Assembly (NCBI RefSeq): GCF_963675395.1
Contig: NZ_OY776223.1
Coordinates: forward strand, 1,054,001 to 1,118,000
DNA: 64,000 bases
Origin: an uncultured Vibrio sp.
Lineage (GTDB): Bacteria; Pseudomonadota; Gammaproteobacteria; Enterobacterales; Vibrionaceae
Reading direction: 5' to 3'
Made by a program: the position numbers and the translations under genes. A model generated the notes under the pieces. The model had not been told where the DNA came from and searched no databases. It saw nothing but the letters and a program-made list of their open reading frames with translations. Position 1 is the stretch's first letter. Each line of letters begins with the position of its first letter. Shown here piece by piece: positions 1 to 64,000 of the stretch.

Positions 1-242
1 GTCGACGCCAAGTTGAGTTCATTAACGGCAAACTGATCCCACGAGCGGCGAACATTTTCCACATGCACGCCCATGCCGTAAGTTGAACCACCAAACTGGC
101 GTGGATCATTAGTGCCTTGAATCACTGACTGACGGCTGTAACCTTCTGTATTAGCATTAGAAATGTTATGACCAGTAGTATTCAATTGTCTCTGAGCGGT
201 AAGCACACTTTGAGTACCTACATTCAGAAGATCTGACGCCAT
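1..242 (-). CDS. flgK: Flagellar hook-associated protein 1 FlgK (N-terminal part, runs off the window)
   Basis: Only the first 80 codons are present. FlgK forms the first junction zone between hook and filament and is exported by the flagellar type III apparatus, so it has no signal peptide. The start reads MASDLLNVGTQSVLTAQ, followed by the rod/hook-family signature NTTGHNISNANTEGYSRQ. It is the first gene after flgJ, 155 bp away, in a gap that carries its own sigma-54 type promoter, so it probably begins a separate flgK(L) unit. An ATG two bases further upstream is out of frame. The rest of the gene lies left of position 1. Confidence 0.93.
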   Translation of the reverse strand, partial: MASDLLNVGTQSVLTAQRQLNTTGHNISNANTEGYSRQSVIQGTNDPRQFGGSTYGMGVHVENVRRSWDQFAVNELNLAS

Positions 243-298
243 ACATGCCCCCAAAAACGAAAAAATCGGTAAAAACCCGATCACCTACACAAATAAAA

Positions 299-313
299 GC
301 AAAAGGCATGCCA
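299..313 (-). promoter_or_regulatory. Sigma-54 (-24/-12) promoter of flgK
   Basis: Read on the minus strand the site is TGGCATGCCTTTTGC, against the RpoN consensus TGGCAC-N5-TTGC. It keeps the invariant GG and GC dinucleotides at the right spacing. It ends 57 bp before the flgK start. Middle-class flagellar genes of vibrios are known to use RpoN with FlrC; use of this exact site is inferred. Confidence 0.75.
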
Positions 314-397
314 AGCTGAAATGTAAATAGAAACAGGTGATAAAATAAAGGCTTGCACCATGGCAAGCCTCAACAAATGAGTTAAAAACGCAGGGAG

Positions 398-1324
398 CTA
401 CATGCTTTCTATTTTCCGCTGCACTTGTAGAACTTTATCCGCGTAGTTAGGGTCAGTAGCATACCCTGCGTGTTGAATGCCACGAATGAACGACTCGGAA
501 TCACCACGCTGTTGCAGCGCAACCTCATAACGCGGGTTATCATTTAAGAAACGAACATAATCATTGAAGCTGTCTTGGTAACTTGAGTATGAACGAAACG
601 CTGCCGTCTCTTTAACAGGCAGTTTGTCATGAAACTCTAAGGTTTGAGTGGTGACTTTATTGCCCTGCCAACTACGATCGGCTTTGATGTTAAACAGATT
701 GTTGCTGCTGCCATGGGCGTTCTTAACCACTTTCTGTCCCCAGCCCGTTTCCAACGCTGCTTGAGCAAGAAGTAGCGATGGCTCAACCCCTAATGCTTTA
801 GCTGCCTTTCGAGCATAAGGCGTCATTGACGTGACAAACGATTCAGGAGAATCAAAGCGAGCCAGTGTGCTGTCTGGTCGAGAAAGTTCACCCGATTCAA
901 TCAAACGCTGCTCTATTTCACGTGCTTTTTGTGGGTCAACACGGCGATATTCCACGGCATTGCTTGCCGCATCACGCACAGCGGTTTCACTCTTATCGTC
1001 GCCCTGTCCTACTGTCAGCTGAGCGACAATCATATCTGCGAGCCCCATTGAACCCGAAGCACTCAGTTCACTTGCCATCTGCTCGTCCAACATCTGTCGG
1101 TAAAACTTTTCGTTCTGACTGTTCATGAAGTTCGACTCGAAACCTTCGTTTGCTTCACGCATCGACTTGAGCATCATTGAGGTAAAAATGGATTCGAACT
1201 GACGCGCTGCTGCACGCAAGGCTTCGTGCTCACCATCTTTGCCCTCTTTGACCGCTTTTTGTCTTAGAGTATCGAGCGAGCTGATGTCGTGGATAAAGCC
1301 GATATCGTTAGGATTCTTAATCAT
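398..1324 (-). CDS. flgJ: Flagellar rod assembly protein / peptidoglycan hydrolase FlgJ
   Basis: 308 aa. FlgJ caps the growing rod and cuts a hole in the peptidoglycan for it. The N-terminal rod-binding domain is visible at about residues 30-110 (ARQFESIFTSMMLKSMREAN), followed by a variable linker. A glucosaminidase domain follows from about 165 (YARKAAKALGVEPSLLLAQA, with LETGWG just after). No signal peptide is seen, as expected for a rod-export substrate. It is the last gene of the flgFGHIJ segment, 17 bp after flgI. The two-domain form is normal for gammaproteobacteria. Confidence 0.95.
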   Translation of the reverse strand: MIKNPNDIGFIHDISSLDTLRQKAVKEGKDGEHEALRAAARQFESIFTSMMLKSMREANEGFESNFMNSQNEKFYRQMLDEQMASELSASGSMGLADMIVAQLTVGQGDDKSETAVRDAASNAVEYRRVDPQKAREIEQRLIESGELSRPDSTLARFDSPESFVTSMTPYARKAAKALGVEPSLLLAQAALETGWGQKVVKNAHGSSNNLFNIKADRSWQGNKVTTQTLEFHDKLPVKETAAFRSYSSYQDSFNDYVRFLNDNPRYEVALQQRGDSESFIRGIQHAGYATDPNYADKVLQVQRKIESM

Positions 1325-1341
1325 TGCCGCCTCCTAACGAC

Positions 1342-2433
1342 TTAGATGATGATCAACTGGCCTTCAATCGCACCAGCTTGCTTTAATGCCTGTAAAATAG
1401 CCATCAAGTCTGAAGGCGCTGCGCCGACTTCATTGACTGCACGAACTAAATCGTCCAACGTCAGACCCGGCTCAAACTTGAACATCTTGCCCTGCTCTTC
1501 GTTCACTTCAATATCAGAATCCGGAACGACAACCGTCTGGCCGCCCGAGAAAGCATTTGGCTGGCTCACACTGAGGTTTTCTTTGATGGAAACCGTCATA
1601 CCACCATGCGTTACAGCTGCTGGCTTAAGGCGCACATGCTTGCCGACAACGATGGTGCCCGTACGGGAATTTACGATGATTTTTGCGGCACTATCCGCTG
1701 GGTCGAATTCCAGATTTTCAATCGCAGACAGAAACGCCACACGCTGGCTCACGTCACGTGGCGCGCGCACACGAACGGATGTCGCATCGACCGGACTCGC
1801 CATTTGTGGCCCTAGGAAATTATTAACCGCATCGGCCATACGTTGCGCCGTGGTGAAATCAGACTCTAACAAGTTGAAAGTGATGTAGTCGCCACGGCCA
1901 AATGGGTTAGGAATTTCACGCTCTACCGTCGCACCACTAGAGATAAGGCCGACGGTTGGGTTATTGCCCACAATCTTTGATCCATCGGCACCTTCCGCAC
2001 TGAAGCCACTGACGACCAGATTACCTTGTGCAACGGCATACACCTGGCCATCTAAACCTTTTAAGAAGGTTTGAAGTAAAGTGCCACCACGCAGACTTTT
2101 TGCGCTACCGATAGATGACACCGTGACATCGACTTGCTGGCCTGGCTTAGAAAAAGGCGGCAATGTTGCCGTTACCATCACAGCGGCAACGTTTTTGATT
2201 TTTGGCTTGGTACCCGGCGGCATTTGAATGCCGAAGTTTTGCAGCATGGCCGCGAAGCTTTGTTCCGTAAACGGGTTAGACTCCCCAGTACCCGGCAAAC
2301 CTGAAACTAAACCATAACCTACAAGTTGGTTGCTACGAACCCCTGCCACTTGCGCGACGTCTTTAATACGTGCGGCTTGAGCAGCAGTTGAAAACAGCGT
2401 AGCGCTCAGTAGGAGTAAAAAGATTTTTTTCAT
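1342..2433 (-). CDS. flgI: Flagellar P-ring protein FlgI
   Basis: 363 aa, the usual family length. FlgI polymerises into the periplasmic P ring around the rod in the peptidoglycan layer. A Sec signal peptide covers residues 1-20 ([20 protein letters not shown]), and the mature protein starts [20 protein letters not shown], a very conserved P-ring opening. The C-terminus ([21 protein letters not shown]) is also typical. It lies between flgH (42 bp) and flgJ (17 bp) and is read with them. Confidence 0.97.
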
Positions 2434-2475
2434 GCTTACCTATCTCTCGCAATTAAATTGCCGCAGTACGGCACC

Positions 2476-3255
2476 TTAAAGCGCTACATTAAAGAATCGT
2501 GCCAAGAAGCCAGGCTCTTGCATATCTTGTTGCAATCCGGTGCCTGAATACTGAATGCGGGCATTCGATACCCGGTTGGAAGCAATCGTATTGTCAAAAT
2601 TAATGTCGTCAGGGCGAATCGTACCACTTAAACGAATGTACTCATCGCCCGTATTCAGGGTCATCCACTTCTCGCCACGGATAACCAGGTTGCCGTTAGC
2701 CAGCACTTCAATCACTTCGACAGTAATGTAACCACTAATGCTGTTACTTTGTTTCGCTGAAGAATCACCCACAAAGCTGTTACTGCTGTTCAAGTCATAA
2801 GAAAAGTTGTAATTGCCGCCGATTTGCAGCTCTTGACCACCGACTGATAACGGGTCCATGGTCGAATCATTACTTTTGGATAAATCCGCATTAGCACTCT
2901 TAGTCGCGCTCGTGGTTTCATCTAACGTGACAGTGATGATGTCACCAATACCACGAGGTTTGGAGTCGTCATAAAGATCGGTAATGTGCTCGGGACTGAA
3001 TAATGACCCTGTTGCCGCAGCATAGTGTTCCGGTTTTTGTTTTGGATGGATTGGAGCCCACGCTGGATCGCCAGCCACCGGATCAGTTCTGCCACGTAAA
3101 GTGTCCACAATGCCGCTGCTGTCTTCTGATTTATCGCCTTCAACCGCGTCAACCACCGTCGTTGCTTGAGAGACTTCATCGGTTTCAATTGGCTCTAACA
3201 TGGCACAACCAGACATGGTGCTGATAAGTGCAAGCAGGTAAATACGTTTCATCAT
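2476..3255 (-). CDS. flgH: Flagellar L-ring lipoprotein FlgH
   Basis: 259 aa. FlgH forms the outer-membrane L ring. The signal sequence ends in a lipobox (STMSGC, Cys17), so the mature protein is predicted to be a lipoprotein. The conserved ring domain runs from about residue 100 ([20 protein letters not shown]) to the end. Two adjacent ATG codons are possible starts; the first is used here, with the RBS TAAGGAG just upstream. In sheathed vibrio flagella the L ring works together with FlgT, FlgO and FlgP, which are encoded further along this window. Confidence 0.96.
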
Positions 3256-3282
3256 AAACTCCTTAGTTCCCCAGCTCAGCCG

Positions 3283-4071
3283 TTACAACTGCTGGTTAAC
3301 GAAGCTCATCATCTTATCGACGGATGAAATCACTTTAGAGTTCATTTCATACACACGCTGCGCTTCGATCATATTGACCAACTCTTCGGTCACGTTAACG
3401 TTCGACGCTTCCAGCATAGATTGGCGAATTTCCCCCAAGCCATCCAGCCCTGGTACCCCTTCTTGTGGGTCACCACTCGCGCCAGTCGGCAAATAAAGGT
3501 TCTGACCAATTGGCTCTAAACCTCCTGGGTTAACGAAATCGGTAATGGTGAGCTGACCGACGACTTGGTTGTCTTGCTGACCACGAACACGAACTGACAC
3601 TTCACCGTCCGTACCCACAGTGATTGAGATCGCGTCTTCAGGAATGACAATTTCTGGTTCTACCGGGTAGCCAGAGCCTGACGTCACTAGCGTACCTTCA
3701 CCATTGAGCGTGAATTGACCATTACGCGTATAACCGATGTTGCCATCCGGCAAAGTCACCTGAAAGAAACCATCGCCTTCCACCATCATATCCAGCGCAT
3801 TCGTGGTCGTTTGTGCGTTACCGTGAGTGTGCACTTTTTGCGTGGCAACCACTTTAGAACCCGCACCTAACATCAAACCACTTGGTAATTCTGTGTTCTG
3901 AGAAGACTGACCGCCTGGCTGGTTAATGTTCTGATAAAACAAGTCTTCGAATACGGCACGGCTCTTTTTGTAGCCAACCGTTGAGGCGTTCGCCAGGTTG
4001 TTTGAAATCGTTGCGATGTTGGTTTGTTGGGCGTCTAAACCAGTTTTACTAACCCATAGTGCTGGATGCAT
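3283..4071 (-). CDS. flgG: Distal rod protein FlgG
   Basis: 262 aa, the family length. FlgG builds the distal rod that passes through the P and L rings. The N-terminal signature DAQQTNIATISNNLANASTV and the C-terminal VTEELVNMIEAQRVYEMNSK are both present. These terminal helices form the inner tube and are shared by rod, hook and HAP proteins. No signal peptide. It follows flgF by 18 bp and precedes flgH by 27 bp. Confidence 0.97.
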   Translation of the reverse strand: MHPALWVSKTGLDAQQTNIATISNNLANASTVGYKKSRAVFEDLFYQNINQPGGQSSQNTELPSGLMLGAGSKVVATQKVHTHGNAQTTTNALDMMVEGDGFFQVTLPDGNIGYTRNGQFTLNGEGTLVTSGSGYPVEPEIVIPEDAISITVGTDGEVSVRVRGQQDNQVVGQLTITDFVNPGGLEPIGQNLYLPTGASGDPQEGVPGLDGLGEIRQSMLEASNVNVTEELVNMIEAQRVYEMNSKVISSVDKMMSFVNQQL

Positions 4072-4089
4072 TGTGAACCTCTAACTCTG

Positions 4090-4839
4090 TTAACTCATAC
4101 GAAGCAGTGAATCTGAAGACTTGTCCATCTCTTCAGCGGTGCTCATCATCTTGACTTGCATTTCAAACTGACGCTGAAGGTCAATTAATGCCGTCATTTC
4201 TCCCACGGCATTGACGTTACTCCCTTCAATAGCACCGGTTTGGATGCCGATGGTTGCGTCTGCTTCGTAAGGCTGGTTTAGAGTTTTATGACGAAATAAG
4301 CCATTGGTGTCTTTAAATAAATTCCGATCGTCAGTTTTCACAAGTTTGATACGATCAACCACTTGTAATTCTTCTGCTGGAGCACCTTGCGGAAGTACAG
4401 AGATGGTGCCATCACGACCAATTTCAATTTTAGAGAGAGGGATAGGTAAAGTAATCGGGGCGTCATTCTCACCCAATACGACATGGCCACTCGCATTAGT
4501 CAGTAAGCCATTTTGATCGACTTTTAAGTTGCCGTTACGGGTCAACCCTTCTTTGCCAGTGTGGTCTAAGACAGACAACCAACCGCTGCCTTCGATAGTA
4601 ATGTCTAAATCGCGGCCAGTGGTGATCACACTGCCTTGAGCAAAGTTATGTCCCGGACGCTCAGTCATGCTAAACACACGTGAAGGGAGCCCTTCTCCAT
4701 ACGCTTGCATCGAACGAGCCTGTGCCAAATCCGCACGAAAACCCGTGGTGCTCACGTTGGCCAGGTTGTTGGCACGCAATTGCAGAGCCTGCATGTTTTG
4801 CTTGGCGCCGCTCATTGCGAGAAACAGTGCACGATCCAT
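4090..4839 (-). CDS. flgF: Proximal rod protein FlgF
   Basis: 249 aa. FlgF is a proximal rod component. The N-terminus MDRALFLAMSGAKQNMQALQ and the motif LRANNLANVSTTGFRADLAQ identify it, and the C-terminal helix (EMTALIDLQRQFEMQVKMMS) is intact. It is separated from flgE by 236 bp, a gap far larger than the others in the cluster. That gap carries a sigma-54 type promoter, so flgF can start its own transcript. Confidence 0.95.
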   Translation of the reverse strand: MDRALFLAMSGAKQNMQALQLRANNLANVSTTGFRADLAQARSMQAYGEGLPSRVFSMTERPGHNFAQGSVITTGRDLDITIEGSGWLSVLDHTGKEGLTRNGNLKVDQNGLLTNASGHVVLGENDAPITLPIPLSKIEIGRDGTISVLPQGAPAEELQVVDRIKLVKTDDRNLFKDTNGLFRHKTLNQPYEADATIGIQTGAIEGSNVNAVGEMTALIDLQRQFEMQVKMMSTAEEMDKSSDSLLRMS

Positions 4840-4877
4840 AAATTACTCCCTAAAGTCCTCTGTACTTGAGAGTAAAA

Positions 4878-4892
4878 GCAATACTTATGCCA
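4878..4892 (-). promoter_or_regulatory. Internal sigma-54 (-24/-12) promoter of flgFGHIJ
   Basis: The minus strand reads TGGCATAAGTATTGC, with GG and GC at the required spacing and the full TTGC element. It lies about 40 bp before the flgF start, after an intergenic gap of 236 bp. The match to the RpoN consensus is as good as that of the flgK site. Confidence 0.72.
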
Positions 4893-5075
4893 AAATAAAA
4901 TACACTTAATATTCAATGACTTGATTTAAAATCAAATCAGATAAAGGAAAGTTTTCTAGGATAAATCCGGAAAGAGGCAAATTTTTGATCCTCTGAGCGG
5001 CAATGGCGGCAAAGAAGAGATCAAGTGAGCCGCCAAGCAGCGTCACTTGATAAAGCAGATTATTGGGCTATCGGA

Positions 5076-6470
5076 CTAGCGGATCTGCAGAATATTTTGT
5101 TGTAGCTGGTTGTGCACTTCCAGAGAGCGCGAGTTAGCCTGGAAGTTACGCTGAGCCGAAATCAGATCCACCAGCTCCTGAGTCATGTCGATATTAGACT
5201 GCTCCAGTACACCGTTGTTGAGGGAACCAAACGAACCTTTATTGGATTCACCCCAGATTTTATCACCAGAAAACTGAGTTGAGTCCCACTGAGTACCGCC
5301 TTTCTTATCCAGACCTTGCTCGTTAGGAACACGAACTAGTGCAACACGGCCCAAGGTGACGTTTTCACCGTTTGAATATGTGCCTAAAACGCTGCCGTTT
5401 TCATCGAAGTCAACTTTAGTCAGGAAGCCCGTGGTTGCACCATCTTCATCAAACTTAGTCAGCTCAAACGGCGCTGCAAACTGAGTTGATGAGCCCAAAC
5501 CAAAGTTCAGAGTTTGCATCGGATCCGCGCCGTTGAGGTTAATGCCCGCATTTCCTTCTGAGGCAGCACTTTCACCAGCCGACGCTTCACCTTCACTAGT
5601 CGATGCTTCGCCTTCACCAACCGACGTATCAACTTCACCAGCCGACGCACCTAACGCCACAGACGTAATCGGCTTGCCGCCATTCAAGCTCGCCAAAGTA
5701 CCATCATTGTTGAACTTCATCGTGTGACCAACATGGCCTGTTGCCGTTTTTGCATCACCTTGAGCGATATTAACCGGCTTCTCACCATCTTTGTCTGTCA
5801 CTGTATAGTAGGCATTCCAGGTATTCGGCTGATTCTTATCTTTCAGATAGTAAGTGGTTAACTTATAAGACTGCCCCATTGAGTCATAAATGGTTGAAGA
5901 CGTGGAGCGGTTGTAAGTATCCGGATCGGAAAAATCAAACTGCTGTGGATCTTTCACATCACCATTAGCAGGTAAGTTTACGCCCACTTCAATGTTCGCC
6001 GTTTGTTTTGGCTTACCAAACTCGGCTGGAATATTGATTGGCTGTGGCTCGTAGGATGATACTTCACCAGATTCTGGGTTGACCTGATAACCGAGCAGGA
6101 ACTCATCGTTCGCCGTTACCATGTAGTTGTCTCGGTTCAGATGGAACGCACCGTTACGTGTCATTTCATTTTGCTGCGGCACCAGACGATCTTTCGCCAC
6201 CGCGAAGAAGCCCGTTCCTGAGACACGTAAATCCATCGGGTTATTGGTGTATACACTTGACCCTTCATGGAACTGCTGTGCCACCTGGCTGGCTTGTGCA
6301 CCGCCCCCTGGTGCGGTTTTGGCGTTGGTGAACAAAGAATTTGAGTAGACATCTGCGAACTCTGCACGAGACTCTTTAAAGCCATAGGTATTGGCGTTCG
6401 CAATGTTATTACTGGTGGTATTTAAATCCAATTGAGCGGCGGACAAACCGCTTAAAGATACATATGACAT
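5076..6470 (-). CDS. flgE: Flagellar hook protein FlgE
   Basis: 464 aa. FlgE polymerises into the hook. The N-terminus MSYVSLSGLSAAQLDLNTTS with NNIANANTYGFKESRAEFAD, and the C-terminal DMTQELVDLISAQRNFQANS, are the classic tube-forming helices. The central surface-exposed part contains a low-complexity insert at about residues 275-307. The insert is made of four seven-residue units (ASAGEVD, TSVGEGE, ASTSEGE, ASAGESA) encoded by exact 21-bp periods. The insert adds acidic, Ser-rich sequence and keeps the frame. flgE lies 31 bp after flgD. Confidence 0.96.
   Translation of the reverse strand: MSYVSLSGLSAAQLDLNTTSNNIANANTYGFKESRAEFADVYSNSLFTNAKTAPGGGAQASQVAQQFHEGSSVYTNNPMDLRVSGTGFFAVAKDRLVPQQNEMTRNGAFHLNRDNYMVTANDEFLLGYQVNPESGEVSSYEPQPINIPAEFGKPKQTANIEVGVNLPANGDVKDPQQFDFSDPDTYNRSTSSTIYDSMGQSYKLTTYYLKDKNQPNTWNAYYTVTDKDGEKPVNIAQGDAKTATGHVGHTMKFNNDGTLASLNGGKPITSVALGASAGEVDTSVGEGEASTSEGEASAGESAASEGNAGINLNGADPMQTLNFGLGSSTQFAAPFELTKFDEDGATTGFLTKVDFDENGSVLGTYSNGENVTLGRVALVRVPNEQGLDKKGGTQWDSTQFSGDKIWGESNKGSFGSLNNGVLEQSNIDMTQELVDLISAQRNFQANSRSLEVHNQLQQNILQIR
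5565..5648 (-). repeat. Four 21-bp tandem repeats inside flgE
   Basis: The units are 5628-5648, 5607-5627, 5586-5606 and 5565-5585, and a degenerate half unit continues to about 5553. Read in the gene's direction, each starts with a variant of GCGTCGGCTGGTGAA followed by six more variable bases. Because the period is a multiple of three, gain or loss of units would leave flgE in frame. Confidence 0.9.
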
Positions 6471-6501
6471 TCCAAAGTCTCCTGATCTCGCGTGTTATGC
6501 G

Positions 6502-7209
6502 TTACGCTTTGCCGACTTCCAATACTTCTGCAAGTCGAACTGGCGATTCAAAACCCGCCAGATTGAGTAATACGTTTCCGTCACCCTTACCGAGTAATAC
6601 ACTGTTAACGTTGGCATAAGTGGAGACAGGGAACTCTTGCGATGCCCCATCAACTAGACCAGACGCTTTCACTTTGTATTTGCCAGCAGGCAATGGATTC
6701 CCGCTTTCATCATTACCGTCCCAAAGTACACGTGTGTCACCGGCTGGTTTCGCCCCTACCTCAAAAGTACGAACCAATTGGCCTGCTTCGTCTTCGACAC
6801 GAACAAATAAATTGTCGATAGATTGCGAAAGCTTAACCATGGCTGCCATTGGTGCCTCATCTTGCTTCACACCCGCAGCGCCTGGGACCAACACATCGCG
6901 CCCAACCAGAGAGGAGGCTTGTAATGCTTGGTTCGATGTCATGGACGAGTTCAGACTCTCAAACTGAGTGTTCATCTTGCCGATGCCATCCACGGTCGCA
7001 AATGACGCCATTTGCGCAATCATCTGGTCATTACCGACTGGCTTAAAAGGGTCCTGCTGAGATAATTGCTTGGTGAGCAAAGATAGGAAGTCTTCCTGTT
7101 TCAGTTCCTGCTTACCTGTGCTCTCTTCGGTTTTTTTGTTCTCTTGTAGGCTTTTAAGCTGGTCGATATAGGACAAGCCGCTTTGACCAACGTTATTAAT
7201 TCCGGCCAT
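6502..7209 (-). CDS. flgD: Hook-cap scaffold protein FlgD
   Basis: 235 aa. FlgD caps the growing hook and is needed for FlgE polymerisation. The N-terminal export and cap region has the motif QEDFLSLLTKQLSQQDPFKP, followed by NDQMIAQMASFATVDGI. The C-terminal half has the FlgD immunoglobulin-like/tudor fold signature VLWDGNDESGNPLPAGKYK. It sits 17 bp after flgC. Length and order are normal for gammaproteobacteria. Confidence 0.96.
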   Translation of the reverse strand: MAGINNVGQSGLSYIDQLKSLQENKKTEESTGKQELKQEDFLSLLTKQLSQQDPFKPVGNDQMIAQMASFATVDGIGKMNTQFESLNSSMTSNQALQASSLVGRDVLVPGAAGVKQDEAPMAAMVKLSQSIDNLFVRVEDEAGQLVRTFEVGAKPAGDTRVLWDGNDESGNPLPAGKYKVKASGLVDGASQEFPVSTYANVNSVLLGKGDGNVLLNLAGFESPVRLAEVLEVGKA

Positions 7210-7226
7210 ACGCTACCTCCCTATTC

Positions 7227-7640
7227 TTATTGACCCATCTGCAGCGTACGCAGCAGCATTTGTTTACTTGAGTCAGCCACTTGCACATTAGTTTGGTATG
7301 CGCGAGAAGCCGAAATCATGTTTGCCATCTCTTCCATTACATTCACGTTTGGCTTGTAGATGTAGCCTTCTTCGTTTGCAAGGGGATGATCAGGGTTGTA
7401 TTCCGCATTTAGCGGTTTATCACTTTCTACAATTCCCAACACTTTCACGGGCACCGTATTACCGCCACGCATGGCGTTACTTAACTCAGCACCAAACACA
7501 GCATGACGCGCTTTATAGGTGTCTTTCGCAGAACTGCTGACACTGTCGGCATTCGCTAGGTTGCTTGAGGTAGTATTCAGACGAACAGACTCAGCGCTCA
7601 TTGCGGAACCTGTCACATTGAAAACGTTAAATAAGCTCAT
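7227..7640 (-). CDS. flgC: Proximal rod protein FlgC
   Basis: 137 aa, the family length. FlgC is a proximal rod subunit. The N-terminal motif LNTTSSNLANADSVSSSAKD and the C-terminal VNVMEEMANMISASRAYQTN are present. It begins five bases after the flgB stop codon, so the two are translationally close. No signal peptide, as expected for a type III export substrate. Confidence 0.97.
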   Translation of the reverse strand: MSLFNVFNVTGSAMSAESVRLNTTSSNLANADSVSSSAKDTYKARHAVFGAELSNAMRGGNTVPVKVLGIVESDKPLNAEYNPDHPLANEEGYIYKPNVNVMEEMANMISASRAYQTNVQVADSSKQMLLRTLQMGQ

Positions 7641-7645
7641 CTAAA

Positions 7646-8041
7646 TTAATCCCCTTTGATTGCCTTGGTTAAGTTCTTGAATTTACCACCTAGAAAGTCA
7701 AGTGATGCCTGGTGTCTGATTTGGTTCTGCATAAACAAGTTACGTTCTAAATCCAAATCTACCGTGTTGCCATCACCCGTATCAGGTTGGGTAGGAAGAC
7801 GATACAGCTTGTCCCCTGTCAACGTTGTAGTGGCAGGAATATGCCGACCATCGGTTCGATTAAGACTAATACTTGCCCCCGATGTTGCCGCTTGTAACTC
7901 CTTCGCAAAGTCTAAACCTCTTGCTTTGTAACCAGGTGTATTTGCTTGCGCGATGTTGGTGGAGATCACCTCAGCATTGCGCTCACGTACGCCCACCGTG
8001 TGTTGGTGGATGCCTAGTGCATTGTCAAAAGATATAGCCAT
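7646..8041 (-). CDS. flgB: Proximal rod protein FlgB
   Basis: 131 aa from the start chosen (MAISFDNALGIHQHTVGVRE). An in-frame ATG further upstream would add 16 residues but places the start too close to the promoter and lacks the GAGG ribosome binding site seen 7 nt before 8041. FlgB is the innermost proximal rod protein, contacting FliE. The motif NAEVISTNIAQANTPGYKAR is present. It is the first gene of the flgBCDE(FGHIJ) operon. Confidence 0.96.
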   Translation of the reverse strand: MAISFDNALGIHQHTVGVRERNAEVISTNIAQANTPGYKARGLDFAKELQAATSGASISLNRTDGRHIPATTTLTGDKLYRLPTQPDTGDGNTVDLDLERNLFMQNQIRHQASLDFLGGKFKNLTKAIKGD

Positions 8042-8085
8042 GTTTGCCTCTACAATTAAGAACTGACCGGTATAAGTAACAAAAA

Positions 8086-8100
8086 GCAATTACTGTGCCA
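8086..8100 (-). promoter_or_regulatory. Sigma-54 (-24/-12) promoter of the flgB operon
   Basis: The minus strand reads TGGCACAGTAATTGC, an exact match to TGGCAC-N5-TTGC. It lies about 45 bp before flgB, giving a leader of roughly 33 nt. Activation by the FlrBC pair is expected from vibrio flagellar biology but is not visible here. Confidence 0.88.
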
Positions 8101-8492
8101 AAAGCTAATTCAAGTTTACGGCGAGAAATTATCGATACTTTGGATAGCAATAGGTAAGCCAAGGAGATTGATGGAATGTCAGAGTCAACCCACTCGGCTT
8201 AAGCGTAAAGATACCTTTGTTTGAGGGAGTAGGCAAAAATGAAGGGGAAGATAAGAGTCTAGGGCCTCGTCATTCCGAGGAGCCGTAGCGACATCAGGAA
8301 TCTACTAACAGCAAGTACTTAAACCAAAGCAAGCACCTTTAATAACAACAAACTCGGACAGTAGATCCTGAATCACGCTTCTTCGTCGCTGTTCAGGATG
8401 ACGGGATAGTTTAAACATGCCGTTCGTGGTTAAGCGAGCGGCATCGTAAGTGAGACTAAGCTTAAGATCCGGTTTATCAACGAATAGAAACG
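8101..8492. other. 392-bp gap between flgB and cheR, mostly a MITE-like element
   Basis: No convincing gene is present. The central part is the palindromic element described at 8268-8403. The rest is the region upstream of the flgB promoter, where an FlrC enhancer would be expected, and the 3' trailer of cheR. Confidence 0.6.
8268..8403 (+). repeat. MITE-like palindromic element, copy A
   Basis: 136 bp. The left arm starts CGTCATTCCGAGGAGCCGTA and the right arm ends in a near inverted copy (GCTGTTCAGGATGACG). The inner parts CAGGAATCTACT and CAGTAGATCCTGAATC also pair. There is no ORF. Related copies lie at 26880-27014 (same orientation) and 49569-49702 (opposite orientation), all of nearly the same length. 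No name is assigned because the family could not be looked up. Confidence 0.75.
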
Positions 8493-9320
8493 CTACTTCA
8501 ATTTATAAATAATACCCGGATTACAACGCACCATTTCAAAACGATCCGTCAGCCCGGTTAACGACTCAGACGCCCCCAGCAGTAGATAACCACCCGGATT
8601 GAGCTGATTTGCCATTTGATTGAGTACTTTGGCTTTCATCTCAGGCGAGAAGTAAATCAGTACATTTCGGCAAAAGATAATATCAAACTTGCCCACCAGC
8701 GCGTAACTGTCGAGCAAGTTTTGCGGGCGAAAGTTGACCAGACGCTTTACATTTTCTTTCACTTTCATGCGTCCATCACCATTCTCTTCGAAGAAGGTAC
8801 GGCGACGTTCAGGAGACAGACCACGCCCCAATGCTAAGTTGTCATACACGCCAGCGCGACACATCTCCAGCATACTGGTCGAAATGTCGGTCGCGGTGAT
8901 AGAAATACTTGGCAATAATCCTGGTTTACGCTGCTGCGTTTCCAAAATCGTCATTGCGATGGAGTACGGCTCCTGACCCGATGAACTGGCGGCTGACCAG
9001 ATTTTAATTGGCCGTTTGTTTGCCGCGAGTTCCGGCAATAATTTCTCCGCTAAAACCGTGAATGGATACGTATCTCGAAACCACAATGTTTCGTTGGTTG
9101 TCATCGCGTCCACAGCCGCAATACGTAGCTCCCGGTTGCGACCCACGACCACATCACGCAGTAAATCAGACAACGAAGTGAGCTTAAACTTGGTCACTAA
9201 CGGACTTAATCGGCTGCGCACTAAGTACTGCTTACTATCGCCGAGAACAATACCACACTGCGCTTCGAGAAAACGGCTGAAATCACGATACTCTTGATCA
9301 CCAATTGTAATAGCAGTCAT
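8493..9320 (-). CDS. cheR: Chemotaxis protein methyltransferase CheR
   Basis: 275 aa. CheR methylates glutamates of chemoreceptors using S-adenosylmethionine. The N-terminal helical domain covers about residues 1-70. NETLWFRD at 76-83 and the SAM site IWSAASSSGQEPYSIAM from about 108 follow. FDIIFCRNVLIYFSPEMKAK (about 213-232) is the conserved catalytic-domain motif. It lies 10 bp after cheV and is almost certainly cotranscribed with it. The length is normal. Confidence 0.95.
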   Translation of the reverse strand: MTAITIGDQEYRDFSRFLEAQCGIVLGDSKQYLVRSRLSPLVTKFKLTSLSDLLRDVVVGRNRELRIAAVDAMTTNETLWFRDTYPFTVLAEKLLPELAANKRPIKIWSAASSSGQEPYSIAMTILETQQRKPGLLPSISITATDISTSMLEMCRAGVYDNLALGRGLSPERRRTFFEENGDGRMKVKENVKRLVNFRPQNLLDSYALVGKFDIIFCRNVLIYFSPEMKAKVLNQMANQLNPGGYLLLGASESLTGLTDRFEMVRCNPGIIYKLK

Positions 9321-9330
9321 TCATGTCTCT

Positions 9331-10257
9331 TTATTCTATTAATGCAGATTTAACCGCGTTACCCAGTTCGTCTGGGTTAAATTTCGCAATAAAGGTGTTC
9401 GCCCCTACACGATCAACCATGGCTTGGTTAAATACACCACTTAAGGAAGAGTGGAGAATAACATAAAGATCTTTCAAATCAGCATTTCTTCGAATTTCAG
9501 CGGTGAGAGTATAACCATCCATCTCCGGCATTTCGATATCAGAAATCACCAAAGAGATTTGCTCGTAGATCTCTCCTTCTCGAGCCATCTCAAGCAAGGT
9601 ATTGTATGCCTCTTTACCATCTTTAACCGACAAGACCTCAAAGCCTATCGAACGGATAGCCCGTTCCAGCTGTTTACGTGCAACGGTAGAGTCATCGGCA
9701 ATCATAATACGGCGTACGATAGGTTTGATCTGCTCCGCCTGAGCGATTTCCTCGCCAATCGCAGCGTCCATCGTCTCATCAACTGGGGCGATTTCTGCTA
9801 AGACTTTTTCTACATCGAGAATTTCAACCAGCTCGTTATCAATATTGGTTACCGCCGTCAGGTAATGCGCTTTACCCGCGCCTTCTGGAGGCGGCAAAAT
9901 AGCTTCCCAGTGCATGTTTATGATGCGCTCAACCGAAGACACCAAAAATGCTTGGATGGTACGGTTAAACTCAGCAATCACCACAAAACATTTATCAATA
10001 TCCGTGGTTGGGCGGCCACCAATTGCCAGACTCAAATCAATTACAGATACGGTATGGCCACGAATATGAGCAACACCTTTTACTAATGGGTGTAGATTTG
10101 GCATGACTGTCAGCTTTGGACATTGCAGCACTTCTCGAACTTTAAATACGTTAATGCCGTAACGCTGACGCCCCATCAATCTAAAAGTCAACAATTCCAA
10201 TCGGTTCTGACCGACGAGTTGCGTACGCTGATTCACTGAGTCAAGAATCCCCGTCAT
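9331..10257 (-). CDS. cheV: Chemotaxis coupling protein CheV
   Basis: 308 aa. CheV links chemoreceptors to CheA and can be phosphorylated. The N-terminal CheW-like domain runs from about residue 20 to 160 (VFKVREVLQCPKLTVMPNLH; HIRGHTVSVIDLSLAIGG). The C-terminal receiver domain begins about 185 (RRIMIADDSTVARKQL), with the acceptor Asp in VISDIEMPEMDGY. Its start is divergent from flgA, only 76 bp away. A near-consensus sigma-54 site precedes it. Confidence 0.95.
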   Translation of the reverse strand: MTGILDSVNQRTQLVGQNRLELLTFRLMGRQRYGINVFKVREVLQCPKLTVMPNLHPLVKGVAHIRGHTVSVIDLSLAIGGRPTTDIDKCFVVIAEFNRTIQAFLVSSVERIINMHWEAILPPPEGAGKAHYLTAVTNIDNELVEILDVEKVLAEIAPVDETMDAAIGEEIAQAEQIKPIVRRIMIADDSTVARKQLERAIRSIGFEVLSVKDGKEAYNTLLEMAREGEIYEQISLVISDIEMPEMDGYTLTAEIRRNADLKDLYVILHSSLSGVFNQAMVDRVGANTFIAKFNPDELGNAVKSALIE

Positions 10258-10308
10258 ATGCTCATCTCCATCTCAAACTTTTTGTTTTTAAATGATACTC
10301 TACCACTG

Positions 10309-10323
10309 GCAAGCATTGTTCCA
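10309..10323 (-). promoter_or_regulatory. Candidate sigma-54 promoter of cheV-cheR
   Basis: The minus strand reads TGGAACAATGCTTGC, which differs from TGGCAC-N5-TTGC only at the fourth base and keeps GG and GC in phase. It lies 51 bp before cheV. The site overlaps the leader of the divergent flgA, whose ATG is at 10334. Confidence 0.6.
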
Positions 10324-10333
10324 GGGAGATCTT

Positions 10334-11080
10334 ATGGCGTATTTCACTATCACTTCGACTACATTGACTAAGGCAATATGTAGAGCGGTATTCACAAAGT
10401 ACGCTAAGGCTATCGGCATTTTGCTCAGTATATTTAGCTTTTTTGTTCACTCAGCGACTGATAATCAGCTCGAACAGATAAAAACGGCGGCAGAACAACA
10501 CGTTCGAACTACCGTCGAGCAACCTGCAGGCGGTGAGTTAACCGTCAATGCAGCGAATATCGACTCCCGGATTAAAGCTACAGACTGCCCCGATGTGCTC
10601 AGCACATCAGCTTCTACCACCAGCAGCACGCGCAGCAATATTAATGTTCTGGTTGAATGCCCTGCTGATGACTGGAAAGTCTACGTTCCTGTGCGTATAT
10701 CGGTTTCTGTTCCGATGATTGTCAGTACTCGCCAGCTTGTCCGAGGAGAAATCATCAGTGCTTCAGACGTCACCACGTCGATGATTGAATTGCAGCGCTT
10801 TCGCAAAGATGGTTTTACTGACTATTCGCAAGTCGTGGGCGCTAAATTAAAACGGAGTGTTCGCCTTGGAGATGTGCTAGAACGCAATGATGTGTGTGTT
10901 GTGTGTCGTAATGAGAAAGTGACGATTCAAGCGGTAAAATCGGGGATGGTGATCACGACTCAAGGCACCGCGTTACAAGACGGCGCAGCTGGCGATCAAG
11001 TGAGAGTGAAAAATGATAAGTCACAACGTATAATAGAAGGCATAGTGACTGGCATTGCGGAAATCACCGTCAACTTTTGA
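10334..11080 (+). CDS. flgA: Flagellar P-ring chaperone FlgA
   Basis: 248 aa from the ATG at 10334, preceded by CCAGGGAGAT as ribosome binding site. A longer frame from 10292 exists but lacks a site. The hydrophobic stretch at about residues 23-38 (IGILLSIFSFFVHSA) looks like a signal peptide with an extended n-region. The SAF-type domain of FlgA follows (VSVPMIVSTRQLVRGEIISA; KSGMVITTQGTALQDGA). FlgA is the periplasmic chaperone for FlgI. It stands alone, divergent from cheV, with flgMN downstream. Confidence 0.9.
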   Translation: MAYFTITSTTLTKAICRAVFTKYAKAIGILLSIFSFFVHSATDNQLEQIKTAAEQHVRTTVEQPAGGELTVNAANIDSRIKATDCPDVLSTSASTTSSTRSNINVLVECPADDWKVYVPVRISVSVPMIVSTRQLVRGEIISASDVTTSMIELQRFRKDGFTDYSQVVGAKLKRSVRLGDVLERNDVCVVCRNEKVTIQAVKSGMVITTQGTALQDGAAGDQVRVKNDKSQRIIEGIVTGIAEITVNF

Positions 11081-11138
11081 CCTTTCGGCGAACAATAGCA
11101 CGTGATGAAAATCGATCAATAAAAGTGCACAAAATGAT

Positions 11139-11165
11139 TAAAGTTATTTTGGCGTTGGTCGATAG
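11139..11165 (+). promoter_or_regulatory. Sigma-28 (FliA) promoter of flgM-flgN
   Basis: TAAAGTTA, 11 bases, then GTCGATAG. This matches the FliA consensus TAAAGTTT-N11-GCCGATAA closely and at the exact spacing. It lies 40 bp before flgM. FliA control of its own anti-sigma factor is a known feedback loop. Confidence 0.85.
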
Positions 11166-11204
11166 TCTGAGTACCAGTATTACGATACAAGGCAAAGGTA
11201 AAAC

Positions 11205-11522
11205 ATGGCAGGTATAGACAATATACGTTCAGGTCAGATGATGACGACTAATAATAGTCGCGCGCCTGCACGTAATGACTCGAAAACGACCAACACAACA
11301 GAGTCGCATAAAGTGTCAGCGCAACAAGATGCAGTATCTTTGAGCCAACAAAGTAAAGACGTCAATAAACTCCAGAAGGATATGGCAGCTTCACCGGCTT
11401 ATGACACCGCAAAAGTGGCTGCAATCAAAGAAGCAATCGCAAACGGCTCATACAAAGTTGATCCAGAAAAACTGGCCGACAACATGATTAAGCTTGAAAG
11501 CGAATTGCAAGGCAAAATCTAA
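11205..11522 (+). CDS. flgM: Anti-sigma-28 factor FlgM
   Basis: 105 aa. FlgM binds FliA and keeps late flagellar genes off until it is exported through the finished hook. The N-terminal half is polar and unstructured-looking, as needed for export. The C-terminal FliA-binding part has the motif VAAIKEAIANGSYKVDPEKL followed by ADNMIKLE, typical of the family. It is followed 26 bp later by flgN and preceded by a sigma-28 promoter. Confidence 0.94.
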   Translation: MAGIDNIRSGQMMTTNNSRAPARNDSKTTNTTESHKVSAQQDAVSLSQQSKDVNKLQKDMAASPAYDTAKVAAIKEAIANGSYKVDPEKLADNMIKLESELQGKI

Positions 11523-11548
11523 CTGACTCAGGCTCAAGGTAAGTATTC

Positions 11549-11974
11549 ATGGCAGCATTAGTCGATCTCGTAAATTTCCAATTAGAAAATGCAAAAGCAC
11601 TTTCTGTGGTTTTACGTCAGGAAACACAAGCCATCACTGCACGTGTTTCTGCTGATATCGAAAGTATTGCCAAACAGAAAATGACACTCATTGATCAATT
11701 AAAGACCACTGATCAGCGTATCGCCTCTCACCCGCACGTCAATCAACTTACCGAAGATGAACAACTAAGCCAGGTCGTAAACCACATCCAATCGATCGTT
11801 ATTGATTGCCAACACGTCAATCAAATGAACGGCGAATCGCTCAACCGCGCGCAACTGAGCTTCACCAAGCTCAATAACATGCTTCAACGCACTCACGGCA
11901 AAGTTGGTATGACTTACAATGCCGGAGGCCAAACCCACACCATTTCGACGCTAGGTACCAATATCAAAGCCTGA
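11549..11974 (+). CDS. flgN: Flagellar export chaperone FlgN
   Basis: 141 aa, helical and charged. FlgN escorts FlgK and FlgL to the export gate. Assignment rests on the position directly after flgM, on length, and on the coiled N-terminal half (LENAKALSVVLRQETQAITA). FlgN proteins are poorly conserved in sequence, so context carries much of the weight. It is cotranscribed with flgM from the sigma-28 promoter. Confidence 0.85.
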   Translation: MAALVDLVNFQLENAKALSVVLRQETQAITARVSADIESIAKQKMTLIDQLKTTDQRIASHPHVNQLTEDEQLSQVVNHIQSIVIDCQHVNQMNGESLNRAQLSFTKLNNMLQRTHGKVGMTYNAGGQTHTISTLGTNIKA

Positions 11975-12025
11975 TTTTACTCTTCGTGATACCCCTATCG
12001 TTTATCTACTCTGAGTTATACGCAT

Positions 12026-12055
12026 AAAAAAACGACCCATTGTTACCAATGAGCC
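12026..12055 (-). terminator. Terminator after flgP
   Basis: On the minus strand GGCTCATTG-GTAA-CAATGGGTC forms a nine-pair stem with G-T pairs, followed by a run of T. It lies about 30 bp after the flgP stop and ends the flgO-flgP unit. Confidence 0.7.
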
Positions 12056-12086
12056 GCCAGAAAGATTATCTGTATTTTTAGAGCAA

Positions 12087-12518
12087 TTAGAACAGGGTCT
12101 GCTGACGCTTTTCAGGCACCTGCTGTACTTCACCATAATCGCGTAGCTTATCCATTTTTCGGATGTCCAGACGAAGTTCAGTGACATAACTGTCTTCGAC
12201 CAAGTAGCTTCTCACCACTTCCGCGCCGCGAATAACGCCGTCAACCGCACCGGTTGTGCTTTCAGTACCTAAACGCTGATCTTGCAGCTCGGCGCGGCCA
12301 CTGACACGCATACCATAGACCTGCTCTGCCAGTTCACGGTAAGCATCAATTTTCGATGCACGCATTGCTCGGACACGCTTTTCTTCCACAGTACGACCGG
12401 TTTGTTCACTCACACTCGCGTAGCCTACTGCGACTAGCAATTCATCTTGGCGCATCTGCTGGAGAGGCTGACAACCCACTAGTACTAAAGTGGCAAAAAT
12501 AAATATTAGTTTCTTCAT
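12087..12518 (-). CDS. flgP: Flagellar outer-membrane lipoprotein FlgP (LPP20 family)
   Basis: 143 aa. The signal sequence MKKLIFIFATLVLVGC ends in a lipobox, and a charged LPP20-type domain follows (AVGYASVSEQTGRTVEEKRV). FlgP is known in Vibrio cholerae as a lipoprotein required for a stable flagellum and motility. It follows flgO with only 9 bp between them and is close to flgT, the arrangement known in vibrios. It ends before a clear terminator. Confidence 0.88.
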   Translation of the reverse strand: MKKLIFIFATLVLVGCQPLQQMRQDELLVAVGYASVSEQTGRTVEEKRVRAMRASKIDAYRELAEQVYGMRVSGRAELQDQRLGTESTTGAVDGVIRGAEVVRSYLVEDSYVTELRLDIRKMDKLRDYGEVQQVPEKRQQTLF

Positions 12519-12527
12519 GGCTCGCTC

Positions 12528-13166
12528 CTATGGGCGGAGAATGACAGTATATGGCTGACGAATTGTTGGGTCTGAGCGAATCAGTACACCGTCTTGGGTA
12601 CGAATGCTATTTAGTGTGTCTAAATCGCGGCCAATTCGATCCGCTGGCAAGAAGCCCTGTGCCGTTGCAACTACAATTCGGCTTTGCATACCGACCATAC
12701 GGGCGTTGACTAACACACCGCCCTCTTGACGTAGCATGGTACCCGTTAGCACATATTGGATTTCTTGCTCTTTCGCGAGTTCTTTCCAGTCTCGGCTCAA
12801 TGCAAAATCACCCTGTTGGGTGACTTGAATCGAGCCCGTCGTTTTGAAATCCACCACTTTAAAACCACGACGCTGGAACTGATGGATGAACCCTTCAGAT
12901 ACCGAGTTCCCCAGCCAATTGGTCGCATCCATATTTTGTAGATCAACGAATGACGTGATCGCAATAGGTGTACGTGCAGAAACCGCAACGTTAGACACCA
13001 TCAACTCTTCCGTCATGCTTTCGATAAAAAAGTCCATCGTATGACGCGGGCTGTCCATCAGCATAAACTGACTGCCTGAATAGGGTTCTTTACCATTGTA
13101 AATTGGTGAATACGCGCACGATGTCAACAGCGTCATCATCGATGCGGCAACAAGCCATTTTTTCAT
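12528..13166 (-). CDS. flgO: Flagellar lipoprotein FlgO
   Basis: 212 aa from the ATG at 13166 (MKKWLVAASMMTLLTSCAYS), a lipoprotein signal with Cys17. A longer open frame extends upstream, but its N-terminus has no signal sequence and crosses the flgO-flgT promoter region. The FlgO domain follows (APIAITSFVDLQNMDATNWL; SVSEGFIHQFQRRGFKVVDF). FlgO and FlgP contribute to the outer disk at the base of the sheathed polar flagellum. It is cotranscribed with flgP and divergent from flgT. Confidence 0.88.
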   Translation of the reverse strand: MKKWLVAASMMTLLTSCAYSPIYNGKEPYSGSQFMLMDSPRHTMDFFIESMTEELMVSNVAVSARTPIAITSFVDLQNMDATNWLGNSVSEGFIHQFQRRGFKVVDFKTTGSIQVTQQGDFALSRDWKELAKEQEIQYVLTGTMLRQEGGVLVNARMVGMQSRIVVATAQGFLPADRIGRDLDTLNSIRTQDGVLIRSDPTIRQPYTVILRP

Positions 13167-13305
13167 GGTTTGATTCTCCAGATAATCTCGGGGGTCACTG
13201 TTCCTTACTATTACAGGCAAGAAACGTAATGTTGGAACAGTCCTTGCTTTTCTTTTGTTTGTCCAAACGAAGAAATCGCCACCAAACTTCACTGAATTTG
13301 TTATA

Positions 13306-13320
13306 GCAATATTTATACCT
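13306..13320 (-). promoter_or_regulatory. Weak candidate sigma-54 promoter of flgO-flgP
   Basis: The minus strand reads AGGTATAAATATTGC: the GG and TTGC elements are in phase but three of the other consensus bases differ. It lies about 140 bp before flgO. It is much weaker than the flgB, flgF and flgK sites. Confidence 0.3.
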
Positions 13321-13335
13321 GAACGGTTGTAAACC

Positions 13336-14469
13336 ATGAAAAAAATATTAATCAGCGTATTTTCAATCACTTTCGTCCTACTCCTGCCTTTTCGCGCAAT
13401 TGCAGCCTGGTATGAAGTGACAGGCGTTGCCACGATCGTTTCTTCTGACGATGCGGCAAGGCTACACGCTTTGGAAGATGCGCTTTTTAAAGCCGTCAAC
13501 TTTTCGGGTGCCGATATCGGCAGCGTCAGTAATTTAATGCCGCTATTAGAAGAGAACCGCAAAGAGTATCAATTCACTAACCATGAAGTACGCTACATCC
13601 TGGTCGAATCAGAGCGTAAACGAAGTGGAAAGGTGATGATGAAACTCCGTGTCGATATCTATCCATCGGCAATGGGTTGCCACACGGCTCAATACAAGAA
13701 AACCATCCTAGTCGGGAATATTGATGTTGCCTCTCCTCAACAAGCGGTGATGGGACAAATCTATCAAATCGGTGATGACTTTAGCCACGTCGTGAATCGC
13801 CAGCTCGATCAAACTTCCCGCAGTTTCGTCTCTGTGGGTACAACCGACTACTCAATTAGCCGTAACTACCCAGCTCGTACACAGATGATTGCTGAGGATA
13901 ATGGGGCACAGTACATTATAGGTGGTGTGATTACTGACTTAACCGCGACGATTGAATCTCAAGTCCTAAAAGATGACATCATCAACCGGCAGTTTGCCTT
14001 AGAGATGAAGGTTTATGATGGTAAAACTGGTCATGAAGTCTTTTATAAGAATTACCGCGAAGTGGCTCGCTGGCCGTTTGCGAAAACCAGCCAGGTCGAC
14101 ACTCAAAGCGCACGATTCTGGGCATCAACATACGGTGAAATGATGCTGCGTGTTAGTCGTAATATTATGTTAGATCTGGAATCAGAACTCTCTTGTAAGA
14201 TAACCTTACCAGAAGTTGTGGCCATCTACGGTAATACCGTCACCATGGATTTAGGCCGGATGCACGGTGTCAAAGAAGGCGATAAGTTGCAATTGTGGCA
14301 CACCGCTTCTTTTATCGACCAAAGCGGCTTGCCGCGCAATAAAGTGTCGCAAAGCGAAGTGACATTAACCGTGTCGCGTGTCTATGAGCACGAAGCAGAA
14401 CTAAGTATCGATCAACCTAACTTATCATCAAGCGTTCAAATTGGTGATGTAATGAACAAGATACTCTAA
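13336..14469 (+). CDS. flgT: Flagellar H-ring protein FlgT
   Basis: 377 aa with a Sec signal peptide (cleavage near RAIAA, residue 24). FlgT forms the H ring around the LP ring of sodium-driven vibrio motors and stabilises stator assembly. The mature protein starts WYEVTGVATIVSSDDAARLH and has the expected three-domain length. The C-terminal domain includes VAIYGNTVTMDLGRMHGVKE. It is transcribed away from flgOP. Confidence 0.9.
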   Translation: MKKILISVFSITFVLLLPFRAIAAWYEVTGVATIVSSDDAARLHALEDALFKAVNFSGADIGSVSNLMPLLEENRKEYQFTNHEVRYILVESERKRSGKVMMKLRVDIYPSAMGCHTAQYKKTILVGNIDVASPQQAVMGQIYQIGDDFSHVVNRQLDQTSRSFVSVGTTDYSISRNYPARTQMIAEDNGAQYIIGGVITDLTATIESQVLKDDIINRQFALEMKVYDGKTGHEVFYKNYREVARWPFAKTSQVDTQSARFWASTYGEMMLRVSRNIMLDLESELSCKITLPEVVAIYGNTVTMDLGRMHGVKEGDKLQLWHTASFIDQSGLPRNKVSQSEVTLTVSRVYEHEAELSIDQPNLSSSVQIGDVMNKIL

Positions 14470-14485
14470 AAGACAACATTAGCCC

Positions 14486-14513
14486 TTGAGATATGCGTAC
14501 TTTTGAATATTAT
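14486..14513 (+). promoter_or_regulatory. Candidate sigma-70 promoter of tRNA-Arg
   Basis: TTGAGA, 16 bases, TATTAT, directed at the tRNA-Arg gene about 50 bp downstream. Four or five of six consensus bases match in each element. Confidence 0.45.
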
Positions 14514-14561
14514 AGGTGACGCATCTTATTTGATTATACCAACTGTAGTACTTGGTATTAC

Positions 14562-14638
14562 GCCCTCATGGCACAGCTGGATAGCGCAGTCCCCTCCTAA
14601 GGGACAGGTCGTAGGTTCGAATCCTACTGGGGGCGCCA
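14562..14638 (+). tRNA. tRNA-Arg (CCT)
   Basis: 77 nt with encoded CCA. The acceptor stem GCCCTCA/TGGGGGC has one T-G pair, the anticodon stem GTCCC/GGGAC is perfect around the loop CTCCTAA, and the T arm is GTAGG-TTCGAAT-CCTAC. The D stem has one A-C mismatch. A terminator follows directly. Confidence 0.92.
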
Positions 14639-14645
14639 CATCAGA

Positions 14646-14683
14646 GCCTTAGTTAGTTATTGGACTAAGGCTTTTCTTTTCTC
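14646..14683 (+). terminator. Terminator after tRNA-Arg
   Basis: GCCTTAGT and ACTAAGGC form an eight-pair stem, followed by TTTTCTTTT. Confidence 0.8.
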
Positions 14684-14862
14684 CTAATTTGATACCACTC
14701 GAGACAAATCACTGCAGTTCTCTGTCTCTGTTTCCTGAACATTTACTAACGGCGCAAAACCAATTTGAAAGACAGCTATTTACAGTTTTGTATTTTATGA
14801 CTTTAATTATTGATGAGTTTTGCTTACCCTTTCGGCTATTAATAAGAATGTTATTTAATGCT

Positions 14863-15369
14863 ATGTCTAAGAGCAATTTGATTACCAATACCGGACACCG
14901 TTTTATATCCAAAGGTAAAACAGCCTTTAAGATCCACATCCACACCCCAGAGGATACGGTACTTCACCGCTCTGTAGGCTTCGTGCGCATTGGAGAGGAG
15001 AAGGGACTAAAGAAAGCCATTAAATTGAGAAATGAATTGGGCCAGCAGATGTGGGGCAAGTTTTGGCGGCGCCTTTTGAAAGATCCTTATCTGATGACAA
15101 GATTACCGCACAGTGTTGAACCTAAAATCGTTCATAAACCCAATCCAACTCTCGATAATCCAGACAATCGCGACACTTGTTACATTGCCAAGTGGCGTGA
15201 GTTTAACGAACACGGAGAATATAAGTACAAGACGGTCGTACGCTCAATCAGTAAATACGGCAAACTTGCCGCATACATGCAAACCAAAAAAGCGTTGCTG
15301 GAAGCACACAAGGAGAACCTAGAAATTCTTACCTTTATGGGACGCCTAAACAGTATCGATCTTAAATAG
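14863..15369 (+). CDS. Unrecognised protein with two AP2-like segments
   Basis: 168 aa from the ATG at 14863 (MSKSNLITNTGHRF). In-frame ATGs at 14848 and 14689 are also possible, and none has a good ribosome binding site. No function is recognised with confidence. Two stretches look like the AP2 DNA-binding fold pattern of paired strands followed by a helix rich in Ala and Lys: one at about residues 18-65 and a clearer one at about 107-155 (ISKYGKLAAYMQTKKALLEA). It is basic and has no signal peptide or membrane segment. The gene is AT-rich at its start, stands alone after tRNA-Arg and may be a transferred cargo gene. The AP2 link is an inference from pattern alone. Confidence 0.6.
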   Translation: MSKSNLITNTGHRFISKGKTAFKIHIHTPEDTVLHRSVGFVRIGEEKGLKKAIKLRNELGQQMWGKFWRRLLKDPYLMTRLPHSVEPKIVHKPNPTLDNPDNRDTCYIAKWREFNEHGEYKYKTVVRSISKYGKLAAYMQTKKALLEAHKENLEILTFMGRLNSIDLK

Positions 15370-15436
15370 CCCACTTTACCACAGCATTTTTTCGATCTAA
15401 TACTGTTGAGAATAACAGTTAAGATTCTCTCAGATA

Positions 15437-15471
15437 TAAAAATGCCCCAAAGCACGAGTACTTTGGGGCAT
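15437..15471 (-). terminator. Terminator after ompA
   Basis: ATGCCCCAAAG and CTTTGGGGCAT form an 11-pair perfect stem with an eight-base loop, followed on the minus strand by TTTTTAT. Confidence 0.88.
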
Positions 15472-15505
15472 CTAAATTCAGAATTCTATTCGTTCAAATA
15501 GTAAC

Positions 15506-16456
15506 TTATTGCTGAACTTGGTATTCAAACTCAGGAACAATCACTTCTACACGACGGTTTTGTTGGCGGCCTTCACGTGTTTCGTTAGAGGCGATTGGGT
15601 TGTTTTCACCTTCGCCGCGAGCGTGGATGCGTGATGCATCAATGCCTTTTTCGACTAAAGCGCTAGCGACAGACTCTGCACGTTTCTCAGAAACTTTCTG
15701 GTTGTAAGATGCAGCGCCAGAAGTATCTGTGTAACCAACCACTTCAACATTAGCTTGTGGGTGCTCGTTTAGGAAAGCAACCAGGTTGTCTAGTTTCGCT
15801 GCACTTTCAGGTTTTAGCGTTGTGCTATTTAGATCGAAGCCACCAGTACCGATAGTTTGAGTTTCGAATGTTTTCGTTACAACGACTGGTTCTTCTACAA
15901 CAACCACTTCTTCAACGATTGGTGCTTCTTCAACGACAGGCTCTTCGCTGCCACCGAATTTGAATGAAACACCTAGAGTCGCCGTGTTGCCTGCTGCACG
16001 AACAACATCGTTGTTGATATCTGTGATAGTTTGGTATTCCGCGCGAGCAGTTACGTTTTGGCTTAGGTTGAACTCAAGACCTGCAGCACCTAGGTAAGAG
16101 TAATCGTCTTTACCGTCAAACATTACGTAAGCACCACCCACTTTACCGTAAAGTGCGATGTCTTCTGTGATTGGTAAGCTGAATTTAGGAGCAAGAGTGA
16201 TAGCTTCTACGTGACCACCGAATGAGGTGTCATCGAAATCACCAACGTTGTCGAAGCCTGCTTCAACGGCAATGTAGTCATTGAAATCGTAACCAACAAA
16301 AGCACCAAGAGTCGAGTCGTCTTTATCGCAAGATTGACCTGCTACACAAGCATCTTCCAACCAAGATTTACCCATTTTACCGCCAACATACACTTCTGCT
16401 TGCGCCGCTGATGCCATAAGTAAAGATGCTGAAATTACCGCTGCTAGTTTTTTCAT
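15506..16456 (-). CDS. ompA: Outer membrane protein OmpA
   Basis: 316 aa. The signal peptide is MKKLAAVISASLLMASAAQA. A small eight-strand beta barrel covers about residues 21-172, with a cysteine pair (CVAGQSC) in the first loop region. A Pro/Val/Glu-rich linker follows (VVEEAPIVEEVVVVEEPVVV). The C-terminal OmpA domain from about 205 binds peptidoglycan (VVGYTDTSGAASYNQKVSEK; GEGENNPIASN; QQNRRVEVIV). It anchors the outer membrane to the wall. It is monocistronic with a strong terminator. Confidence 0.95.
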   Translation of the reverse strand: MKKLAAVISASLLMASAAQAEVYVGGKMGKSWLEDACVAGQSCDKDDSTLGAFVGYDFNDYIAVEAGFDNVGDFDDTSFGGHVEAITLAPKFSLPITEDIALYGKVGGAYVMFDGKDDYSYLGAAGLEFNLSQNVTARAEYQTITDINNDVVRAAGNTATLGVSFKFGGSEEPVVEEAPIVEEVVVVEEPVVVTKTFETQTIGTGGFDLNSTTLKPESAAKLDNLVAFLNEHPQANVEVVGYTDTSGAASYNQKVSEKRAESVASALVEKGIDASRIHARGEGENNPIASNETREGRQQNRRVEVIVPEFEYQVQQ

Positions 16457-17074
16457 TATTGATTCCTATAAAGAATTACTTTTATTAGTTCTCGAAATGC
16501 GTCGCCGACTGACGTTGTATTCCAATTTGATTCATTCCTTGAGCGTATACCGAAGCCAGCTTTGTGCATGTATATGCAAATTACTTATCAAAGGTTGCTC
16601 GGTTAGCATTCCTGTACCGTGATCAGGACCGCTATCTGGGTCTCACTGATGAGATGAACTATAACGCTAAGAAATCTCGAGAAAAATCCCAAAACTGTCA
16701 ATTTAATGTCATCAAAACAACAAACATTATGTGACACAGAGCACCTAAAGCCTCATGCAACAAAGGAGCAAACGTTTGCTTTAGCAGGGACAATAAAAAA
16801 GCTAATGTAGATGATTATCTCAATATTGAGACAAAACTTGAGGAACTTTATGGATAGTAGAAATTAATCAAAGAGATAGATTAAAATTTGTTCATTGGCA
16901 AGTTATCGAAAAATATGATTTTTGATTACATTATTTTATCAAAAAGCAAACACTCAGACGTCAACATAGCACTTGTAGAAGAAAGTTTGACTAACCCTTT
17001 CGCTTTCATTCCAATCTATGGATACAAAAAAGCCGCGGTAATTTCCGCGGCTTTTGAATACTTATGCAGGTCAA
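16457..17074. other. 618-bp intergenic region between gltX and ompA
   Basis: No convincing gene is seen; the one short frame (16888-17103) runs through the gltX terminator. It must hold the ompA promoter. A minus-strand TTGACA with a poor -10 lies near 16675-16700, about 220 bp before ompA, which would imply a long leader. Confidence 0.5.
17026..17055 (-). terminator. Terminator after gltX
   Basis: GCCGCGG and CCGCGGC form a seven-pair GC stem, flanked by A and T runs. On the minus strand it ends in TTTTTTGT about 20 bp after gltX. Confidence 0.88.
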
Positions 17075-18502
17075 TTATGCATTGGCTTCACGTTCAGCGA
17101 TAAACGCCAGTGCCATGTTGATGCGAGCGATACAACGCTCTTGGCCAATCAGAGCCATAACCGCATCAACAGATGGAGACTGTCCGCCACCTGTGACTGC
17201 GACACGTAGTGGCATACCAATTTTGCCCATGCCGATTTCTAGCTCTTCACAAACCGCTGCGATAACATCTTGTTTGATGCTTTCAGTTGTCCACTCAGTT
17301 AACGCTTCTGCTTTTGCAAGCGCAAGCTCTAGAGGCGCTTTTGCTACACCACGTAGGTGTTTCTTCGCAGCGCCCGCTTCAAACTCAGAGAAATCTTCGT
17401 AGAAGTAGCGAATCTGCTCAGCCAACTCAACAAGTGTATTACAACGCTCACCAACCAACTTGATCACTTCAGTGATTGCAGGACCGTTTGTCACATCCAA
17501 CTTCTGTTGATCTAAGTGCCATTGCAAGTGCTCTGCAACGTAAGCTGGATCAGAGTTCTTGATGTAGTGGTTGTTTAGCCACTGCAGCTTATCCGTGTTG
17601 AATGCAGACGCAGACTTAGATACGGCGTCTAGGCTGAACAAGTTAATCATTTCTTCTTGAGTGAAGATCTCTTGGTCACCGTGAGACCAACCTAAACGAA
17701 CCAGGTAGTTGTTTAATGCAGCAGGTAGGTAACCCATATCACGATATTGCATTACTGATACAGCGCCATGACGTTTAGACAGTTTCGCACCGTCGTCACC
17801 TAGGATCATTGCACAGTGAGCGAATGTAGGTACTGGTGCACCTAGTGCTTCGTAGATGTTGATTTGACGAGGGGTGTTGTTGATGTGGTCTTCGCCGCGA
17901 ACAACATGCGTGATGCCCATATCCCAGTCGTCAACCACAACACAGAAGTTGTACGTTGGTGAACCATCGGTACGGCGAATGATCAAGTCATCCATTTGCT
18001 CGTTACGGATTTCGATACGGCCACGGATTTGGTCGTCAAATACCACGCTGCCCTCTTTCGGGTTACGGAAACGAATTACACAAGGATCACCGTCTTTTGC
18101 CGCGTCGTTTGCCGCTTTGATTTTAGGGTGGTTTGCATCGTAACGAGGCATTTCTTTGTTAGCTTCTTGCTCTGCACGAATCTCATCCAGGAGCTCTTTA
18201 GATGCGTAACATTTGTATGCTTTGTCTTCCGCAACCAGCTTATCAACCATTTCGTTGTAACGGTCAAAACGTTGAGTTTGGTAGTAAGGACCTTCATCCC
18301 ACTCCAGACCTAGCCATTCCATACCTTCCAGAATCGCATCAACCGCTTCTTTCGAGTTACGCTCAAGGTCTGTATCTTCGATACGCAGAACGAATTCACC
18401 ACCTTGGTTTTTAGCATATAGCCAAGAATACAGTGCCGTACGCGCACCACCAACGTGTAGATAGCCAGTTGGGCTAGGAGCAAAACGAGTTTTAACCGTC
18501 AT
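17075..18502 (-). CDS. gltX: Glutamyl-tRNA synthetase GltX
   Basis: 475 aa, a class I synthetase that charges tRNA-Glu. The HIGH-type motif is in [20 protein letters not shown] (residues 7-26), and the KMSKS-type motif is [11 protein letters not shown] at about 240. The C-terminal anticodon-binding helical domain is intact. It is a single gene with its own terminator. Length and motifs are normal for the gammaproteobacterial enzyme. Confidence 0.97.
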
Positions 18503-18672
18503 TTGAGTTCCTTAGGGTTAATGTTCAACGAGAGGGTTCTCGTTGTATTGTCAAGGATAAAAGTGGCGACATTTTACCATCGTAAGTCAATACTACAATC
18601 CTTCCGTGTTCATATACCCAAATAACCTCTCGCTGCAGGGTTCAACGAAATTAACTTCATTGATAACAAACC

Positions 18673-18703
18673 TTGACCTTACCCTTGCAGTAAGGTTTAA
18701 GCT
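18673..18703 (+). promoter_or_regulatory. CueR-type copper-responsive promoter of copA
   Basis: The -35 is TTGACC and the -10 is TAAGCT, separated by 19 bp, the over-long spacing typical of MerR-family promoters. Within it CCTTAC-CCTTGCA-GTAAGG forms the dyad. The layout closely follows the known E. coli copA promoter. Cu(I)-CueR activation is therefore expected, but no cueR lies in this window. Confidence 0.88.
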
Positions 18704-18732
18704 CATTATATAACGATTAGTGAGGACAAGTT

Positions 18733-21456
18733 ATGAATCAGTTTGTAGTACCGTTATCAGGGCTTAACTGCATGGGTTGTGCAAGGAAAGTTGAGAAAAC
18801 TTTACATGCAAATCATAGTGTTGAGATCCTAAACTTGTCTCCGACCTCTGTGGAAGTCAAAACCGATGCTTCTTTAAAAGAGATTGTTGAGTCTATAGAG
18901 TCCTTGGGCTATCAGGCAGGTCACGTCTATGACTTTAATTTGTCCGGCTTGAGCTGTGGCGGCTGCGTCAAAAAGCTCTCTGCTTTATTAGAGTCAAATG
19001 CAGACGTTATCTCATTTGAAGCTTCGACGACGCAATTAAATATCCGAACTCTTCTTCCTGAGCAGCAAGTCATCGACCTTGTCACAAGCTTAGGCTACAC
19101 CGCGAGTAAAGAGCTCATCACAGAGACCGAAAGCACGGAAGCTAAAAGTGCCGAGCCAGAAGATGAAACCCAACCAGCACAAAGCGAAGCACCAGATAAC
19201 CCACTGGAAGACATCCCACCAGCCAACAGCACCCAACTGCAAATGCTAATCCAGGGAATGACCTGCGCAAGTTGCGTTTCTTCAGTCGAAAAAGCATTAA
19301 CTAAGGTTGAAGGTGTAGAAAAAGCACAAGTAAATCTTGCTGAACAAAGTGCCTTAGTGTTCGCGACGCAAGATTCAGAAGACTTACACCAAGCGATTGT
19401 CGAGTCGGTAAAACAAGCAGGATACCAAGCGGAAATCCTACAAGACGCCGCAACACAACAAGAAAAGCAAGCACAACAACAATTAGCTCAGCAAAAACGC
19501 TTTAAACTTGATGCCATTGCAGGCTTAGTGGTTGGTGCACCTTTAATGGTGTGGGGTGTGGCTGGCGGTAACATGATGATTCGCCACACCACTGACCAGT
19601 TCATTTGGGGTGCGGTCGGCCTGTTATGTTTGTTGCTTCTGGCAACAGCTGGTCGCCACTTCTTCAGTAACGCTTGGTTAGCAGCGACTCACAAACGCGC
19701 AACTATGGATACACTGGTTGCATTGGGCACAGGTGCTGCTTGGTTCTACTCCATTCTCGTAGTGGTTTTCCCAAATTGGTTCCCGCTCGCATCACGTCAC
19801 GTCTATTTTGAAGCAAGTGCAATGATCATTGGTTTGATTTCTCTCGGTCACTATATAGAGGCCAAAGCCAAAGCCAACACTACTCGCTCATTACAAGCTT
19901 TAATTAACTTGCAACCACAACAAGCGACGGCTGTTACAGAGAAAGGCGATCAGACCATCAGCGTTGAGCAAATAACGCTTGGTATGAAATTAAGAATTAA
20001 GCCCGGCGAGAAAGTGCCAGTAGATGGCACCGTACTCGAAGGCGAATCCTATATAGACGAGTCAATGCTAACCGGAGAGCCTGTCCCGGTGCTAAAAGGG
20101 CTGGATGCAGAAGTCTCTGCTGGTACGCTAAACACCGACGGTAGCTTGGTTATCGAAGCCACTGGCATTGGTGCAAATACGATGCTTGCGCGCATCATTC
20201 GTATGGTTAGAACTGCTCAAAGCAGTAAACCTGCCATCGCCAAATTAGCCGACCAAATCTCAGCGGTATTTGTACCTGTCGTGGTAGGTATTGCCTTACT
20301 TGCTGCGCTGGTTTGGTTTGCAGTAGGTCCAGAGCCTAAAGCCAGCTACATGCTGGTGGTGACAACGACCGTACTCATTATCGCCTGCCCTTGTGCATTG
20401 GGGTTGGCAACACCACTTTCCGTCACAGTTGGCGTAGGCAAAGCCGCCGAGTTGGGCATCTTAATTAAAGATGCGGATGCACTGCAGTTAGCCAGTAAAG
20501 TCGATACGGTCGTATTCGATAAAACCGGCACGTTGACACAAGGAAAACCCTCTGTGCAGCAAGTGTTCACTCACGAGACCAGCCAAGATGAACTGCTTGC
20601 TATTGCCTATGCGGCTGAGCGTCAGTCTGAGCATCCACTTGCCAAAGCCGTGTGTGATTTTGCGAAACAACAAGACGCGCAAGAAGTCACGTTAGACAAA
20701 TTCGAAAACGTTCGTGGACGCGGCATCTTAGCGACTTACCAAGGTAAACCATTGCTGATCGGTTCTTTGCAATTTATGCAAGCCGAGAACATTGACACAA
20801 GTAACCTAAAACAAGCGATAGAAGAGAGTGCAAAAAACGCGTGGACGCCTGTCGCTGTGGCTCTGGATAACAAGTTAGTCGGACTGATTGCGATTGCCGA
20901 TCCAATCAAGTCAGACGCTAAAGAAGCGCTTTCAGCCTTAAAAGCTCAGGGAGTCAAAACCGTGATGTTAACGGGTGATAACCAGCACGTTGCTGATGCG
21001 ATCGGTAAAGAGCTCGGCATTGATGAAGTGATTGCACAAGTGTTACCAGATGAAAAAGCACGGCATATTGAACAGCTTCAGTCTAAAGGCCATATTGTGG
21101 CGATGGTAGGAGACGGCATTAATGATGCGCCTGCTCTCGCTCTTGCCAACCTAGGCATTGCAATGGGAAGCGGCAGCGATGTCGCGATAGAAAGTGCGCA
21201 AATGACGATTCTCAACACATCACCAATGGCCGTGGTACACGCAATTGAGTTGTCGCGCGCTACACTTAAAAACATGAAACAAAACTTGTTTGGTGCCTTT
21301 GTTTATAACTCGTTGGGCATACCTGTTGCGGCAGGCGTACTTTACCCAGCATTTGGATTTTTGCTCAGTCCCGTAGTTGCAGGAGCAGCGATGGCACTGT
21401 CTTCAATTACTGTCGTTAGTAATGCAAACCGACTACGACTGTTTTCAGTAAAATGA
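18733..21456 (+). CDS. copA: Cu(I)-exporting P1B-type ATPase CopA
   Basis: 907 aa. It pumps Cu(I) from cytoplasm to periplasm. Three N-terminal heavy-metal-binding domains are seen with motifs CMGC (13-16), CGGC (75-78) and CASC (178-181). An acidic, Glu/Thr-rich linker lies between the second and third. The ATPase core has the TGE motif (MLTGEPVPV), the membrane metal site CPC (ACPCALGLATP, about 552), the phosphorylation site DKTGTLTQ (about 596), SEHPLAKA and GDGINDAP (about 793). E. coli CopA has two binding domains; this has three. It is the first gene after the CueR-type promoter, with a DUF411 gene 21 bp behind. Confidence 0.96.
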   Translation: MNQFVVPLSGLNCMGCARKVEKTLHANHSVEILNLSPTSVEVKTDASLKEIVESIESLGYQAGHVYDFNLSGLSCGGCVKKLSALLESNADVISFEASTTQLNIRTLLPEQQVIDLVTSLGYTASKELITETESTEAKSAEPEDETQPAQSEAPDNPLEDIPPANSTQLQMLIQGMTCASCVSSVEKALTKVEGVEKAQVNLAEQSALVFATQDSEDLHQAIVESVKQAGYQAEILQDAATQQEKQAQQQLAQQKRFKLDAIAGLVVGAPLMVWGVAGGNMMIRHTTDQFIWGAVGLLCLLLLATAGRHFFSNAWLAATHKRATMDTLVALGTGAAWFYSILVVVFPNWFPLASRHVYFEASAMIIGLISLGHYIEAKAKANTTRSLQALINLQPQQATAVTEKGDQTISVEQITLGMKLRIKPGEKVPVDGTVLEGESYIDESMLTGEPVPVLKGLDAEVSAGTLNTDGSLVIEATGIGANTMLARIIRMVRTAQSSKPAIAKLADQISAVFVPVVVGIALLAALVWFAVGPEPKASYMLVVTTTVLIIACPCALGLATPLSVTVGVGKAAELGILIKDADALQLASKVDTVVFDKTGTLTQGKPSVQQVFTHETSQDELLAIAYAAERQSEHPLAKAVCDFAKQQDAQEVTLDKFENVRGRGILATYQGKPLLIGSLQFMQAENIDTSNLKQAIEESAKNAWTPVAVALDNKLVGLIAIADPIKSDAKEALSALKAQGVKTVMLTGDNQHVADAIGKELGIDEVIAQVLPDEKARHIEQLQSKGHIVAMVGDGINDAPALALANLGIAMGSGSDVAIESAQMTILNTSPMAVVHAIELSRATLKNMKQNLFGAFVYNSLGIPVAAGVLYPAFGFLLSPVVAGAAMALSSITVVSNANRLRLFSVK

Positions 21457-21477
21457 CGACTTCTTTCTGAGGGTATT

Positions 21478-21927
21478 ATGAAATTGAAACTTGTAACTTT
21501 TGCAATGCTTGCGACCGTATCCGCCAATGTATTGGCAGCCGATGTCATTAACCACAAGTCGCCATATTGTGGCTGTTGTGGTGACTGGACAAAACACATG
21601 GAAGAGAACGGCTTTACGGTCGAAGAAAAACTGCATGATGATATGAATGCCATCAAACGCGAATTAGGCATGAACAACCAACAACTCTACTCTTGCCATA
21701 CAGCAGAAATAAACGGTTATCTGTTTGAAGGACACGTGCCAGCAGCCGATATTAAAGCCTTCTTGGAAAACCCACCGAAGAATGCGAAAGGTCTGACGGT
21801 TCCTGGAATGCCTGTAGGCTCTCCAGGCATGGAGTATGGCGATAAAAAGGACAGTTACACCGTTTACGCTTTCAATGAAAAAGGACAAGTTTCGGCCTTT
21901 AGTCACCACAAAGGTAACGACGAATAA
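21478..21927 (+). CDS. DUF411 periplasmic metal-binding protein
   Basis: 149 aa with a Sec signal peptide (MKLKLVTFAMLATVSANVLA). The mature protein carries KSPYCGCCGDWTKHMEENGF, the cysteine motif that defines DUF411, and a later Cys-His pair (LYSCHTAEING). These proteins are found beside copper resistance genes and are thought to bind copper. Here it follows copA by 21 bp and precedes a terminator, so it shares the CueR-type promoter. The precise role is not established. Confidence 0.88.
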   Translation: MKLKLVTFAMLATVSANVLAADVINHKSPYCGCCGDWTKHMEENGFTVEEKLHDDMNAIKRELGMNNQQLYSCHTAEINGYLFEGHVPAADIKAFLENPPKNAKGLTVPGMPVGSPGMEYGDKKDSYTVYAFNEKGQVSAFSHHKGNDE

Positions 21928-21931
21928 AATA

Positions 21932-21967
21932 AAGCCCAGCTCTTAACACAGATGCTGGGCTTTTTCT
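21932..21967 (+). terminator. Terminator after copA-DUF411
   Basis: AAGCCCAGC and GCTGGGCTT form a stem with a 14-base loop, ending in TTTTTC. It also lies about 30 bp past the stop of the converging porin gene and may serve both. Confidence 0.85.
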
Positions 21968-21999
21968 TAGCAACTTAATGGACAATTAAGACGAAATCG

Positions 22000-22692
22000 T
22001 TAGAAACCGTAAGAGGCACCAAATACAAAGGCGTTGTTCACAAGGCTATCGCCATCGGCATTTTCTGCACCATGGGCCTGTGAACGAAGTTCAAAGTATG
22101 GCTGAACGCCTTTACGAGTCCATGTCGCACGGAACTCGTGATCCATCGTATCGGCATCAATCATGTATACGTTGTTGTAGCTTAGCGTCACATCTTCATT
22201 CATCACGTAACCAATGCGGTTATCCATGCGGTAGTCCGTATCTGCATCCGCATCTGTCGCATCAATGTGTGCACGGGTACGGTTGCTCAGAGAAATACCG
22301 TTATCGAAATTGTAACCAATCTTCACAAGAGGGCGGTATTGAAGGTTTTCGCCCGCTGAGAACAAGTGTTGGTAACCCGCTGCAACCCAAAGACGATCAG
22401 TGATATTAAATGACTGCTCACCCCCTACCGTAATGTAAGGTGTTATGTTCCCTGCGCCACCATTTTTGCTTTCTAGCTGGCCAAGTTGAATACCGTCAAA
22501 CTCAGTGTAAACCGTAAAGCCACCAAATGAATTATCGAAAGTATGACCAGCTTCCAGTGTAGAAGTCACGTCCGAGCCGTGAATTCGGCCATCATCGTGA
22601 AATTGAACGTTACCTGTTACGTAAGAAGAACCAGCAAATGCGCTAGACGCGAAAGCGAGAGAAAGAGCACTCAGTGCAAAAATGTATTTCAT
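22000..22692 (-). CDS. KdgM/NanC-type oligosaccharide porin
   Basis: 230 aa. The signal peptide ends SSAFAGSS (about residue 21), and the mature protein is a run of amphipathic strands ending in the terminal Phe (FVFGASYGF) of outer-membrane barrels. Strand pattern and size (about 210 mature residues) fit the KdgM family of small anion-selective porins for acidic oligosaccharides. The substrate cannot be read from the sequence, and no pectin or sialate genes are nearby. It stands alone with a long AT-rich upstream region. Confidence 0.78.
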   Translation of the reverse strand: MKYIFALSALSLAFASSAFAGSSYVTGNVQFHDDGRIHGSDVTSTLEAGHTFDNSFGGFTVYTEFDGIQLGQLESKNGGAGNITPYITVGGEQSFNITDRLWVAAGYQHLFSAGENLQYRPLVKIGYNFDNGISLSNRTRAHIDATDADADTDYRMDNRIGYVMNEDVTLSYNNVYMIDADTMDHEFRATWTRKGVQPYFELRSQAHGAENADGDSLVNNAFVFGASYGF

Positions 22693-23282
22693 AATTACTG
22701 CCTTTATTTATTCACGTTATGTGATGGTTCCAAGTTCTTAGGTTCCCTTACATAACAAAGTTTGGAATCTGCCTTAGTGGGCGAAGGCAATACTGAAACA
22801 ATTAATTTTCGATGGAAAATAATTCCTTTTAAAAGGTGATCCTGTTCAAAACAGACAACACAACCTCAACAAAAACCTTTAAAATACAAACAAATACAAC
22901 AAACGCAAATAATCAACTCAAAAACCAATACCAGATCGACATCACAAAAAACTTAATAATCTAGAGAAATTTACTTATTCAGATCACGACTTTACATTAA
23001 AATCCTGCTAATAACTTTTTTATCATAGCGAAATAATTAGATTTCGATCACACTTAATTCACGGTTAAAATTAAATGACTTTGTCAAAATGATCGAGTTT
23101 ATAGCAATGGTTCTACCGTGCTCCCTTAATAAATAGCGCCTAGTACTCAGGCAAGGCATCTAAAACCTGTTCTATGCTCAATATGGCATTACGCTGTGGT
23201 TTAGGTATAAAGTGGTGTACTGATGTGCTTTCAAAATACTGGATACAAGGCATTATCCGGAAGTCAGTTCAAGGAAAATAAT
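22693..23282. other. 590-bp AT-rich intergenic region
   Basis: No gene is supported. The part next to the porin contains TGAAACA at 22794-22800 and a TCACA half site at about 23047, but neither forms a convincing full operator. The part before 23283 holds the leader of the TraB/GumN-like gene. Confidence 0.5.
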
Positions 23283-24164
23283 ATGTTTCGCATAGTGACC
23301 TTTGTGTCATCACTTATCGTTCTTTTTACTTCTTTTTCGTCCAGCGCAGAGCCACAACACTGGCTAGCAAAGAAAGGGGAAACAGAGTATATGATTATTG
23401 GCTCAGTACATGTGGGAGATAAGAGCATGTATCCCTTACCTAAAAATCTACTGGAACACCTGAGCCAAAGTTCTGGGTTGATCATTGAAGCGGATGTAAG
23501 AAGTAGTGAGGGTGCCGTTTATCCACCGGTATCTACTCGAACCAAAGCTGTACTGAACAAAACGCAGCGTCAACAGCTGATTAAAATAGCCAAGGATTTG
23601 CAAATACCGGAAACTCAGTTGTTAAATGCCCCACCATGGAATACAGCCCTCACCATTCAACTCGCGTTGGTGAATAAACTGGGTTACCTATCCACAGAAG
23701 GAGTCGACATGCATTTGATTGGCTTAGCAGACAAAGACGATATTCCTATCATTTCATTCGAATCTGTGCAATTCCAAATTGATTTGATTGCCGAGCAGCC
23801 AGATGAAGGCAAAGAGATGCTACTCTCTTCCATCAAAGAATATGAAGCAGGAGAAGAGCTCGTCGAATGCCTGATTGAAAGCTGGAAAAGTGGCGATGGT
23901 AGCATGCTGGAAGAGGCATCTTTAACTGACAAAGCGACACAAGAGTTCAATGAAGCTTTTTTGTATACGCGGAATAGAGACTGGGCTGAAAAGCTCGACA
24001 CTGGCAGCATACTCCCGCAGAAACAAGGTCGTTATACCGTTGTGGTTGGCAGCCTGCATCTCGTCGGTAAAGATAACCTAATTGATTTGCTGGGCAAGCG
24101 AGGTTTTGAAATTACCCCGCTTGGTAATACACGCAAAGCGAAGTGTGATATCCAACAGATGTAA
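23283..24164 (+). CDS. TraB/GumN family protein, probably exported
   Basis: 293 aa from the ATG at 23283, preceded by AAGGAAA. An ATG at 23223 would add 20 residues in front of the signal peptide. A Sec signal peptide covers about residues 1-21 (FVSSLIVLFTSFSSSAEP). The conserved GSVHVG motif near the N-terminus and the paired VVVGSLHLVGKDNL near the C-terminus are the TraB/GumN signature, and metal-dependent hydrolase activity has been suggested for the family. Function here is unknown. It ends before a clear terminator. Confidence 0.85.
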   Translation: MFRIVTFVSSLIVLFTSFSSSAEPQHWLAKKGETEYMIIGSVHVGDKSMYPLPKNLLEHLSQSSGLIIEADVRSSEGAVYPPVSTRTKAVLNKTQRQQLIKIAKDLQIPETQLLNAPPWNTALTIQLALVNKLGYLSTEGVDMHLIGLADKDDIPIISFESVQFQIDLIAEQPDEGKEMLLSSIKEYEAGEELVECLIESWKSGDGSMLEEASLTDKATQEFNEAFLYTRNRDWAEKLDTGSILPQKQGRYTVVVGSLHLVGKDNLIDLLGKRGFEITPLGNTRKAKCDIQQM

Positions 24165-24183
24165 ATACAGATAAGCTCAATGC

Positions 24184-24218
24184 AAAAAGCCGCAACATTT
24201 CTGTTGCGGCTTCTTTTA
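24184..24218 (+). terminator. Terminator after the TraB/GumN-like gene
   Basis: AAGCCGCAACA and TGTTGCGGCTT form an 11-pair stem, followed by CTTTT. Confidence 0.82.
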
Positions 24219-24221
24219 ATG

Positions 24222-24300
24222 TGGTCGGTGAAGAGCCATGTTCTAACTTCAGGCGAACCCCACTTTGGTTCGAATCCGTCAGTACGAATTTTATGAACTC
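24222..24300 (-). pseudogene. Remnant of a tRNA-Pro 3' end
   Basis: Positions 24222-24235 (TGGTCGGTGAAGAG) are identical to the 3' end of the intact tRNA-Pro at 24343, and the flanking bases on the left also resemble its trailer. After these 14 bases the similarity is lost. It looks like the stump of a decayed tandem copy. Confidence 0.6.
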
Positions 24301-24308
24301 TAAAACGA

Positions 24309-24336
24309 CGAAAGCCTGCTTTAAAAGCAGGCTTTC
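24309..24336 (-). terminator. Terminator after tRNA-Pro
   Basis: AAAGCCTGCTTT and AAAGCAGGCTTT form a 12-pair stem with a two-base loop at most. It lies directly beyond the CCA end of tRNA-Pro on the minus strand. Confidence 0.75.
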
Positions 24337-24342
24337 TTAATA

Positions 24343-24419
<77 letters not shown>

Positions 24420-24426
24420 AGATGTT

Positions 24427-24514
24427 GACTTGGAATCTTGCTAAAACTAGAGGGCTCCCCACTGGTCCGCTATTCCTAAACCCCGAGATTCGCTACTAAT
24501 CACGCTAATCTTCG
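24427..24514 (-). pseudogene. Decayed tRNA-Pro copy upstream of the intact gene
   Basis: The stretch 24487-24514 (plus strand, from AGATTCGCTACTAATC to CTTCGA) aligns well with the 5' half of the intact tRNA-Pro, and CTGGTCC and AAACCCC pieces of the anticodon arm remain. The leader CGAGATGTT is repeated before both copies, 95 bp apart, as expected of a tandem duplication. The 3' half is lost. Confidence 0.55.
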
Positions 24515-24555
24515 AGATGTTTAACTGAGGAGTTCTCCCCGTCAACGAGGTGGTA

Positions 24556-24583
24556 TATTACGGATTCTGATCTCAGACGCAAG
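24556..24583 (-). promoter_or_regulatory. Candidate sigma-70 promoter for the tRNA-Pro region
   Basis: On the minus strand TTGCGT, 16 bases, TAATAT. It would transcribe the decayed copy first and then the intact tRNA-Pro. Confidence 0.4.
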
Positions 24584-24700
24584 TGCTTTTTCTAAAAAAA
24601 TGTAATGTATTAATCCGTTTGGTGAATTACTGAACACAAGCACGCAAAATGTGACTGACAACCCACAATAAAATACAGTTTATTAACCTCAACAACATAA

Positions 24701-24714
24701 TTGATCCAGATCAG
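24701..24714 (+). promoter_or_regulatory. FNR-like box before the DUF3149 gene
   Basis: TTGATCCAGATCAG matches the FNR consensus TTGAT-N4-ATCAA at nine of ten fixed bases. A start site about 41 bp downstream would leave room for an AT-rich -10 at about 24735-24740 and a short leader. Control by FNR is inferred from the site only. Confidence 0.5.
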
Positions 24715-24773
24715 TGTGCAAAAAAACGCCAACAATTAATTTGTGGTTATCGGGAAAATCTTGGAGGAAACAT

Positions 24774-24914
24774 ATGGACTTTTGGCTTGATCTCCTATTT
24801 GGTAATGCAGTAGGTCTATCATCTATGATAGTAATCTTCGGAGCGATCGGTCTGATGTTGTTTTATGGCGGTTTCTTCTTGTACAAGATCATGAACGATA
24901 AATCTCCTCACTAG
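24774..24914 (+). CDS. DUF3149 small membrane protein
   Basis: 46 aa (MDFWLDLLFGNAVGLSSMIV at the start). A strong ribosome binding site GGAGG precedes the ATG at 24774, so the longer frame from 24714 is not used. There is one membrane segment at about residues 13-38, rich in Gly, Ile and Phe, and a short charged tail. The family is small, conserved in vibrios and relatives, and of unknown function. It has its own terminator and an FNR-like box upstream. Confidence 0.85.
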   Translation: MDFWLDLLFGNAVGLSSMIVIFGAIGLMLFYGGFFLYKIMNDKSPH

Positions 24915-24942
24915 ATCTCGCTTAGCCCTATAAACGCTTTGC

Positions 24943-24976
24943 ACCGGAGTCGGTTACTTGCCTACTCCGGTTTTTT
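24943..24976 (+). terminator. Terminator after the DUF3149 gene
   Basis: ACCGGAGT and ACTCCGGT form an eight-pair stem followed by TTTTT. Confidence 0.85.
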
Positions 24977-25045
24977 ATTGATCTTTTCTCGCATCTCATT
25001 GATATAATCACCTGTACCTATCCTGTTCTTTATGAGATCGCCACT

Positions 25046-25627
25046 ATGTCCCACGATGACGATTTTGAGTTGTTCCAACAAATGATGGGTGATGTAAAGC
25101 CAATCACTCAAGACACCGCAGAGCACAAGAAAGTTCACCAAGTGACCGATGCACAGCTTGCCAAACGAGAAGCGGCAATATGGTTAACAGAGGACGACCC
25201 AGAGTACCTCTCTCTCGATCATGCAGAAATGCTCAAGCCAGACGATTTTGTCGAGTTTAAACGTGATGGTGTGCAAGATGGCGTATACCGCAAACTTCGC
25301 TTAGGTAAGTACCCTATTCAGGCACGTCTAGACCTACACCGAAAAACACTCAAAGAAGCACGCGATGACGTCGTGAAATTTCTTAAGCAGTGTATCTCTA
25401 TGGATATCCGTACGGTTGTGATTGTTCACGGCCGTGGAGAGCGCTCCAACCCACCAGCGTTAATGAAGAGCTTTGTCAGCAGTTGGCTTCAGCAAATTAA
25501 AGAAGTGCAGTGCGTTCACAGTGCTCAACGTTTTCACGGTGGTAGCGGTGCCGTCTACGTATTGTTGAGAAAAAGCGCAGATAAGAAGCTAGAAAACCGA
25601 GAACGCCATCAAAAACGGTTAGGCTAA
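25046..25627 (+). CDS. smrA: Smr-domain DNA endonuclease, SmrA (YdaL) type
   Basis: 193 aa. The C-terminal Smr domain has LDLH at 95-98 and HGRGER at about 128-133, plus the late motif FHGGSGAVYVLLRKS. Smr domains nick DNA or RNA. The N-terminal part (ELFQQMMGDVKPITQDTAEH) and the segment FKRDGVQDGVYRKLRLGKYP match the E. coli YdaL pattern rather than SmrB. It is a single gene ahead of rluF. The biological role of SmrA is not settled. Confidence 0.85.
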   Translation: MSHDDDFELFQQMMGDVKPITQDTAEHKKVHQVTDAQLAKREAAIWLTEDDPEYLSLDHAEMLKPDDFVEFKRDGVQDGVYRKLRLGKYPIQARLDLHRKTLKEARDDVVKFLKQCISMDIRTVVIVHGRGERSNPPALMKSFVSSWLQQIKEVQCVHSAQRFHGGSGAVYVLLRKSADKKLENRERHQKRLG

Positions 25628-25726
25628 GTTTCTCCTCGGTGCTAAAATGCCCGACCTTATTTTCCCGTTGCAAGCAACAGCCGGGAAACTTTATTCACCG
25701 CCGTTGTGAAACGTTAGGAGTACAAC

Positions 25727-26803
25727 ATGTCACAAGAAAATTCAAAACGCTTAAATAAGTTCATCAGCGAAACCGGCTTTTGTTCACGCCGAGAGGCAGA
25801 CCGACTGATCGAGCAAGGTCGTGTCACAATTAATGGTAAACAACCAGAAATGGGCACAAAAGTCTTACCCGGTGACGATGTTTGCGTGGATGGCAAGCCT
25901 GTCGCTGCAAAAGAGAAGCCTGTCTATATCGCATTAAACAAGCCGACCGGCATCACCTGTACGACAGAACGAGATGTACCGGGCAATATTGTCGACTTTA
26001 TTGGACATAAAAAACGCATTTTCCCTATTGGTCGCCTAGATAAACCGTCTGACGGTCTGATCTTTTTGACTAACGACGGTGACATCGTTAACAAAATTCT
26101 TCGTGCAGGTAACAACCACGAAAAAGAGTACGTGGTTCGTGTCGATAAGCCAATTACTGGCGAGTTCCTCAAACAGATGTCGAGCGGCGTGAAAATCCTC
26201 GATACGGTAACGCTTCCTTGTAAAGTGACCAAAGAAACCAAGTTCTCGTTCCGAATTGTGCTGACTCAGGGGTTAAACCGTCAGATCCGCCGTATGTGTG
26301 AAGCGCTGGGTTATGAGGTATACAAACTACGTCGCGTGCGTATTATGAATATCTCCCTAGATGGTATTCCGAATGGTAAATGGCGTTACCTGACAGATGC
26401 GGAAGTAGCCGAAATCATGGCGATGTGTGATGGCTCGGTTGGTACTGAAGAAGCGTCTAAAGTGGATTCTAAAGGGCGTAACATTCGCAAAGCAACCGAT
26501 GCGAAACTGTTTGACAGTCGTGACGAAAACCAAGATTCAACCGCTCGTCGTAATCAAAAGCCGCGTACCTTCCGTGGCAACAATGCCGATGAGTTCCGTC
26601 ATGCACCTAACTCTAAGAAAGGTCAACAAAGACGACGTCCGGACAATGACAATCCTCGTCCAAACAAAGAGAGCTTTAAAGCGAAAGCGCAGGATTCCGA
26701 TCGAAAACCGACGAAACAAAAAGTGCGTTACGACAATCCAAACGCGGCTAAGCCATCTCAGCCAGTAAAACGTAGTGGTAATACATTAAGCTTGAAGAAG
26801 TAA
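25727..26803 (+). CDS. rluF: 23S rRNA pseudouridine(2604) synthase RluF
   Basis: 358 aa, against about 290 in E. coli. An N-terminal S4 domain ([20 protein letters not shown]) is followed by the catalytic domain with [20 protein letters not shown] (catalytic Asp in GRLD) and [20 protein letters not shown]. It modifies U2604 of 23S rRNA. The extra length is a C-terminal tail from about residue 240. The tail is basic, rich in Arg, Lys, Asn and Gln and looks disordered. A palindromic repeat element lies downstream. Confidence 0.93.
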
Positions 26804-26879
26804 TAGCTAAAGACGCGAGTGTGTTGATGTGAATCGCTTAACGATTCTGTAGATTAACCGCGATTATGCTACGCACTAC

Positions 26880-27014
26880 CGTCATTCCAGCGAGCTCTAG
26901 CGAGACTAGGAATCTTCCCTCAACGTGCTGAGAAGTATCAGGAATCACCTCAGCGACAATACGTTCTGAAAGTAGATTCTGAATCACGCTCGTTCCTCGC
27001 TGTCCAGAATGACG
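26880..27014 (+). repeat. MITE-like palindromic element, copy B
   Basis: 135 bp, from CGTCATTCCAGCGAGCTC to CTGTCCAGAATGACG, with inner arms GGAATCTTCC and GTAGATTCTGAATCACGC. It has the same orientation and nearly the same length as copy A. It sits between the convergent ends of rluF and ybaK and could act as a terminator there. Confidence 0.75.
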
Positions 27015-27069
27015 GTATGGCAGATATGCGTCTTTGAATCTGCTTACTATAAATTCTCGGCAACCCCAT

Positions 27070-27543
27070 TCATAAACACAAAGGTGCAAATTGACCACGA
27101 GTTAAGGTCAGTAAATCTTGTGGAGCCAGCTCTATTTCCAACCCACGCTTACCAGCACTCACACAAACGGTTTCTTGCTCTTTGGCGCTTTCGTGTAAAA
27201 AAGTGGGGAGCGCTTTCTTTTGTCCGAGCGGGCTAATGCCACCCACCACATAGCCCGTTGTTTTCTGAGCTATCTCAGGGTCTGCCATGTCAGCTTTCTT
27301 TCCCTTTGCTGCTTTTGCTGCCAGTTTTAGATTCAATTTCTGGTCTACAGGAATAATGGCCACAGCAAGGTTTTTCGACTCACCGTTTAGACAAAACAAT
27401 AAGGTCTTAAATACTTTTTTTGGATCTTGTCCCAACACTTCAGCAGCCTCCAACCCGTAACTATCCGCTCTCGGGTCGTGATCGTACTGATGTATGGTGT
27501 GCGGCACTTTTTTCTTTTTCGCTAAGTTAATGGCCGGAGTCAT
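27070..27543 (-). CDS. ybaK: Cys-tRNA(Pro) deacylase YbaK
   Basis: 157 aa from the ATG at 27543, preceded by AAGGAG; the frame extends upstream without a site. YbaK hydrolyses Cys mischarged on tRNA-Pro. The editing-domain motifs KKVFKTLLFCLNG and KKADMADPEIAQKTTGYVVG with GGISPLGQKKALPTFLHESA are present. It converges on rluF and lies downstream of nutA, separated from it by a terminator. Confidence 0.9.
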   Translation of the reverse strand: MTPAINLAKKKKVPHTIHQYDHDPRADSYGLEAAEVLGQDPKKVFKTLLFCLNGESKNLAVAIIPVDQKLNLKLAAKAAKGKKADMADPEIAQKTTGYVVGGISPLGQKKALPTFLHESAKEQETVCVSAGKRGLEIELAPQDLLTLTRGQFAPLCL

Positions 27544-27563
27544 CAAGATTCTCCTTATAAAAA

Positions 27564-27595
27564 TAAAAAACGCAGCGTCCATTCAATGAAGCTGC
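27564..27595 (-). terminator. Terminator after nutA
   Basis: GCAGC and GCTGC stem with a 14-base loop; on the minus strand it ends in GTTTTTTATTTTT, just before the ybaK start. Confidence 0.6.
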
Positions 27596-27651
27596 ATTTT
27601 TAGTTAATGATATCAGCGAATTTGAGTCAATCGCTTTTTCTCTATTCGGCG

Positions 27652-29334
27652 TTATTGCTCAATAACATTGTCAGTTGCGTATTTGATTTGACCCGAAGGT
27701 GCATAACGATTAACGTCGATCGGACTGTGAGATTCGAGATATTCTTTTAATACTTCAGCATCGGTAAAACCAGTATTGACATAGCCCGGATGGGTATCAA
27801 TTTTCGGATAACCATCGCCACCCGCTGCGTTATAACTTGGTACAGTAAAACGATAGTTAGCATCTAAGCTCAGCTGTTTCTCTCCAATAAATACGTTGGT
27901 CACCTCGCCATTCTCAATACTTAAGGAGATACCCGCAAACTGAGCATAAGCTCCTGAATCAACAGGCTTAGTCGCGACAACGTCCAAATAATCCAAAACC
28001 TCTTGGCCCGACATGTCTACGTAAGACACCATATTGCCGAACGGCTGAACTGTCAGGACGTCTTTGTAGGTAATGTCCCCCTTAGCAATAGAGTCGCGAA
28101 CACCACCAGAGTTCATCACCGCAAAGTCTGCTTTCGCTCGATCCATATGAGCAGTTGCAATCAGGCGACCAAGATTAGTTTGCTTAAATCGCACTACATC
28201 ACGATCACCTTCCAACTTGCCATTTGACTCCGCAATTTTTACATTCAGCTGCCCCTGACCTTTCTCTTGATAAGGACGCAGGAATTCCAGCATCGATTCA
28301 TCCTGAGCAATTTCATCTTCAACCAGAACGCGCTCTGACTGCCCATTGATTTCCACTTTCTTCTTCAAGTTGACCGGAATAAGGTCGTAACTCACCATCG
28401 AAAGCTCACCGTTACGAAATTCGTAATCTGCACGACCGACATACTTACCCCACTCATAGGCTTGTACGATGTAAGTCCCGTTTTGTTGGTCAGGTTGACA
28501 CTCATCGCCCGGTTTGAAGTTTTTCTTCATAACGTTAGGGCCTTCCATACAAACGGGCTCTTGTGAGTGACCGCCGACAATCATGTCCAGATCACCTTCG
28601 TTTAAATAACGTGCTAATGCCACATCTCCCGGCGCGTTAATGCCGCGGTTTCCGTTTTCATAGTGTCCCATATGAGTAACAGCAAAAATCAAATCGGGAT
28701 ACTCGGTCTTTTTCAGCTCTGCGATCAGCTTTTTCGCTTCCTCTTTTGGGTCACGGAAGTCCACTTGACCTATGTACTCAGGATTACCCAACTTTGCGGT
28801 ATCTTCCGTTGTAAGACCAATCACCGCAATCTTAATACCTTGCTTATTGAACATCGCATAAGGCTGGAATAGACGTTTACCAGTCTCTTTCGAATAGATA
28901 TTGGCGGACAGCATTGGGAAAGTCGCCCATTCCTGCTGCTTAAACAGAACGTTTAACGGGTTATCAAACTCATGGTTGCCGAGTGCCATCGCATCGTAAC
29001 CAATTTTGCTCATGCCTTTAAAATCAGGCTCTGCGTCCTGTAAATCTGACTCCGGAACTCCCGTGTTGATATCACCACCAGAGAGAAGCAAAAGGCTTCC
29101 ACCCTCCGCTTCTACCTCTTCACGTAAATCATCAATCAGTGTTTTACGTGCTGCCATGCCGTACTCTGCGTATTTGTTCTGCCAAAAACGACCATGGTGA
29201 TCATTAGTATGCAAAACAGTTAACCGGTAAGTGGTATCTGTATTCCATTCATGGGTGGGTTGGGATGCACATCCTGCAAGAGTAGCCAGAATGACCGCAC
29301 TCAACGCGGTTTTTACCATCAGACGCTGCTTCAT
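27652..29334 (-). CDS. nutA: Cell-surface 5'-nucleotidase NutA
   Basis: 560 aa from the ATG at 29334 (MKQRLMVKTALSAVILATLA, then GC), a lipoprotein signal with Cys22; AAGG precedes the start. The metallophosphoesterase domain has LTVLHTNDHHGRFW, LLSGGDINTGVPESD, ALGNHEFDNP and GGHSQEP, binding two metals. The C-terminal 5'-nucleotidase domain has MNSGGVRDSIAKGDITYKDV and the substrate motif SYNAAGGDGYPKI. It dephosphorylates external nucleotides for uptake. NutA of this type is known in Vibrio parahaemolyticus as a membrane nucleotidase. It is a single gene. Confidence 0.93.
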   Translation of the reverse strand: MKQRLMVKTALSAVILATLAGCASQPTHEWNTDTTYRLTVLHTNDHHGRFWQNKYAEYGMAARKTLIDDLREEVEAEGGSLLLLSGGDINTGVPESDLQDAEPDFKGMSKIGYDAMALGNHEFDNPLNVLFKQQEWATFPMLSANIYSKETGKRLFQPYAMFNKQGIKIAVIGLTTEDTAKLGNPEYIGQVDFRDPKEEAKKLIAELKKTEYPDLIFAVTHMGHYENGNRGINAPGDVALARYLNEGDLDMIVGGHSQEPVCMEGPNVMKKNFKPGDECQPDQQNGTYIVQAYEWGKYVGRADYEFRNGELSMVSYDLIPVNLKKKVEINGQSERVLVEDEIAQDESMLEFLRPYQEKGQGQLNVKIAESNGKLEGDRDVVRFKQTNLGRLIATAHMDRAKADFAVMNSGGVRDSIAKGDITYKDVLTVQPFGNMVSYVDMSGQEVLDYLDVVATKPVDSGAYAQFAGISLSIENGEVTNVFIGEKQLSLDANYRFTVPSYNAAGGDGYPKIDTHPGYVNTGFTDAEVLKEYLESHSPIDVNRYAPSGQIKYATDNVIEQ

Positions 29335-29517
29335 TGTTTTACCTTTTCTTATATATGAATCCACTGCTATTGCACTTTTTAAACACGTTTATCAGCCACT
29401 TCACGAAAGTACGAAACGATATGTGGTCTATTCTAACGCATTGATTTTTAATTATGGCCAATTGTCATCTGATCTCAAATTTAACAATGACAGTTTGAGA
29501 CTTCTGTTATTTCAGAC

Positions 29518-29551
29518 AAAAAAATAGCCAACGCAGAGTTGGCTATTTTTT
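29518..29551 (-). terminator. Terminator after kdsA
   Basis: AAAAAATAGCCAAC and GTTGGCTATTTTTT are a perfect 14-base inverted repeat around a five-base loop. It ends the hemA-kdsA operon and could work in both directions. Confidence 0.88.
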
Positions 29552-29567
29552 GTTTGGGCAACATCAA

Positions 29568-31281
<1,714 letters not shown>

Positions 31282-31286
31282 GACTG

Positions 31287-31670
31287 TTACCCAAATAAAG
31301 TCGGACTCTTAGACACTGCAATATTAGCGGCCATCACTAACCAGCCTAATGCGCCGAAGAAACCGAAAATTTGTAGTAGTTTGTTTTTGGCTAACTTCAA
31401 AGCGAAGAAGCCCAGAGCAATGTACGCTAACACACAAGTGATCTTGTTGGTTAACCAAGGCGCTGCGTCAGTAAATGGAATGAAGCCTGTTACGAAGATC
31501 AGAGCGATACCAGATAGTAGTAGCGCAGTATCAACAATATGCGGGAACACTTTCAAAAAACGATTGTTACGTTTTGGCGAGTTCATCATCATCAACACAA
31601 AGCGAATCGACAACAATGTCGCACTGAGTGCTATGGTCACGAGGTGAATATGTTTTAGAGCTACGTACAT
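31287..31670 (-). CDS. sirB2: SirB2 (YchQ) membrane protein
   Basis: 127 aa with four predicted membrane segments and the family motifs LKHIHLVTIALSATLLSIRF, PHIVDTALLLSGIALI and NKITCVLAYIALGFFALKLA. Function unknown. It is placed between prmC (36 bp) and sirB1 (5 bp), its conserved position. Confidence 0.9.
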   Translation of the reverse strand: MYVALKHIHLVTIALSATLLSIRFVLMMMNSPKRNNRFLKVFPHIVDTALLLSGIALIFVTGFIPFTDAAPWLTNKITCVLAYIALGFFALKLAKNKLLQIFGFFGALGWLVMAANIAVSKSPTLFG

Positions 31671-31706
31671 TTTTCTTCTCTTAGTTTAAATTTGCTGACT
31701 TTCTCG

Positions 31707-32567
31707 TTATTGTTCAGCGGCAAAACAACCAAGGGTCACCCGGTCGTTGCCTGCGTAATCTTGTTCAGTAACGACTTGTTGATAGCCAAAGCTACACAAG
31801 ATATCTCTCACCGCCTGTCCCTGATCGTAGCCGTGCTCGAAAACCAGCCAACCACCCGCTTCAAGAAATTGACGAGCAACATCAGAGATATAACGAATGT
31901 CCGCCAATCCGCCTTCATCGGCTACAAGTGCAGATTTTGGTTCAAAACGAACATCTCCTTGAGCTAAGTGCGGATCTTTTTCATCGATATACGGGGGATT
32001 AGAAACAATGAGAGCAAACTTTGTTCCCGGAAGCACAGGTTCAAACCAACTTCCCTGAGCAAACGTCACATTTTTGATATTGAGTTGCTTCGCATTGTAC
32101 TCGGCTAATTCTCGCGCTTCTTGCTTAAGATCGACACCCATCACCTGACGATTAGGCATCTCAGAAGCCAAAGCCAACGCAATGGCCCCCGTTCCAGTAC
32201 CCAAATCTAGAATAGAACCGCTCTGCTCAAAGGTTTTATCTAAGGCAACTTCAACCAAGCGCTCGGTATCCGGTCTTGGAATCAAAGTAGAAGGGGAAAC
32301 TTTCAATGGTAAAGACCAGAACTCGCGCTCACCAATAATATAAGCAACAGGCTCTCCAGCTAAACGTCGCTCAAGCAAAGCATCAAACTGCGCTTGTTGT
32401 TCAGCTTCTAGGATTCGTTCAGGCCAGGTAAGTAGATAACTTCTTGGTTTGCCAAGGACATGACAAAGCAGGACCGCCGCATCGAGAGAAGGCGACTCTT
32501 TGCCGCCCTCTGTCAGTTTTGCTGTGGCACTTTTCAGTGCTTGCTCAATAGATTGAACTTGGGTCAT
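31707..32567 (-). CDS. prmC: Peptide chain release factor glutamine methyltransferase PrmC
   Basis: 286 aa. PrmC methylates the Gln of the GGQ motif in release factors using S-adenosylmethionine. SAM motif I is ILDLGTGTGAIALALA (about 119-134), the substrate-glutamine motif NPPY is at 190-193, and the N-terminal helical domain is complete. It starts three bases after the stop of prfA, its own substrate gene, a coupling conserved in many bacteria. Confidence 0.96.
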   Translation of the reverse strand: MTQVQSIEQALKSATAKLTEGGKESPSLDAAVLLCHVLGKPRSYLLTWPERILEAEQQAQFDALLERRLAGEPVAYIIGEREFWSLPLKVSPSTLIPRPDTERLVEVALDKTFEQSGSILDLGTGTGAIALALASEMPNRQVMGVDLKQEARELAEYNAKQLNIKNVTFAQGSWFEPVLPGTKFALIVSNPPYIDEKDPHLAQGDVRFEPKSALVADEGGLADIRYISDVARQFLEAGGWLVFEHGYDQGQAVRDILCSFGYQQVVTEQDYAGNDRVTLGCFAAEQ

Positions 32568-32570
32568 CGA

Positions 32571-33659
32571 TTAAGCGTTCTCAGCTAGCGCCGCTAGTTG
32601 GTCTGCTTGGTGTTCTTGAACAACAGGGTCGATCAAGCTTTGCAAGTCACCTTCCATCACTTCATTCAAACGGTAAACCGTAAGGTTGATACGATGGTCT
32701 GAAACGCGGCCTTGAGGGTAGTTGTAAGTACGAATACGGTCACTACGGTCACCAGAACCTAGCAGGTTACGACGTGTATCCGATACTTCAGCCGCGCGCT
32801 TCGCTTCTTCTGCCTGAATAATACGTGCAGCAAGTACTGCCATCGCTTTCGCTTTGTTTTTGTGCTGTGAACGCTCGTCCTGACACTCAACCACGGTACC
32901 CGTTGGTAAGTGGGTAATACGGATTGCAGAATCCGTGGTGTTAACGTGCTGACCACCCGCGCCAGATGCACGGAAAGTGTCAATTTTAAGATCCGCCGCT
33001 TTAATCTCTGGGATTTCAGCTTCAGGAATTTCAGCCATAACTGCAACAGTACAAGCAGAAGTATGCACTCGGCCTTGAGATTCAGTGGCTGGAACACGCT
33101 GTACACGGTGGCCGCCTGATTCAAATTTCAATACACCGTAAGCACCATCGCCACTTACTTTGGCAATCATCTCTTTGTAACCACCGTGCTCGGCTTCATT
33201 GGACGACATCACTTCAATGCGCCAGCCTTTTTTCTCCGCGTACTTGCTATACATACGGAATAGGTCACCCGCGAAAATACCTGCTTCATCACCACCGGCA
33301 CCGGCACGAATTTCTAGGAAACAGTTGCGATCGTCGTTTGGATCTTTTGGCAGCAGAAGAATTTGCAGTTCATCAGCAAGACGCTCAATGGTTGCTTTCG
33401 CTTCTTTGATTTCTTCTTGCGCCATTTCACGCATTTCTTCGTCGTCTTCGTTTGCCATCTCTTCAGCGGCGACAAGATCGTCTTGCGCTTGTTGATAAGC
33501 TTGGAAGCACTTGGTTACTTCTTCTAGCTGAGAGTACTCTTTAGACAGAGCACGGAATTTATCCTGATCTCCAATTACATCAGGATCACCAAGAAGATGT
33601 TGAACTTCTTCGTAACGTTCTACTAGCGTTTCTAGCTTAGTCAGAATAGAGGCTTTCAT
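32571..33659 (-). CDS. prfA: Peptide chain release factor 1 PrfA
   Basis: 362 aa. RF1 reads UAA and UAG. The stop-codon recognition motif of the P-x-T type is PAT at 190-192. The catalytic GGQ is at 235-237 in [16 protein letters not shown], and [19 protein letters not shown] follows. It lies 29 bp after hemA and 3 bp before prmC. Confidence 0.97.
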
Positions 33660-33688
33660 AGTGTCGTTTTCTTAATAAAAAGCGTGAG

Positions 33689-34945
33689 TTATAGATCATC
33701 CAAACCTAGAGTTTGTCGGATAACCGTTAATTTTGCTGGTTCGCCTTGCTCCGCTGCACTTTGCAATGCACGAGTTGGGGCGTGAATCAGTTTGTTGGTG
33801 AGTTTATTACTGAGCTCGCGCAGGACTTTTTCCGGGTCTGTGCCAGCCGCTAATGATTGCAGGCTTCTGCTCAATAACTCTTCACGTATATTGTTTGCGG
33901 ACTCGCGGTAATCACGAATACTATCGACCGCTTGCAGAGACCGTAACCACGTCATAAACGCAGCACTTTCCTCACTCACAATCGCTTCAGCCTGAATGGC
34001 TTCTACTTTTCTTTGCTCAATATTGCTGTCAATAATCGACTGCAAGTCATCGACGGAGTACAGGTAAGCGTCATTAAGCTCACCAACTTGAGGCTCTACG
34101 TCGCGCGGTACCGCAATATCAACCAGTAAGATAGGTTGATGACGACGTTTTTTCAGCGCCGTTTCGACCATGCCTTTTCCAATAATAGGCAGCGGGCTTG
34201 CCGTAGAACTAATAACAATATCGGCTCTGGCAAGATGGTCAGGAATTTCGTTTAAGCTGATCACTTCTGCTCCAAACTGGTCCGCTAAGCCTTGCGCGCG
34301 CTCTTTGGTGCGGTTAGCCACAATCATTTTTGAGCATCCGTTAGAGGCTAAATGCTTGGCAACCAGTTCAATGGTTTCCCCCGCGCCAACTAACAAAACC
34401 GTGGAGTCAGATAGAGATTCAAAAATATGTTTAGCCAGTGTACATGCAGCATAAGCTACCGACACGGCATTACCACCGATATCCGTTTCTGTACGTACAC
34501 GTTTGGCGACAGAAAACGTTTTTTGGAACAGCTTATCTATCGACGCATCAACGGCTAGGTGTTCACGCGAATCAGAAAAAGACTGTTTTACTTGCCCTAA
34601 AATCTGCGGCTCACCCAAAACGAGAGAGTCGAGACCACATGATACGCGCATCAAATGCTTAATAGCCGACTGCTCTTCATGCACGTACAGACTCGGCATC
34701 AATTCTTCTCGGCTCACGTCATGAAACTGAACGAGCCAATCGATTAACTTGTTACGTGCTCCTTGCTTTACATCGCAGTACAACTCGGTTCGGTTACAGG
34801 TTGAAACAATAACACTGCCGTTTACCGCTTCGTGCTCTCTAAGTTGCTCGAGTGCCGGGCCGAGTTTATCCGGTCCAAACGCCACCTTCTCGCGCAAGTC
34901 GACAGACGCTGTATTGTGATTGATTCCAATAGCAAGCAAGGACAT
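33689..34945 (-). CDS. hemA: Glutamyl-tRNA reductase HemA
   Basis: 418 aa. It reduces glutamyl-tRNA to glutamate semialdehyde, the first step of haem synthesis by the C5 route. The catalytic Cys50 lies in [13 protein letters not shown], the NADPH site is [17 protein letters not shown] (about 183-199), and the C-terminal dimerisation helices are complete. It is the first gene of the operon, divergent from lolB with about 160 bp between them. The window also encodes gltX, which supplies its substrate. Confidence 0.97.
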
Positions 34946-35106
34946 CTAACGTGGTATCTCTGAGATCGATTATGAAATAGGTTCAGAATTTTACTGTAAG
35001 CACGCATTTATTGAAAGGGCAAGCCGGATTTGTTTTCCTAACTGCGACTTTTCAATGCTATAGTTGTGAGCGAATACCGATGAAACTGATTAATAAGCCA
35101 TCAAAC

Positions 35107-35718
35107 ATGACCTTACGCTCCTTTATTATATTTGTCTTGTCGAGTCTGCTGCTCGCTGGCTGTAGCTCTGTTCCGGAAAGTATCACCAGCGTGGAATGGC
35201 AAACTCACGAAAAAAAACTGGAAGCCATTCATGATTTTCAAGTAACAGGCAAACTTGGCTATATTGGGCCAGACCAAAGACAAAATCTTAATTTCTTCTG
35301 GAAACATTCAGCGGCATTAAGTCAACTTCGTTTAACGACGATTCTTGGTCAAACCGCTCTAAACCTAACCATCACTCCAGTAGGTGCGACTGTAGAGACC
35401 TACGATGACCAAGTGCTTTCAGCGCGCCATGCCAACCAACTGATATTCCAATTAACCGGGTTAATGATGCCGGTAGAGCATATGCCTGACTGGTTACTCG
35501 GTTTACCGACCGACGCAGACACGTTCCAACTCTCGCCTGCAAATACATTGCAAGCGTTGAACAAGCAAATTGGCCTTAACGACTGGAAGATTGCTTACCA
35601 ACGCTATAGCGACGTGCAATGGCATGAACAAGCATTACCGTTACCAAACCGATTAAAGCTGACCACGTCAGACGTTAAAATCAACCTCCTGATCACCAAA
35701 TGGAACATCACTCAATGA
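35107..35718 (+). CDS. lolB: Outer-membrane lipoprotein receptor LolB
   Basis: 203 aa from the ATG at 35107 ([19 protein letters not shown]), giving a compact lipoprotein signal with Cys19. The in-frame ATG at 35080 would add nine polar residues; neither start has a strong ribosome binding site, so the choice is uncertain. LolB accepts lipoproteins from LolA and inserts them into the outer membrane. Family features are the lipobox, [20 protein letters not shown] and the hydrophobic loop region around [20 protein letters not shown]. It overlaps ispE by four bases. Confidence 0.9.
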
Positions 35719-36587
35719 TCGTCATTTCAACCCGCTGGCCTTCACCGGCGAAATTGAATCTCTTTCTCTATATTAATGGTCGCACTGAAAACGGCTATCA
35801 CGAGCTACAAACGCTTTTCCAATTTGTAGATCACGGTGACGAGCTCACCATTCAAGCCAATAAAACGGGAGACATTACTCTGTCTCCCGAAATTGAAGGC
35901 GTCCCTCTTCAAGATAATTTGATTTGGAAAGCCGCGACAGCCCTACAAGAATATACACACTGCGATTTAGGCGCGCACATAGAACTGCATAAAGTCTTGC
36001 CTATGGGTGGAGGGATCGGAGGTGGATCGTCGAATGCTGCAACCACACTGGTTGCGCTCAATTATTTGTGGCAACTTAATCTGAGTGATGATGAATTAGC
36101 GGAGATTGGCTTGAAACTGGGCGCAGACGTGCCAGTATTTGTAAGAGGTTTTGCTGCTTTTGCAGAGGGCGTTGGGGAAAAATTGTCTCCCGCTTATCCG
36201 CTAGAAAAGTGGTATCTTGTCATTAGACCGAATGTTTCTATCGCCACAGCAGATATTTTTTGTCATCCAAATCTGACACGAAACACCCCAAAACGCGATC
36301 TGGAAACACTTTTGAACACACCAAACGTAAACGATTGCGAAAAAATTGTCCGAATGCTCTATCCGGAGGTTGATAAGCAACTTTCTTGGCTGCTACAATA
36401 CGCGCCGTCAAGATTGACTGGGACAGGATCTTGCGTTTTTGCTGAATTTTCGAGCAAATCAGAAGCAGAAACTCTCCTTGCACAACTCTCTGATGATGTC
36501 TCGGCATTTGTCGCTCAAGGGCGCAATATTTCGCCATTAAAAGAGACTTTGGCTGAATACCAATCAGCCTCACACCGACCTAATTAA
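35715..36587 (+). CDS. ispE: 4-diphosphocytidyl-2-C-methyl-D-erythritol kinase IspE
   Basis: 290 aa from the ATG at 35715, which overlaps the lolB stop as ATGA. A start at 35700 would add five residues. IspE phosphorylates CDP-methylerythritol in the MEP isoprenoid pathway. The GHMP-kinase motifs are [20 protein letters not shown] at the N-terminus, [20 protein letters not shown] as the ATP loop, and [12 protein letters not shown] near the C-terminus. The lolB-ispE-prs-pth-ychF order is that of E. coli. Confidence 0.96.
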
Positions 36588-36615
36588 AACTGGACGCAAA
36601 CCCGAGGTTTCCACC

Positions 36616-37560
36616 GTGCCTGATATGAAGCTATTTGCTGGTAATGCAACACCTGAACTAGCCCAACGTATTGCTGATCGTCTTTACATCTCTCTTGGTG
36701 ATGCATCTGTTTCTCGCTTTTCTGATGGCGAAGTTGCAGTTCAAATCAATGAGAATGTTCGTGGTAGCGATGTTTTCATCATTCAATCCACTTGTGCACC
36801 GACTAACGACAACCTAATGGAATTGGTTGTTATGATTGATGCAATGCGCCGTGCTTCAGCAGGCCGTATCACTGCAGTTATCCCTTACTTTGGCTACGCT
36901 CGTCAAGACCGTCGTGTACGTTCTTCTCGTGTGCCAATTACTGCAAAAGTTGTTGCTGATTTCCTATCTAACGTGGGTGTTGACCGCGTTCTGACTATCG
37001 ACCTACACGCAGAGCAGATTCAAGGCTTCTTCGATGTGCCTGTAGACAACATCTTCGGCACACCAGTGCTACTAGAAGACATGCAAGCTCGTGGCCTAGA
37101 AAACCCTGTAGTGGTTTCTCCTGACCTTGGTGGCGTTGTCCGTGCTCGTGCAACTGCAAAAGCGCTAGGTGATATCGATATCGCTATCGTTGATAAGCGT
37201 CGTCCACGTGCAAACGTTTCTGAAGTGATGAACCTAATCGGTGATGTTGAAGGTCGCGACTGTGTGATCGTTGATGACATGATCGACACTGGTGGCACAC
37301 TATGTAAAGCAGCAGAAGCGCTAAAAGAGCGCGGTGCTAAGCGTGTATTCGCTTATGCAACTCACGCAGTATTCTCAGGTAACGCGGCACAAAACATTGG
37401 CAACTCTGTTCTAGACCAAGTGATCGTAACTGACTCAATCACGATGTCTAAAGAGATGGAAGCGACAGGTAAAGTAACCACACTAAGCCTATCTCGCATG
37501 CTGGCTGAAGCGATTCGTCGTATCAGCAACGAAGAATCAATTTCTGCAATGTTCAACTAA
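36616..37560 (+). CDS. prs: Ribose-phosphate pyrophosphokinase Prs
   Basis: 314 aa starting at GTG 36616 ([20 protein letters not shown]), the same unusual start as in E. coli; an internal ATG is at 36625. It makes PRPP from ribose 5-phosphate and ATP. Visible sites are the ATP-binding [20 protein letters not shown], the metal-binding [14 protein letters not shown] and the PRPP loop [21 protein letters not shown] strong terminator follows. It lies 28 bp after ispE. Confidence 0.97.
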
Positions 37561-37589
37561 TTCGGACATTTCAGTTACACTGATTTTTA

Positions 37590-37614
37590 AAACACCCCTT
37601 TTGGGGTGTTTTTT
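37590..37614 (+). terminator. Terminator after prs
   Basis: AACACCCC and GGGGTGTT stem with a four-base TTTT loop, followed by TTTT. Confidence 0.9.
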
Positions 37615-37740
37615 ATTTGTGCGCAGGACACAGCCAATGGTGGCTCATTGAGGAAATGATCAATCTCAACCGAGTTCCCCCACTGTCAGTTTTATGTGCT
37701 ATCATACTGCGCTTTTTGAGATTCCAGAGAGATCCTAACC

Positions 37741-38331
37741 TTGAGTCAACCAATCAAACTTCTCGTTGGTCTTGCTAATCCGGGACCAGAATATGCCAAA
37801 ACTCGTCATAATGCGGGCGCATGGGTTGTAGAAGAATTAGCACGCGTTCACAACATTACGCTGAAGAACGAACCAAAGTTCTTCGGGTTGACCGGACGTA
37901 TCATGCTCAACGGGCAGGATCTCCGTTTGCTTATCCCAACGACTTTTATGAACCTATCTGGAAAATCCATCGCCGCTTTGGCGAAGTTTTACCAGATTAA
38001 GCCAGAAGAGATCATGGTCGCTCATGACGAGCTAGACTTACCGCCAGGTGTCGCTAAGTTTAAAAAAGGTGGCGGTCACGGTGGTCACAATGGCCTGCGT
38101 GACACAATAAGCAAATTAAGCAACAACAAAGATTTTTATCGTCTTCGTATCGGCATTGGCCATCCGGGACACAAAGATAAAGTGGCAGGTTTTGTACTAG
38201 GTAAAGCTCCAGCAAAAGAACAAGAGCTTTTGGACGCCGCGACCGATGAATCGGTGCGATGTCTAGACATTCTGATCAAGGATGGCCTATCAAAAGCACA
38301 AAATCGCCTCCACACGTTCAAAGCTGAATAA
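37741..38331 (+). CDS. pth: Peptidyl-tRNA hydrolase Pth
   Basis: 196 aa starting at TTG 37741 ([20 protein letters not shown]), with AGAGAG as ribosome binding site. It releases tRNA from stalled peptidyl-tRNA. The catalytic His is in [15 protein letters not shown], and [12 protein letters not shown] (catalytic Asp) and [12 protein letters not shown] are conserved. It is followed 10 bp later by ychF, the usual neighbour. Confidence 0.96.
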
Positions 38332-38341
38332 GGTTACTATC

Positions 38342-39433
38342 ATGGGTTTTAAATGTGGCATCGTTGGTCTACCTAACGTTGGTAAATCAACTCTGTTTAA
38401 CGCACTCACTAAAGCAGGCATCGAAGCAGCAAACTTCCCTTTCTGTACCATTGAACCAAACACTGGTGTAGTTCCTGTGCCAGATCTACGTCTAGATGCA
38501 CTAGCAAAGATCGTTAACCCACAGAAAGTGCTGCCTACTACAATGGAATTCGTCGACATCGCAGGTCTGGTTGCGGGCGCATCACGTGGTGAAGGTCTAG
38601 GTAACAAATTCCTGGCAAACATCCGTGAAACTGACGCGATCGGTCACGTTGTACGCTGTTTCGAAAACGACAACATCGTACACGTAGCGGGTAAAGTCTC
38701 TCCAATCGAAGATATTGAAGTGATCAACCTTGAGCTTGCAATGGCTGACCTTGATTCTTGTGAACGCGCTATCCAGCGTAACGCGAAGAAAGCAAAGGGT
38801 GGTGACAAAGACGCTAAATTCGAGCTAACTGTGCTTGAAAAGCTACTGCCTGTGCTCACAGAAGGTGGTTCAGCGCGTACCGTTGAGCTTGCTAAAGAAG
38901 AGCTGGCAGCAATTGGTTACCTAAACTTCCTGACGCTAAAGCCAACCATGTACATCGCTAACGTGAACGAAGATGGTTTTGAAGACAACGCATACCTAGA
39001 TGCGGTACGTGAATTTGCAGCAAAAGAAAACAACGTTGTTGTTCCTGTATGTGCGGCTATCGAGTCAGAAATGGCCGAGCTAGAAGATGACGAGCGCGAA
39101 GAGTTCCTGGCAGACCTAGGCATCGAAGAACCAGGTCTGAACCGCGTGATTCGCGCAGGTTACGAACTGCTAAACCTACAAACTTACTTTACCGCAGGCG
39201 TAAAAGAAGTTCGTGCATGGACAATCCCTGTCGGTGCAACCGCGCCAAAAGCAGCAGCGAAGATCCACACTGACTTTGAAAAAGGCTTTATCCGTGCGGA
39301 AGTTGTTGGTTACGACGATTTCATCGAGTTCAACGGTGAAAGTGGTGCTAAAGACGCAGGTAAATGGCGCCTAGAAGGTAAAGAATACATCGTAAAAGAT
39401 GGTGATGTTATTCACTTCCGCTTCAACGTTTAA
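38342..39433 (+). CDS. ychF: Ribosome-binding ATPase YchF
   Basis: 363 aa from the ATG at 38342. The longer frame upstream overlaps pth and is not used. YchF (OLA1 family) is an Obg-like protein that prefers ATP. The P loop is [20 protein letters not shown], switch [18 protein letters not shown], and the C-terminal TGS domain ends [14 protein letters not shown]. Codon use is strongly optimised, as for an abundant protein. A terminator and then the tRNA operon promoter follow. Confidence 0.97.
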
Positions 39434-39468
39434 TTAAATGAATGAATTTTAAACACTTCATTTACATA

Positions 39469-39498
39469 AAAAGCCAGCATGATTGCTGGCTTTTTTTA
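39469..39498 (+). terminator. Terminator after ychF
   Basis: AAAGCCAGCA and TGCTGGCTTT around a TGAT loop, followed by a T run. Confidence 0.9.
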
Positions 39499-39632
39499 TC
39501 CCTTCTGCAAAACACCAGAAGTTAACTACTTAGCTGCAAGCGATTTTTTTTCCAGTTTTAGATCATAAACACGCCTCTTTGTTTAAAAAGGAAGCGAACG
39601 AGGTTTTTTCCGAGATTTATTTAAAAAAACTG

Positions 39633-39661
39633 TTGACGGATCTTACTCAACTTCGCATAAT
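39633..39661 (+). promoter_or_regulatory. Promoter of the 21-gene tRNA operon
   Basis: TTGACG, 17 bases, CATAAT, followed by the GC-rich stretch GCGCGCCG where the start site falls. A GC-rich discriminator is typical of stringently controlled stable-RNA promoters. No other comparable promoter was seen inside the array. Confidence 0.85.
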
Positions 39662-39717
39662 GCGCGCCGTTCCCGACAACAAGGCAACGAAGTGTTGAGA
39701 ACGAAAAATATGGTTTT

Positions 39718-39794
39718 GGCTACGTAGCTCAGCTGGTTAGAGCACATCACTCATAATGATGGGGTCACAGGTTCGAATCCCGTCGTAGCCACCA
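39718..39794 (+). tRNA. tRNA-Met (CAT), copy 1
   Basis: 77 nt with CCA. The acceptor GGCTACG/CGTAGCC is perfect and the anticodon loop is CTCATAA. The elongator type is inferred from the paired first base and the lack of three GC pairs in the anticodon stem. The four copies in the array are identical. Confidence 0.95.
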
Positions 39795-39832
39795 TTCCTA
39801 AATACTCTTTGAAAGAGTGATTAGGAATAGAT

Positions 39833-39917
39833 GCGGAAGTGGCGGAATTGGTAGACGCACCAGATTTAGGTTCTGGCGCCGCAAGGTGTGAGAGTTCAAG
39901 TCTCTCCTTCCGCACCA
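39833..39917 (+). tRNA. tRNA-Leu (TAG), copy 1
   Basis: 85 nt class II tRNA with a long variable arm and encoded CCA. Acceptor GCGGAAG/CTTCCGC, anticodon loop TTTAGGT. The spacer before it folds as a nested hairpin (ATTCCTAA/TTAGGAAT outside, ACTCTTT/AAAGAGT inside). Confidence 0.96.
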
Positions 39918-39948
39918 TATTTTAAGTAGTTTTAAGACTACTGCCTGC

Positions 39949-40023
39949 AGGTCTATCGCCAAGCGGTAAGGCAGCGGCTTTTGATGCCGCCATTCCCTGG
40001 TTCGAATCCAGGTAGACCTGCCA
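39949..40023 (+). tRNA. tRNA-Gln (TTG), copy 1
   Basis: 75 nt. Acceptor AGGTCTA/TAGACCT, anticodon loop TTTTGAT. It belongs to the T-A subtype at acceptor pair 4, shared only with copy 2. Confidence 0.95.
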
Positions 40024-40101
40024 CTATTCAAAGTGGAGATTCCTTGATAAAGGGGTTGTCACTTAGAGCGCGAAGGTTTATATTGTCTCGCTCAAAAAGA
40101 T

Positions 40102-40178
40102 GGCTACGTAGCTCAGCTGGTTAGAGCACATCACTCATAATGATGGGGTCACAGGTTCGAATCCCGTCGTAGCCACCA
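40102..40178 (+). tRNA. tRNA-Met (CAT), copy 2
   Basis: 77 nt, identical to copy 1. The following spacer carries a TTCTTTC/GAAAGAA hairpin. Confidence 0.95.
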
Positions 40179-40220
40179 TTCTTTCTTTTTGAAAGAACTA
40201 TCTTTGTGATAAAGAAAAAC

Positions 40221-40252
40221 AACTGTTAGTTTTTACCAATTAACTGATGGTT
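40221..40252 (+). repeat. TTTACCAATT-loop spacer hairpin, copy 1
   Basis: 32 nt: stem AACTGTTAGTT/AACTGATGGTT (11 pairs, three of them G-T) around the loop TTTACCAATT. It ends 15 nt before tRNA-Leu copy 2. The stem sequence is unlike that of copies 2, 3, 5 and 6 while the loop is the same. Confidence 0.7.
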
Positions 40253-40267
40253 TATAGAGTTCAAGAC

Positions 40268-40352
40268 GCGGAAGTGGCGGAATTGGTAGACGCACCAGAT
40301 TTAGGTTCTGGCGCCGCAAGGTGTGAGAGTTCAAGTCTCTCCTTCCGCACCA
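40268..40352 (+). tRNA. tRNA-Leu (TAG), copy 2
   Basis: 85 nt, identical to copy 1. Confidence 0.96.
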
Positions 40353-40381
40353 TCTTGGTTTAACTCTATTGAAGAATATAT

Positions 40382-40466
40382 GCGGAAATGGCGGAATTGG
40401 TAGACGCACCAGATTTAGGTTCTGGCGCCGCAAGGTGTGAGAGTTCAAGTCTCTCTTTCCGCACCA
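40382..40466 (+). tRNA. tRNA-Leu (TAG), copy 3, acceptor variant
   Basis: 85 nt. The acceptor is GCGGAAA/TTTCCGC: the seventh pair has changed from G-C to A-T on both strands, keeping it paired. All other bases match copy 1. Confidence 0.95.
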
Positions 40467-40497
40467 TATTTTAAGTAGTTGTAAGACTACTGCCTGC

Positions 40498-40572
40498 AGG
40501 TCTATCGCCAAGCGGTAAGGCAGCGGCTTTTGATGCCGCCATTCCCTGGTTCGAATCCAGGTAGACCTGCCA
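40498..40572 (+). tRNA. tRNA-Gln (TTG), copy 2
   Basis: 75 nt, acceptor AGGTCTA/TAGACCT as in copy 1. The spacer before it has the AGTAGT-N6-ACTACT hairpin. Confidence 0.95.
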
Positions 40573-40605
40573 CTATTTTAATTATTGATTTTACTCAGTA
40601 ATTAT

Positions 40606-40690
40606 GCGGAAGTGGCGGAATTGGTAGACGCACCAGATTTAGGTTCTGGCGCCGTAAGGTGTGAGAGTTCAAGTCTCTCCTTCCGCACCA
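40606..40690 (+). tRNA. tRNA-Leu (TAG), copy 4
   Basis: 85 nt, with T instead of C in the variable arm (GCGCCGTAAGG). The spacer before it forms a 10-pair hairpin TAATTATTGA/TCAGTAATTA. Confidence 0.95.
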
Positions 40691-40721
40691 TATTTTAAGT
40701 AGTTACAAGACTACTAGCTGT

Positions 40722-40796
40722 AGGGCTATCGCCAAGCGGTAAGGCAGCGGCTTTTGATGCCGCCATTCCCTGGTTCGAATCCAGGTAGCCCTGCCA
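40722..40796 (+). tRNA. tRNA-Gln (TTG), copy 3
   Basis: 75 nt with the second acceptor subtype AGGGCTA/TAGCCCT (G-C at pair 4). Confidence 0.95.
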
Positions 40797-40824
40797 TTAT
40801 TTATTCCTTGAAATATAGGAAAAC

Positions 40825-40856
40825 GATATTGAGATTTTACCAATTATCTTGATATC
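40825..40856 (+). repeat. TTTACCAATT-loop spacer hairpin, copy 2
   Basis: 32 nt: stem GATATTGAGAT/ATCTTGATATC (11 pairs, two G-T) around TTTACCAATT, ending 13 nt before tRNA-Leu copy 5. Confidence 0.72.
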
Positions 40857-40869
40857 TATAGATTAAGTT

Positions 40870-40954
40870 GCGGAAGTGGCGGAATTGGTAGACGCACCAG
40901 ATTTAGGTTCTGGCGCCGCAAGGTGTGAGAGTTCAAGTCTCTCCTTCCGCACCA
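40870..40954 (+). tRNA. tRNA-Leu (TAG), copy 5
   Basis: 85 nt, identical to copy 1. Confidence 0.96.
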
Positions 40955-40995
40955 TTCTTTCTTTTAGAAAGACATAGTCTTAGGACTATACCTGT

Positions 40996-41070
40996 AGGGC
41001 TATCGCCAAGCGGTAAGGCAGCGGCTTTTGATGCCGCCATTCCCTGGTTCGAATCCAGGTAGCCCTGCCA
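40996..41070 (+). tRNA. tRNA-Gln (TTG), copy 4
   Basis: 75 nt, subtype AGGGCTA/TAGCCCT. The spacer before it has hairpins TCTTTC/GAAAGA and ATAGTC/GACTAT. Confidence 0.95.
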
Positions 41071-41078
41071 TACAAAAT

Positions 41079-41110
41079 GATATTGAGATTTTACCAATTA
41101 TCTTGATATC
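41079..41110 (+). repeat. TTTACCAATT-loop spacer hairpin, copy 3
   Basis: 32 nt, same sequence as copy 2, ending 13 nt before tRNA-Leu copy 6. Confidence 0.72.
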
Positions 41111-41123
41111 TAAAAATCAAGAT

Positions 41124-41208
41124 GCGGAAGTGGCGGAATTGGTAGACGCACCAGATTTAGGTTCTGGCGCCGCAAGGTGTGAGAGTTCAAGTCTCTCCTT
41201 CCGCACCA
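41124..41208 (+). tRNA. tRNA-Leu (TAG), copy 6
   Basis: 85 nt, identical to copy 1. Confidence 0.96.
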
Positions 41209-41231
41209 TTCTTGATTAAATAATTTGAGTT

Positions 41232-41308
41232 GGCTACGTAGCTCAGCTGGTTAGAGCACATCACTCATAATGATGGGGTCACAGGTTCGAATCCCGTCGT
41301 AGCCACCA
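41232..41308 (+). tRNA. tRNA-Met (CAT), copy 3
   Basis: 77 nt, identical to copy 1. Confidence 0.95.
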
Positions 41309-41316
41309 TTTACAAC

Positions 41317-41348
41317 GTTATTTAGGTTTTACCAATTACCTTTATAAC
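41317..41348 (+). repeat. TTTACCAATT-loop spacer hairpin, copy 4
   Basis: 32 nt: a third stem type, GTTATTTAGGT/ACCTTTATAAC, with nine of 11 positions paired and two T-T mismatches, around the same loop. It ends 13 nt before tRNA-Leu copy 7. Confidence 0.68.
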
Positions 41349-41361
41349 TAAAGAATAAGTT

Positions 41362-41446
41362 GCGGAAGTGGCGGAATTGGTAGACGCACCAGATTTAGGT
41401 TCTGGCGCCGCAAGGTGTGAGAGTTCAAGTCTCTCCTTCCGCACCA
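41362..41446 (+). tRNA. tRNA-Leu (TAG), copy 7
   Basis: 85 nt, identical to copy 1. Confidence 0.96.
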
Positions 41447-41483
41447 TTTATTCATAATAAGTAGTTTTTGACTATTTATTTGT

Positions 41484-41558
41484 AGGGCTATCGCCAAGCG
41501 GTAAGGCAGCGGCTTTTGATGCCGCCATTCCCTGGTTCGAATCCAGGTAGCCCTGCCA
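41484..41558 (+). tRNA. tRNA-Gln (TTG), copy 5
   Basis: 75 nt, subtype AGGGCTA/TAGCCCT. The spacer before it forms AATAAGTAGT/ACTATTTATT (ten pairs, one G-T). Confidence 0.95.
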
Positions 41559-41566
41559 TACACAAC

Positions 41567-41598
41567 GATATTGAGATTTTACCAATTATCTGAATATC
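41567..41598 (+). repeat. TTTACCAATT-loop spacer hairpin, copy 5
   Basis: 32 nt: stem GATATTGAGAT/ATCTGAATATC, ten of 11 positions paired, same loop, ending 13 nt before tRNA-Leu copy 8. Confidence 0.7.
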
Positions 41599-41611
41599 TA
41601 AAGATCAAGAT

Positions 41612-41696
41612 GCGGAAGTGGCGGAATTGGTAGACGCACCAGATTTAGGTTCTGGCGCCGTAAGGTGTGAGAGTTCAAGTCTCTCCTTCCGCACCA
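41612..41696 (+). tRNA. tRNA-Leu (TAG), copy 8
   Basis: 85 nt, with the variable-arm T as in copy 4. Confidence 0.96.
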
Positions 41697-41720
41697 TTCT
41701 TTATTTAAACAATTTGAGAT

Positions 41721-41797
41721 GGCTACGTAGCTCAGCTGGTTAGAGCACATCACTCATAATGATGGGGTCACAGGTTCGAATCCCGTCGTAGCCACCA
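41721..41797 (+). tRNA. tRNA-Met (CAT), copy 4
   Basis: 77 nt, identical to copy 1. Confidence 0.95.
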
Positions 41798-41843
41798 TTG
41801 ATTAGATTGCTAGCTTGAGCTAACAGTCATGTAGATTTAAGAT

Positions 41844-41928
41844 GCGGAAGTGGCGGAATTGGTAGACGCACCAGATTTAGGTTCTGGCGCCGCAAGGTGT
41901 GAGAGTTCAAGTCTCTCCTTCCGCACCA
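41844..41928 (+). tRNA. tRNA-Leu (TAG), copy 9
   Basis: 85 nt, identical to copy 1. Confidence 0.96.
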
Positions 41929-41957
41929 TCTTAAACTCATCTACAATATCAAAATAT

Positions 41958-42042
41958 GCGGAAGTGGCGGAATTGGTAGACGCACCAGATTTAGGTTCTG
42001 GCGCCGTAAGGTGTGAGAGTTCAAGTCTCTCCTTCCGCACCA
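41958..42042 (+). tRNA. tRNA-Leu (TAG), copy 10
   Basis: 85 nt, variable-arm T as in copies 4 and 8. It directly follows copy 9 with a 29-nt spacer. Confidence 0.96.
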
Positions 42043-42084
42043 TTCTTTCCTTAGAGAAAGATCATAGTCTTAGACTATACTTGT

Positions 42085-42159
42085 AGGGCTATCGCCAAGC
42101 GGTAAGGCAGCGGCTTTTGATGCCGCCATTCCCTGGTTCGAATCCAGGTAGCCCTGCCA
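42085..42159 (+). tRNA. tRNA-Gln (TTG), copy 6
   Basis: 75 nt, subtype AGGGCTA/TAGCCCT. The spacer before it has hairpins TCTTTC/GAAAGA and ATAGTCT/AGACTAT. Confidence 0.95.
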
Positions 42160-42186
42160 ATATTTTGCCTTGAAATACAGGAAAAC

Positions 42187-42218
42187 GATATTGAGATTTT
42201 ACCAATTATCTTGATATC
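42187..42218 (+). repeat. TTTACCAATT-loop spacer hairpin, copy 6
   Basis: 32 nt, same sequence as copies 2 and 3, ending 13 nt before tRNA-Leu copy 11. Confidence 0.72.
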
Positions 42219-42231
42219 TACAGATTAAGTT

Positions 42232-42316
42232 GCGGAAGTGGCGGAATTGGTAGACGCACCAGATTTAGGTTCTGGCGCCGCAAGGTGTGAGAGTTCAAGT
42301 CTCTCCTTCCGCACCA
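42232..42316 (+). tRNA. tRNA-Leu (TAG), copy 11
   Basis: 85 nt, identical to copy 1. It is the last gene of the array, directly before the terminator. Confidence 0.96.
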
Positions 42317-42322
42317 TCATTG

Positions 42323-42356
42323 AAAAACCCAGCATTGATTTGCTGGGTTTTTTCTT
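42323..42356 (+). terminator. Terminator of the tRNA operon
   Basis: AAAACCCAGCA and TGCTGGGTTTT around a six-base loop, followed by a T-rich tail. It starts seven bases after the last CCA. Confidence 0.9.
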
Positions 42357-42397
42357 TTTCTGATTCTGGACTCGGTGGATCTCTGATTTATCGAATT

Positions 42398-42428
42398 AAA
42401 AAAGCGAGCACTTGGCTCGCTTTTTTTC
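42398..42428 (-). terminator. Terminator after ubiF
   Basis: AAGCGAG and CTCGCTT stem flanked by A and T runs, 20 bp after the ubiF stop. Confidence 0.85.
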
Positions 42429-42448
42429 TATCTATTATTTGCTTGCGC

Positions 42449-43612
42449 TTACATCCCTAACGCATATTTCAACACTTGTGCTTTAATCGGCCCTGAATGT
42501 TCAGCCAACTTTAATGCGGCATTGCGTGCAAATTTTAATGGGCCAAGATCGTTACTAAAGCCTTTGTAGAAGAAGTCCATACCCGTTTGCATTAATAGAT
42601 TATCCGGACGACGTACTCGTTCATACTTCGCCAACAACGGCTCAGTTAGTTGTTCTTGGCCTTGTGTAACCGAAAGCAACACATCAACATCTTTAAAGCC
42701 TAAGTTCACACCCTGCCCAGCTAATGGATTGATGGTATGCGCCGAATCTCCAACGAGTACGCAGCCTCTATTCGAATATGACTGAGCATGACGACGAGTC
42801 AAAGGGAACGAACCAAACTGCAGAACCTCTATATCACCTAACTCTTTCGGGAAATGATTCAAAATCTCGGTTCTCAATTGAGGTTTGGTCATCGTACATA
42901 GCTGTTTGATACGTCTCGGCGAGTCGTACCATACCAATGAGCCTTGGCCCTCTTCTTTTAGCGAGCATAGCGGTAAGAATGAACGAGGGCCACTTGGGGT
43001 GAACTGTTGCCAGGTAATATCTTGTTGAGGCAACTCGGTCTTTACATTGATCAGCATGCAATGTTGACGGTAATCCCACGCGGTAATCCCGATTCCGGCA
43101 AGCTGACGTACTTTTGAGTTTGCACCATCGGCACCAATCACCCATTGGGCCTTAAATTGCTTACCACTCTCTAGCGTCACACGATTAACATCACCAAATT
43201 CGATCGTTTTTAGGCGTTCAGGATACTCTACAGTGAGGTTGTCATGGTTATCGAAGGCTTGCCATAAACCTAACTGAATCAAGCGGTTTTCAACAATATA
43301 ACCAAGTTGCTCTAGAGACAGTTCATCGGCATGGAATCGAGTACGGCACTCTGGGTGCTCCCACGTTTCCAAACGACGGTAAGGACAGACACGCATAGCC
43401 TGAATCGATGCCCACGCACCCAGTGATTCGAGTAACTTAACGGATTGGTGTGAGATCGCGGAGACGCGAATATCCATCGCTTGTGACGCATCAAATGCCT
43501 TTGGCTCTGTACCTTCGACGACAACAACACTTCTGCCCTGCTGTGCAAATCCTATCGCGATTGCCGCTCCGACCATGCCCCCACCAATTACGGCGATGTC
43601 ATATCTGTTCAT
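42449..43612 (-). CDS. ubiF: UbiF-type ubiquinone hydroxylase
   Basis: 387 aa from the ATG at 43612 (MNRYDIAVIGGGMVGAAIAI); the upstream frame adds 20 residues with no family support. It is a class A FAD monooxygenase of the UbiH/UbiF/UbiI group. The dinucleotide motif GGGMVG at the N-terminus, the WVIGADGANSKVRQLAGI motif and GDSAHTINPLAGQGVNLGFK are present. UbiF hydroxylates the C6 position of the demethoxyubiquinol ring. Its place opposite miaB matches E. coli ubiF, which supports UbiF over the paralogues. Confidence 0.88.
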   Translation of the reverse strand: MNRYDIAVIGGGMVGAAIAIGFAQQGRSVVVVEGTEPKAFDASQAMDIRVSAISHQSVKLLESLGAWASIQAMRVCPYRRLETWEHPECRTRFHADELSLEQLGYIVENRLIQLGLWQAFDNHDNLTVEYPERLKTIEFGDVNRVTLESGKQFKAQWVIGADGANSKVRQLAGIGITAWDYRQHCMLINVKTELPQQDITWQQFTPSGPRSFLPLCSLKEEGQGSLVWYDSPRRIKQLCTMTKPQLRTEILNHFPKELGDIEVLQFGSFPLTRRHAQSYSNRGCVLVGDSAHTINPLAGQGVNLGFKDVDVLLSVTQGQEQLTEPLLAKYERVRRPDNLLMQTGMDFFYKGFSNDLGPLKFARNAALKLAEHSGPIKAQVLKYALGM

Positions 43613-43947
43613 TTTTTGTTCTTCATTGTCTTGATTAAATAGCCTTTTTAATTGTACGTTCCCCTCATGCATTTACAAAACGGTTTATTTTTCCTCGTCG
43701 TAAAGATGCATGCTCTGCGTAAAATTACATGTTTGTAAACTGAGTGTTTCTACCTGATTAGCCAGATGAAAAACCTTGTTCGATATAAGGCAAAAGCCTA
43801 GATTTCATCGGGCTTTGCAGAGAATTAGCCAGATCACTAGTCAGGTGCTTTTTAAAGCAGTACAATACGCCGCTTACCGCCGAGATGGCGGCTATAATTT
43901 GAGCAATAGCTCTCCGATTTAAGTACAACTGAACGAGCGAAAGTGAG
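43613..43947. other. 335-bp divergent region between ubiF and miaB
   Basis: No gene is seen. A strong -10 (TATAAT) toward miaB lies at about 43892-43897, directly after the small inverted repeat CCGCCGAGATGGCGG; no good -35 stands at 17 bp. An AAAGCC/GGCTTT inverted repeat is near 43790-43816. Confidence 0.45.
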
Positions 43948-45372
43948 ATGAGTAAGAAACTGCTAATTAAAACCTGGGGCTGCCAGATGAACGAATACGA
44001 TTCATCAAAAATGGCCGACCTGCTTAATGCTGCAAACGGCTACGAGCTGACGGAAGAGCCAGAGGAAGCAGACGTACTTCTACTTAACACCTGTTCGATC
44101 CGTGAAAAAGCGCAAGAAAAAGTTTTCCACCAGCTGGGCCGTTGGAAAACACTAAAAGATAAAAAAGCTGGCGTAGTTATCGGCGTAGGTGGTTGTGTAG
44201 CAACGCAAGAAGGTGACCATATTCGTGAGCGAGCGCCATTCGTTGACGTCATTTTTGGCCCACAAACTCTGCACCGCCTGCCAGAGATGATCAAACAGTC
44301 TCAATCTGACGAAGCGCCAGTCATGGACATTTCTTTCCCAGAAATCGAGAAGTTTGACCGTCTACCTGAGCCACGCGCAGAAGGTGCAACAGCCTTCGTT
44401 TCAATTATGGAAGGCTGTTCTAAATACTGTACGTACTGCGTAGTGCCATACACTCGTGGTGAAGAAGTTAGCCGTCCAATGGATGACGTACTATTCGAAA
44501 TTGCTCAGTTAGCGGAACAAGGCGTACGTGAAGTTAACCTGCTAGGTCAAAACGTAAACGCATACCGCGGCCCAATGCACGATGGTGAGATTTGTTCGTT
44601 TGCTGAACTGCTTCGTCTGGTTGCATCTATCGATGGTATTGACCGTATTCGTTTCACCACCAGCCACCCGCTAGAGTTTACAGACGACATCATTGCTGTT
44701 TATGAAGATACGCCAGAGCTAGTAAGCTTCCTGCACTTGCCTGTACAAAGTGGTAGTGACCGTATCCTAACGATGATGAAGCGTCCACATACAGGCATCG
44801 AGTACAAGTCTATCATCCGTAAACTGCGTAAAGCGCGTCCTGATATTCAAATCAGTTCTGACTTTATCGTTGGTTTCCCTGGTGAAACAGACAAAGACTT
44901 CCAAGACACCATGAAGCTGATCAAAGACGTAGACTTTGACATGAGCTTCAGCTTTATCTTCTCTCCACGTCCCGGTACGCCAGCAGCGGATTACCCATGT
45001 GATGTATCTGAACAAGAGAAGAAAGAGCGTCTATACGAACTTCAGCAAACTATTAACGCACAAGCAATGCGTTACTCTCGCTTAATGCTTGGTACAGAGC
45101 AGCGTGTACTGGTTGAAGGCCCTTCTAAGAAAAACCTAATGGAACTGCGTGCTCGTACAGAAAACAACCGTGTAGTAAACTTTGAAGGTAGCGCCGACCT
45201 AATTGGTCAGTTCGTAGACGTGAAGATCGTAGACGTATTTGCAAACTCATTGCGTGGTGAGCTAGTACGTACTGAAAAAGACATGGACCTTCGTAGTGTG
45301 ATTTCACCAACGCAAATGATGGCGAAAACACGTCGCGAAGATGAGCTGGGTGTAGCTACTTTTACGCCTTAA
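43948..45372 (+). CDS. miaB: tRNA-2-methylthio-N6-dimethylallyladenosine synthase MiaB
   Basis: 474 aa. MiaB adds the methylthio group at A37 of tRNAs reading UNN codons. The N-terminal cluster cysteines are in [18 protein letters not shown] (Cys12), NTCSIREKA and VGGCVATQ. The radical-SAM motif CSKYCTYC is at about 157-164, and a TRAM domain lies at the C-terminus. It is the first gene of miaB-ybeZ-ybeY-corC-lnt. Note that the tRNA-Leu array upstream decodes CUN, which is not a MiaB target. Confidence 0.97.
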
Positions 45373-45444
45373 GCTCGTATAAATAGCCATGGAGAGCCTG
45401 GTCGTTATCAGGCTCTCAGTAAATGGCAAAAATGAGAGGCAACA

Positions 45445-46542
45445 TTGAGCAATAAAATCGTAACTCTAGAAATCAACCTAGAACCTTCAGATAACCGCCG
45501 ACTTGCTAGCCTGTGCGGTCCTTTCGATGACAACATCAAGCATTTAGAACGTCGTCTGGGCGTTGAAATCAACCACCGTAGCGACCACTTTACCATTGTT
45601 GGTAAACCTCACACTTCTGCCGCCGCTCTGGATATCCTGAAAACACTTTATGTCGATACCGCACCCGTGCGTGGCGAGATCCCAGATATAGAACCTGAGC
45701 AGATTCATTTATCGATCAAAGAGTCTGGCGTTTTAGAACAAAACACCGAGTCCAATATTGATCACGGCAAAGAAGTGTTCGTCAAAACCAAAAAAGGCGT
45801 GATCAAACCACGTACTCCTAATCAGGCTCAATACTTGGTTAACATGGTAACTCACGATATCTCTTTTGGTATTGGCCCGGCAGGTACAGGTAAGACTTAC
45901 CTTGCGGTAGCGGCAGCGGTTGATGCTTTAGAGCGTCAAGAGATCCGTCGTATTCTGTTGACACGTCCAGCGGTTGAAGCCGGTGAGAAACTGGGCTTCT
46001 TACCTGGTGACCTAAGCCAAAAGGTTGACCCATACCTTCGTCCACTATACGACGCGCTGTTCGAGATGCTAGGCTTTGAACGCGTGGAAAAACTGATTGA
46101 ACGTAACGTGATTGAAGTTGCGCCACTGGCATACATGCGTGGCCGTACCCTGAATGACGCATTTATCATTCTGGATGAAAGCCAAAATACGACCGTTGAG
46201 CAGATGAAAATGTTCCTGACGCGTATTGGCTTTAACTCACGTGCAGTCATCACTGGTGACGTGACTCAGATTGACTTGCCGCGTGGCGCGAAATCTGGCC
46301 TTCGTCATGCAATTGAAGTACTGAGTGAAGTGGATGACATCAGCTTTAACTTCTTCCAAGCAGATGACGTTGTGCGTCACCCAGTTGTTGCTCGTATTGT
46401 TAACGCGTACGAGAAATGGGAAGCACAAGACCAGAAAGAGCGTAAAGAGTTTGAAAAGCGCCGTCGTGAAGAGCGCGATGCCAAGTTGCTTGAAGCGGCA
46501 AAAGCAGAGTTAAGTGCTCAAGTCACAGAGAGTAAGGAATAA
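45445..46542 (+). CDS. ybeZ: PhoH-like ATPase YbeZ
   Basis: 365 aa starting at TTG 45445 with GAGAGG upstream; the alignment of the first residues with E. coli YbeZ supports this start. The Walker A motif is [15 protein letters not shown] (about 144) and Walker [12 protein letters not shown] (about 238). It is thought to act with YbeY in 16S rRNA and ribosome quality control. The C-terminal tail is highly charged ([20 protein letters not shown]). It is two bases from ybeY. Confidence 0.94.
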
Positions 46543-46544
46543 AG

Positions 46545-47009
46545 ATGGCGATTGAACTTGATCTTCAACTGGCAGTCGAAAACGAAGAAGGCTTACCTTC
46601 TCAGCAAGACTTTCAACTGTGGCTGGATAAGACTATTCCTCTGTTTCAGCCGCAGGCAGAAGTCACCATTCGCATTGTCGATGAGCAAGAGAGCCACACT
46701 CTGAATCACGAATACCGTGGTAAAGATAAACCGACCAATGTGCTTTCTTTCCCATTTGAAGTACCTCCGGGTATGGAAATGGATCTGCTTGGTGATTTGA
46801 TTATCTGTCGCCAAGTGGTTGAAAAAGAGGCGCTAGAGCAAAATAAACCTCTGTTAGCACATTGGGCGCATATGGTTGTACATGGCAGCTTGCATCTGCT
46901 AGGTTATGATCATATCGAGGATGACGAAGCCGAAGAGATGGAGTCCCTCGAAACAGAAATCATGCAGGGTATGGGTTATGAAGACCCTTACATTGCTGAA
47001 AAGGAGTAA
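46545..47009 (+). CDS. ybeY: Endoribonuclease YbeY
   Basis: 154 aa. YbeY is a zinc-dependent RNase for 16S rRNA 3'-end maturation and ribosome quality control. The metal motif [11 protein letters not shown] (three His) is near residue 117, and [19 protein letters not shown] is the conserved middle segment. It follows ybeZ with a two-base gap, its standard partner. Confidence 0.97.
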
Positions 47010-47113
47010 CCTCGGTTGCTCAGCAGGGAAAGGCGGATCACCTACATTACCCTCGTGTTCGCCTTTCTACGTGAGCTATCACACTTCTGATAGCGTTACT
47101 TAATTGAGAAACA

Positions 47114-48013
47114 ATGAACGAAGATAATTCTCCCTCTTCTAGCGAAGGTAAGAAAGAAAAGGCAGAAGGTCCGAGTAGAAAGTCCTTCTTTGAACGTCTA
47201 GGTCAACTTTTCCAGGGCGATCCTAAAGACCGCCAAGAGCTTGTGGATGTTATCCGCGACTCAGAAGAAAATGACCTGATTGACCATGACACCCGCGATA
47301 TGCTCGAAGGTGTTATGGAAATCTCCGAAATGCGCGTGCGTGACATTATGATCCCACGTTCGCAAATGGTTACTGTTGAGCGCACTCACGATTTAGACAC
47401 GCTAATCGCACTAATTACGGATGCTCAACACTCGCGTTACCCTGTTATCAGCGAGGATAAAGACCATGTGGAAGGCATTCTACTAGCGAAGGACTTACTC
47501 AAATACTTAGGCTCAGGCAGCAACCCATTTGATATTGAAGAAGTGATTCGACCTGCAGTTGTGGTTCCGGAAAGCAAACGTGTTGACCGCCTGCTAAAAG
47601 AGTTCCGTGAAGAACGCTATCATATGGCGATTGTTGTCGATGAATTCGGCGGCGTTTCTGGCCTCGTAACCATTGAAGATATTCTGGAAGAAATCGTTGG
47701 CGATATCGAAGATGAGTTCGACGAATCTGAAGAGACTGACATTCGTAAGCTGAGCAAACATACGTTTGCTGTCAGAGCTCTGACAACGATTGAAGAGTTT
47801 AATGAGACATTCGGCACTAACTTCAGCGATGAAGAGGTGGATACCGTAGGTGGCATGGTTATGACTGCCTTTGGCCACTTACCTTCTCGTGGCGAACTGG
47901 TTGAAATTGAAAGTTATAACTTCAAAGTCACCGCTGCCGATAACCGTCGTGTCATTCAACTCCAAGTGACTATTCCAGACGAAGAAGCACTGGTTGAAGC
48001 CACTCAAGAGTAA
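47114..48013 (+). CDS. corC: CorC-type CBS-domain transporter-associated protein
   Basis: 299 aa. Two CBS domains are seen ([20 protein letters not shown], about 70 onward; and [20 protein letters not shown], about 140), followed by a CorC/HlyC C-terminal domain ([20 protein letters not shown]). Known as a magnesium and cobalt efflux protein in Salmonella. It has no membrane segment of its own. It lies 104 bp after ybeY and immediately before lnt, as in E. coli. Confidence 0.93.
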
Positions 48014-48047
48014 CGCGATACCCTACTGGGAATATCAGAAAAATATA

Positions 48048-49565
48048 ATGATGAATGTACTCTTTCATCGCCTCAAGCGGCCCTTCGTGGCCGCTTTTAT
48101 TGGCGCTTGCACCACTCTGGCTTTTGCTCCTTACCAACTATGGCCGATCGCTATTCTTAGCCCCGCCATACTACTCATCCTTCTCGCCAATCAGACGCCC
48201 AAACGCGCACTTTGGATTGGTTACTCGTGGGGCTTTGGCCAATTTGCCACTGGTATTAGCTGGGTTTACGTCAGTATTTCTGGCTTTGGCGGCATGCCGC
48301 TTATTGCTAACCTCTTCCTGATGGGGCTGTTGGTCGCCTATCTGGCGATCTATTCTGGTCTGTTTGCCTGGCTAAAGAACAAATTCTTCCCTCAAATTAC
48401 TCTAAGCACCACACTGCTTGCTGCTCCTGCGCTATGGCTGATGACCGATTGGCTGCGTGGCTGGGTGATGACAGGTTTCCCATGGCTATGGCTCGGATAC
48501 AGCCAGATTGACGCCCCGCTGGCGAGTTTTGCGCCTATTGGCGGTGTAGAGCTTCTCACTCTGTTTATTATCATATCTGCTGGCGCATTGGCATACGCTT
48601 GGTTACATAAACAGTGGCTAGTGGTGGTAATACCGGCTGTACTTTTGAGCACAGGTTTTGGTATCCGTCAGTATGATTGGGTGACGCCTCGTTCTCAGGA
48701 CGTCACCAAAGTCGCGCTCATCCAAGGCAATGTCGACCAAAAACTGAAATGGCTGCCTACACAGCGCTGGCCAACCATTATGAAGTACACCGATCTGACT
48801 CGCGAAAACTGGGATGCGGACATCATTGTCTGGCCAGAAGCCGCGATTCCGGCGTTTGAGATTGAAGTACCTTCATTCCTACAGAACTTAGACAGTGCTG
48901 CAAAAATGAATCACAGCGCCATTATCACCGGTGTGGTGAATCAGGGCGAAGACCGACAGTTCTACAATAGCATTCTTTCTCTCGGTGCCACGCCATATGG
49001 CGATTACAGCTTTGACTTAACAGAACGTTACCATAAGCATCATTTGCTGCCGTTTGGTGAGTTTGTGCCGTTTGAGGATATCTTACGCCCACTTGCGCCT
49101 TTCTTTAATTTGCCGATGTCTTCATTCAGTCGTGGTGACTTCGTTCAGCCTAACATCGTTGCGAATGGCAAGCACATGGCGCCCGCTCTGTGTTATGAAA
49201 TCATTTTTAATGAGCAGGTTCGTCAAAACGTGAACGATGACACCGACTTCATCCTCACGCTTTCTAACGATGCGTGGTTTGGGCATTCGATTGGTCCACT
49301 TCAGCATATGGAAATCGCCCGTATGCGTGCACTGGAGCTTGGCAAGCCGCTGATCCGCTCAACGAATAACGGATTAACTGCCGTCACAGACCACAAAGGT
49401 AAGATTATTGAGCAGGTGCCTCAGTTTGAAACCGCAGTGTTGCGTGCAGAGCTGACACCAACCGATGGGAAAACACCCTATCGCATTGTTGGCACTTGGC
49501 CATTATACATTTGGGTAGCGATAAGCCTAATGTTCACCTGGTGGCGAAAATCACGTTTAATTTAA
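48048..49565 (+). CDS. lnt: Apolipoprotein N-acyltransferase Lnt
   Basis: 505 aa. Lnt adds the third acyl chain to lipoproteins at the inner membrane. There are several membrane segments at the N-terminus, then a nitrilase domain with the catalytic Glu in [30 protein letters not shown] and the catalytic Cys in [10 protein letters not shown]. The start is ATG 48048 or the next codon 48051; a longer frame overlaps corC. It provides mature lipoproteins for the LolB and LptE encoded nearby. A palindromic element abuts the stop. Confidence 0.95.
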
Positions 49566-49568
49566 TCA

Positions 49569-49702
49569 GTCATCCTGAACAGCGACGAAGGAGCGTGATT
49601 CAGGATCTACTATCAGAGTTTGTTGTATTATAGATGTTCACTTTACCTTAAACACATGCTTTGAATAGATTCCAGATGTCGCTATGGCTCCTCGGAATGA
49701 CG
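49569..49702 (-). repeat. MITE-like palindromic element, copy C
   Basis: 134 bp, inverted relative to copies A and B: it starts GTCATCCTGAACAGCGACGA and ends GCTCCTCGGAATGACG. It begins three bases after the lnt stop codon. The arm pair GTGATTCAGGATCTACT and AATAGATTCCAGATGTCGC corresponds to the inner arms of copy A. Confidence 0.75.
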
Positions 49703-49754
49703 CTAGTGAGTGACAGTTATTTTAAAAATAGTTAAGCGAACAGCACTACCAACT

Positions 49755-49782
49755 AAAAAAGAGGCGTTGTCGCCTCTTTTTT
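49755..49782. terminator. Bidirectional terminator between lnt and the YbeL-like gene
   Basis: AAAAAAGAGGCG and CGCCTCTTTTTT are a perfect 12-base inverted repeat around TTGT. It can end both converging units. Confidence 0.88.
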
Positions 49783-49790
49783 CATACTTG

Positions 49791-50261
49791 TTAAGGCTTT
49801 AAAGACTGGCGACTAAAGCCAGTATGGCCGCACTTGATACACGGAATGATAATGGTTGGATGGTTATACGTAGTTTTATGACCACATTCATCGCACACTA
49901 AGGTGCCCAAACCAATCACTTCACCAACCTGATACAGGCCTTGATGCTCGAGGTCATCAAACAACTCAACCCACTCAACTTTGGTCCGGTCGGTTATTTC
50001 TAACAATCCTTGCCAGATTGAATCCGCAATCGTTAGGTAAAAAGGGCCACTTTTACTGTCTTCGTAATTTTCTGAAAACTCTTTTAAGTCAGATTTGACG
50101 TACGCTTTAATCAAAGCCAACTCGTCTTTGGTCAGGTCATTTGCGGCTTCCACCACCTTGCCCGACGTCTCTATCGCTTTGTTAACTTCTTCGGGACTGT
50201 GCTTCAAGGTTTCAATCACATCCTCGAGCATTTCCTCATAACCTGTTTTACGTTTAGGCAT
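49791..50261 (-). CDS. ybeL: DUF1451 zinc-ribbon protein (YbeL family)
   Basis: 156 aa from the ATG at 50261, preceded by GGAGG. The N-terminal two thirds are helical and acidic (MLEDVIETLKHSPEEVNKAI). The C-terminal zinc ribbon has two CxxC pairs, CDECGHKT and CIKCGHTGF. The family is widespread and of unknown function. It converges on lnt and is divergent from leuS, as ybeL is in E. coli. Confidence 0.88.
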   Translation of the reverse strand: MPKRKTGYEEMLEDVIETLKHSPEEVNKAIETSGKVVEAANDLTKDELALIKAYVKSDLKEFSENYEDSKSGPFYLTIADSIWQGLLEITDRTKVEWVELFDDLEHQGLYQVGEVIGLGTLVCDECGHKTTYNHPTIIIPCIKCGHTGFSRQSLKP

Positions 50262-50415
50262 AACTGACCTCCATCTTTCTCCTACCTGCGTGACTTGAGT
50301 ACGCAAGGGTATAGATTGGCTATTGTTGTGATCCCTAGCTTTAGGTATTCTATGACGATCTATTTAAGTCTGTTCTAACCGAACTCACAAATTCCAAGAT
50401 AACCGGATATCATCG

Positions 50416-52989
50416 ATGCAAGAGCAATACAACCCACAAGACATTGAACAGAAAGTTCAAAAGCACTGGGATGACAACAAGACCTTTGTTGTAAGTGAAG
50501 ACCCAAATAAAGAAAAATTCTACTGTCTATCTATGTTCCCTTACCCAAGTGGTCGACTGCACATGGGTCACGTGCGTAACTACACCATCGGTGACGTAGT
50601 ATCTCGTTTCCAGCGCCTACAAGGCAAAAACGTGATGCAACCTATCGGTTGGGATGCATTCGGTCTGCCTGCAGAAAACGCAGCAGTAAAAAACAAGACA
50701 GCACCAGCACCATGGACTTACGAAAACATTGAGTACATGAAGAACCAGCTTAAGCTTCTGGGCTTTGGTTACGACTGGAACCGCGAATTCGCGACCTGTA
50801 CGCCAGAATACTACCGTTGGGAACAAGAGTTCTTCACTAAGCTTTACGAAAAAGGCCTGGTTTACAAGAAGACTTCATCAGTGAACTGGTGTCCAAACGA
50901 CCAGACTGTTCTAGCGAACGAACAGGTTGAAGATGGCTGCTGCTGGCGTTGTGACACGCCTGTAGAGCAAAAAGAGATCCCTCAGTGGTTCATTAAGATC
51001 ACTGAATACGCGCAAGAACTACTAGACGACCTAGACAACCTAGACGGCTGGCCTGAAATGGTGAAAACCATGCAGCGCAACTGGATCGGCCGCTCTGAAG
51101 GTGTTGAACTGAAGTTTGAAGTGAAGGGCCAGCAAGACCTAGAAGTTTACACTACGCGTCCAGACACACTTATGGGTGTGACATACGTGGGTATCGCAGC
51201 AGGCCACCCTCTTGCAGCATTAGCAGCAGAGAACAACCCAGAGCTTGCAGCATTTATCGACGAATGTAAGAACAACAAAGTTGCTGAAGCTGAACTAGCG
51301 ACAATGGAGAAGAAAGGTATGGCGACTGGCCTTACTGCGATTCATCCATTGAACGGCCGTGAAGTACCAGTATACGTAGCAAACTTCGTACTGATGGACT
51401 ACGGTACAGGCGCGGTTATGGCAGTACCTGCTCACGACCAACGTGATTTTGAGTTCGCAACTAAGTACGGCCTGGACATCGTTCCTGTTATCAAGCCTGC
51501 TGACGGTAGCGAACTAGACGTTTCTGAAGCGGCATACACAGAGAAAGGCGTTCTGTTCGATTCTGGTGAGTTCGACGGTCTTGAATTCCAAGCGGCATTC
51601 GATGCAATCGCAGCGAAACTAGAAGCAGAAGGTAAAGGTACTAAGACGGTTAACTTCCGTCTACGTGACTGGGGTGTATCTCGTCAACGTTACTGGGGCG
51701 CACCAATCCCAATGGTAACAACTGAAGATGGTCAAGTTCATCCAGTACCAGCTGATCAACTACCAGTGATTCTTCCAGAAGACGTGGTAATGGACGGCGT
51801 AACCAGCCCAATCAAAGCAGACAAAGAATGGGCGAAGACAACCTTCAACGGCGAACCTGCTCTACGTGAGACAGATACGTTCGATACGTTCATGGAATCT
51901 TCTTGGTACTACGCGCGTTACTGTTCACCACAAGCAGACGACATCCTGGATCCAGAAAAAGCAAACTACTGGCTACCAGTAGACCAGTACATCGGTGGTA
52001 TCGAGCACGCTTGTATGCACCTATTGTACTCACGCTTCTTCCACAAACTGCTGCGTGATGCGGGCTACGTAACATCTGACGAGCCGTTCAAGCAACTACT
52101 ATGTCAAGGCATGGTACTAGCAGACGCGTTCTACCACGAGAATGAGAAAGGCGGTAAAGAGTGGGTTGCGCCTACTGATGTTACTGTAGAGCGTGACGGC
52201 AAAGGCCGTATCACTTCTGCTAAAGACAACGAAGGCCGTGACGTTGAGCACTCAGGCATGATCAAGATGTCTAAGTCGAAGAACAACGGTATCGATCCGC
52301 AAGAGATGGTCGACAAGTACGGCGCTGATACAGTACGTCTATTTATGATGTTCGCCTCTCCAGCAGACATGACACTTGAGTGGCAAGAGTCTGGAGTAGA
52401 AGGTGCAAACCGCTTCCTGAAACGTGTTTGGAAACTAGTGAAAGAGCACACAGCAAAAGGTGCGGCAGAAGCAGTCGACGCAGCAGCACTTTCTGGCGAG
52501 CAAAAAGCACTTCGTCGCGACGTTCACAAAACTATCGCGAAAGTGACTGACGATATCGCTCGTCGCCAAACGTTCAACACGGCTATCGCAGCAATCATGG
52601 AACTGATGAACAAGCTAGCGAAAGCACCTCAAGAGTCTGCACAAGACCGTGCTATCCTTGATGAAGCACTGAGAGCGGTTGTAGCAATGCTTTACCCTAT
52701 CACTCCGCACATTTCATACGAGCTATGGACTGCACTGGGTGAGACTGACATCGACAACGCGACTTGGCCAACTTTCGACGAGAAAGCACTGGTTGAAGAT
52801 GAAAAAACCATCGTTGTTCAAGTTAACGGTAAGCTACGTGCGAAACTGACGGTTGCTGCAGATGCAACCAAAGAGCAAGTAGAAGAGCTTGGTCTGAACG
52901 ATGAGAACGTCACTAAGTTCACTGAAGATAAAACCATCCGTAAGGTGATTTACGTTCCGGGTAAACTTCTGAACATCGTTGCAAACTAA
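50416..52989 (+). CDS. leuS: Leucyl-tRNA synthetase LeuS
   Basis: 857 aa, class I. The HIGH motif is HMGH in [20 protein letters not shown] (about 40-60), the KMSKS motif KMSKSKNNG is near residue 619, and the CP1 editing domain has [20 protein letters not shown]. The anticodon-binding region and the C-terminal domain are complete. Codon use is strongly biased, as for abundant proteins. It charges the tRNA-Leu species expanded in this window. It is followed by lptE and holA. Confidence 0.98.
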
Positions 52990-53045
52990 TCACAGCTTGC
53001 AATTTCTCGACGCTTAGCGAACTAATTTGCTGGTCTAGAGTCTTT

Positions 53046-53071
53046 AAACAGGGTGAACCTTCACCCTGTTT
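53046..53071. terminator. Inverted repeat after leuS, probable terminator
   Basis: AAACAGGGTGAA and TTCACCCTGTTT form a 12-pair perfect stem with a two-base loop. The following tail TATTTACC is poor in T, so it may be an attenuating rather than full terminator. Confidence 0.6.
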
Positions 53072-53146
53072 ATTTACCTCAAACCATTCTCACTGAGTGG
53101 TTTAAGGTAAATATCCCCTTTATTCAATTTAGGATGAATACAATCA

Positions 53147-53689
53147 ATGCGCTTTTTCTCTTTGATTAAACTACCTGTGGTATTGGTATTAGCCGGCCTT
53201 CTCTCTGCCTGTGGTTTTCACCTTCGCGGCGAGTACTCTGTACCGGAAGAGCTGCACACCATGTCATTCACCAGCTATGATGAATACAACCATCTAACAC
53301 GCTATGTGAAATCTCAGCTTACGCTGAATAAAGTGGAACTCGTTCAACCATCATCAAGCGTACCAAACCTGCATCTGATTGAAACGAGCCTTGAAGAGCG
53401 TACGCTATCGCTATACCAAAACAGCCGTGCAGCAGAGAAAGAACTGACTTACGTGGTGCAATACCGTGTCACGATTCCGGGTTATGGCGCAAAAGACTAC
53501 ACCACCACGGTAAATCGTAACTACCTAGATAACCCGCTAACTGCCTTGGCGAAGTCGGTAGAACGCGACGTAATTAAGGATGAAATGCACTTACAAGCGG
53601 CGAAGCAAATGATGCGTCAGTTAGGCCGTGTTCGTGCAGAATACGAGTCAGGCGAAATTAACCAGCCAGCTACGAACACGAACTCTTAA
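53147..53689 (+). CDS. lptE: LPS-assembly lipoprotein LptE
   Basis: 180 aa. The lipoprotein signal ends GLLSAC (Cys22), followed by GFHLRGEYSVPEEL, the LptE opening. LptE plugs the LptD barrel and helps LPS reach the cell surface. The protein length matches the family. It lies between leuS and holA with five bases to holA, the E. coli order. Confidence 0.94.
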   Translation: MRFFSLIKLPVVLVLAGLLSACGFHLRGEYSVPEELHTMSFTSYDEYNHLTRYVKSQLTLNKVELVQPSSSVPNLHLIETSLEERTLSLYQNSRAAEKELTYVVQYRVTIPGYGAKDYTTTVNRNYLDNPLTALAKSVERDVIKDEMHLQAAKQMMRQLGRVRAEYESGEINQPATNTNS

Positions 53690-53694
53690 GTAAC

Positions 53695-54714
53695 ATGCGA
53701 GTATATGCGGACAAGCTGGCGGATCACTTAGCCAAGCACATCAAGCCAATTTACCTGATCTTTGGTAATGAACCCCTGTTAATTCAGGAAAGCCGTCAAG
53801 CAATCCAGAAAACGGCATTGCAACACGGTTTTGAAGAAAAGCATCGCTTTGCTGTTGATGCGAGCTTAGATTGGAACCAGGTTTATGACTGCTTCCAGGC
53901 GCTCAGTCTGTTCTCCAGTCGCCAATTAATTGAGCTCGAAATACCAGAAGCTGGTGTCAACACCGCGATAAGCAAAGAACTGCAGATACTGTCAGATATG
54001 ATGCACGATGACATCATGCTGGTCATTGTTGGCAGCAAGCTGACCAAAGCGCAGGAAAACAGTAAATGGTTTAAGTCACTGAGTACAAAAGGTGATTGGG
54101 TAAGTTGCCTGACACCAGACCTTCAGCGTCTGCCAATGTTCATTCAAGCACGTTGTCGCATACTTGGGTTGAAACCGGACCAGCAATCGCTGCAAATGCT
54201 CGCTCAGTGGCATGAGGGGAACCTGTTCGCACTGTCACAAAGCCTAGAAAAACTGGCTCTGCTTTATCCTGATGGCGAACTCACCATAGTGCGCTTACAA
54301 GAAGCGTTAAGTCGCCACAACCATTTTACAACGTTCAACTGGATTGATGCTTTGCTTGCCGGAAAAGCTAACCGTGCCCAACGTATTTTGCGTCAGTTAG
54401 AAGCTGAAGGCGTTGAAGCGGTGATTCTTATTCGCAGCGTTCAGAAAGAGTTCAACCAACTGCTGAGCATGCATCAAGATTTGACCAAGATGAACGTCAA
54501 CCAAGTGTTTGAAAAATATCGTGTGTGGCAAAATAAACGCCCTTTGTACAACGCAGCCTTGACTCGTCTTTCAGCCAGAAAAATCTTTAAGCTTGTGTCT
54601 CTTCTTACTCAGGCAGAGATAAAAGCTAAAACCCAATATGACGAATCCGTCTGGCCAACTATGCATCAATTGAGCCTGGAAACCTGCTCTCCTGATATTA
54701 AGCTGGCAATTTAA
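53695..54714 (+). CDS. holA: DNA polymerase III delta subunit HolA
   Basis: 339 aa. HolA is the clamp-loader wrench that opens the beta ring. The N-terminus PIYLIFGNEPLLIQESRQAI and the segment FEEKHRFAVDASLDWNQVYD are typical of the AAA-like domain I. The C-terminal helical domain contains VEAVILIRSVQKEFNQLLSM. It is tightly linked to lptE. Confidence 0.95.
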   Translation: MRVYADKLADHLAKHIKPIYLIFGNEPLLIQESRQAIQKTALQHGFEEKHRFAVDASLDWNQVYDCFQALSLFSSRQLIELEIPEAGVNTAISKELQILSDMMHDDIMLVIVGSKLTKAQENSKWFKSLSTKGDWVSCLTPDLQRLPMFIQARCRILGLKPDQQSLQMLAQWHEGNLFALSQSLEKLALLYPDGELTIVRLQEALSRHNHFTTFNWIDALLAGKANRAQRILRQLEAEGVEAVILIRSVQKEFNQLLSMHQDLTKMNVNQVFEKYRVWQNKRPLYNAALTRLSARKIFKLVSLLTQAEIKAKTQYDESVWPTMHQLSLETCSPDIKLAI

Positions 54715-54801
54715 AAACCAAAGCGTGATATAGTGCGCGACCCGTTTTGCCAGATTAGCGCAAAACTATTTAGAGATAAGAGACAAACCGAGGAAAACCG
54801 A

Positions 54802-55119
54802 GTGCTTCGCGAAGAACTGAAAGACTTTCTAGCTGATAAAGCCGACGATATGAAAGCGGAAGATATCATCATCCTGAATGTGGAAGGCAAATCGAGCGTG
54901 ACAGATTACATGATCATCTGCACAGGCACGTCTAAACGTCACGTTTCATCCATCGCTGATCACGTTGCGTCTGAAGTAAAAAAAGCCGGCCTTGAACCTT
55001 TGGGCATGGAAGGCGAGAACGAAGGTGAATGGGTTGTTCTGGATATGGGTGATGCCATGCTGCACGTAATGCAAGAAGAACACCGCGAGCTGTACCAACT
55101 AGAAAAACTCTGGGGTTAA
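54802..55119 (+). CDS. rsfS: Ribosome silencing factor RsfS
   Basis: 105 aa from GTG 54802 with GAGG eight bases before. The frame extends upstream, but this start gives the E. coli length and alignment. RsfS binds ribosomal protein L14 and blocks subunit joining when nutrients are short. The motifs [20 protein letters not shown] and [20 protein letters not shown] are conserved. It begins the rsfS-rlmH-mrdA-mrdB-rlpA-dacA cluster, four bases before rlmH. Confidence 0.93.
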
Positions 55120-55123
55120 TCTT

Positions 55124-55594
55124 TTGAAAATTCAACTCATTGCTGTTGGTACCAAAATGCCAAAGTGGGTCGAGGAAGGCTTTCAAGAGTATCGCCGTCG
55201 TTTCCCGCACGATATGCCACTTGAATTGGTGGAGATCCCAGCAGGAAAACGCGGCAAGAACGCTGACATAGCGCGCATTCTGCAAAAAGAAGGCGAAGCC
55301 ATGCTGGCTGCAGTACCAAAAGGGAGCCGTATCGTCACTCTGGATATCCCTGGCAAAAAGTGGGACACCCCGCAACTGGCTGAGCAACTAGAAGCGTGGA
55401 AACTCGATGGGCGTGACGTATCGATCTTAATCGGCGGCCCTGAAGGTCTGGCACCAGCATGCAAAGCAGCCGCAGACCAAAGCTGGTCATTATCAGCCTT
55501 AACGTTACCTCACCCTCTGGTGCGTATTGTCATGGCTGAAAGCTTATACCGAGCGTGGAGCATTACCGCTAACCACCCTTACCATCGCGAATAA
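55124..55594 (+). CDS. rlmH: 23S rRNA pseudouridine(1915) N3-methyltransferase RlmH
   Basis: 156 aa starting at TTG 55124 ([20 protein letters not shown]). It methylates pseudouridine 1915 in helix 69 of 23S rRNA. The knotted SPOUT fold is shown by [20 protein letters not shown] and [20 protein letters not shown] with the terminal [15 protein letters not shown]. The length is the family norm. It lies four bases after rsfS. Confidence 0.96.
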
Positions 55595-55623
55595 TCGCTG
55601 TTTAACTTTAGAGCCAAGCGTTA

Positions 55624-57549
55624 ATGATTCATAGACGCCGCAGTCAAATTCGAGATTATCAAGCCGAAGCGCGCCTGTTTGCCAGTCGCGCTATCGTTGC
55701 ATTTGTTGGTATTGTCATTTTGATGGGAGCACTGGTCGCCAACATGTACAACATTCAGGTGAACCAGTTCCAGGACTACCAAACTCGCTCTAACGACAAC
55801 CGTATTAAGATCGTACCAATTGCGCCCAACCGCGGGCTTATTTATGATCGCAACGGTGTGTTACTGGCGGAAAACCGCCCTGTCTTTAACCTGGAGCTGA
55901 CTCCCGAAAAAGTGAAAGACATTGATGAGACCATCAAAGCGCTGCAAACCATTCTGGAAATCACGCCAGAACAAATTGAACGCTTTCATCGCGAACGAAA
56001 GCGCACCCGTCGTTTTAAATCCGTTCCTCTTCTCACGCAGCTGGATGAAAAGCAAGTTGCTGTTTTTTCGGTAAACCAATATCGTTTCCCCGGCGTAGAG
56101 ATCAGTGCGACCCTAAAGCGATACTACCCATTTAGCGAAGTACTTACGCACGTGATTGGCTACGTTTCTCGCATCAACGATCGAGATATGCAACGCCTGG
56201 TTCGTGAGGAAAAAGCCTCAAACTATCAAGCGACCCGTGACATCGGTAAGCTCGGCATTGAGAAATATTACGAAGATCTTCTCCATGGCACTGCTGGTTA
56301 CCAAGAAGTCGAGGTTAATAGTCGCGGGCGCGTGATCCGCACGCTGAAATATGTGCCTCCGGTCCCAGGTAAAGATATTGTATTAAACCTAGACATTAAC
56401 TTGCAGCTCTATGTACACCAACTGCTTGATGGTCGTCGCGGAAGTGCTGTGGTTATCGATCCAAGGGATAACGGTGTGTTAGCCATGGTCTCAAGCCCAA
56501 GCTACGATCCCAATGCCTTCGTTCATGGTATTTCTGGTAAGGCTTATCGTGCGCTACTCAACAATAAAAACCGACCACTGGTGAACCGAACGACGTTAGG
56601 GATTTATCCACCAGCGTCAACCATCAAACCATTCATGGCCGTCGCCGCGCTACAAGAAGGCGTTGTGACCCCACAAACAACCCGCAATGATCCAGGCTAC
56701 TGGCGCATTCCAAATTCAGACACTCGCCCATTCCGTGACTGGCTGCGTTGGGGTCATGGTCGAGTTGACATCATCAAATCGATTGAAGAATCGGTAGATA
56801 CCTTCTACTACCAAGTTGCCTACGATATGGGCATCGACCGCATTTCCACCTGGATGATGATGTTCGGCTTTGGTGACTACACCGGGATTGATATTTACGA
56901 AGAAAGTAAAGCTAACATGCCGACTCGTGAGTGGAAAATGTCTCGCCACAGAACACCTTGGTATAAAGGAGATACGATCCCTGTCGGTATTGGTCAAGGT
57001 TACTGGACGGCAACGCCGATGCAAATTGCTAAAGCGACCTCGGTGCTGGTGAATAACGGCGCAGTTACCGCCCCTCACTTACTCAAAGCCTCCATTAACA
57101 ATGGTGGTGATTTTGACGAACAGCATTCAGAGGAATACCTGAGTTATCCACCGATTAAAAATGTACCAAAGAAATACTGGGATATGGCAAAAGAAGGCAT
57201 GCGCCGGGTAAACCATGGTGTTCGAGGAACGGCTCGTCGTTCATTTTACAACATGAGCTATGAAACCGCAGGGAAATCCGGTACGGCTCAGGTATTCGGG
57301 CTGGCTGAAGACGAAGAGTACAAAGCAGATGAGGTCGCTGAGCATTTACGTGACCACGCCTTATTTACCGGCTTTGCACCGTTTGATGAGCCCAAAGTGG
57401 TCGTGACTGTGGTCCTTGAAAACGCGGGTGGTGGCTCAAGTAATGGTGCACCTGTCGCAAGGAAAATCTTTGACCGTGTTGTGCTCGGCCCAGAAGAAAT
57501 TAAGCCCGAAGAAGATGAAAGCAACGTTAACAAAGAGGCAACGCAATAA
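55624..57549 (+). CDS. mrdA: Penicillin-binding protein 2 MrdA
   Basis: 641 aa. PBP2 is the transpeptidase of the elongasome. A single membrane anchor is at about 24-46 ([20 protein letters not shown]). The dimerisation domain follows ([20 protein letters not shown]). The catalytic Ser of SxxK is in [16 protein letters not shown] (about residue 330), and the KSGTAQ box is near 555. Its stop overlaps the start of mrdB by one base, so the pair is translationally coupled. Confidence 0.97.
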
Positions 57550-58670
57550 TGAAAATGGATCCCTCTACAGGTAAAAACCGAGCCCTGTTTGAACGCTTCC
57601 ATATTGACTTGCCACTCCTGCTCGGCATTTTAGCGTTGATGGCATTTGGATTGGTGATCATGTACAGCGCGAGCGGCCAGAGCCTGACCATGATGGATCG
57701 TCAGGCCATGCGTATGATGCTCTCTCTCGTGGTGATGGTAGCGCTAGCACAACTTTCTCCACGTACTTACGAGAGCCTCGCTCCTTTGATGTTTGCGTCA
57801 GGGGTCATCTTGCTTTTTGGCGTGCTGTTTTTTGGTGAAGCATCCAAAGGTGCCCAACGCTGGCTAAACCTTGGATTCGTCCGATTCCAGCCATCTGAAT
57901 TACTCAAGCTGGCCGTGCCGTTGATGGTGGCTCGCTATATTGGTCGTCAGCCACTTCCACCTACCTTCAAAACCCTAATGATTGCCTTGGTCATGGTGTG
58001 TGTGCCGACCATACTGATTGCGAAACAACCTGATTTGGGAACCTCGATCCTGATCGCAGCATCCGGTATTTTTGTTATCTTCCTTGCGGGTATCAGTTGG
58101 AAAATTATTGCGGCGGCGGCGGTTGCTCTAGGTGGATTTGTTCCAATTCTGTGGTTCTTCCTGATGCGAGAGTATCAGAAGACTCGTGTACGAACGTTAT
58201 TTAACCCAGAGTCCGATCCCTTAGGTGCCGGCTACCATATCATCCAGAGTAAGATTGCGATTGGATCGGGTGGTATTTCAGGTAAAGGCTGGTTACAAGG
58301 GACACAATCTCAACTGGAATTTCTTCCAGAGCGACACACTGACTTTATCTTTGCAGTAATCGCTGAAGAATGGGGTATGATTGGCTTTCTTTGCTTATTA
58401 GCCATCTATCTCTTCATTATTGGTCGAGGCCTGTACCTGGCTAGCCAAGCACAGACCGCATTTGGACGAATGATGGCAGGCAGTATTGTACTTAGCTTTT
58501 TTGTGTATATTTTCGTAAATATAGGTATGGTAAGTGGCATCCTGCCCGTCGTAGGCGTACCGCTACCTCTAATCAGTTATGGTGGTACTTCGATGGTGAC
58601 CTTGATGGCTGGCTTTGGTATTTTAATGTCAATTCATACGCACAGAAAAGCATTCTCTAAGGCGACCTAG
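57549..58670 (+). CDS. mrdB: Rod-shape SEDS glycosyltransferase RodA (MrdB)
   Basis: 373 aa with about ten membrane segments. RodA polymerises peptidoglycan glycan chains with PBP2 as partner. SEDS motifs are [40 protein letters not shown] and [20 protein letters not shown]. The start overlaps the mrdA stop. The length agrees with E. coli RodA. Confidence 0.97.
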
Positions 58671-58672
58671 AC

Positions 58673-59479
58673 ATGCAAAAACGCGCTTTATATTCCTTAG
58701 TTTTTTCTGCAGTTATTTTGGCTGGATGCTCATCAACCAGCCAAAAAACTCAACAAGATGGCCGCTACGAACTCGAGTCTGATATCGCACCAGACTCGCC
58801 ACTTTCAGTCGATCATATTGAAGACGCCTACCCAAAGTACGAACCATATAGCTTAGGTGGCAACAGAGACTACCACCTGCTTGGTAAGAACTACCAAATT
58901 GTACGTGACGCGAAAGGCTTTAGCGAGAAAGGGCGAGCCTCCTGGTATGGTAAGAAGTTTCAGGGGCATTTAACGTCCAACGGTGAAATCTACGACATGT
59001 ACTCGATGACAGCGGCACACAAAACACTGCCTCTGCCTAGTTACGTTAAAGTGACCAATACCGACAACGGTAAAACAACGGTAGTGCGCGTGAATGACCG
59101 AGGTCCGTTCCATGATGGCCGAATTATTGATTTAAGCTATGCGGCGGCACACAAGTTAGGTGTAATTAAAACTGGCACAGCTAATGTCAAAATTGAAGTC
59201 ATCAGCGTAGATAAACCGACTGACAAAAAGTCTTTGGACGAACACCCCAAATACGTTATTCAGGTCGCATCTTCAAAAAATGAAAATCGCGCCCGAACTT
59301 TAGGCTCAGAAATCGGTCAAAAGCTGGATACGGATACTTTCCTTGAAAATGCGAAAGAGTCGTATCGCTTGTTATTAGGCCCGTTTAGTGACTATTCCCT
59401 GACGCAAGCCACACTGGATAAAGTAAAATTGCTCGGCTATCCGTCTGCATTTATAAAAAAACACAACACTGTAAAATGA
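58673..59479 (+). CDS. rlpA: Septal/rare lipoprotein RlpA
   Basis: 268 aa. The lipoprotein signal ends ILAGC (Cys19). The double-psi beta-barrel domain is at about 85-175 (GRASWYGKKFQGHLTSNGEI, VVRVNDRGPFHDGRIIDLSY), and a SPOR domain at the C-terminus (YVIQVASSKNENRARTLGSE) binds denuded septal glycan. In Pseudomonas the protein is a lytic transglycosylase. It follows rodA by two bases and lies ahead of dacA, as in E. coli. Confidence 0.95.
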   Translation: MQKRALYSLVFSAVILAGCSSTSQKTQQDGRYELESDIAPDSPLSVDHIEDAYPKYEPYSLGGNRDYHLLGKNYQIVRDAKGFSEKGRASWYGKKFQGHLTSNGEIYDMYSMTAAHKTLPLPSYVKVTNTDNGKTTVVRVNDRGPFHDGRIIDLSYAAAHKLGVIKTGTANVKIEVISVDKPTDKKSLDEHPKYVIQVASSKNENRARTLGSEIGQKLDTDTFLENAKESYRLLLGPFSDYSLTQATLDKVKLLGYPSAFIKKHNTVK

Positions 59480-59572
59480 CGTAGGTTCATGGATTTCTAG
59501 TTGAATCCCCTCTGAATATCATTGGGGATTCTGATAAGATGTCCGCAGTTAAACCCAAAAATTTGAATTACC

Positions 59573-60751
59573 ATGAATAAAAATAAGTTTGTGAAATCTA
59601 TTCTCGTCTCATCCGTTGCTCTTTCAGCGACCTTCGCTCAATCTGCTTTTGCCGCACCGATCGTGGTACCTGATTCTCCTCAAATCGCAGCGAAAGGCTA
59701 CGTGCTGATGGATTACCATTCAGGCAAAGTACTGGCAGAGAAAGAGATGAACACAAAATTGTCTCCTGCTAGTCTGACTAAAATGATGACCAGCTACGTT
59801 ATTGGCCAAGAGCTAGCGCGTGGTAATATTTCAGAAGATGATGATGTCACCATCAGTAAAAACGCATGGGCTAAAAACTTCCCGGACTCTTCAAAGATGT
59901 TCGTCGAAGTTGGCACCACCGTAAAAGTAAAAGACCTTAACCGCGGTATCATCATCCAGTCTGGTAACGATGCCTGTGTAGCAATGGCAGAACATATTGC
60001 TGGTTCGGAAGATGCCTTCGTTGATCTAATGAATGCATGGGCTAACACGCTGGGTATGAGCAACTCTCACTTTGCCAACGTGCACGGATTAGACAACCCA
60101 GAACTTTACTCAACGCCATACGACATGGCACTGCTAGGTAAAGCGCTTATCCGTGATGTACCAAATGAGTACCGCGTTTACGCAGAGAAGAAGTTCACCT
60201 ACAACGGCATTACTCAATACAACCGTAACGGCTTGCTTTGGGATAAGAGCATGAACGTAGACGGTATCAAAACAGGTCACACAAGCAACGCAGGCTACAG
60301 CTTGGTAAGTTCAGCGACTGAAGGTCAGATGCGCCTGGTAGCAGTAGTGATGGGCACTAAAGATGCCAACGCTCGTAAATCAGAAAGTAAAAAGCTGCTG
60401 AGCTACGGCTTCCGCTTCTTCGAAACCGTTGCTCCACACAAAGCGGGTGAAACGTTCGTAGAAGAAAAGGTCTGGATGGGTAACAAAGACACGGTTGCAC
60501 TGGGTCTGGATAAAGATACGTACGTCACCCTGCCACGCGGTGAAGCGAAGAACCTAAAAGCGAGCTTCGTACTTGAAAAAGAACTAGAAGCCCCAATTAA
60601 TAAAGGTGATGTAGTTGGTAAGCTATACTATCAGATCGATGGTGAAGATATTGCCGAATACCCGCTAATGGCGCTGGAAACCGTAGAACAAGGCAGCCTG
60701 TTTAGCCGTATGTGGGATTACATCGTATTGTTAGTTAAGAGCTTCTTCTAA
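59573..60751 (+). CDS. dacA: D-alanyl-D-alanine carboxypeptidase DacA (PBP5 type)
   Basis: 392 aa. The signal peptide ends AQSAFAAP (about residue 27). The active site SxxK is SLTKMM (about 67), SGND follows, and KTGHTSNAG is the KTG box. The C-terminal amphipathic helix (SLFSRMWDYIVLLVKSFF) anchors the enzyme to the inner membrane surface. It trims the terminal D-Ala of peptidoglycan stems. The upstream region has no clear ribosome binding site. Confidence 0.96.
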   Translation: MNKNKFVKSILVSSVALSATFAQSAFAAPIVVPDSPQIAAKGYVLMDYHSGKVLAEKEMNTKLSPASLTKMMTSYVIGQELARGNISEDDDVTISKNAWAKNFPDSSKMFVEVGTTVKVKDLNRGIIIQSGNDACVAMAEHIAGSEDAFVDLMNAWANTLGMSNSHFANVHGLDNPELYSTPYDMALLGKALIRDVPNEYRVYAEKKFTYNGITQYNRNGLLWDKSMNVDGIKTGHTSNAGYSLVSSATEGQMRLVAVVMGTKDANARKSESKKLLSYGFRFFETVAPHKAGETFVEEKVWMGNKDTVALGLDKDTYVTLPRGEAKNLKASFVLEKELEAPINKGDVVGKLYYQIDGEDIAEYPLMALETVEQGSLFSRMWDYIVLLVKSFF

Positions 60752-60781
60752 AGTCAGCTAAAGATTAACAAACCGATTCAT

Positions 60782-60808
60782 AAAGCCGCCGATTATGGCG
60801 GCTTTTTA
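60782..60808 (+). terminator. Terminator after dacA
   Basis: AAAGCCGCC and GGCGGCTTT around a short AT loop, followed by TT and A. It ends the rsfS-dacA cluster. Confidence 0.85.
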
Positions 60809-60890
60809 AGTTAATAATCCTTGCCTTGAGTTCACCTCAAATTGACTGTACTATTTCGCACCGCAACGAATACCAACTGGAGTTACCGAT

Positions 60891-61169
60891 ATGCTAACCA
60901 TCAACTCTGATGCTAAATTAAAAGACCTGCTTGAGTTCCCTTGTTCTTTTACTTACAAGGTAATGGGTCATGCAAAGCCTGAGCTTCCAGAACTTGTTCT
61001 TGAAGTAATTCAGCGCCATGCACCTGGTGACTACAGCCCAGCAGTAAAACCTAGTGCGAAGGGCAACTACCACTCGGTGTCTATCAATATCACAGCGACC
61101 TCAATTGAGCAGGTTGAAGTCCTATATAAAGAATTAGGCGAAATCGACATCGTTCGTATGGTTCTATAA
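60891..61169 (+). CDS. ybeD: YbeD (DUF493) family protein
   Basis: 92 aa, the E. coli YbeD length. Conserved parts are [20 protein letters not shown] and the C-terminal [15 protein letters not shown], giving an ACT-like fold in the known structure. Function unknown. It lies upstream of lipB, with a terminator between, as in E. coli, where a role near lipoate synthesis has been guessed from context only. Confidence 0.92.
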
Positions 61170-61194
61170 AAATTTGATAAATTAAATTTTTTTT

Positions 61195-61222
61195 GAAAGC
61201 AGCTTCGGCTGCTTTCTTTTTA
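61195..61222 (+). terminator. Terminator after ybeD
   Basis: GAAAGCAGC and GCTGCTTTC around the stable TTCG tetraloop, followed by TTTTT. Confidence 0.9.
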
Positions 61223-61345
61223 CATATCAACAAGATAGTAAAAACCCTCTCACTTTTGAGTTAAAAAACTGTTACTCAACGGTAGAGTAGAAGGATTATC
61301 CAGTTTATAATCCAAACACTTTATATAATCGCGACAGGAAATGCC

Positions 61346-62008
61346 ATGCAACACCAACTTGTTGTCAAACGACTTGGCCGCCAGGACTATGAGCCCGTAT
61401 GGAAGGCAATGCATGAGTTCACAGACCAACGTACAGAAGAGACACCTGATGAAGTTTGGCTGGTTGAACATAACCCAGTATTTACCCAGGGTCAGGCGGG
61501 TAAAGCCGAGCACCTGATCAACACTGGTGATATTCCTGTCGTGCAAAGTGACCGAGGTGGTCAGGTCACCTATCACGGTCCGGGCCAGTTAGTGGCTTAT
61601 TTTTTGATCAACCTACGTCGTAAAAAATTAGGCGTACGAGATCTCGTTACCAACATCGAGAACCTCGTGATCAACACGCTAAAAGCATACAATATCGACT
61701 CTGCAGCACGACCAGACGCTCCAGGCGTTTACGTCGACAGTAAGAAAATATGCTCTCTCGGCTTACGCATTCGTAAAGGCTGTTCCTTTCATGGCCTCGC
61801 CTTAAACGTCAATATGGATTTAACCCCATTCCTGCGTATTAACCCTTGTGGGTATGAAGGCATGGAAATGGTTCAGGTCAGCCAAGTGGGTGGACCGGAC
61901 GATGTCGAAGCTGTAGAAAAGCAACTAATACAAGAACTCGTTACTTTGCTCGACTACGAGCAAGTGGAATTCAGCACAGAAGCACCTTCTCAAGGTAATA
62001 AAGCATGA
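61346..62008 (+). CDS. lipB: Octanoyltransferase LipB
   Basis: 220 aa. LipB moves the octanoyl group from acyl carrier protein to lipoyl domains. The signature is [20 protein letters not shown], then the catalytic Lys in [19 protein letters not shown] and the catalytic Cys in [10 protein letters not shown]. It overlaps lipA by four bases (ATGA), so the two are coupled. The E. coli ybeF gene between lipB and lipA is absent here. Confidence 0.96.
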
Positions 62009-62970
62009 GCAAACCAATCCAGATGGAAAAAGGCGTTAAATATCGTGACGCCGAAAAAATGGCATTGATTCCAGTAAAGAACATGCCTTCAGAGCAGAAA
62101 GAAGTACTGCGTAAGCCTGATTGGATGAAAATCAAGCTACCGGCCGATAGCCAACGAATCCAAGACATCAAAGCAGCAATGCGTAAGAATAAGCTTCACT
62201 CTGTATGTGAAGAAGCCTCTTGCCCTAACCTGGCTGAGTGTTTTAACCACGGTACGGCGACCTTTATGATCCTAGGCGCAATCTGTACTCGTCGTTGTCC
62301 TTTCTGTGACGTTGCTCATGGCCGACCTCTAGCTCCAGAAGCAGAAGAGCCACAGAAACTGGCGAAAACCATCGCAGATATGAAGCTGAAGTATGTGGTA
62401 ATTACTTCTGTCGACCGTGATGATCTGCGTGACGGTGGTGCACAGCACTTCGCTGACTGTAACCGCGAGATTCGTGCACTGAACCCTAGCATCAAGATTG
62501 AAACTTTGGTTCCTGACTTCCGTGGTCGTATGGACGTAGCTCTTGATCTGATGAAAGATAACCCGCCAGATGTTTTCAACCACAACTTGGAAACTGCGCC
62601 ACGTCTTTACCGTAAAGCTCGTCCGGGTGCAAACTACAAGTGGTCGCTACAACTACTGAAAAAATTCAAAGAGCAACATCCAGACGTACCGACTAAGTCA
62701 GGTCTGATGATGGGCCTTGGCGAGACAAAAGAAGAGATCGTCGAAGTACTGAAAGATCTGCGCGAACACGGTGTAACCATGCTAACGCTTGGTCAGTACC
62801 TAGCGCCAAGCCGTCACCACCTGCCAGTAGAACGTTACGTGCCACCATCAGAGTTTGATGAGCTTAAAGAGATCGCACTGGAACTCGGCTTCACGCACGC
62901 AGCGTGTGGTCCATTTGTTCGCTCTTCATACCATGCCGATATGCAGGCTCAAGGTATCGAGATCAAGTGA
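62005..62970 (+). CDS. lipA: Lipoyl synthase LipA
   Basis: 321 aa, radical-SAM. LipA inserts two sulfurs into the octanoyl chain. The auxiliary cluster motif [13 protein letters not shown] is at about 68-80, and the radical-SAM CxxxCxxC motif is CTRRCPFC at about 95-102. The terminal RSSYHAD supplies the serine ligand of the auxiliary cluster. The enzyme works after LipB on the same substrate. Confidence 0.97.
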
Positions 62971-62990
62971 TTTATTTACTCTAAAGACTA

Positions 62991-63020
62991 AAAAGGTTGG
63001 CACTTCGCCAGCCTTTTTTT
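62991..63020 (+). terminator. Terminator after lipA
   Basis: AAGGTTGGC and GCCAGCCTT around ACTTC, one G-T pair, followed by a T run. Confidence 0.85.
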
Positions 63021-63066
63021 GTATCTGGTAAATGATGATAAAAAGCCATTCCAAACGCCAGAAAAA

Positions 63067-63092
63067 CAAAAAGGCCCTCAATTGAGGACCTT
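63067..63092 (-). terminator. Terminator after glyA
   Basis: On the minus strand AAGGTCCTC-AATT-GAGGGCCTT, eight of nine pairs, followed by TTTGTTTTTC. It lies about 110 bp after the glyA stop. Confidence 0.7.
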
Positions 63093-63201
63093 AATATTTA
63101 ATTTTCAAAATAGATGAGTCGAGTTCTAGGAGAACACACGGAGTTTACGCGAGCAAATGAGTATGTTCGACACCGAAATCGGCTCACTCTATGAAGAACA
63201 A

Positions 63202-64000
63202 TTATGCGTAAACTGGTAGACGCTTACAAATATCTAGCACTTTCTGTTTGGTCGCTTCGATAACTTCTTGGTTGTCGATGTTATCAAGAACGTCACACAT
63301 CCAGTTCGCTAGCTCTTTTGCGTCTTCTACTGTGAAGCCACGGCGAGTGATTGCTGGCGTACCTACACGGATACCAGACGTTACGAATGGGCTACGTGGG
63401 TCATTTGGTACTGAGTTTTTGTTTACTGTGATGTTCGCTGCGCCTAGTGCTGCATCCGCTTCTTTACCAGTAATGTTCTTGTCGATTAGATCAACCAGGA
63501 ACAGGTGGTTTTCTGTACCGTTAGAAACGATTTTGTAACCGCGCTCTTGGAACTGAGCAACCATTGCTTTCGCGTTTTCAACAACGCGAGCTTGGTAAGC
63601 TTTAAATTCCGGTTCCATTGCTTCTTTGAACGCTACCGCTTTACCAGCGATCACGTGCATTAGAGGACCACCTTGACCACCAGGGAAAACAGCTGAGTTC
63701 AGCTTTTTGTACATCTCTTCGCCAGCGTTAGACAGGATAAGACCACCACGTGGACCTGCTAATGTTTTGTGCGTCGTTGTCGTTACAACGTGCGCGTATG
63801 GTACTGGTGTTGGGTAAACACCTGCAGCGATAAGACCAGCAACGTGAGCCATATCTACGAATAGGTAAGCATCAACTTTGTCTGCGATTTCGCGCATGCG
63901 TTTCCAGTCAACGATTTGCGAGTACGCAGAGAAACCACCGATGATCATCTTAGGCTTGTGCTCAAGGGCTAGAGCTTCCATCTCGTCGTAGTTGATTTGA
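63202..64000 (-). CDS. glyA: Serine hydroxymethyltransferase GlyA (C-terminal part, runs off the window)
   Basis: 266 codons remain; the frame is open to the window edge (upstream codons read QINYDE before [20 protein letters not shown]), so the ATG at 63981 is not the start. GlyA converts serine to glycine with tetrahydrofolate. The PLP lysine is in [31 protein letters not shown] (with the Asp and His of the cofactor site) and [15 protein letters not shown] are present. It converges on lipA. Confidence 0.97.

Follow-up and report, generated by a model that had tools for sequence, protein, structure and literature searches.

Leader hairpins with loops complementary to the D-loop of the following tRNA-Leu in Vibrio tRNA arrays

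Kissing-loop complexes are built on loop-loop helices of about six pairs, and in the T-box riboswitch a hairpin engages the elbow region of tRNA. A tRNA spacer can also serve as a sponge RNA, as does the external transcribed spacer of leuZ, and leuZ, RyhB and the sponge are named together in the literature. RNase P stacks on G19-C56 and captures the 3′ RCCA via L15, and in the Escherichia coli valVW operon the order of cleavage is reported to be set by a leader stem-loop (PMC9433436). RNase E acting on tRNA precursors is described as being stimulated by adjacent structured elements, and simple stem-loops can replace the tRNA (PMC9841416).

The Vibrio locus analysed here lies in the window (the whole stretch of DNA analysed, 64,000 nucleotides) and carries stable stem-loops in the 5′ leaders of operon tRNAs, as in the valVW type. 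Like kissing loops and the T-box hairpin, they would form a loop-loop helix of about six pairs at the elbow region of a tRNA; unlike the T-box, they come with no specifier, antiterminator or regulated mRNA, and their partner would be the pre-tRNA in the same transcript. They sit between tRNA genes and drew no T-box match in our Rfam scan. As with leuZ, a tRNA-operon spacer would have a pairing function, but leuZ acts on sRNAs in trans, whereas the complement here belongs to the adjoining tRNA. The likeness to valVW is that a polycistronic pre-tRNA bears a stem-loop in its 5′ leader, which for valVW is reported to inhibit RNase P and enforce order; the passage on valVW mentions neither a conserved loop nor a loop complementary to the tRNA body (PMC9433436). 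Pairing of a 5′ leader with the 3′ RCCA, as outlined in the same paper, likewise involves leader-tRNA base pairs that hinder RNase P; there the acceptor stem is extended, whereas here the loop would pair with the D-loop over a linker of 13-15 nt (PMC9433436).

The preliminary description of this DNA knew of no described family that fits, in agreement with an Rfam 15 scan of the window at curated gathering thresholds, in which all 23 matches were tRNA and the hairpins stayed uncovered. Among open-licence papers, judged by title and the opening of the abstract, no match was found for a leader whose hairpin or kissing loop engages the D-loop of a tRNA, nor for hairpins of Vibrio tRNA operons. A hairpin whose loop is kept and whose stem is nearly free suggests, as judged from sequence, an undescribed control element in tRNA making.

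Hairpins and D-loops of the array

Six 32-nt hairpins with the loop TTTACCAATT lie upstream of 6 of the 11 tRNA-Leu(UAG) genes of the array, all on the + strand:

39718..42316, + strand, tRNA array of 21 genes (4 Met, 11 Leu(UAG), 6 Gln)
40221..40252, + strand, leader hairpin 1, loop TTTACCAATT at 40232-40241, upstream of tRNA-Leu 40268
40825..40856, + strand, leader hairpin 2, loop at 40836-40845, upstream of tRNA-Leu 40870
41079..41110, + strand, leader hairpin 3, loop at 41090-41099, upstream of tRNA-Leu 41124
41317..41348, + strand, leader hairpin 4, loop at 41328-41337, upstream of tRNA-Leu 41362
41567..41598, + strand, leader hairpin 5, loop at 41578-41587, upstream of tRNA-Leu 41612
42187..42218, + strand, leader hairpin 6, loop at 42198-42207, upstream of tRNA-Leu 42232

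All six elements proposed in the preliminary description were recovered at these positions, as were the three stem sequences it had reported as pairing: the six hairpins have three distinct 5′ arms, four are paired throughout (with an MFE of −7.8 to −9.6 kcal/mol and a z of −2.4 to −5.2), the hairpin at 41567 has one mismatch and that at 41317 a 2×2 internal loop. The gap from the 3′ end of the hairpin to the tRNA-Leu is 15 nt at 40268 and 13 nt for the other five, so the fixed spacing claimed earlier stands locally but varies in relatives. Because 5 of these 11 genes have no hairpin before them, it is not needed for every tRNA. Exact TTTACCAATT occurs six times in the window, in each case inside one of the six hairpins. 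With at most one mismatch there are 23 matches (6.9 expected), and 11 of the 23 come from the opposite strand, one in the D-loop of each tRNA-Leu gene. The loop is the reverse complement of the D-loop AAUUGGUAGA of the following tRNA-Leu, with 10 pairs of which one is G-U, a clue that the preliminary description had overlooked. The D-loops after the six hairpins are:

40280..40290, + strand, D-loop GAATTGGTAGA, tRNA-Leu following hairpin 1, putative partner for pairing (minus-strand TCTACCAATT at 40281-40290)
40882..40892, + strand, D-loop of the tRNA-Leu after hairpin 2
41136..41146, + strand, D-loop of the tRNA-Leu after hairpin 3
41374..41384, + strand, D-loop of the tRNA-Leu after hairpin 4
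41624..41634, + strand, D-loop of the tRNA-Leu after hairpin 5
42244..42254, + strand, D-loop of the tRNA-Leu after hairpin 6

The computed duplex energy of loop and D-loop is −9.0 kcal/mol for Leu, −4.8 for Gln and −4.0 for Met. Across relatives, Watson-Crick runs of at least six between a spacer loop and its own D-loop were found in 318 of 400 distinct Leu spacers, a fraction that describes positive arrays because loci were mostly picked by ACCAAT, and in 0 of 139 Gln and 0 of 94 Met spacers; leaders of other tRNAs gave 0 of 81. The same 400 Leu loops form at least six pairs with a foreign D-loop in 13 cases for Met and one for Gln. Complementary loops with about six or more contiguous pairs, as in kissing complexes, are found in the sequence. 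Pairing of the loop with the D-loop is well supported by sequence and probably under selection, and it is inferred to form in cells.

Stem covariation and upkeep of the loop complementarity

For the stem, the starting choice was 41 hairpins that differ in their arms and form no fewer than 9 of the 11 pairs; six of another register were left out (L032 twice, L034 twice, L133 and L190) and one window hairpin was added. In the 36 hairpins thus selected, 93.2% of stem cells pair as against 60.6% in shuffles, the covariation score is 0.916 as against 0.273 (0 of 500 shuffles as high), and two-sided changes occur at all 11 stem pairs. Mean identity of the 5′ arm is 38% across 242 hairpins. A separate feature of the stem base is ACAACGTC, present in 47 of 269 flanks.

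Strong stem covariation supports the earlier proposal that selection acts on an RNA structure whose loop stays constant, but loop constancy had been overstated: there are G-U-compatible and register-shifted variants, and the loop is missing in some lineages. Among 43 distinct loops with one substitution, one of which (ACTAAT, L089) probably belongs to a different hairpin, 40 still form six or more contiguous pairs (Watson-Crick and G-U) with the D-loop, which they achieve through G-U pairing or a register shift; random substitution would keep 57-82%, and under an assumed strong transition bias the test reaches only p = 0.03. TCCAAT loops shift register to CCAATT and have six pairs in 22 of 25, whereas this change introduced into ACCAAT loops leaves six pairs in 104 of 196. 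Some of the shifted-register loops facing the D-loop GAAUUGG read CCAAUUC (L008, L029, L181 and L192), and in genome G023, where the D-loop is AAAUUGG, the loops read CCAAUUU; at L183 the D-loop is likewise AAAUUGG but the loop reads CCAAUUA there. Two-sided covariation of loop and D-loop is limited to one position and one genome because the D-loop hardly varies. One recurrent variant is a misfit to the pairing model: AAACCATAA, with 22 copies of which 17 are one identical spacer, forms four pairs only with the Leu D-loop and slightly better pairing with that of Met.

Distribution and spacing in Vibrionaceae

The hairpin recurs throughout Vibrio, and some Aliivibrio and Photobacterium have it too. 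Most loci were fetched for their ACCAAT content, and duplication links the spacers of any one array, so that counts are not independent; less biased are the element matches, in 116 of 196 Vibrio genomes, and the re-examination of genomes with no match described below. When loop 6-mers were counted without specifying a motif, ACCAAT emerged as the top one before tRNA-Leu (282 of 422 hairpin-bearing spacers), and the best loop 6-mer reached 18 of 182 spacers for Gln and 28 of 120 for Met. ACCAAT itself was found before tRNA-Gln in 0 of 245 and before tRNA-Met in 0 of 249 distinct spacers, and two of seven tRNA-Asp leaders have it, one of these being a 5S rRNA-tRNA spacer. Its 3′ end lies 24-26 nt upstream of the tRNA in 209 of 294 distinct ACCAAT spacers and 40-61 nt upstream in 45, some of which have an additional hairpin in the gap. 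The first Leu of an array often has no hairpin, and in Leu-Leu tandems ACCAAT occurs in 5 of 51 distinct spacers following tRNA-Leu(UAG).

We re-examined 30 of the 80 Vibrio genomes with no match and obtained tRNA-Leu loci from 24; in the fetched spacers of 13 of these no complementary loop was found (5 of the 13 gave a single tRNA-Leu), and in four re-examined genomes a GNRA-like loop replaces it. The D-loop of tRNA-Leu(CAG) is the same as that of tRNA-Leu(UAG), and some hairpins upstream of it have other complementary loops, CUACCAA and UUACCAA among them, although most of its spacers have none (six pairs in 10 of 47 with G-U, in 3 of 47 by Watson-Crick pairs alone). The E. coli metT-leuW spacer is 9 nt long and contains no hairpin. 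Weak covariance-model matches occur elsewhere in relatives, non-Vibrio genomes included, down to E = 0.002. Three hits outside Vibrionaceae (L203, L217 and L218), solitary and in no array, were set aside as chance. Some family-level pattern matches are artefacts (L303, L305, L306 and L310), where the preceding tRNA ends in ACCA and the spacer opens with AT; in an earlier set, the preceding ACCA could fake the core in 1 of 580 distinct Leu(UAG) spacers (L221).

Possible roles of the pairing in pre-tRNA processing

Our best explanation, to which we give an even chance, is that the leader hairpin kisses the D-loop of the downstream pre-tRNA-Leu in cis and thereby orders or delays cleavage by RNase P. 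Each element would be the leader hairpin of a pre-tRNA-Leu, and its 10-nt loop would form a kissing helix with the following D-loop (UUUACCAAUU with AAUUGGUAGA in the window), with a family-wide core of about six contiguous pairs. The helix would occupy two D-loop guanines, which we take to be G18 and G19 in standard numbering, that otherwise dock on the T-loop. With both occupied, the pre-tRNA should therefore lack the D/T-loop elbow for as long as the hairpin is neither cut off nor displaced, and 5′ cleavage by RNase P would be delayed, or ordered along an array of near-identical tRNAs. Action in cis is somewhat favoured; gating of RNase P is plausible though it falls short of probable. Still more tentatively, these may be a new class of cis-acting RNA, in which a D-loop-kissing leader hairpin keeps the pre-tRNA inactive and its removal licenses maturation. 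On that reading, one D-loop would be reached by separate routes, through loops that differ by lineage and through those found upstream of Leu-CAG in a few Photobacterium.

The same cis pairing could instead guard folding, keeping the D-loop out of wrong pairs, whether with other copies or ahead of T-arm transcription, with no gating of RNase P. Every pairing result counts equally for this reading, and the 11 near-identical tRNA-Leu copies of the array would suit it, but the first Leu of an array and the second Leu of a tandem run an equal risk and are often or mostly without the hairpin or its ACCAAT, which makes it unlikely. Less likely again is action in trans, in which the loop, whether still in the precursor or on a freed piece of spacer, serves as a sensor or sponge by binding tRNA-Leu or some other RNA, comparable to E. 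coli spacers. The array would supply several loop copies, the leuZ precursor spacer is a known sponge, and ACAACGTC at the stem base (in those 47 of 269 flanks) is complementary to GACGUUGU of Qrr. Against it, the Gln and Met genes of these transcripts have no ACCAAT in front of them, the D-loop of a mature tRNA is modified and docked, and the Qrr complementarity is not general. In a comparison covering Qrr in this genome, AUUGGU was found in none of the four Qrr genes (identified with RF00378).

Comparably improbable is a landmark reading, in which a protein reads the hairpin or the hairpin aids RNase E and the D-loop complementarity is coincidental. Stimulation of RNase E by nearby structures speaks for it (PMC9841416), and since a hairpin whose loop is GNRA-like persists in some lineages, the stem could itself have a function. 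It leaves unexplained the pairing kept in 40 of 43 variants and the register shifts, and by arithmetic a 6-mer would match one of the six hexamers of the D-loop by chance at about 6/4096, or any tRNA hexamer at about 2%; the loop-variant test disfavours a protein site or chance as an account of the loop. Most loops contain ACCA or GCCA and could imitate the tRNA 3′ end, binding the L15 loop of RNase P, which captures the 3′ RCCA (PMC9433436). This is very improbable, as it explains neither the conserved AAT, the 25 distinct TCCAAT and 5 ATCAAT loops, nor the restriction to tRNA-Leu, and in this genome's RNase P RNA there is no AUUGGU (ATTGGT and its complement are both missing from that stretch). 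Descent without selection, from an ancestral spacer copied by array duplication, is disfavoured to the same degree: arrays clearly grow by duplication and many spacers are repeated, but pairing and core are kept with 5′ arms diverged to a mean identity of 38%, and Gln hairpins of the same arrays have no common loop.

The spacers between tRNA genes are commonly viewed as disposable. A hairpin kept in much of the family, with a loop that tracks the D-loop of its own tRNA, suggests that a tRNA precursor can have a built-in lock on its own elbow, which RNase P reads. Conserved loops upstream of tRNA genes deserve to be compared with the tRNA itself, and with two short complementary loops per transcript, these arrays would offer a directly testable case of how long tRNA arrays order their processing.

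The tRNA array and its leader hairpins

The leader hairpins lie within the following array:

39718-42316: tRNA array of 21 genes (4 Met, 11 Leu(UAG) and 6 Gln)

The preliminary description reported six constant-loop hairpins, and these match exactly where it placed them, every copy being on the + strand in a spacer preceding a tRNA-Leu. Folded alone, each copy adopts the proposed hairpin, with an MFE of -7.8 to -9.6 kcal/mol. The remaining 5 of the 11 tRNA-Leu genes in the window have different spacers that lack the element. By eye, the ORF adjoining the array was read as ubiF and the next as miaB. The metT-leuW-gln operon of E. coli likewise adjoins ubiF, and its metT-leuW spacer is only 9 nt long.

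The first Met-Leu spacer (39795-39832) holds a distinct hairpin, TTCCTAA...TTAGGAA, which has a variable loop and occurs in many relatives. Within the array, the Gln-Met spacer (40024-40101) contains a TTGTCA/TATATT pair that appears promoter-like by eye, similar to one at L002, a tRNA locus of a relative. In Leu-Leu tandems (41831-41843 with 41929-41944; also locus L006), the first tRNA appears by eye to be flanked by mutually complementary leader and trailer sequences, resembling an acceptor-stem extension. Decayed tRNA-Gln copies are present in several spacers of relatives (L001, L005, L006, L108), and L108 also carries a Leu/Met tRNA chimera that looks recombination-derived.

The hairpin stems vary widely while preserving their pairing. 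Among 242 distinct hairpins, the 5′ arms share a mean identity of 38%, and the ten inner stem positions form a mean of 9.17 pairs, compared to 7.04 with the 3′ arms redistributed (highest of 50 deals, 7.19). In the commonest geometry (118 hairpins), each position carries several standard pair types. An alignment of 36 hairpins has 93.2% of cells paired compared to 60.6% when shuffled, where members were selected for different arms, the loop core ACCAAT and at least 9 of 11 pairs, the latter two biasing the percentage upward. Covariation in this alignment is 0.916 compared to 0.273 shuffled, with 0 of 500 shuffles as high and slid versions at or below 0.25, and the two-sided stem changes are not a product of selecting for ACCAAT and pairing. 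Searching the window's own genome at E≤1 with a covariance model, three of whose 36 training rows come from that genome, returned the six window hairpins and nothing else among the best 150 of 2935 candidates. The motif ACAACGTC, complementary to GACGUUGU of Qrr, stands at the 5′ stem base in 47 of 269 hairpin flanks (such as loci L102 and L113), which may be chance.

Complementarity of the loop to the tRNA-Leu D-loop

The loop, UUUACCAAUU, is the reverse complement of AAUUGGUAGA, one G-U included, and AAUUGGUAGA makes up 10 of the 11 nt of the tRNA-Leu D-loop, next to the D stem GCG/CGC. Opposite-strand matches to the loop, allowing 1 mismatch, include all 11 tRNA-Leu genes of the window. The calculated duplex energy of loop and D-loop is -9.0 kcal/mol for Leu, compared to -4.8 for Gln and -4.0 for Met, and no second site for the loop within 3 kcal/mol of the best was found inside tRNA-Leu. 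When folded spacer loops were counted with no motif given, ACCAAT was the top 6-mer before Leu (282/422), while the best loop 6-mer reached 18/182 before Gln and 28/120 before Met. A contiguous Watson-Crick run of at least 6 to the loop's own downstream D-loop occurs in 318 of 400 Leu spacer loops, in 0 of 139 for Gln, in 0 of 94 for Met and in 0 of 81 leaders of other tRNAs. Against foreign D-loops, Leu spacer loops reached six in 13/400 (Met) and 1/400 (Gln).

Loops that depart from ACCAAT by one base tend to preserve this complementarity. With G-U counted, 40 of 43 such distinct hairpins retain at least 6 contiguous pairs to their own D-loop, where random substitution in ACCAAT loops predicts between 57%, without a transition bias, and 82%, under a strong one. 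Of the changes seen, 29 are transversions and 14 are transitions. Most frequent among these variants is TCCAAT, in which one pair is lost; a T usually follows it, giving CCAATT, such that six pairs are retained in 22/25 TCCAAT loops versus 104/196 ACCAAT loops given the same change (Fisher p=0.0009, uncorrected for relatedness). Some loops facing the D-loop GAAUUGG read CCAAUUC (L008, L029, L181, L192), and with AAAUUGG all four loops of genome G023 read CCAAUUU; one loop at L183, which also faces AAAUUGG, is an exception and reads CCAAUUA. A recurrent variant with AAACCATAA in place of ACCAAT (22 copies; L092, L094, L100, L105, L107) forms only four pairs with the Leu D-loop.

Some Photobacterium-like genomes carry tRNA-Leu(CAG) in the same array, with a D-loop identical to that of tRNA-Leu(UAG). 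Some of its leader hairpins have the loops UUACCA, CUACCAA or CUGCCAA, which are D-loop-complementary in another register (L303, L305, L306, L310). Among 47 distinct tRNA-Leu(CAG) spacers, six pairs form in 10 with G-U allowed, two of which (L181 and L292) look like chance, and in 3 by Watson-Crick pairing alone; a corresponding pattern is present in 7 of 50 genomes of the Photobacterium-like genus. These loops are supporting, not strong, evidence for D-loop pairing.

Distribution and exceptions

The exact loop stands at the equivalent place in 9 of 41 relatives, and ACCAAT lies upstream of tRNA-Leu(UAG) in 116 of 196 Vibrio genomes, with the reversed control pattern in 0. An order-level sample of 295 genomes, covering 99 genera, has it before tRNA-Leu(UAG) in 16, every one of which belongs to the window's genus. 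The family-level tally of 47/150 genomes and 4/13 genera is partly an artefact, in which ACCA of the preceding tRNA joins a following AT. The 80 of 91 stretches listed in a named collection come from Vibrio species, Aliivibrio fischeri, three Photobacterium records (one an artefact) and one 'Vibrionaceae bacterium', along with three isolated matches elsewhere that lack the array; no match outside Vibrionaceae had an array beside it. The core is shared on very different stems in Photobacterium (L145, L215, L304), Aliivibrio (L153, L308) and another Vibrionaceae genus (L307), the genus of L304 and L308 being inferred and L309 apparently being the L215 record again.

Thirty of the 80 no-match Vibrio genomes were re-examined, and tRNA-Leu loci were recovered from 24. 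In our reading of the fetched spacers, ACCAAT or a compatible variant is present in 11 of these, and no such loop was seen in the other 13, five of which supplied a single tRNA-Leu. In four of the 13, the equivalent hairpin appears by eye to be GNRA-looped (GCAA, GTAA, GAAA; L273/G071, L276/G074, L277/G078, L281/G050), and the tRNA-Leu(UAG) D-loop of these species is AAATTGG. ACCAAT also occurs in 2 of 7 tRNA-Asp leaders. One of the two is a spacer that follows a 5S rRNA-like sequence, and no loop there pairs with the D-loop of its tRNA. Given these exceptions and the AAACCATAA variant, the element is conserved but optional.

Possible role in tRNA-Leu processing

D-loop guanines normally dock on the T-loop, and pairing with the hairpin loop would occupy them. 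In the E. coli RNase P structure, the D-/T-loop pair G19-C56 stacks on the S-domain, the valVW leader stem-loop reportedly inhibits RNase P and imposes directionality (PMC9433436), and RNase E cutting of tRNA precursors responds to adjacent structured elements (PMC9841416). On the basis of these three observations, we propose that the hairpin docks in cis on the D-loop of its pre-tRNA-Leu, and infer that the docked hairpin would hold back RNase P until the hairpin is cleaved away or displaced. Less probably, the hairpin instead serves as a folding guard, or its loop acts in trans.

The preliminary description named no described family that fits, and Rfam at its thresholds holds none. In open-licence papers, available in part, no fitting D-loop-kissing leader hairpin or Vibrio tRNA-operon hairpin was found. 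The element falls among the structured pre-tRNA leaders, an already known kind, and there is a real chance that it forms a class of its own.
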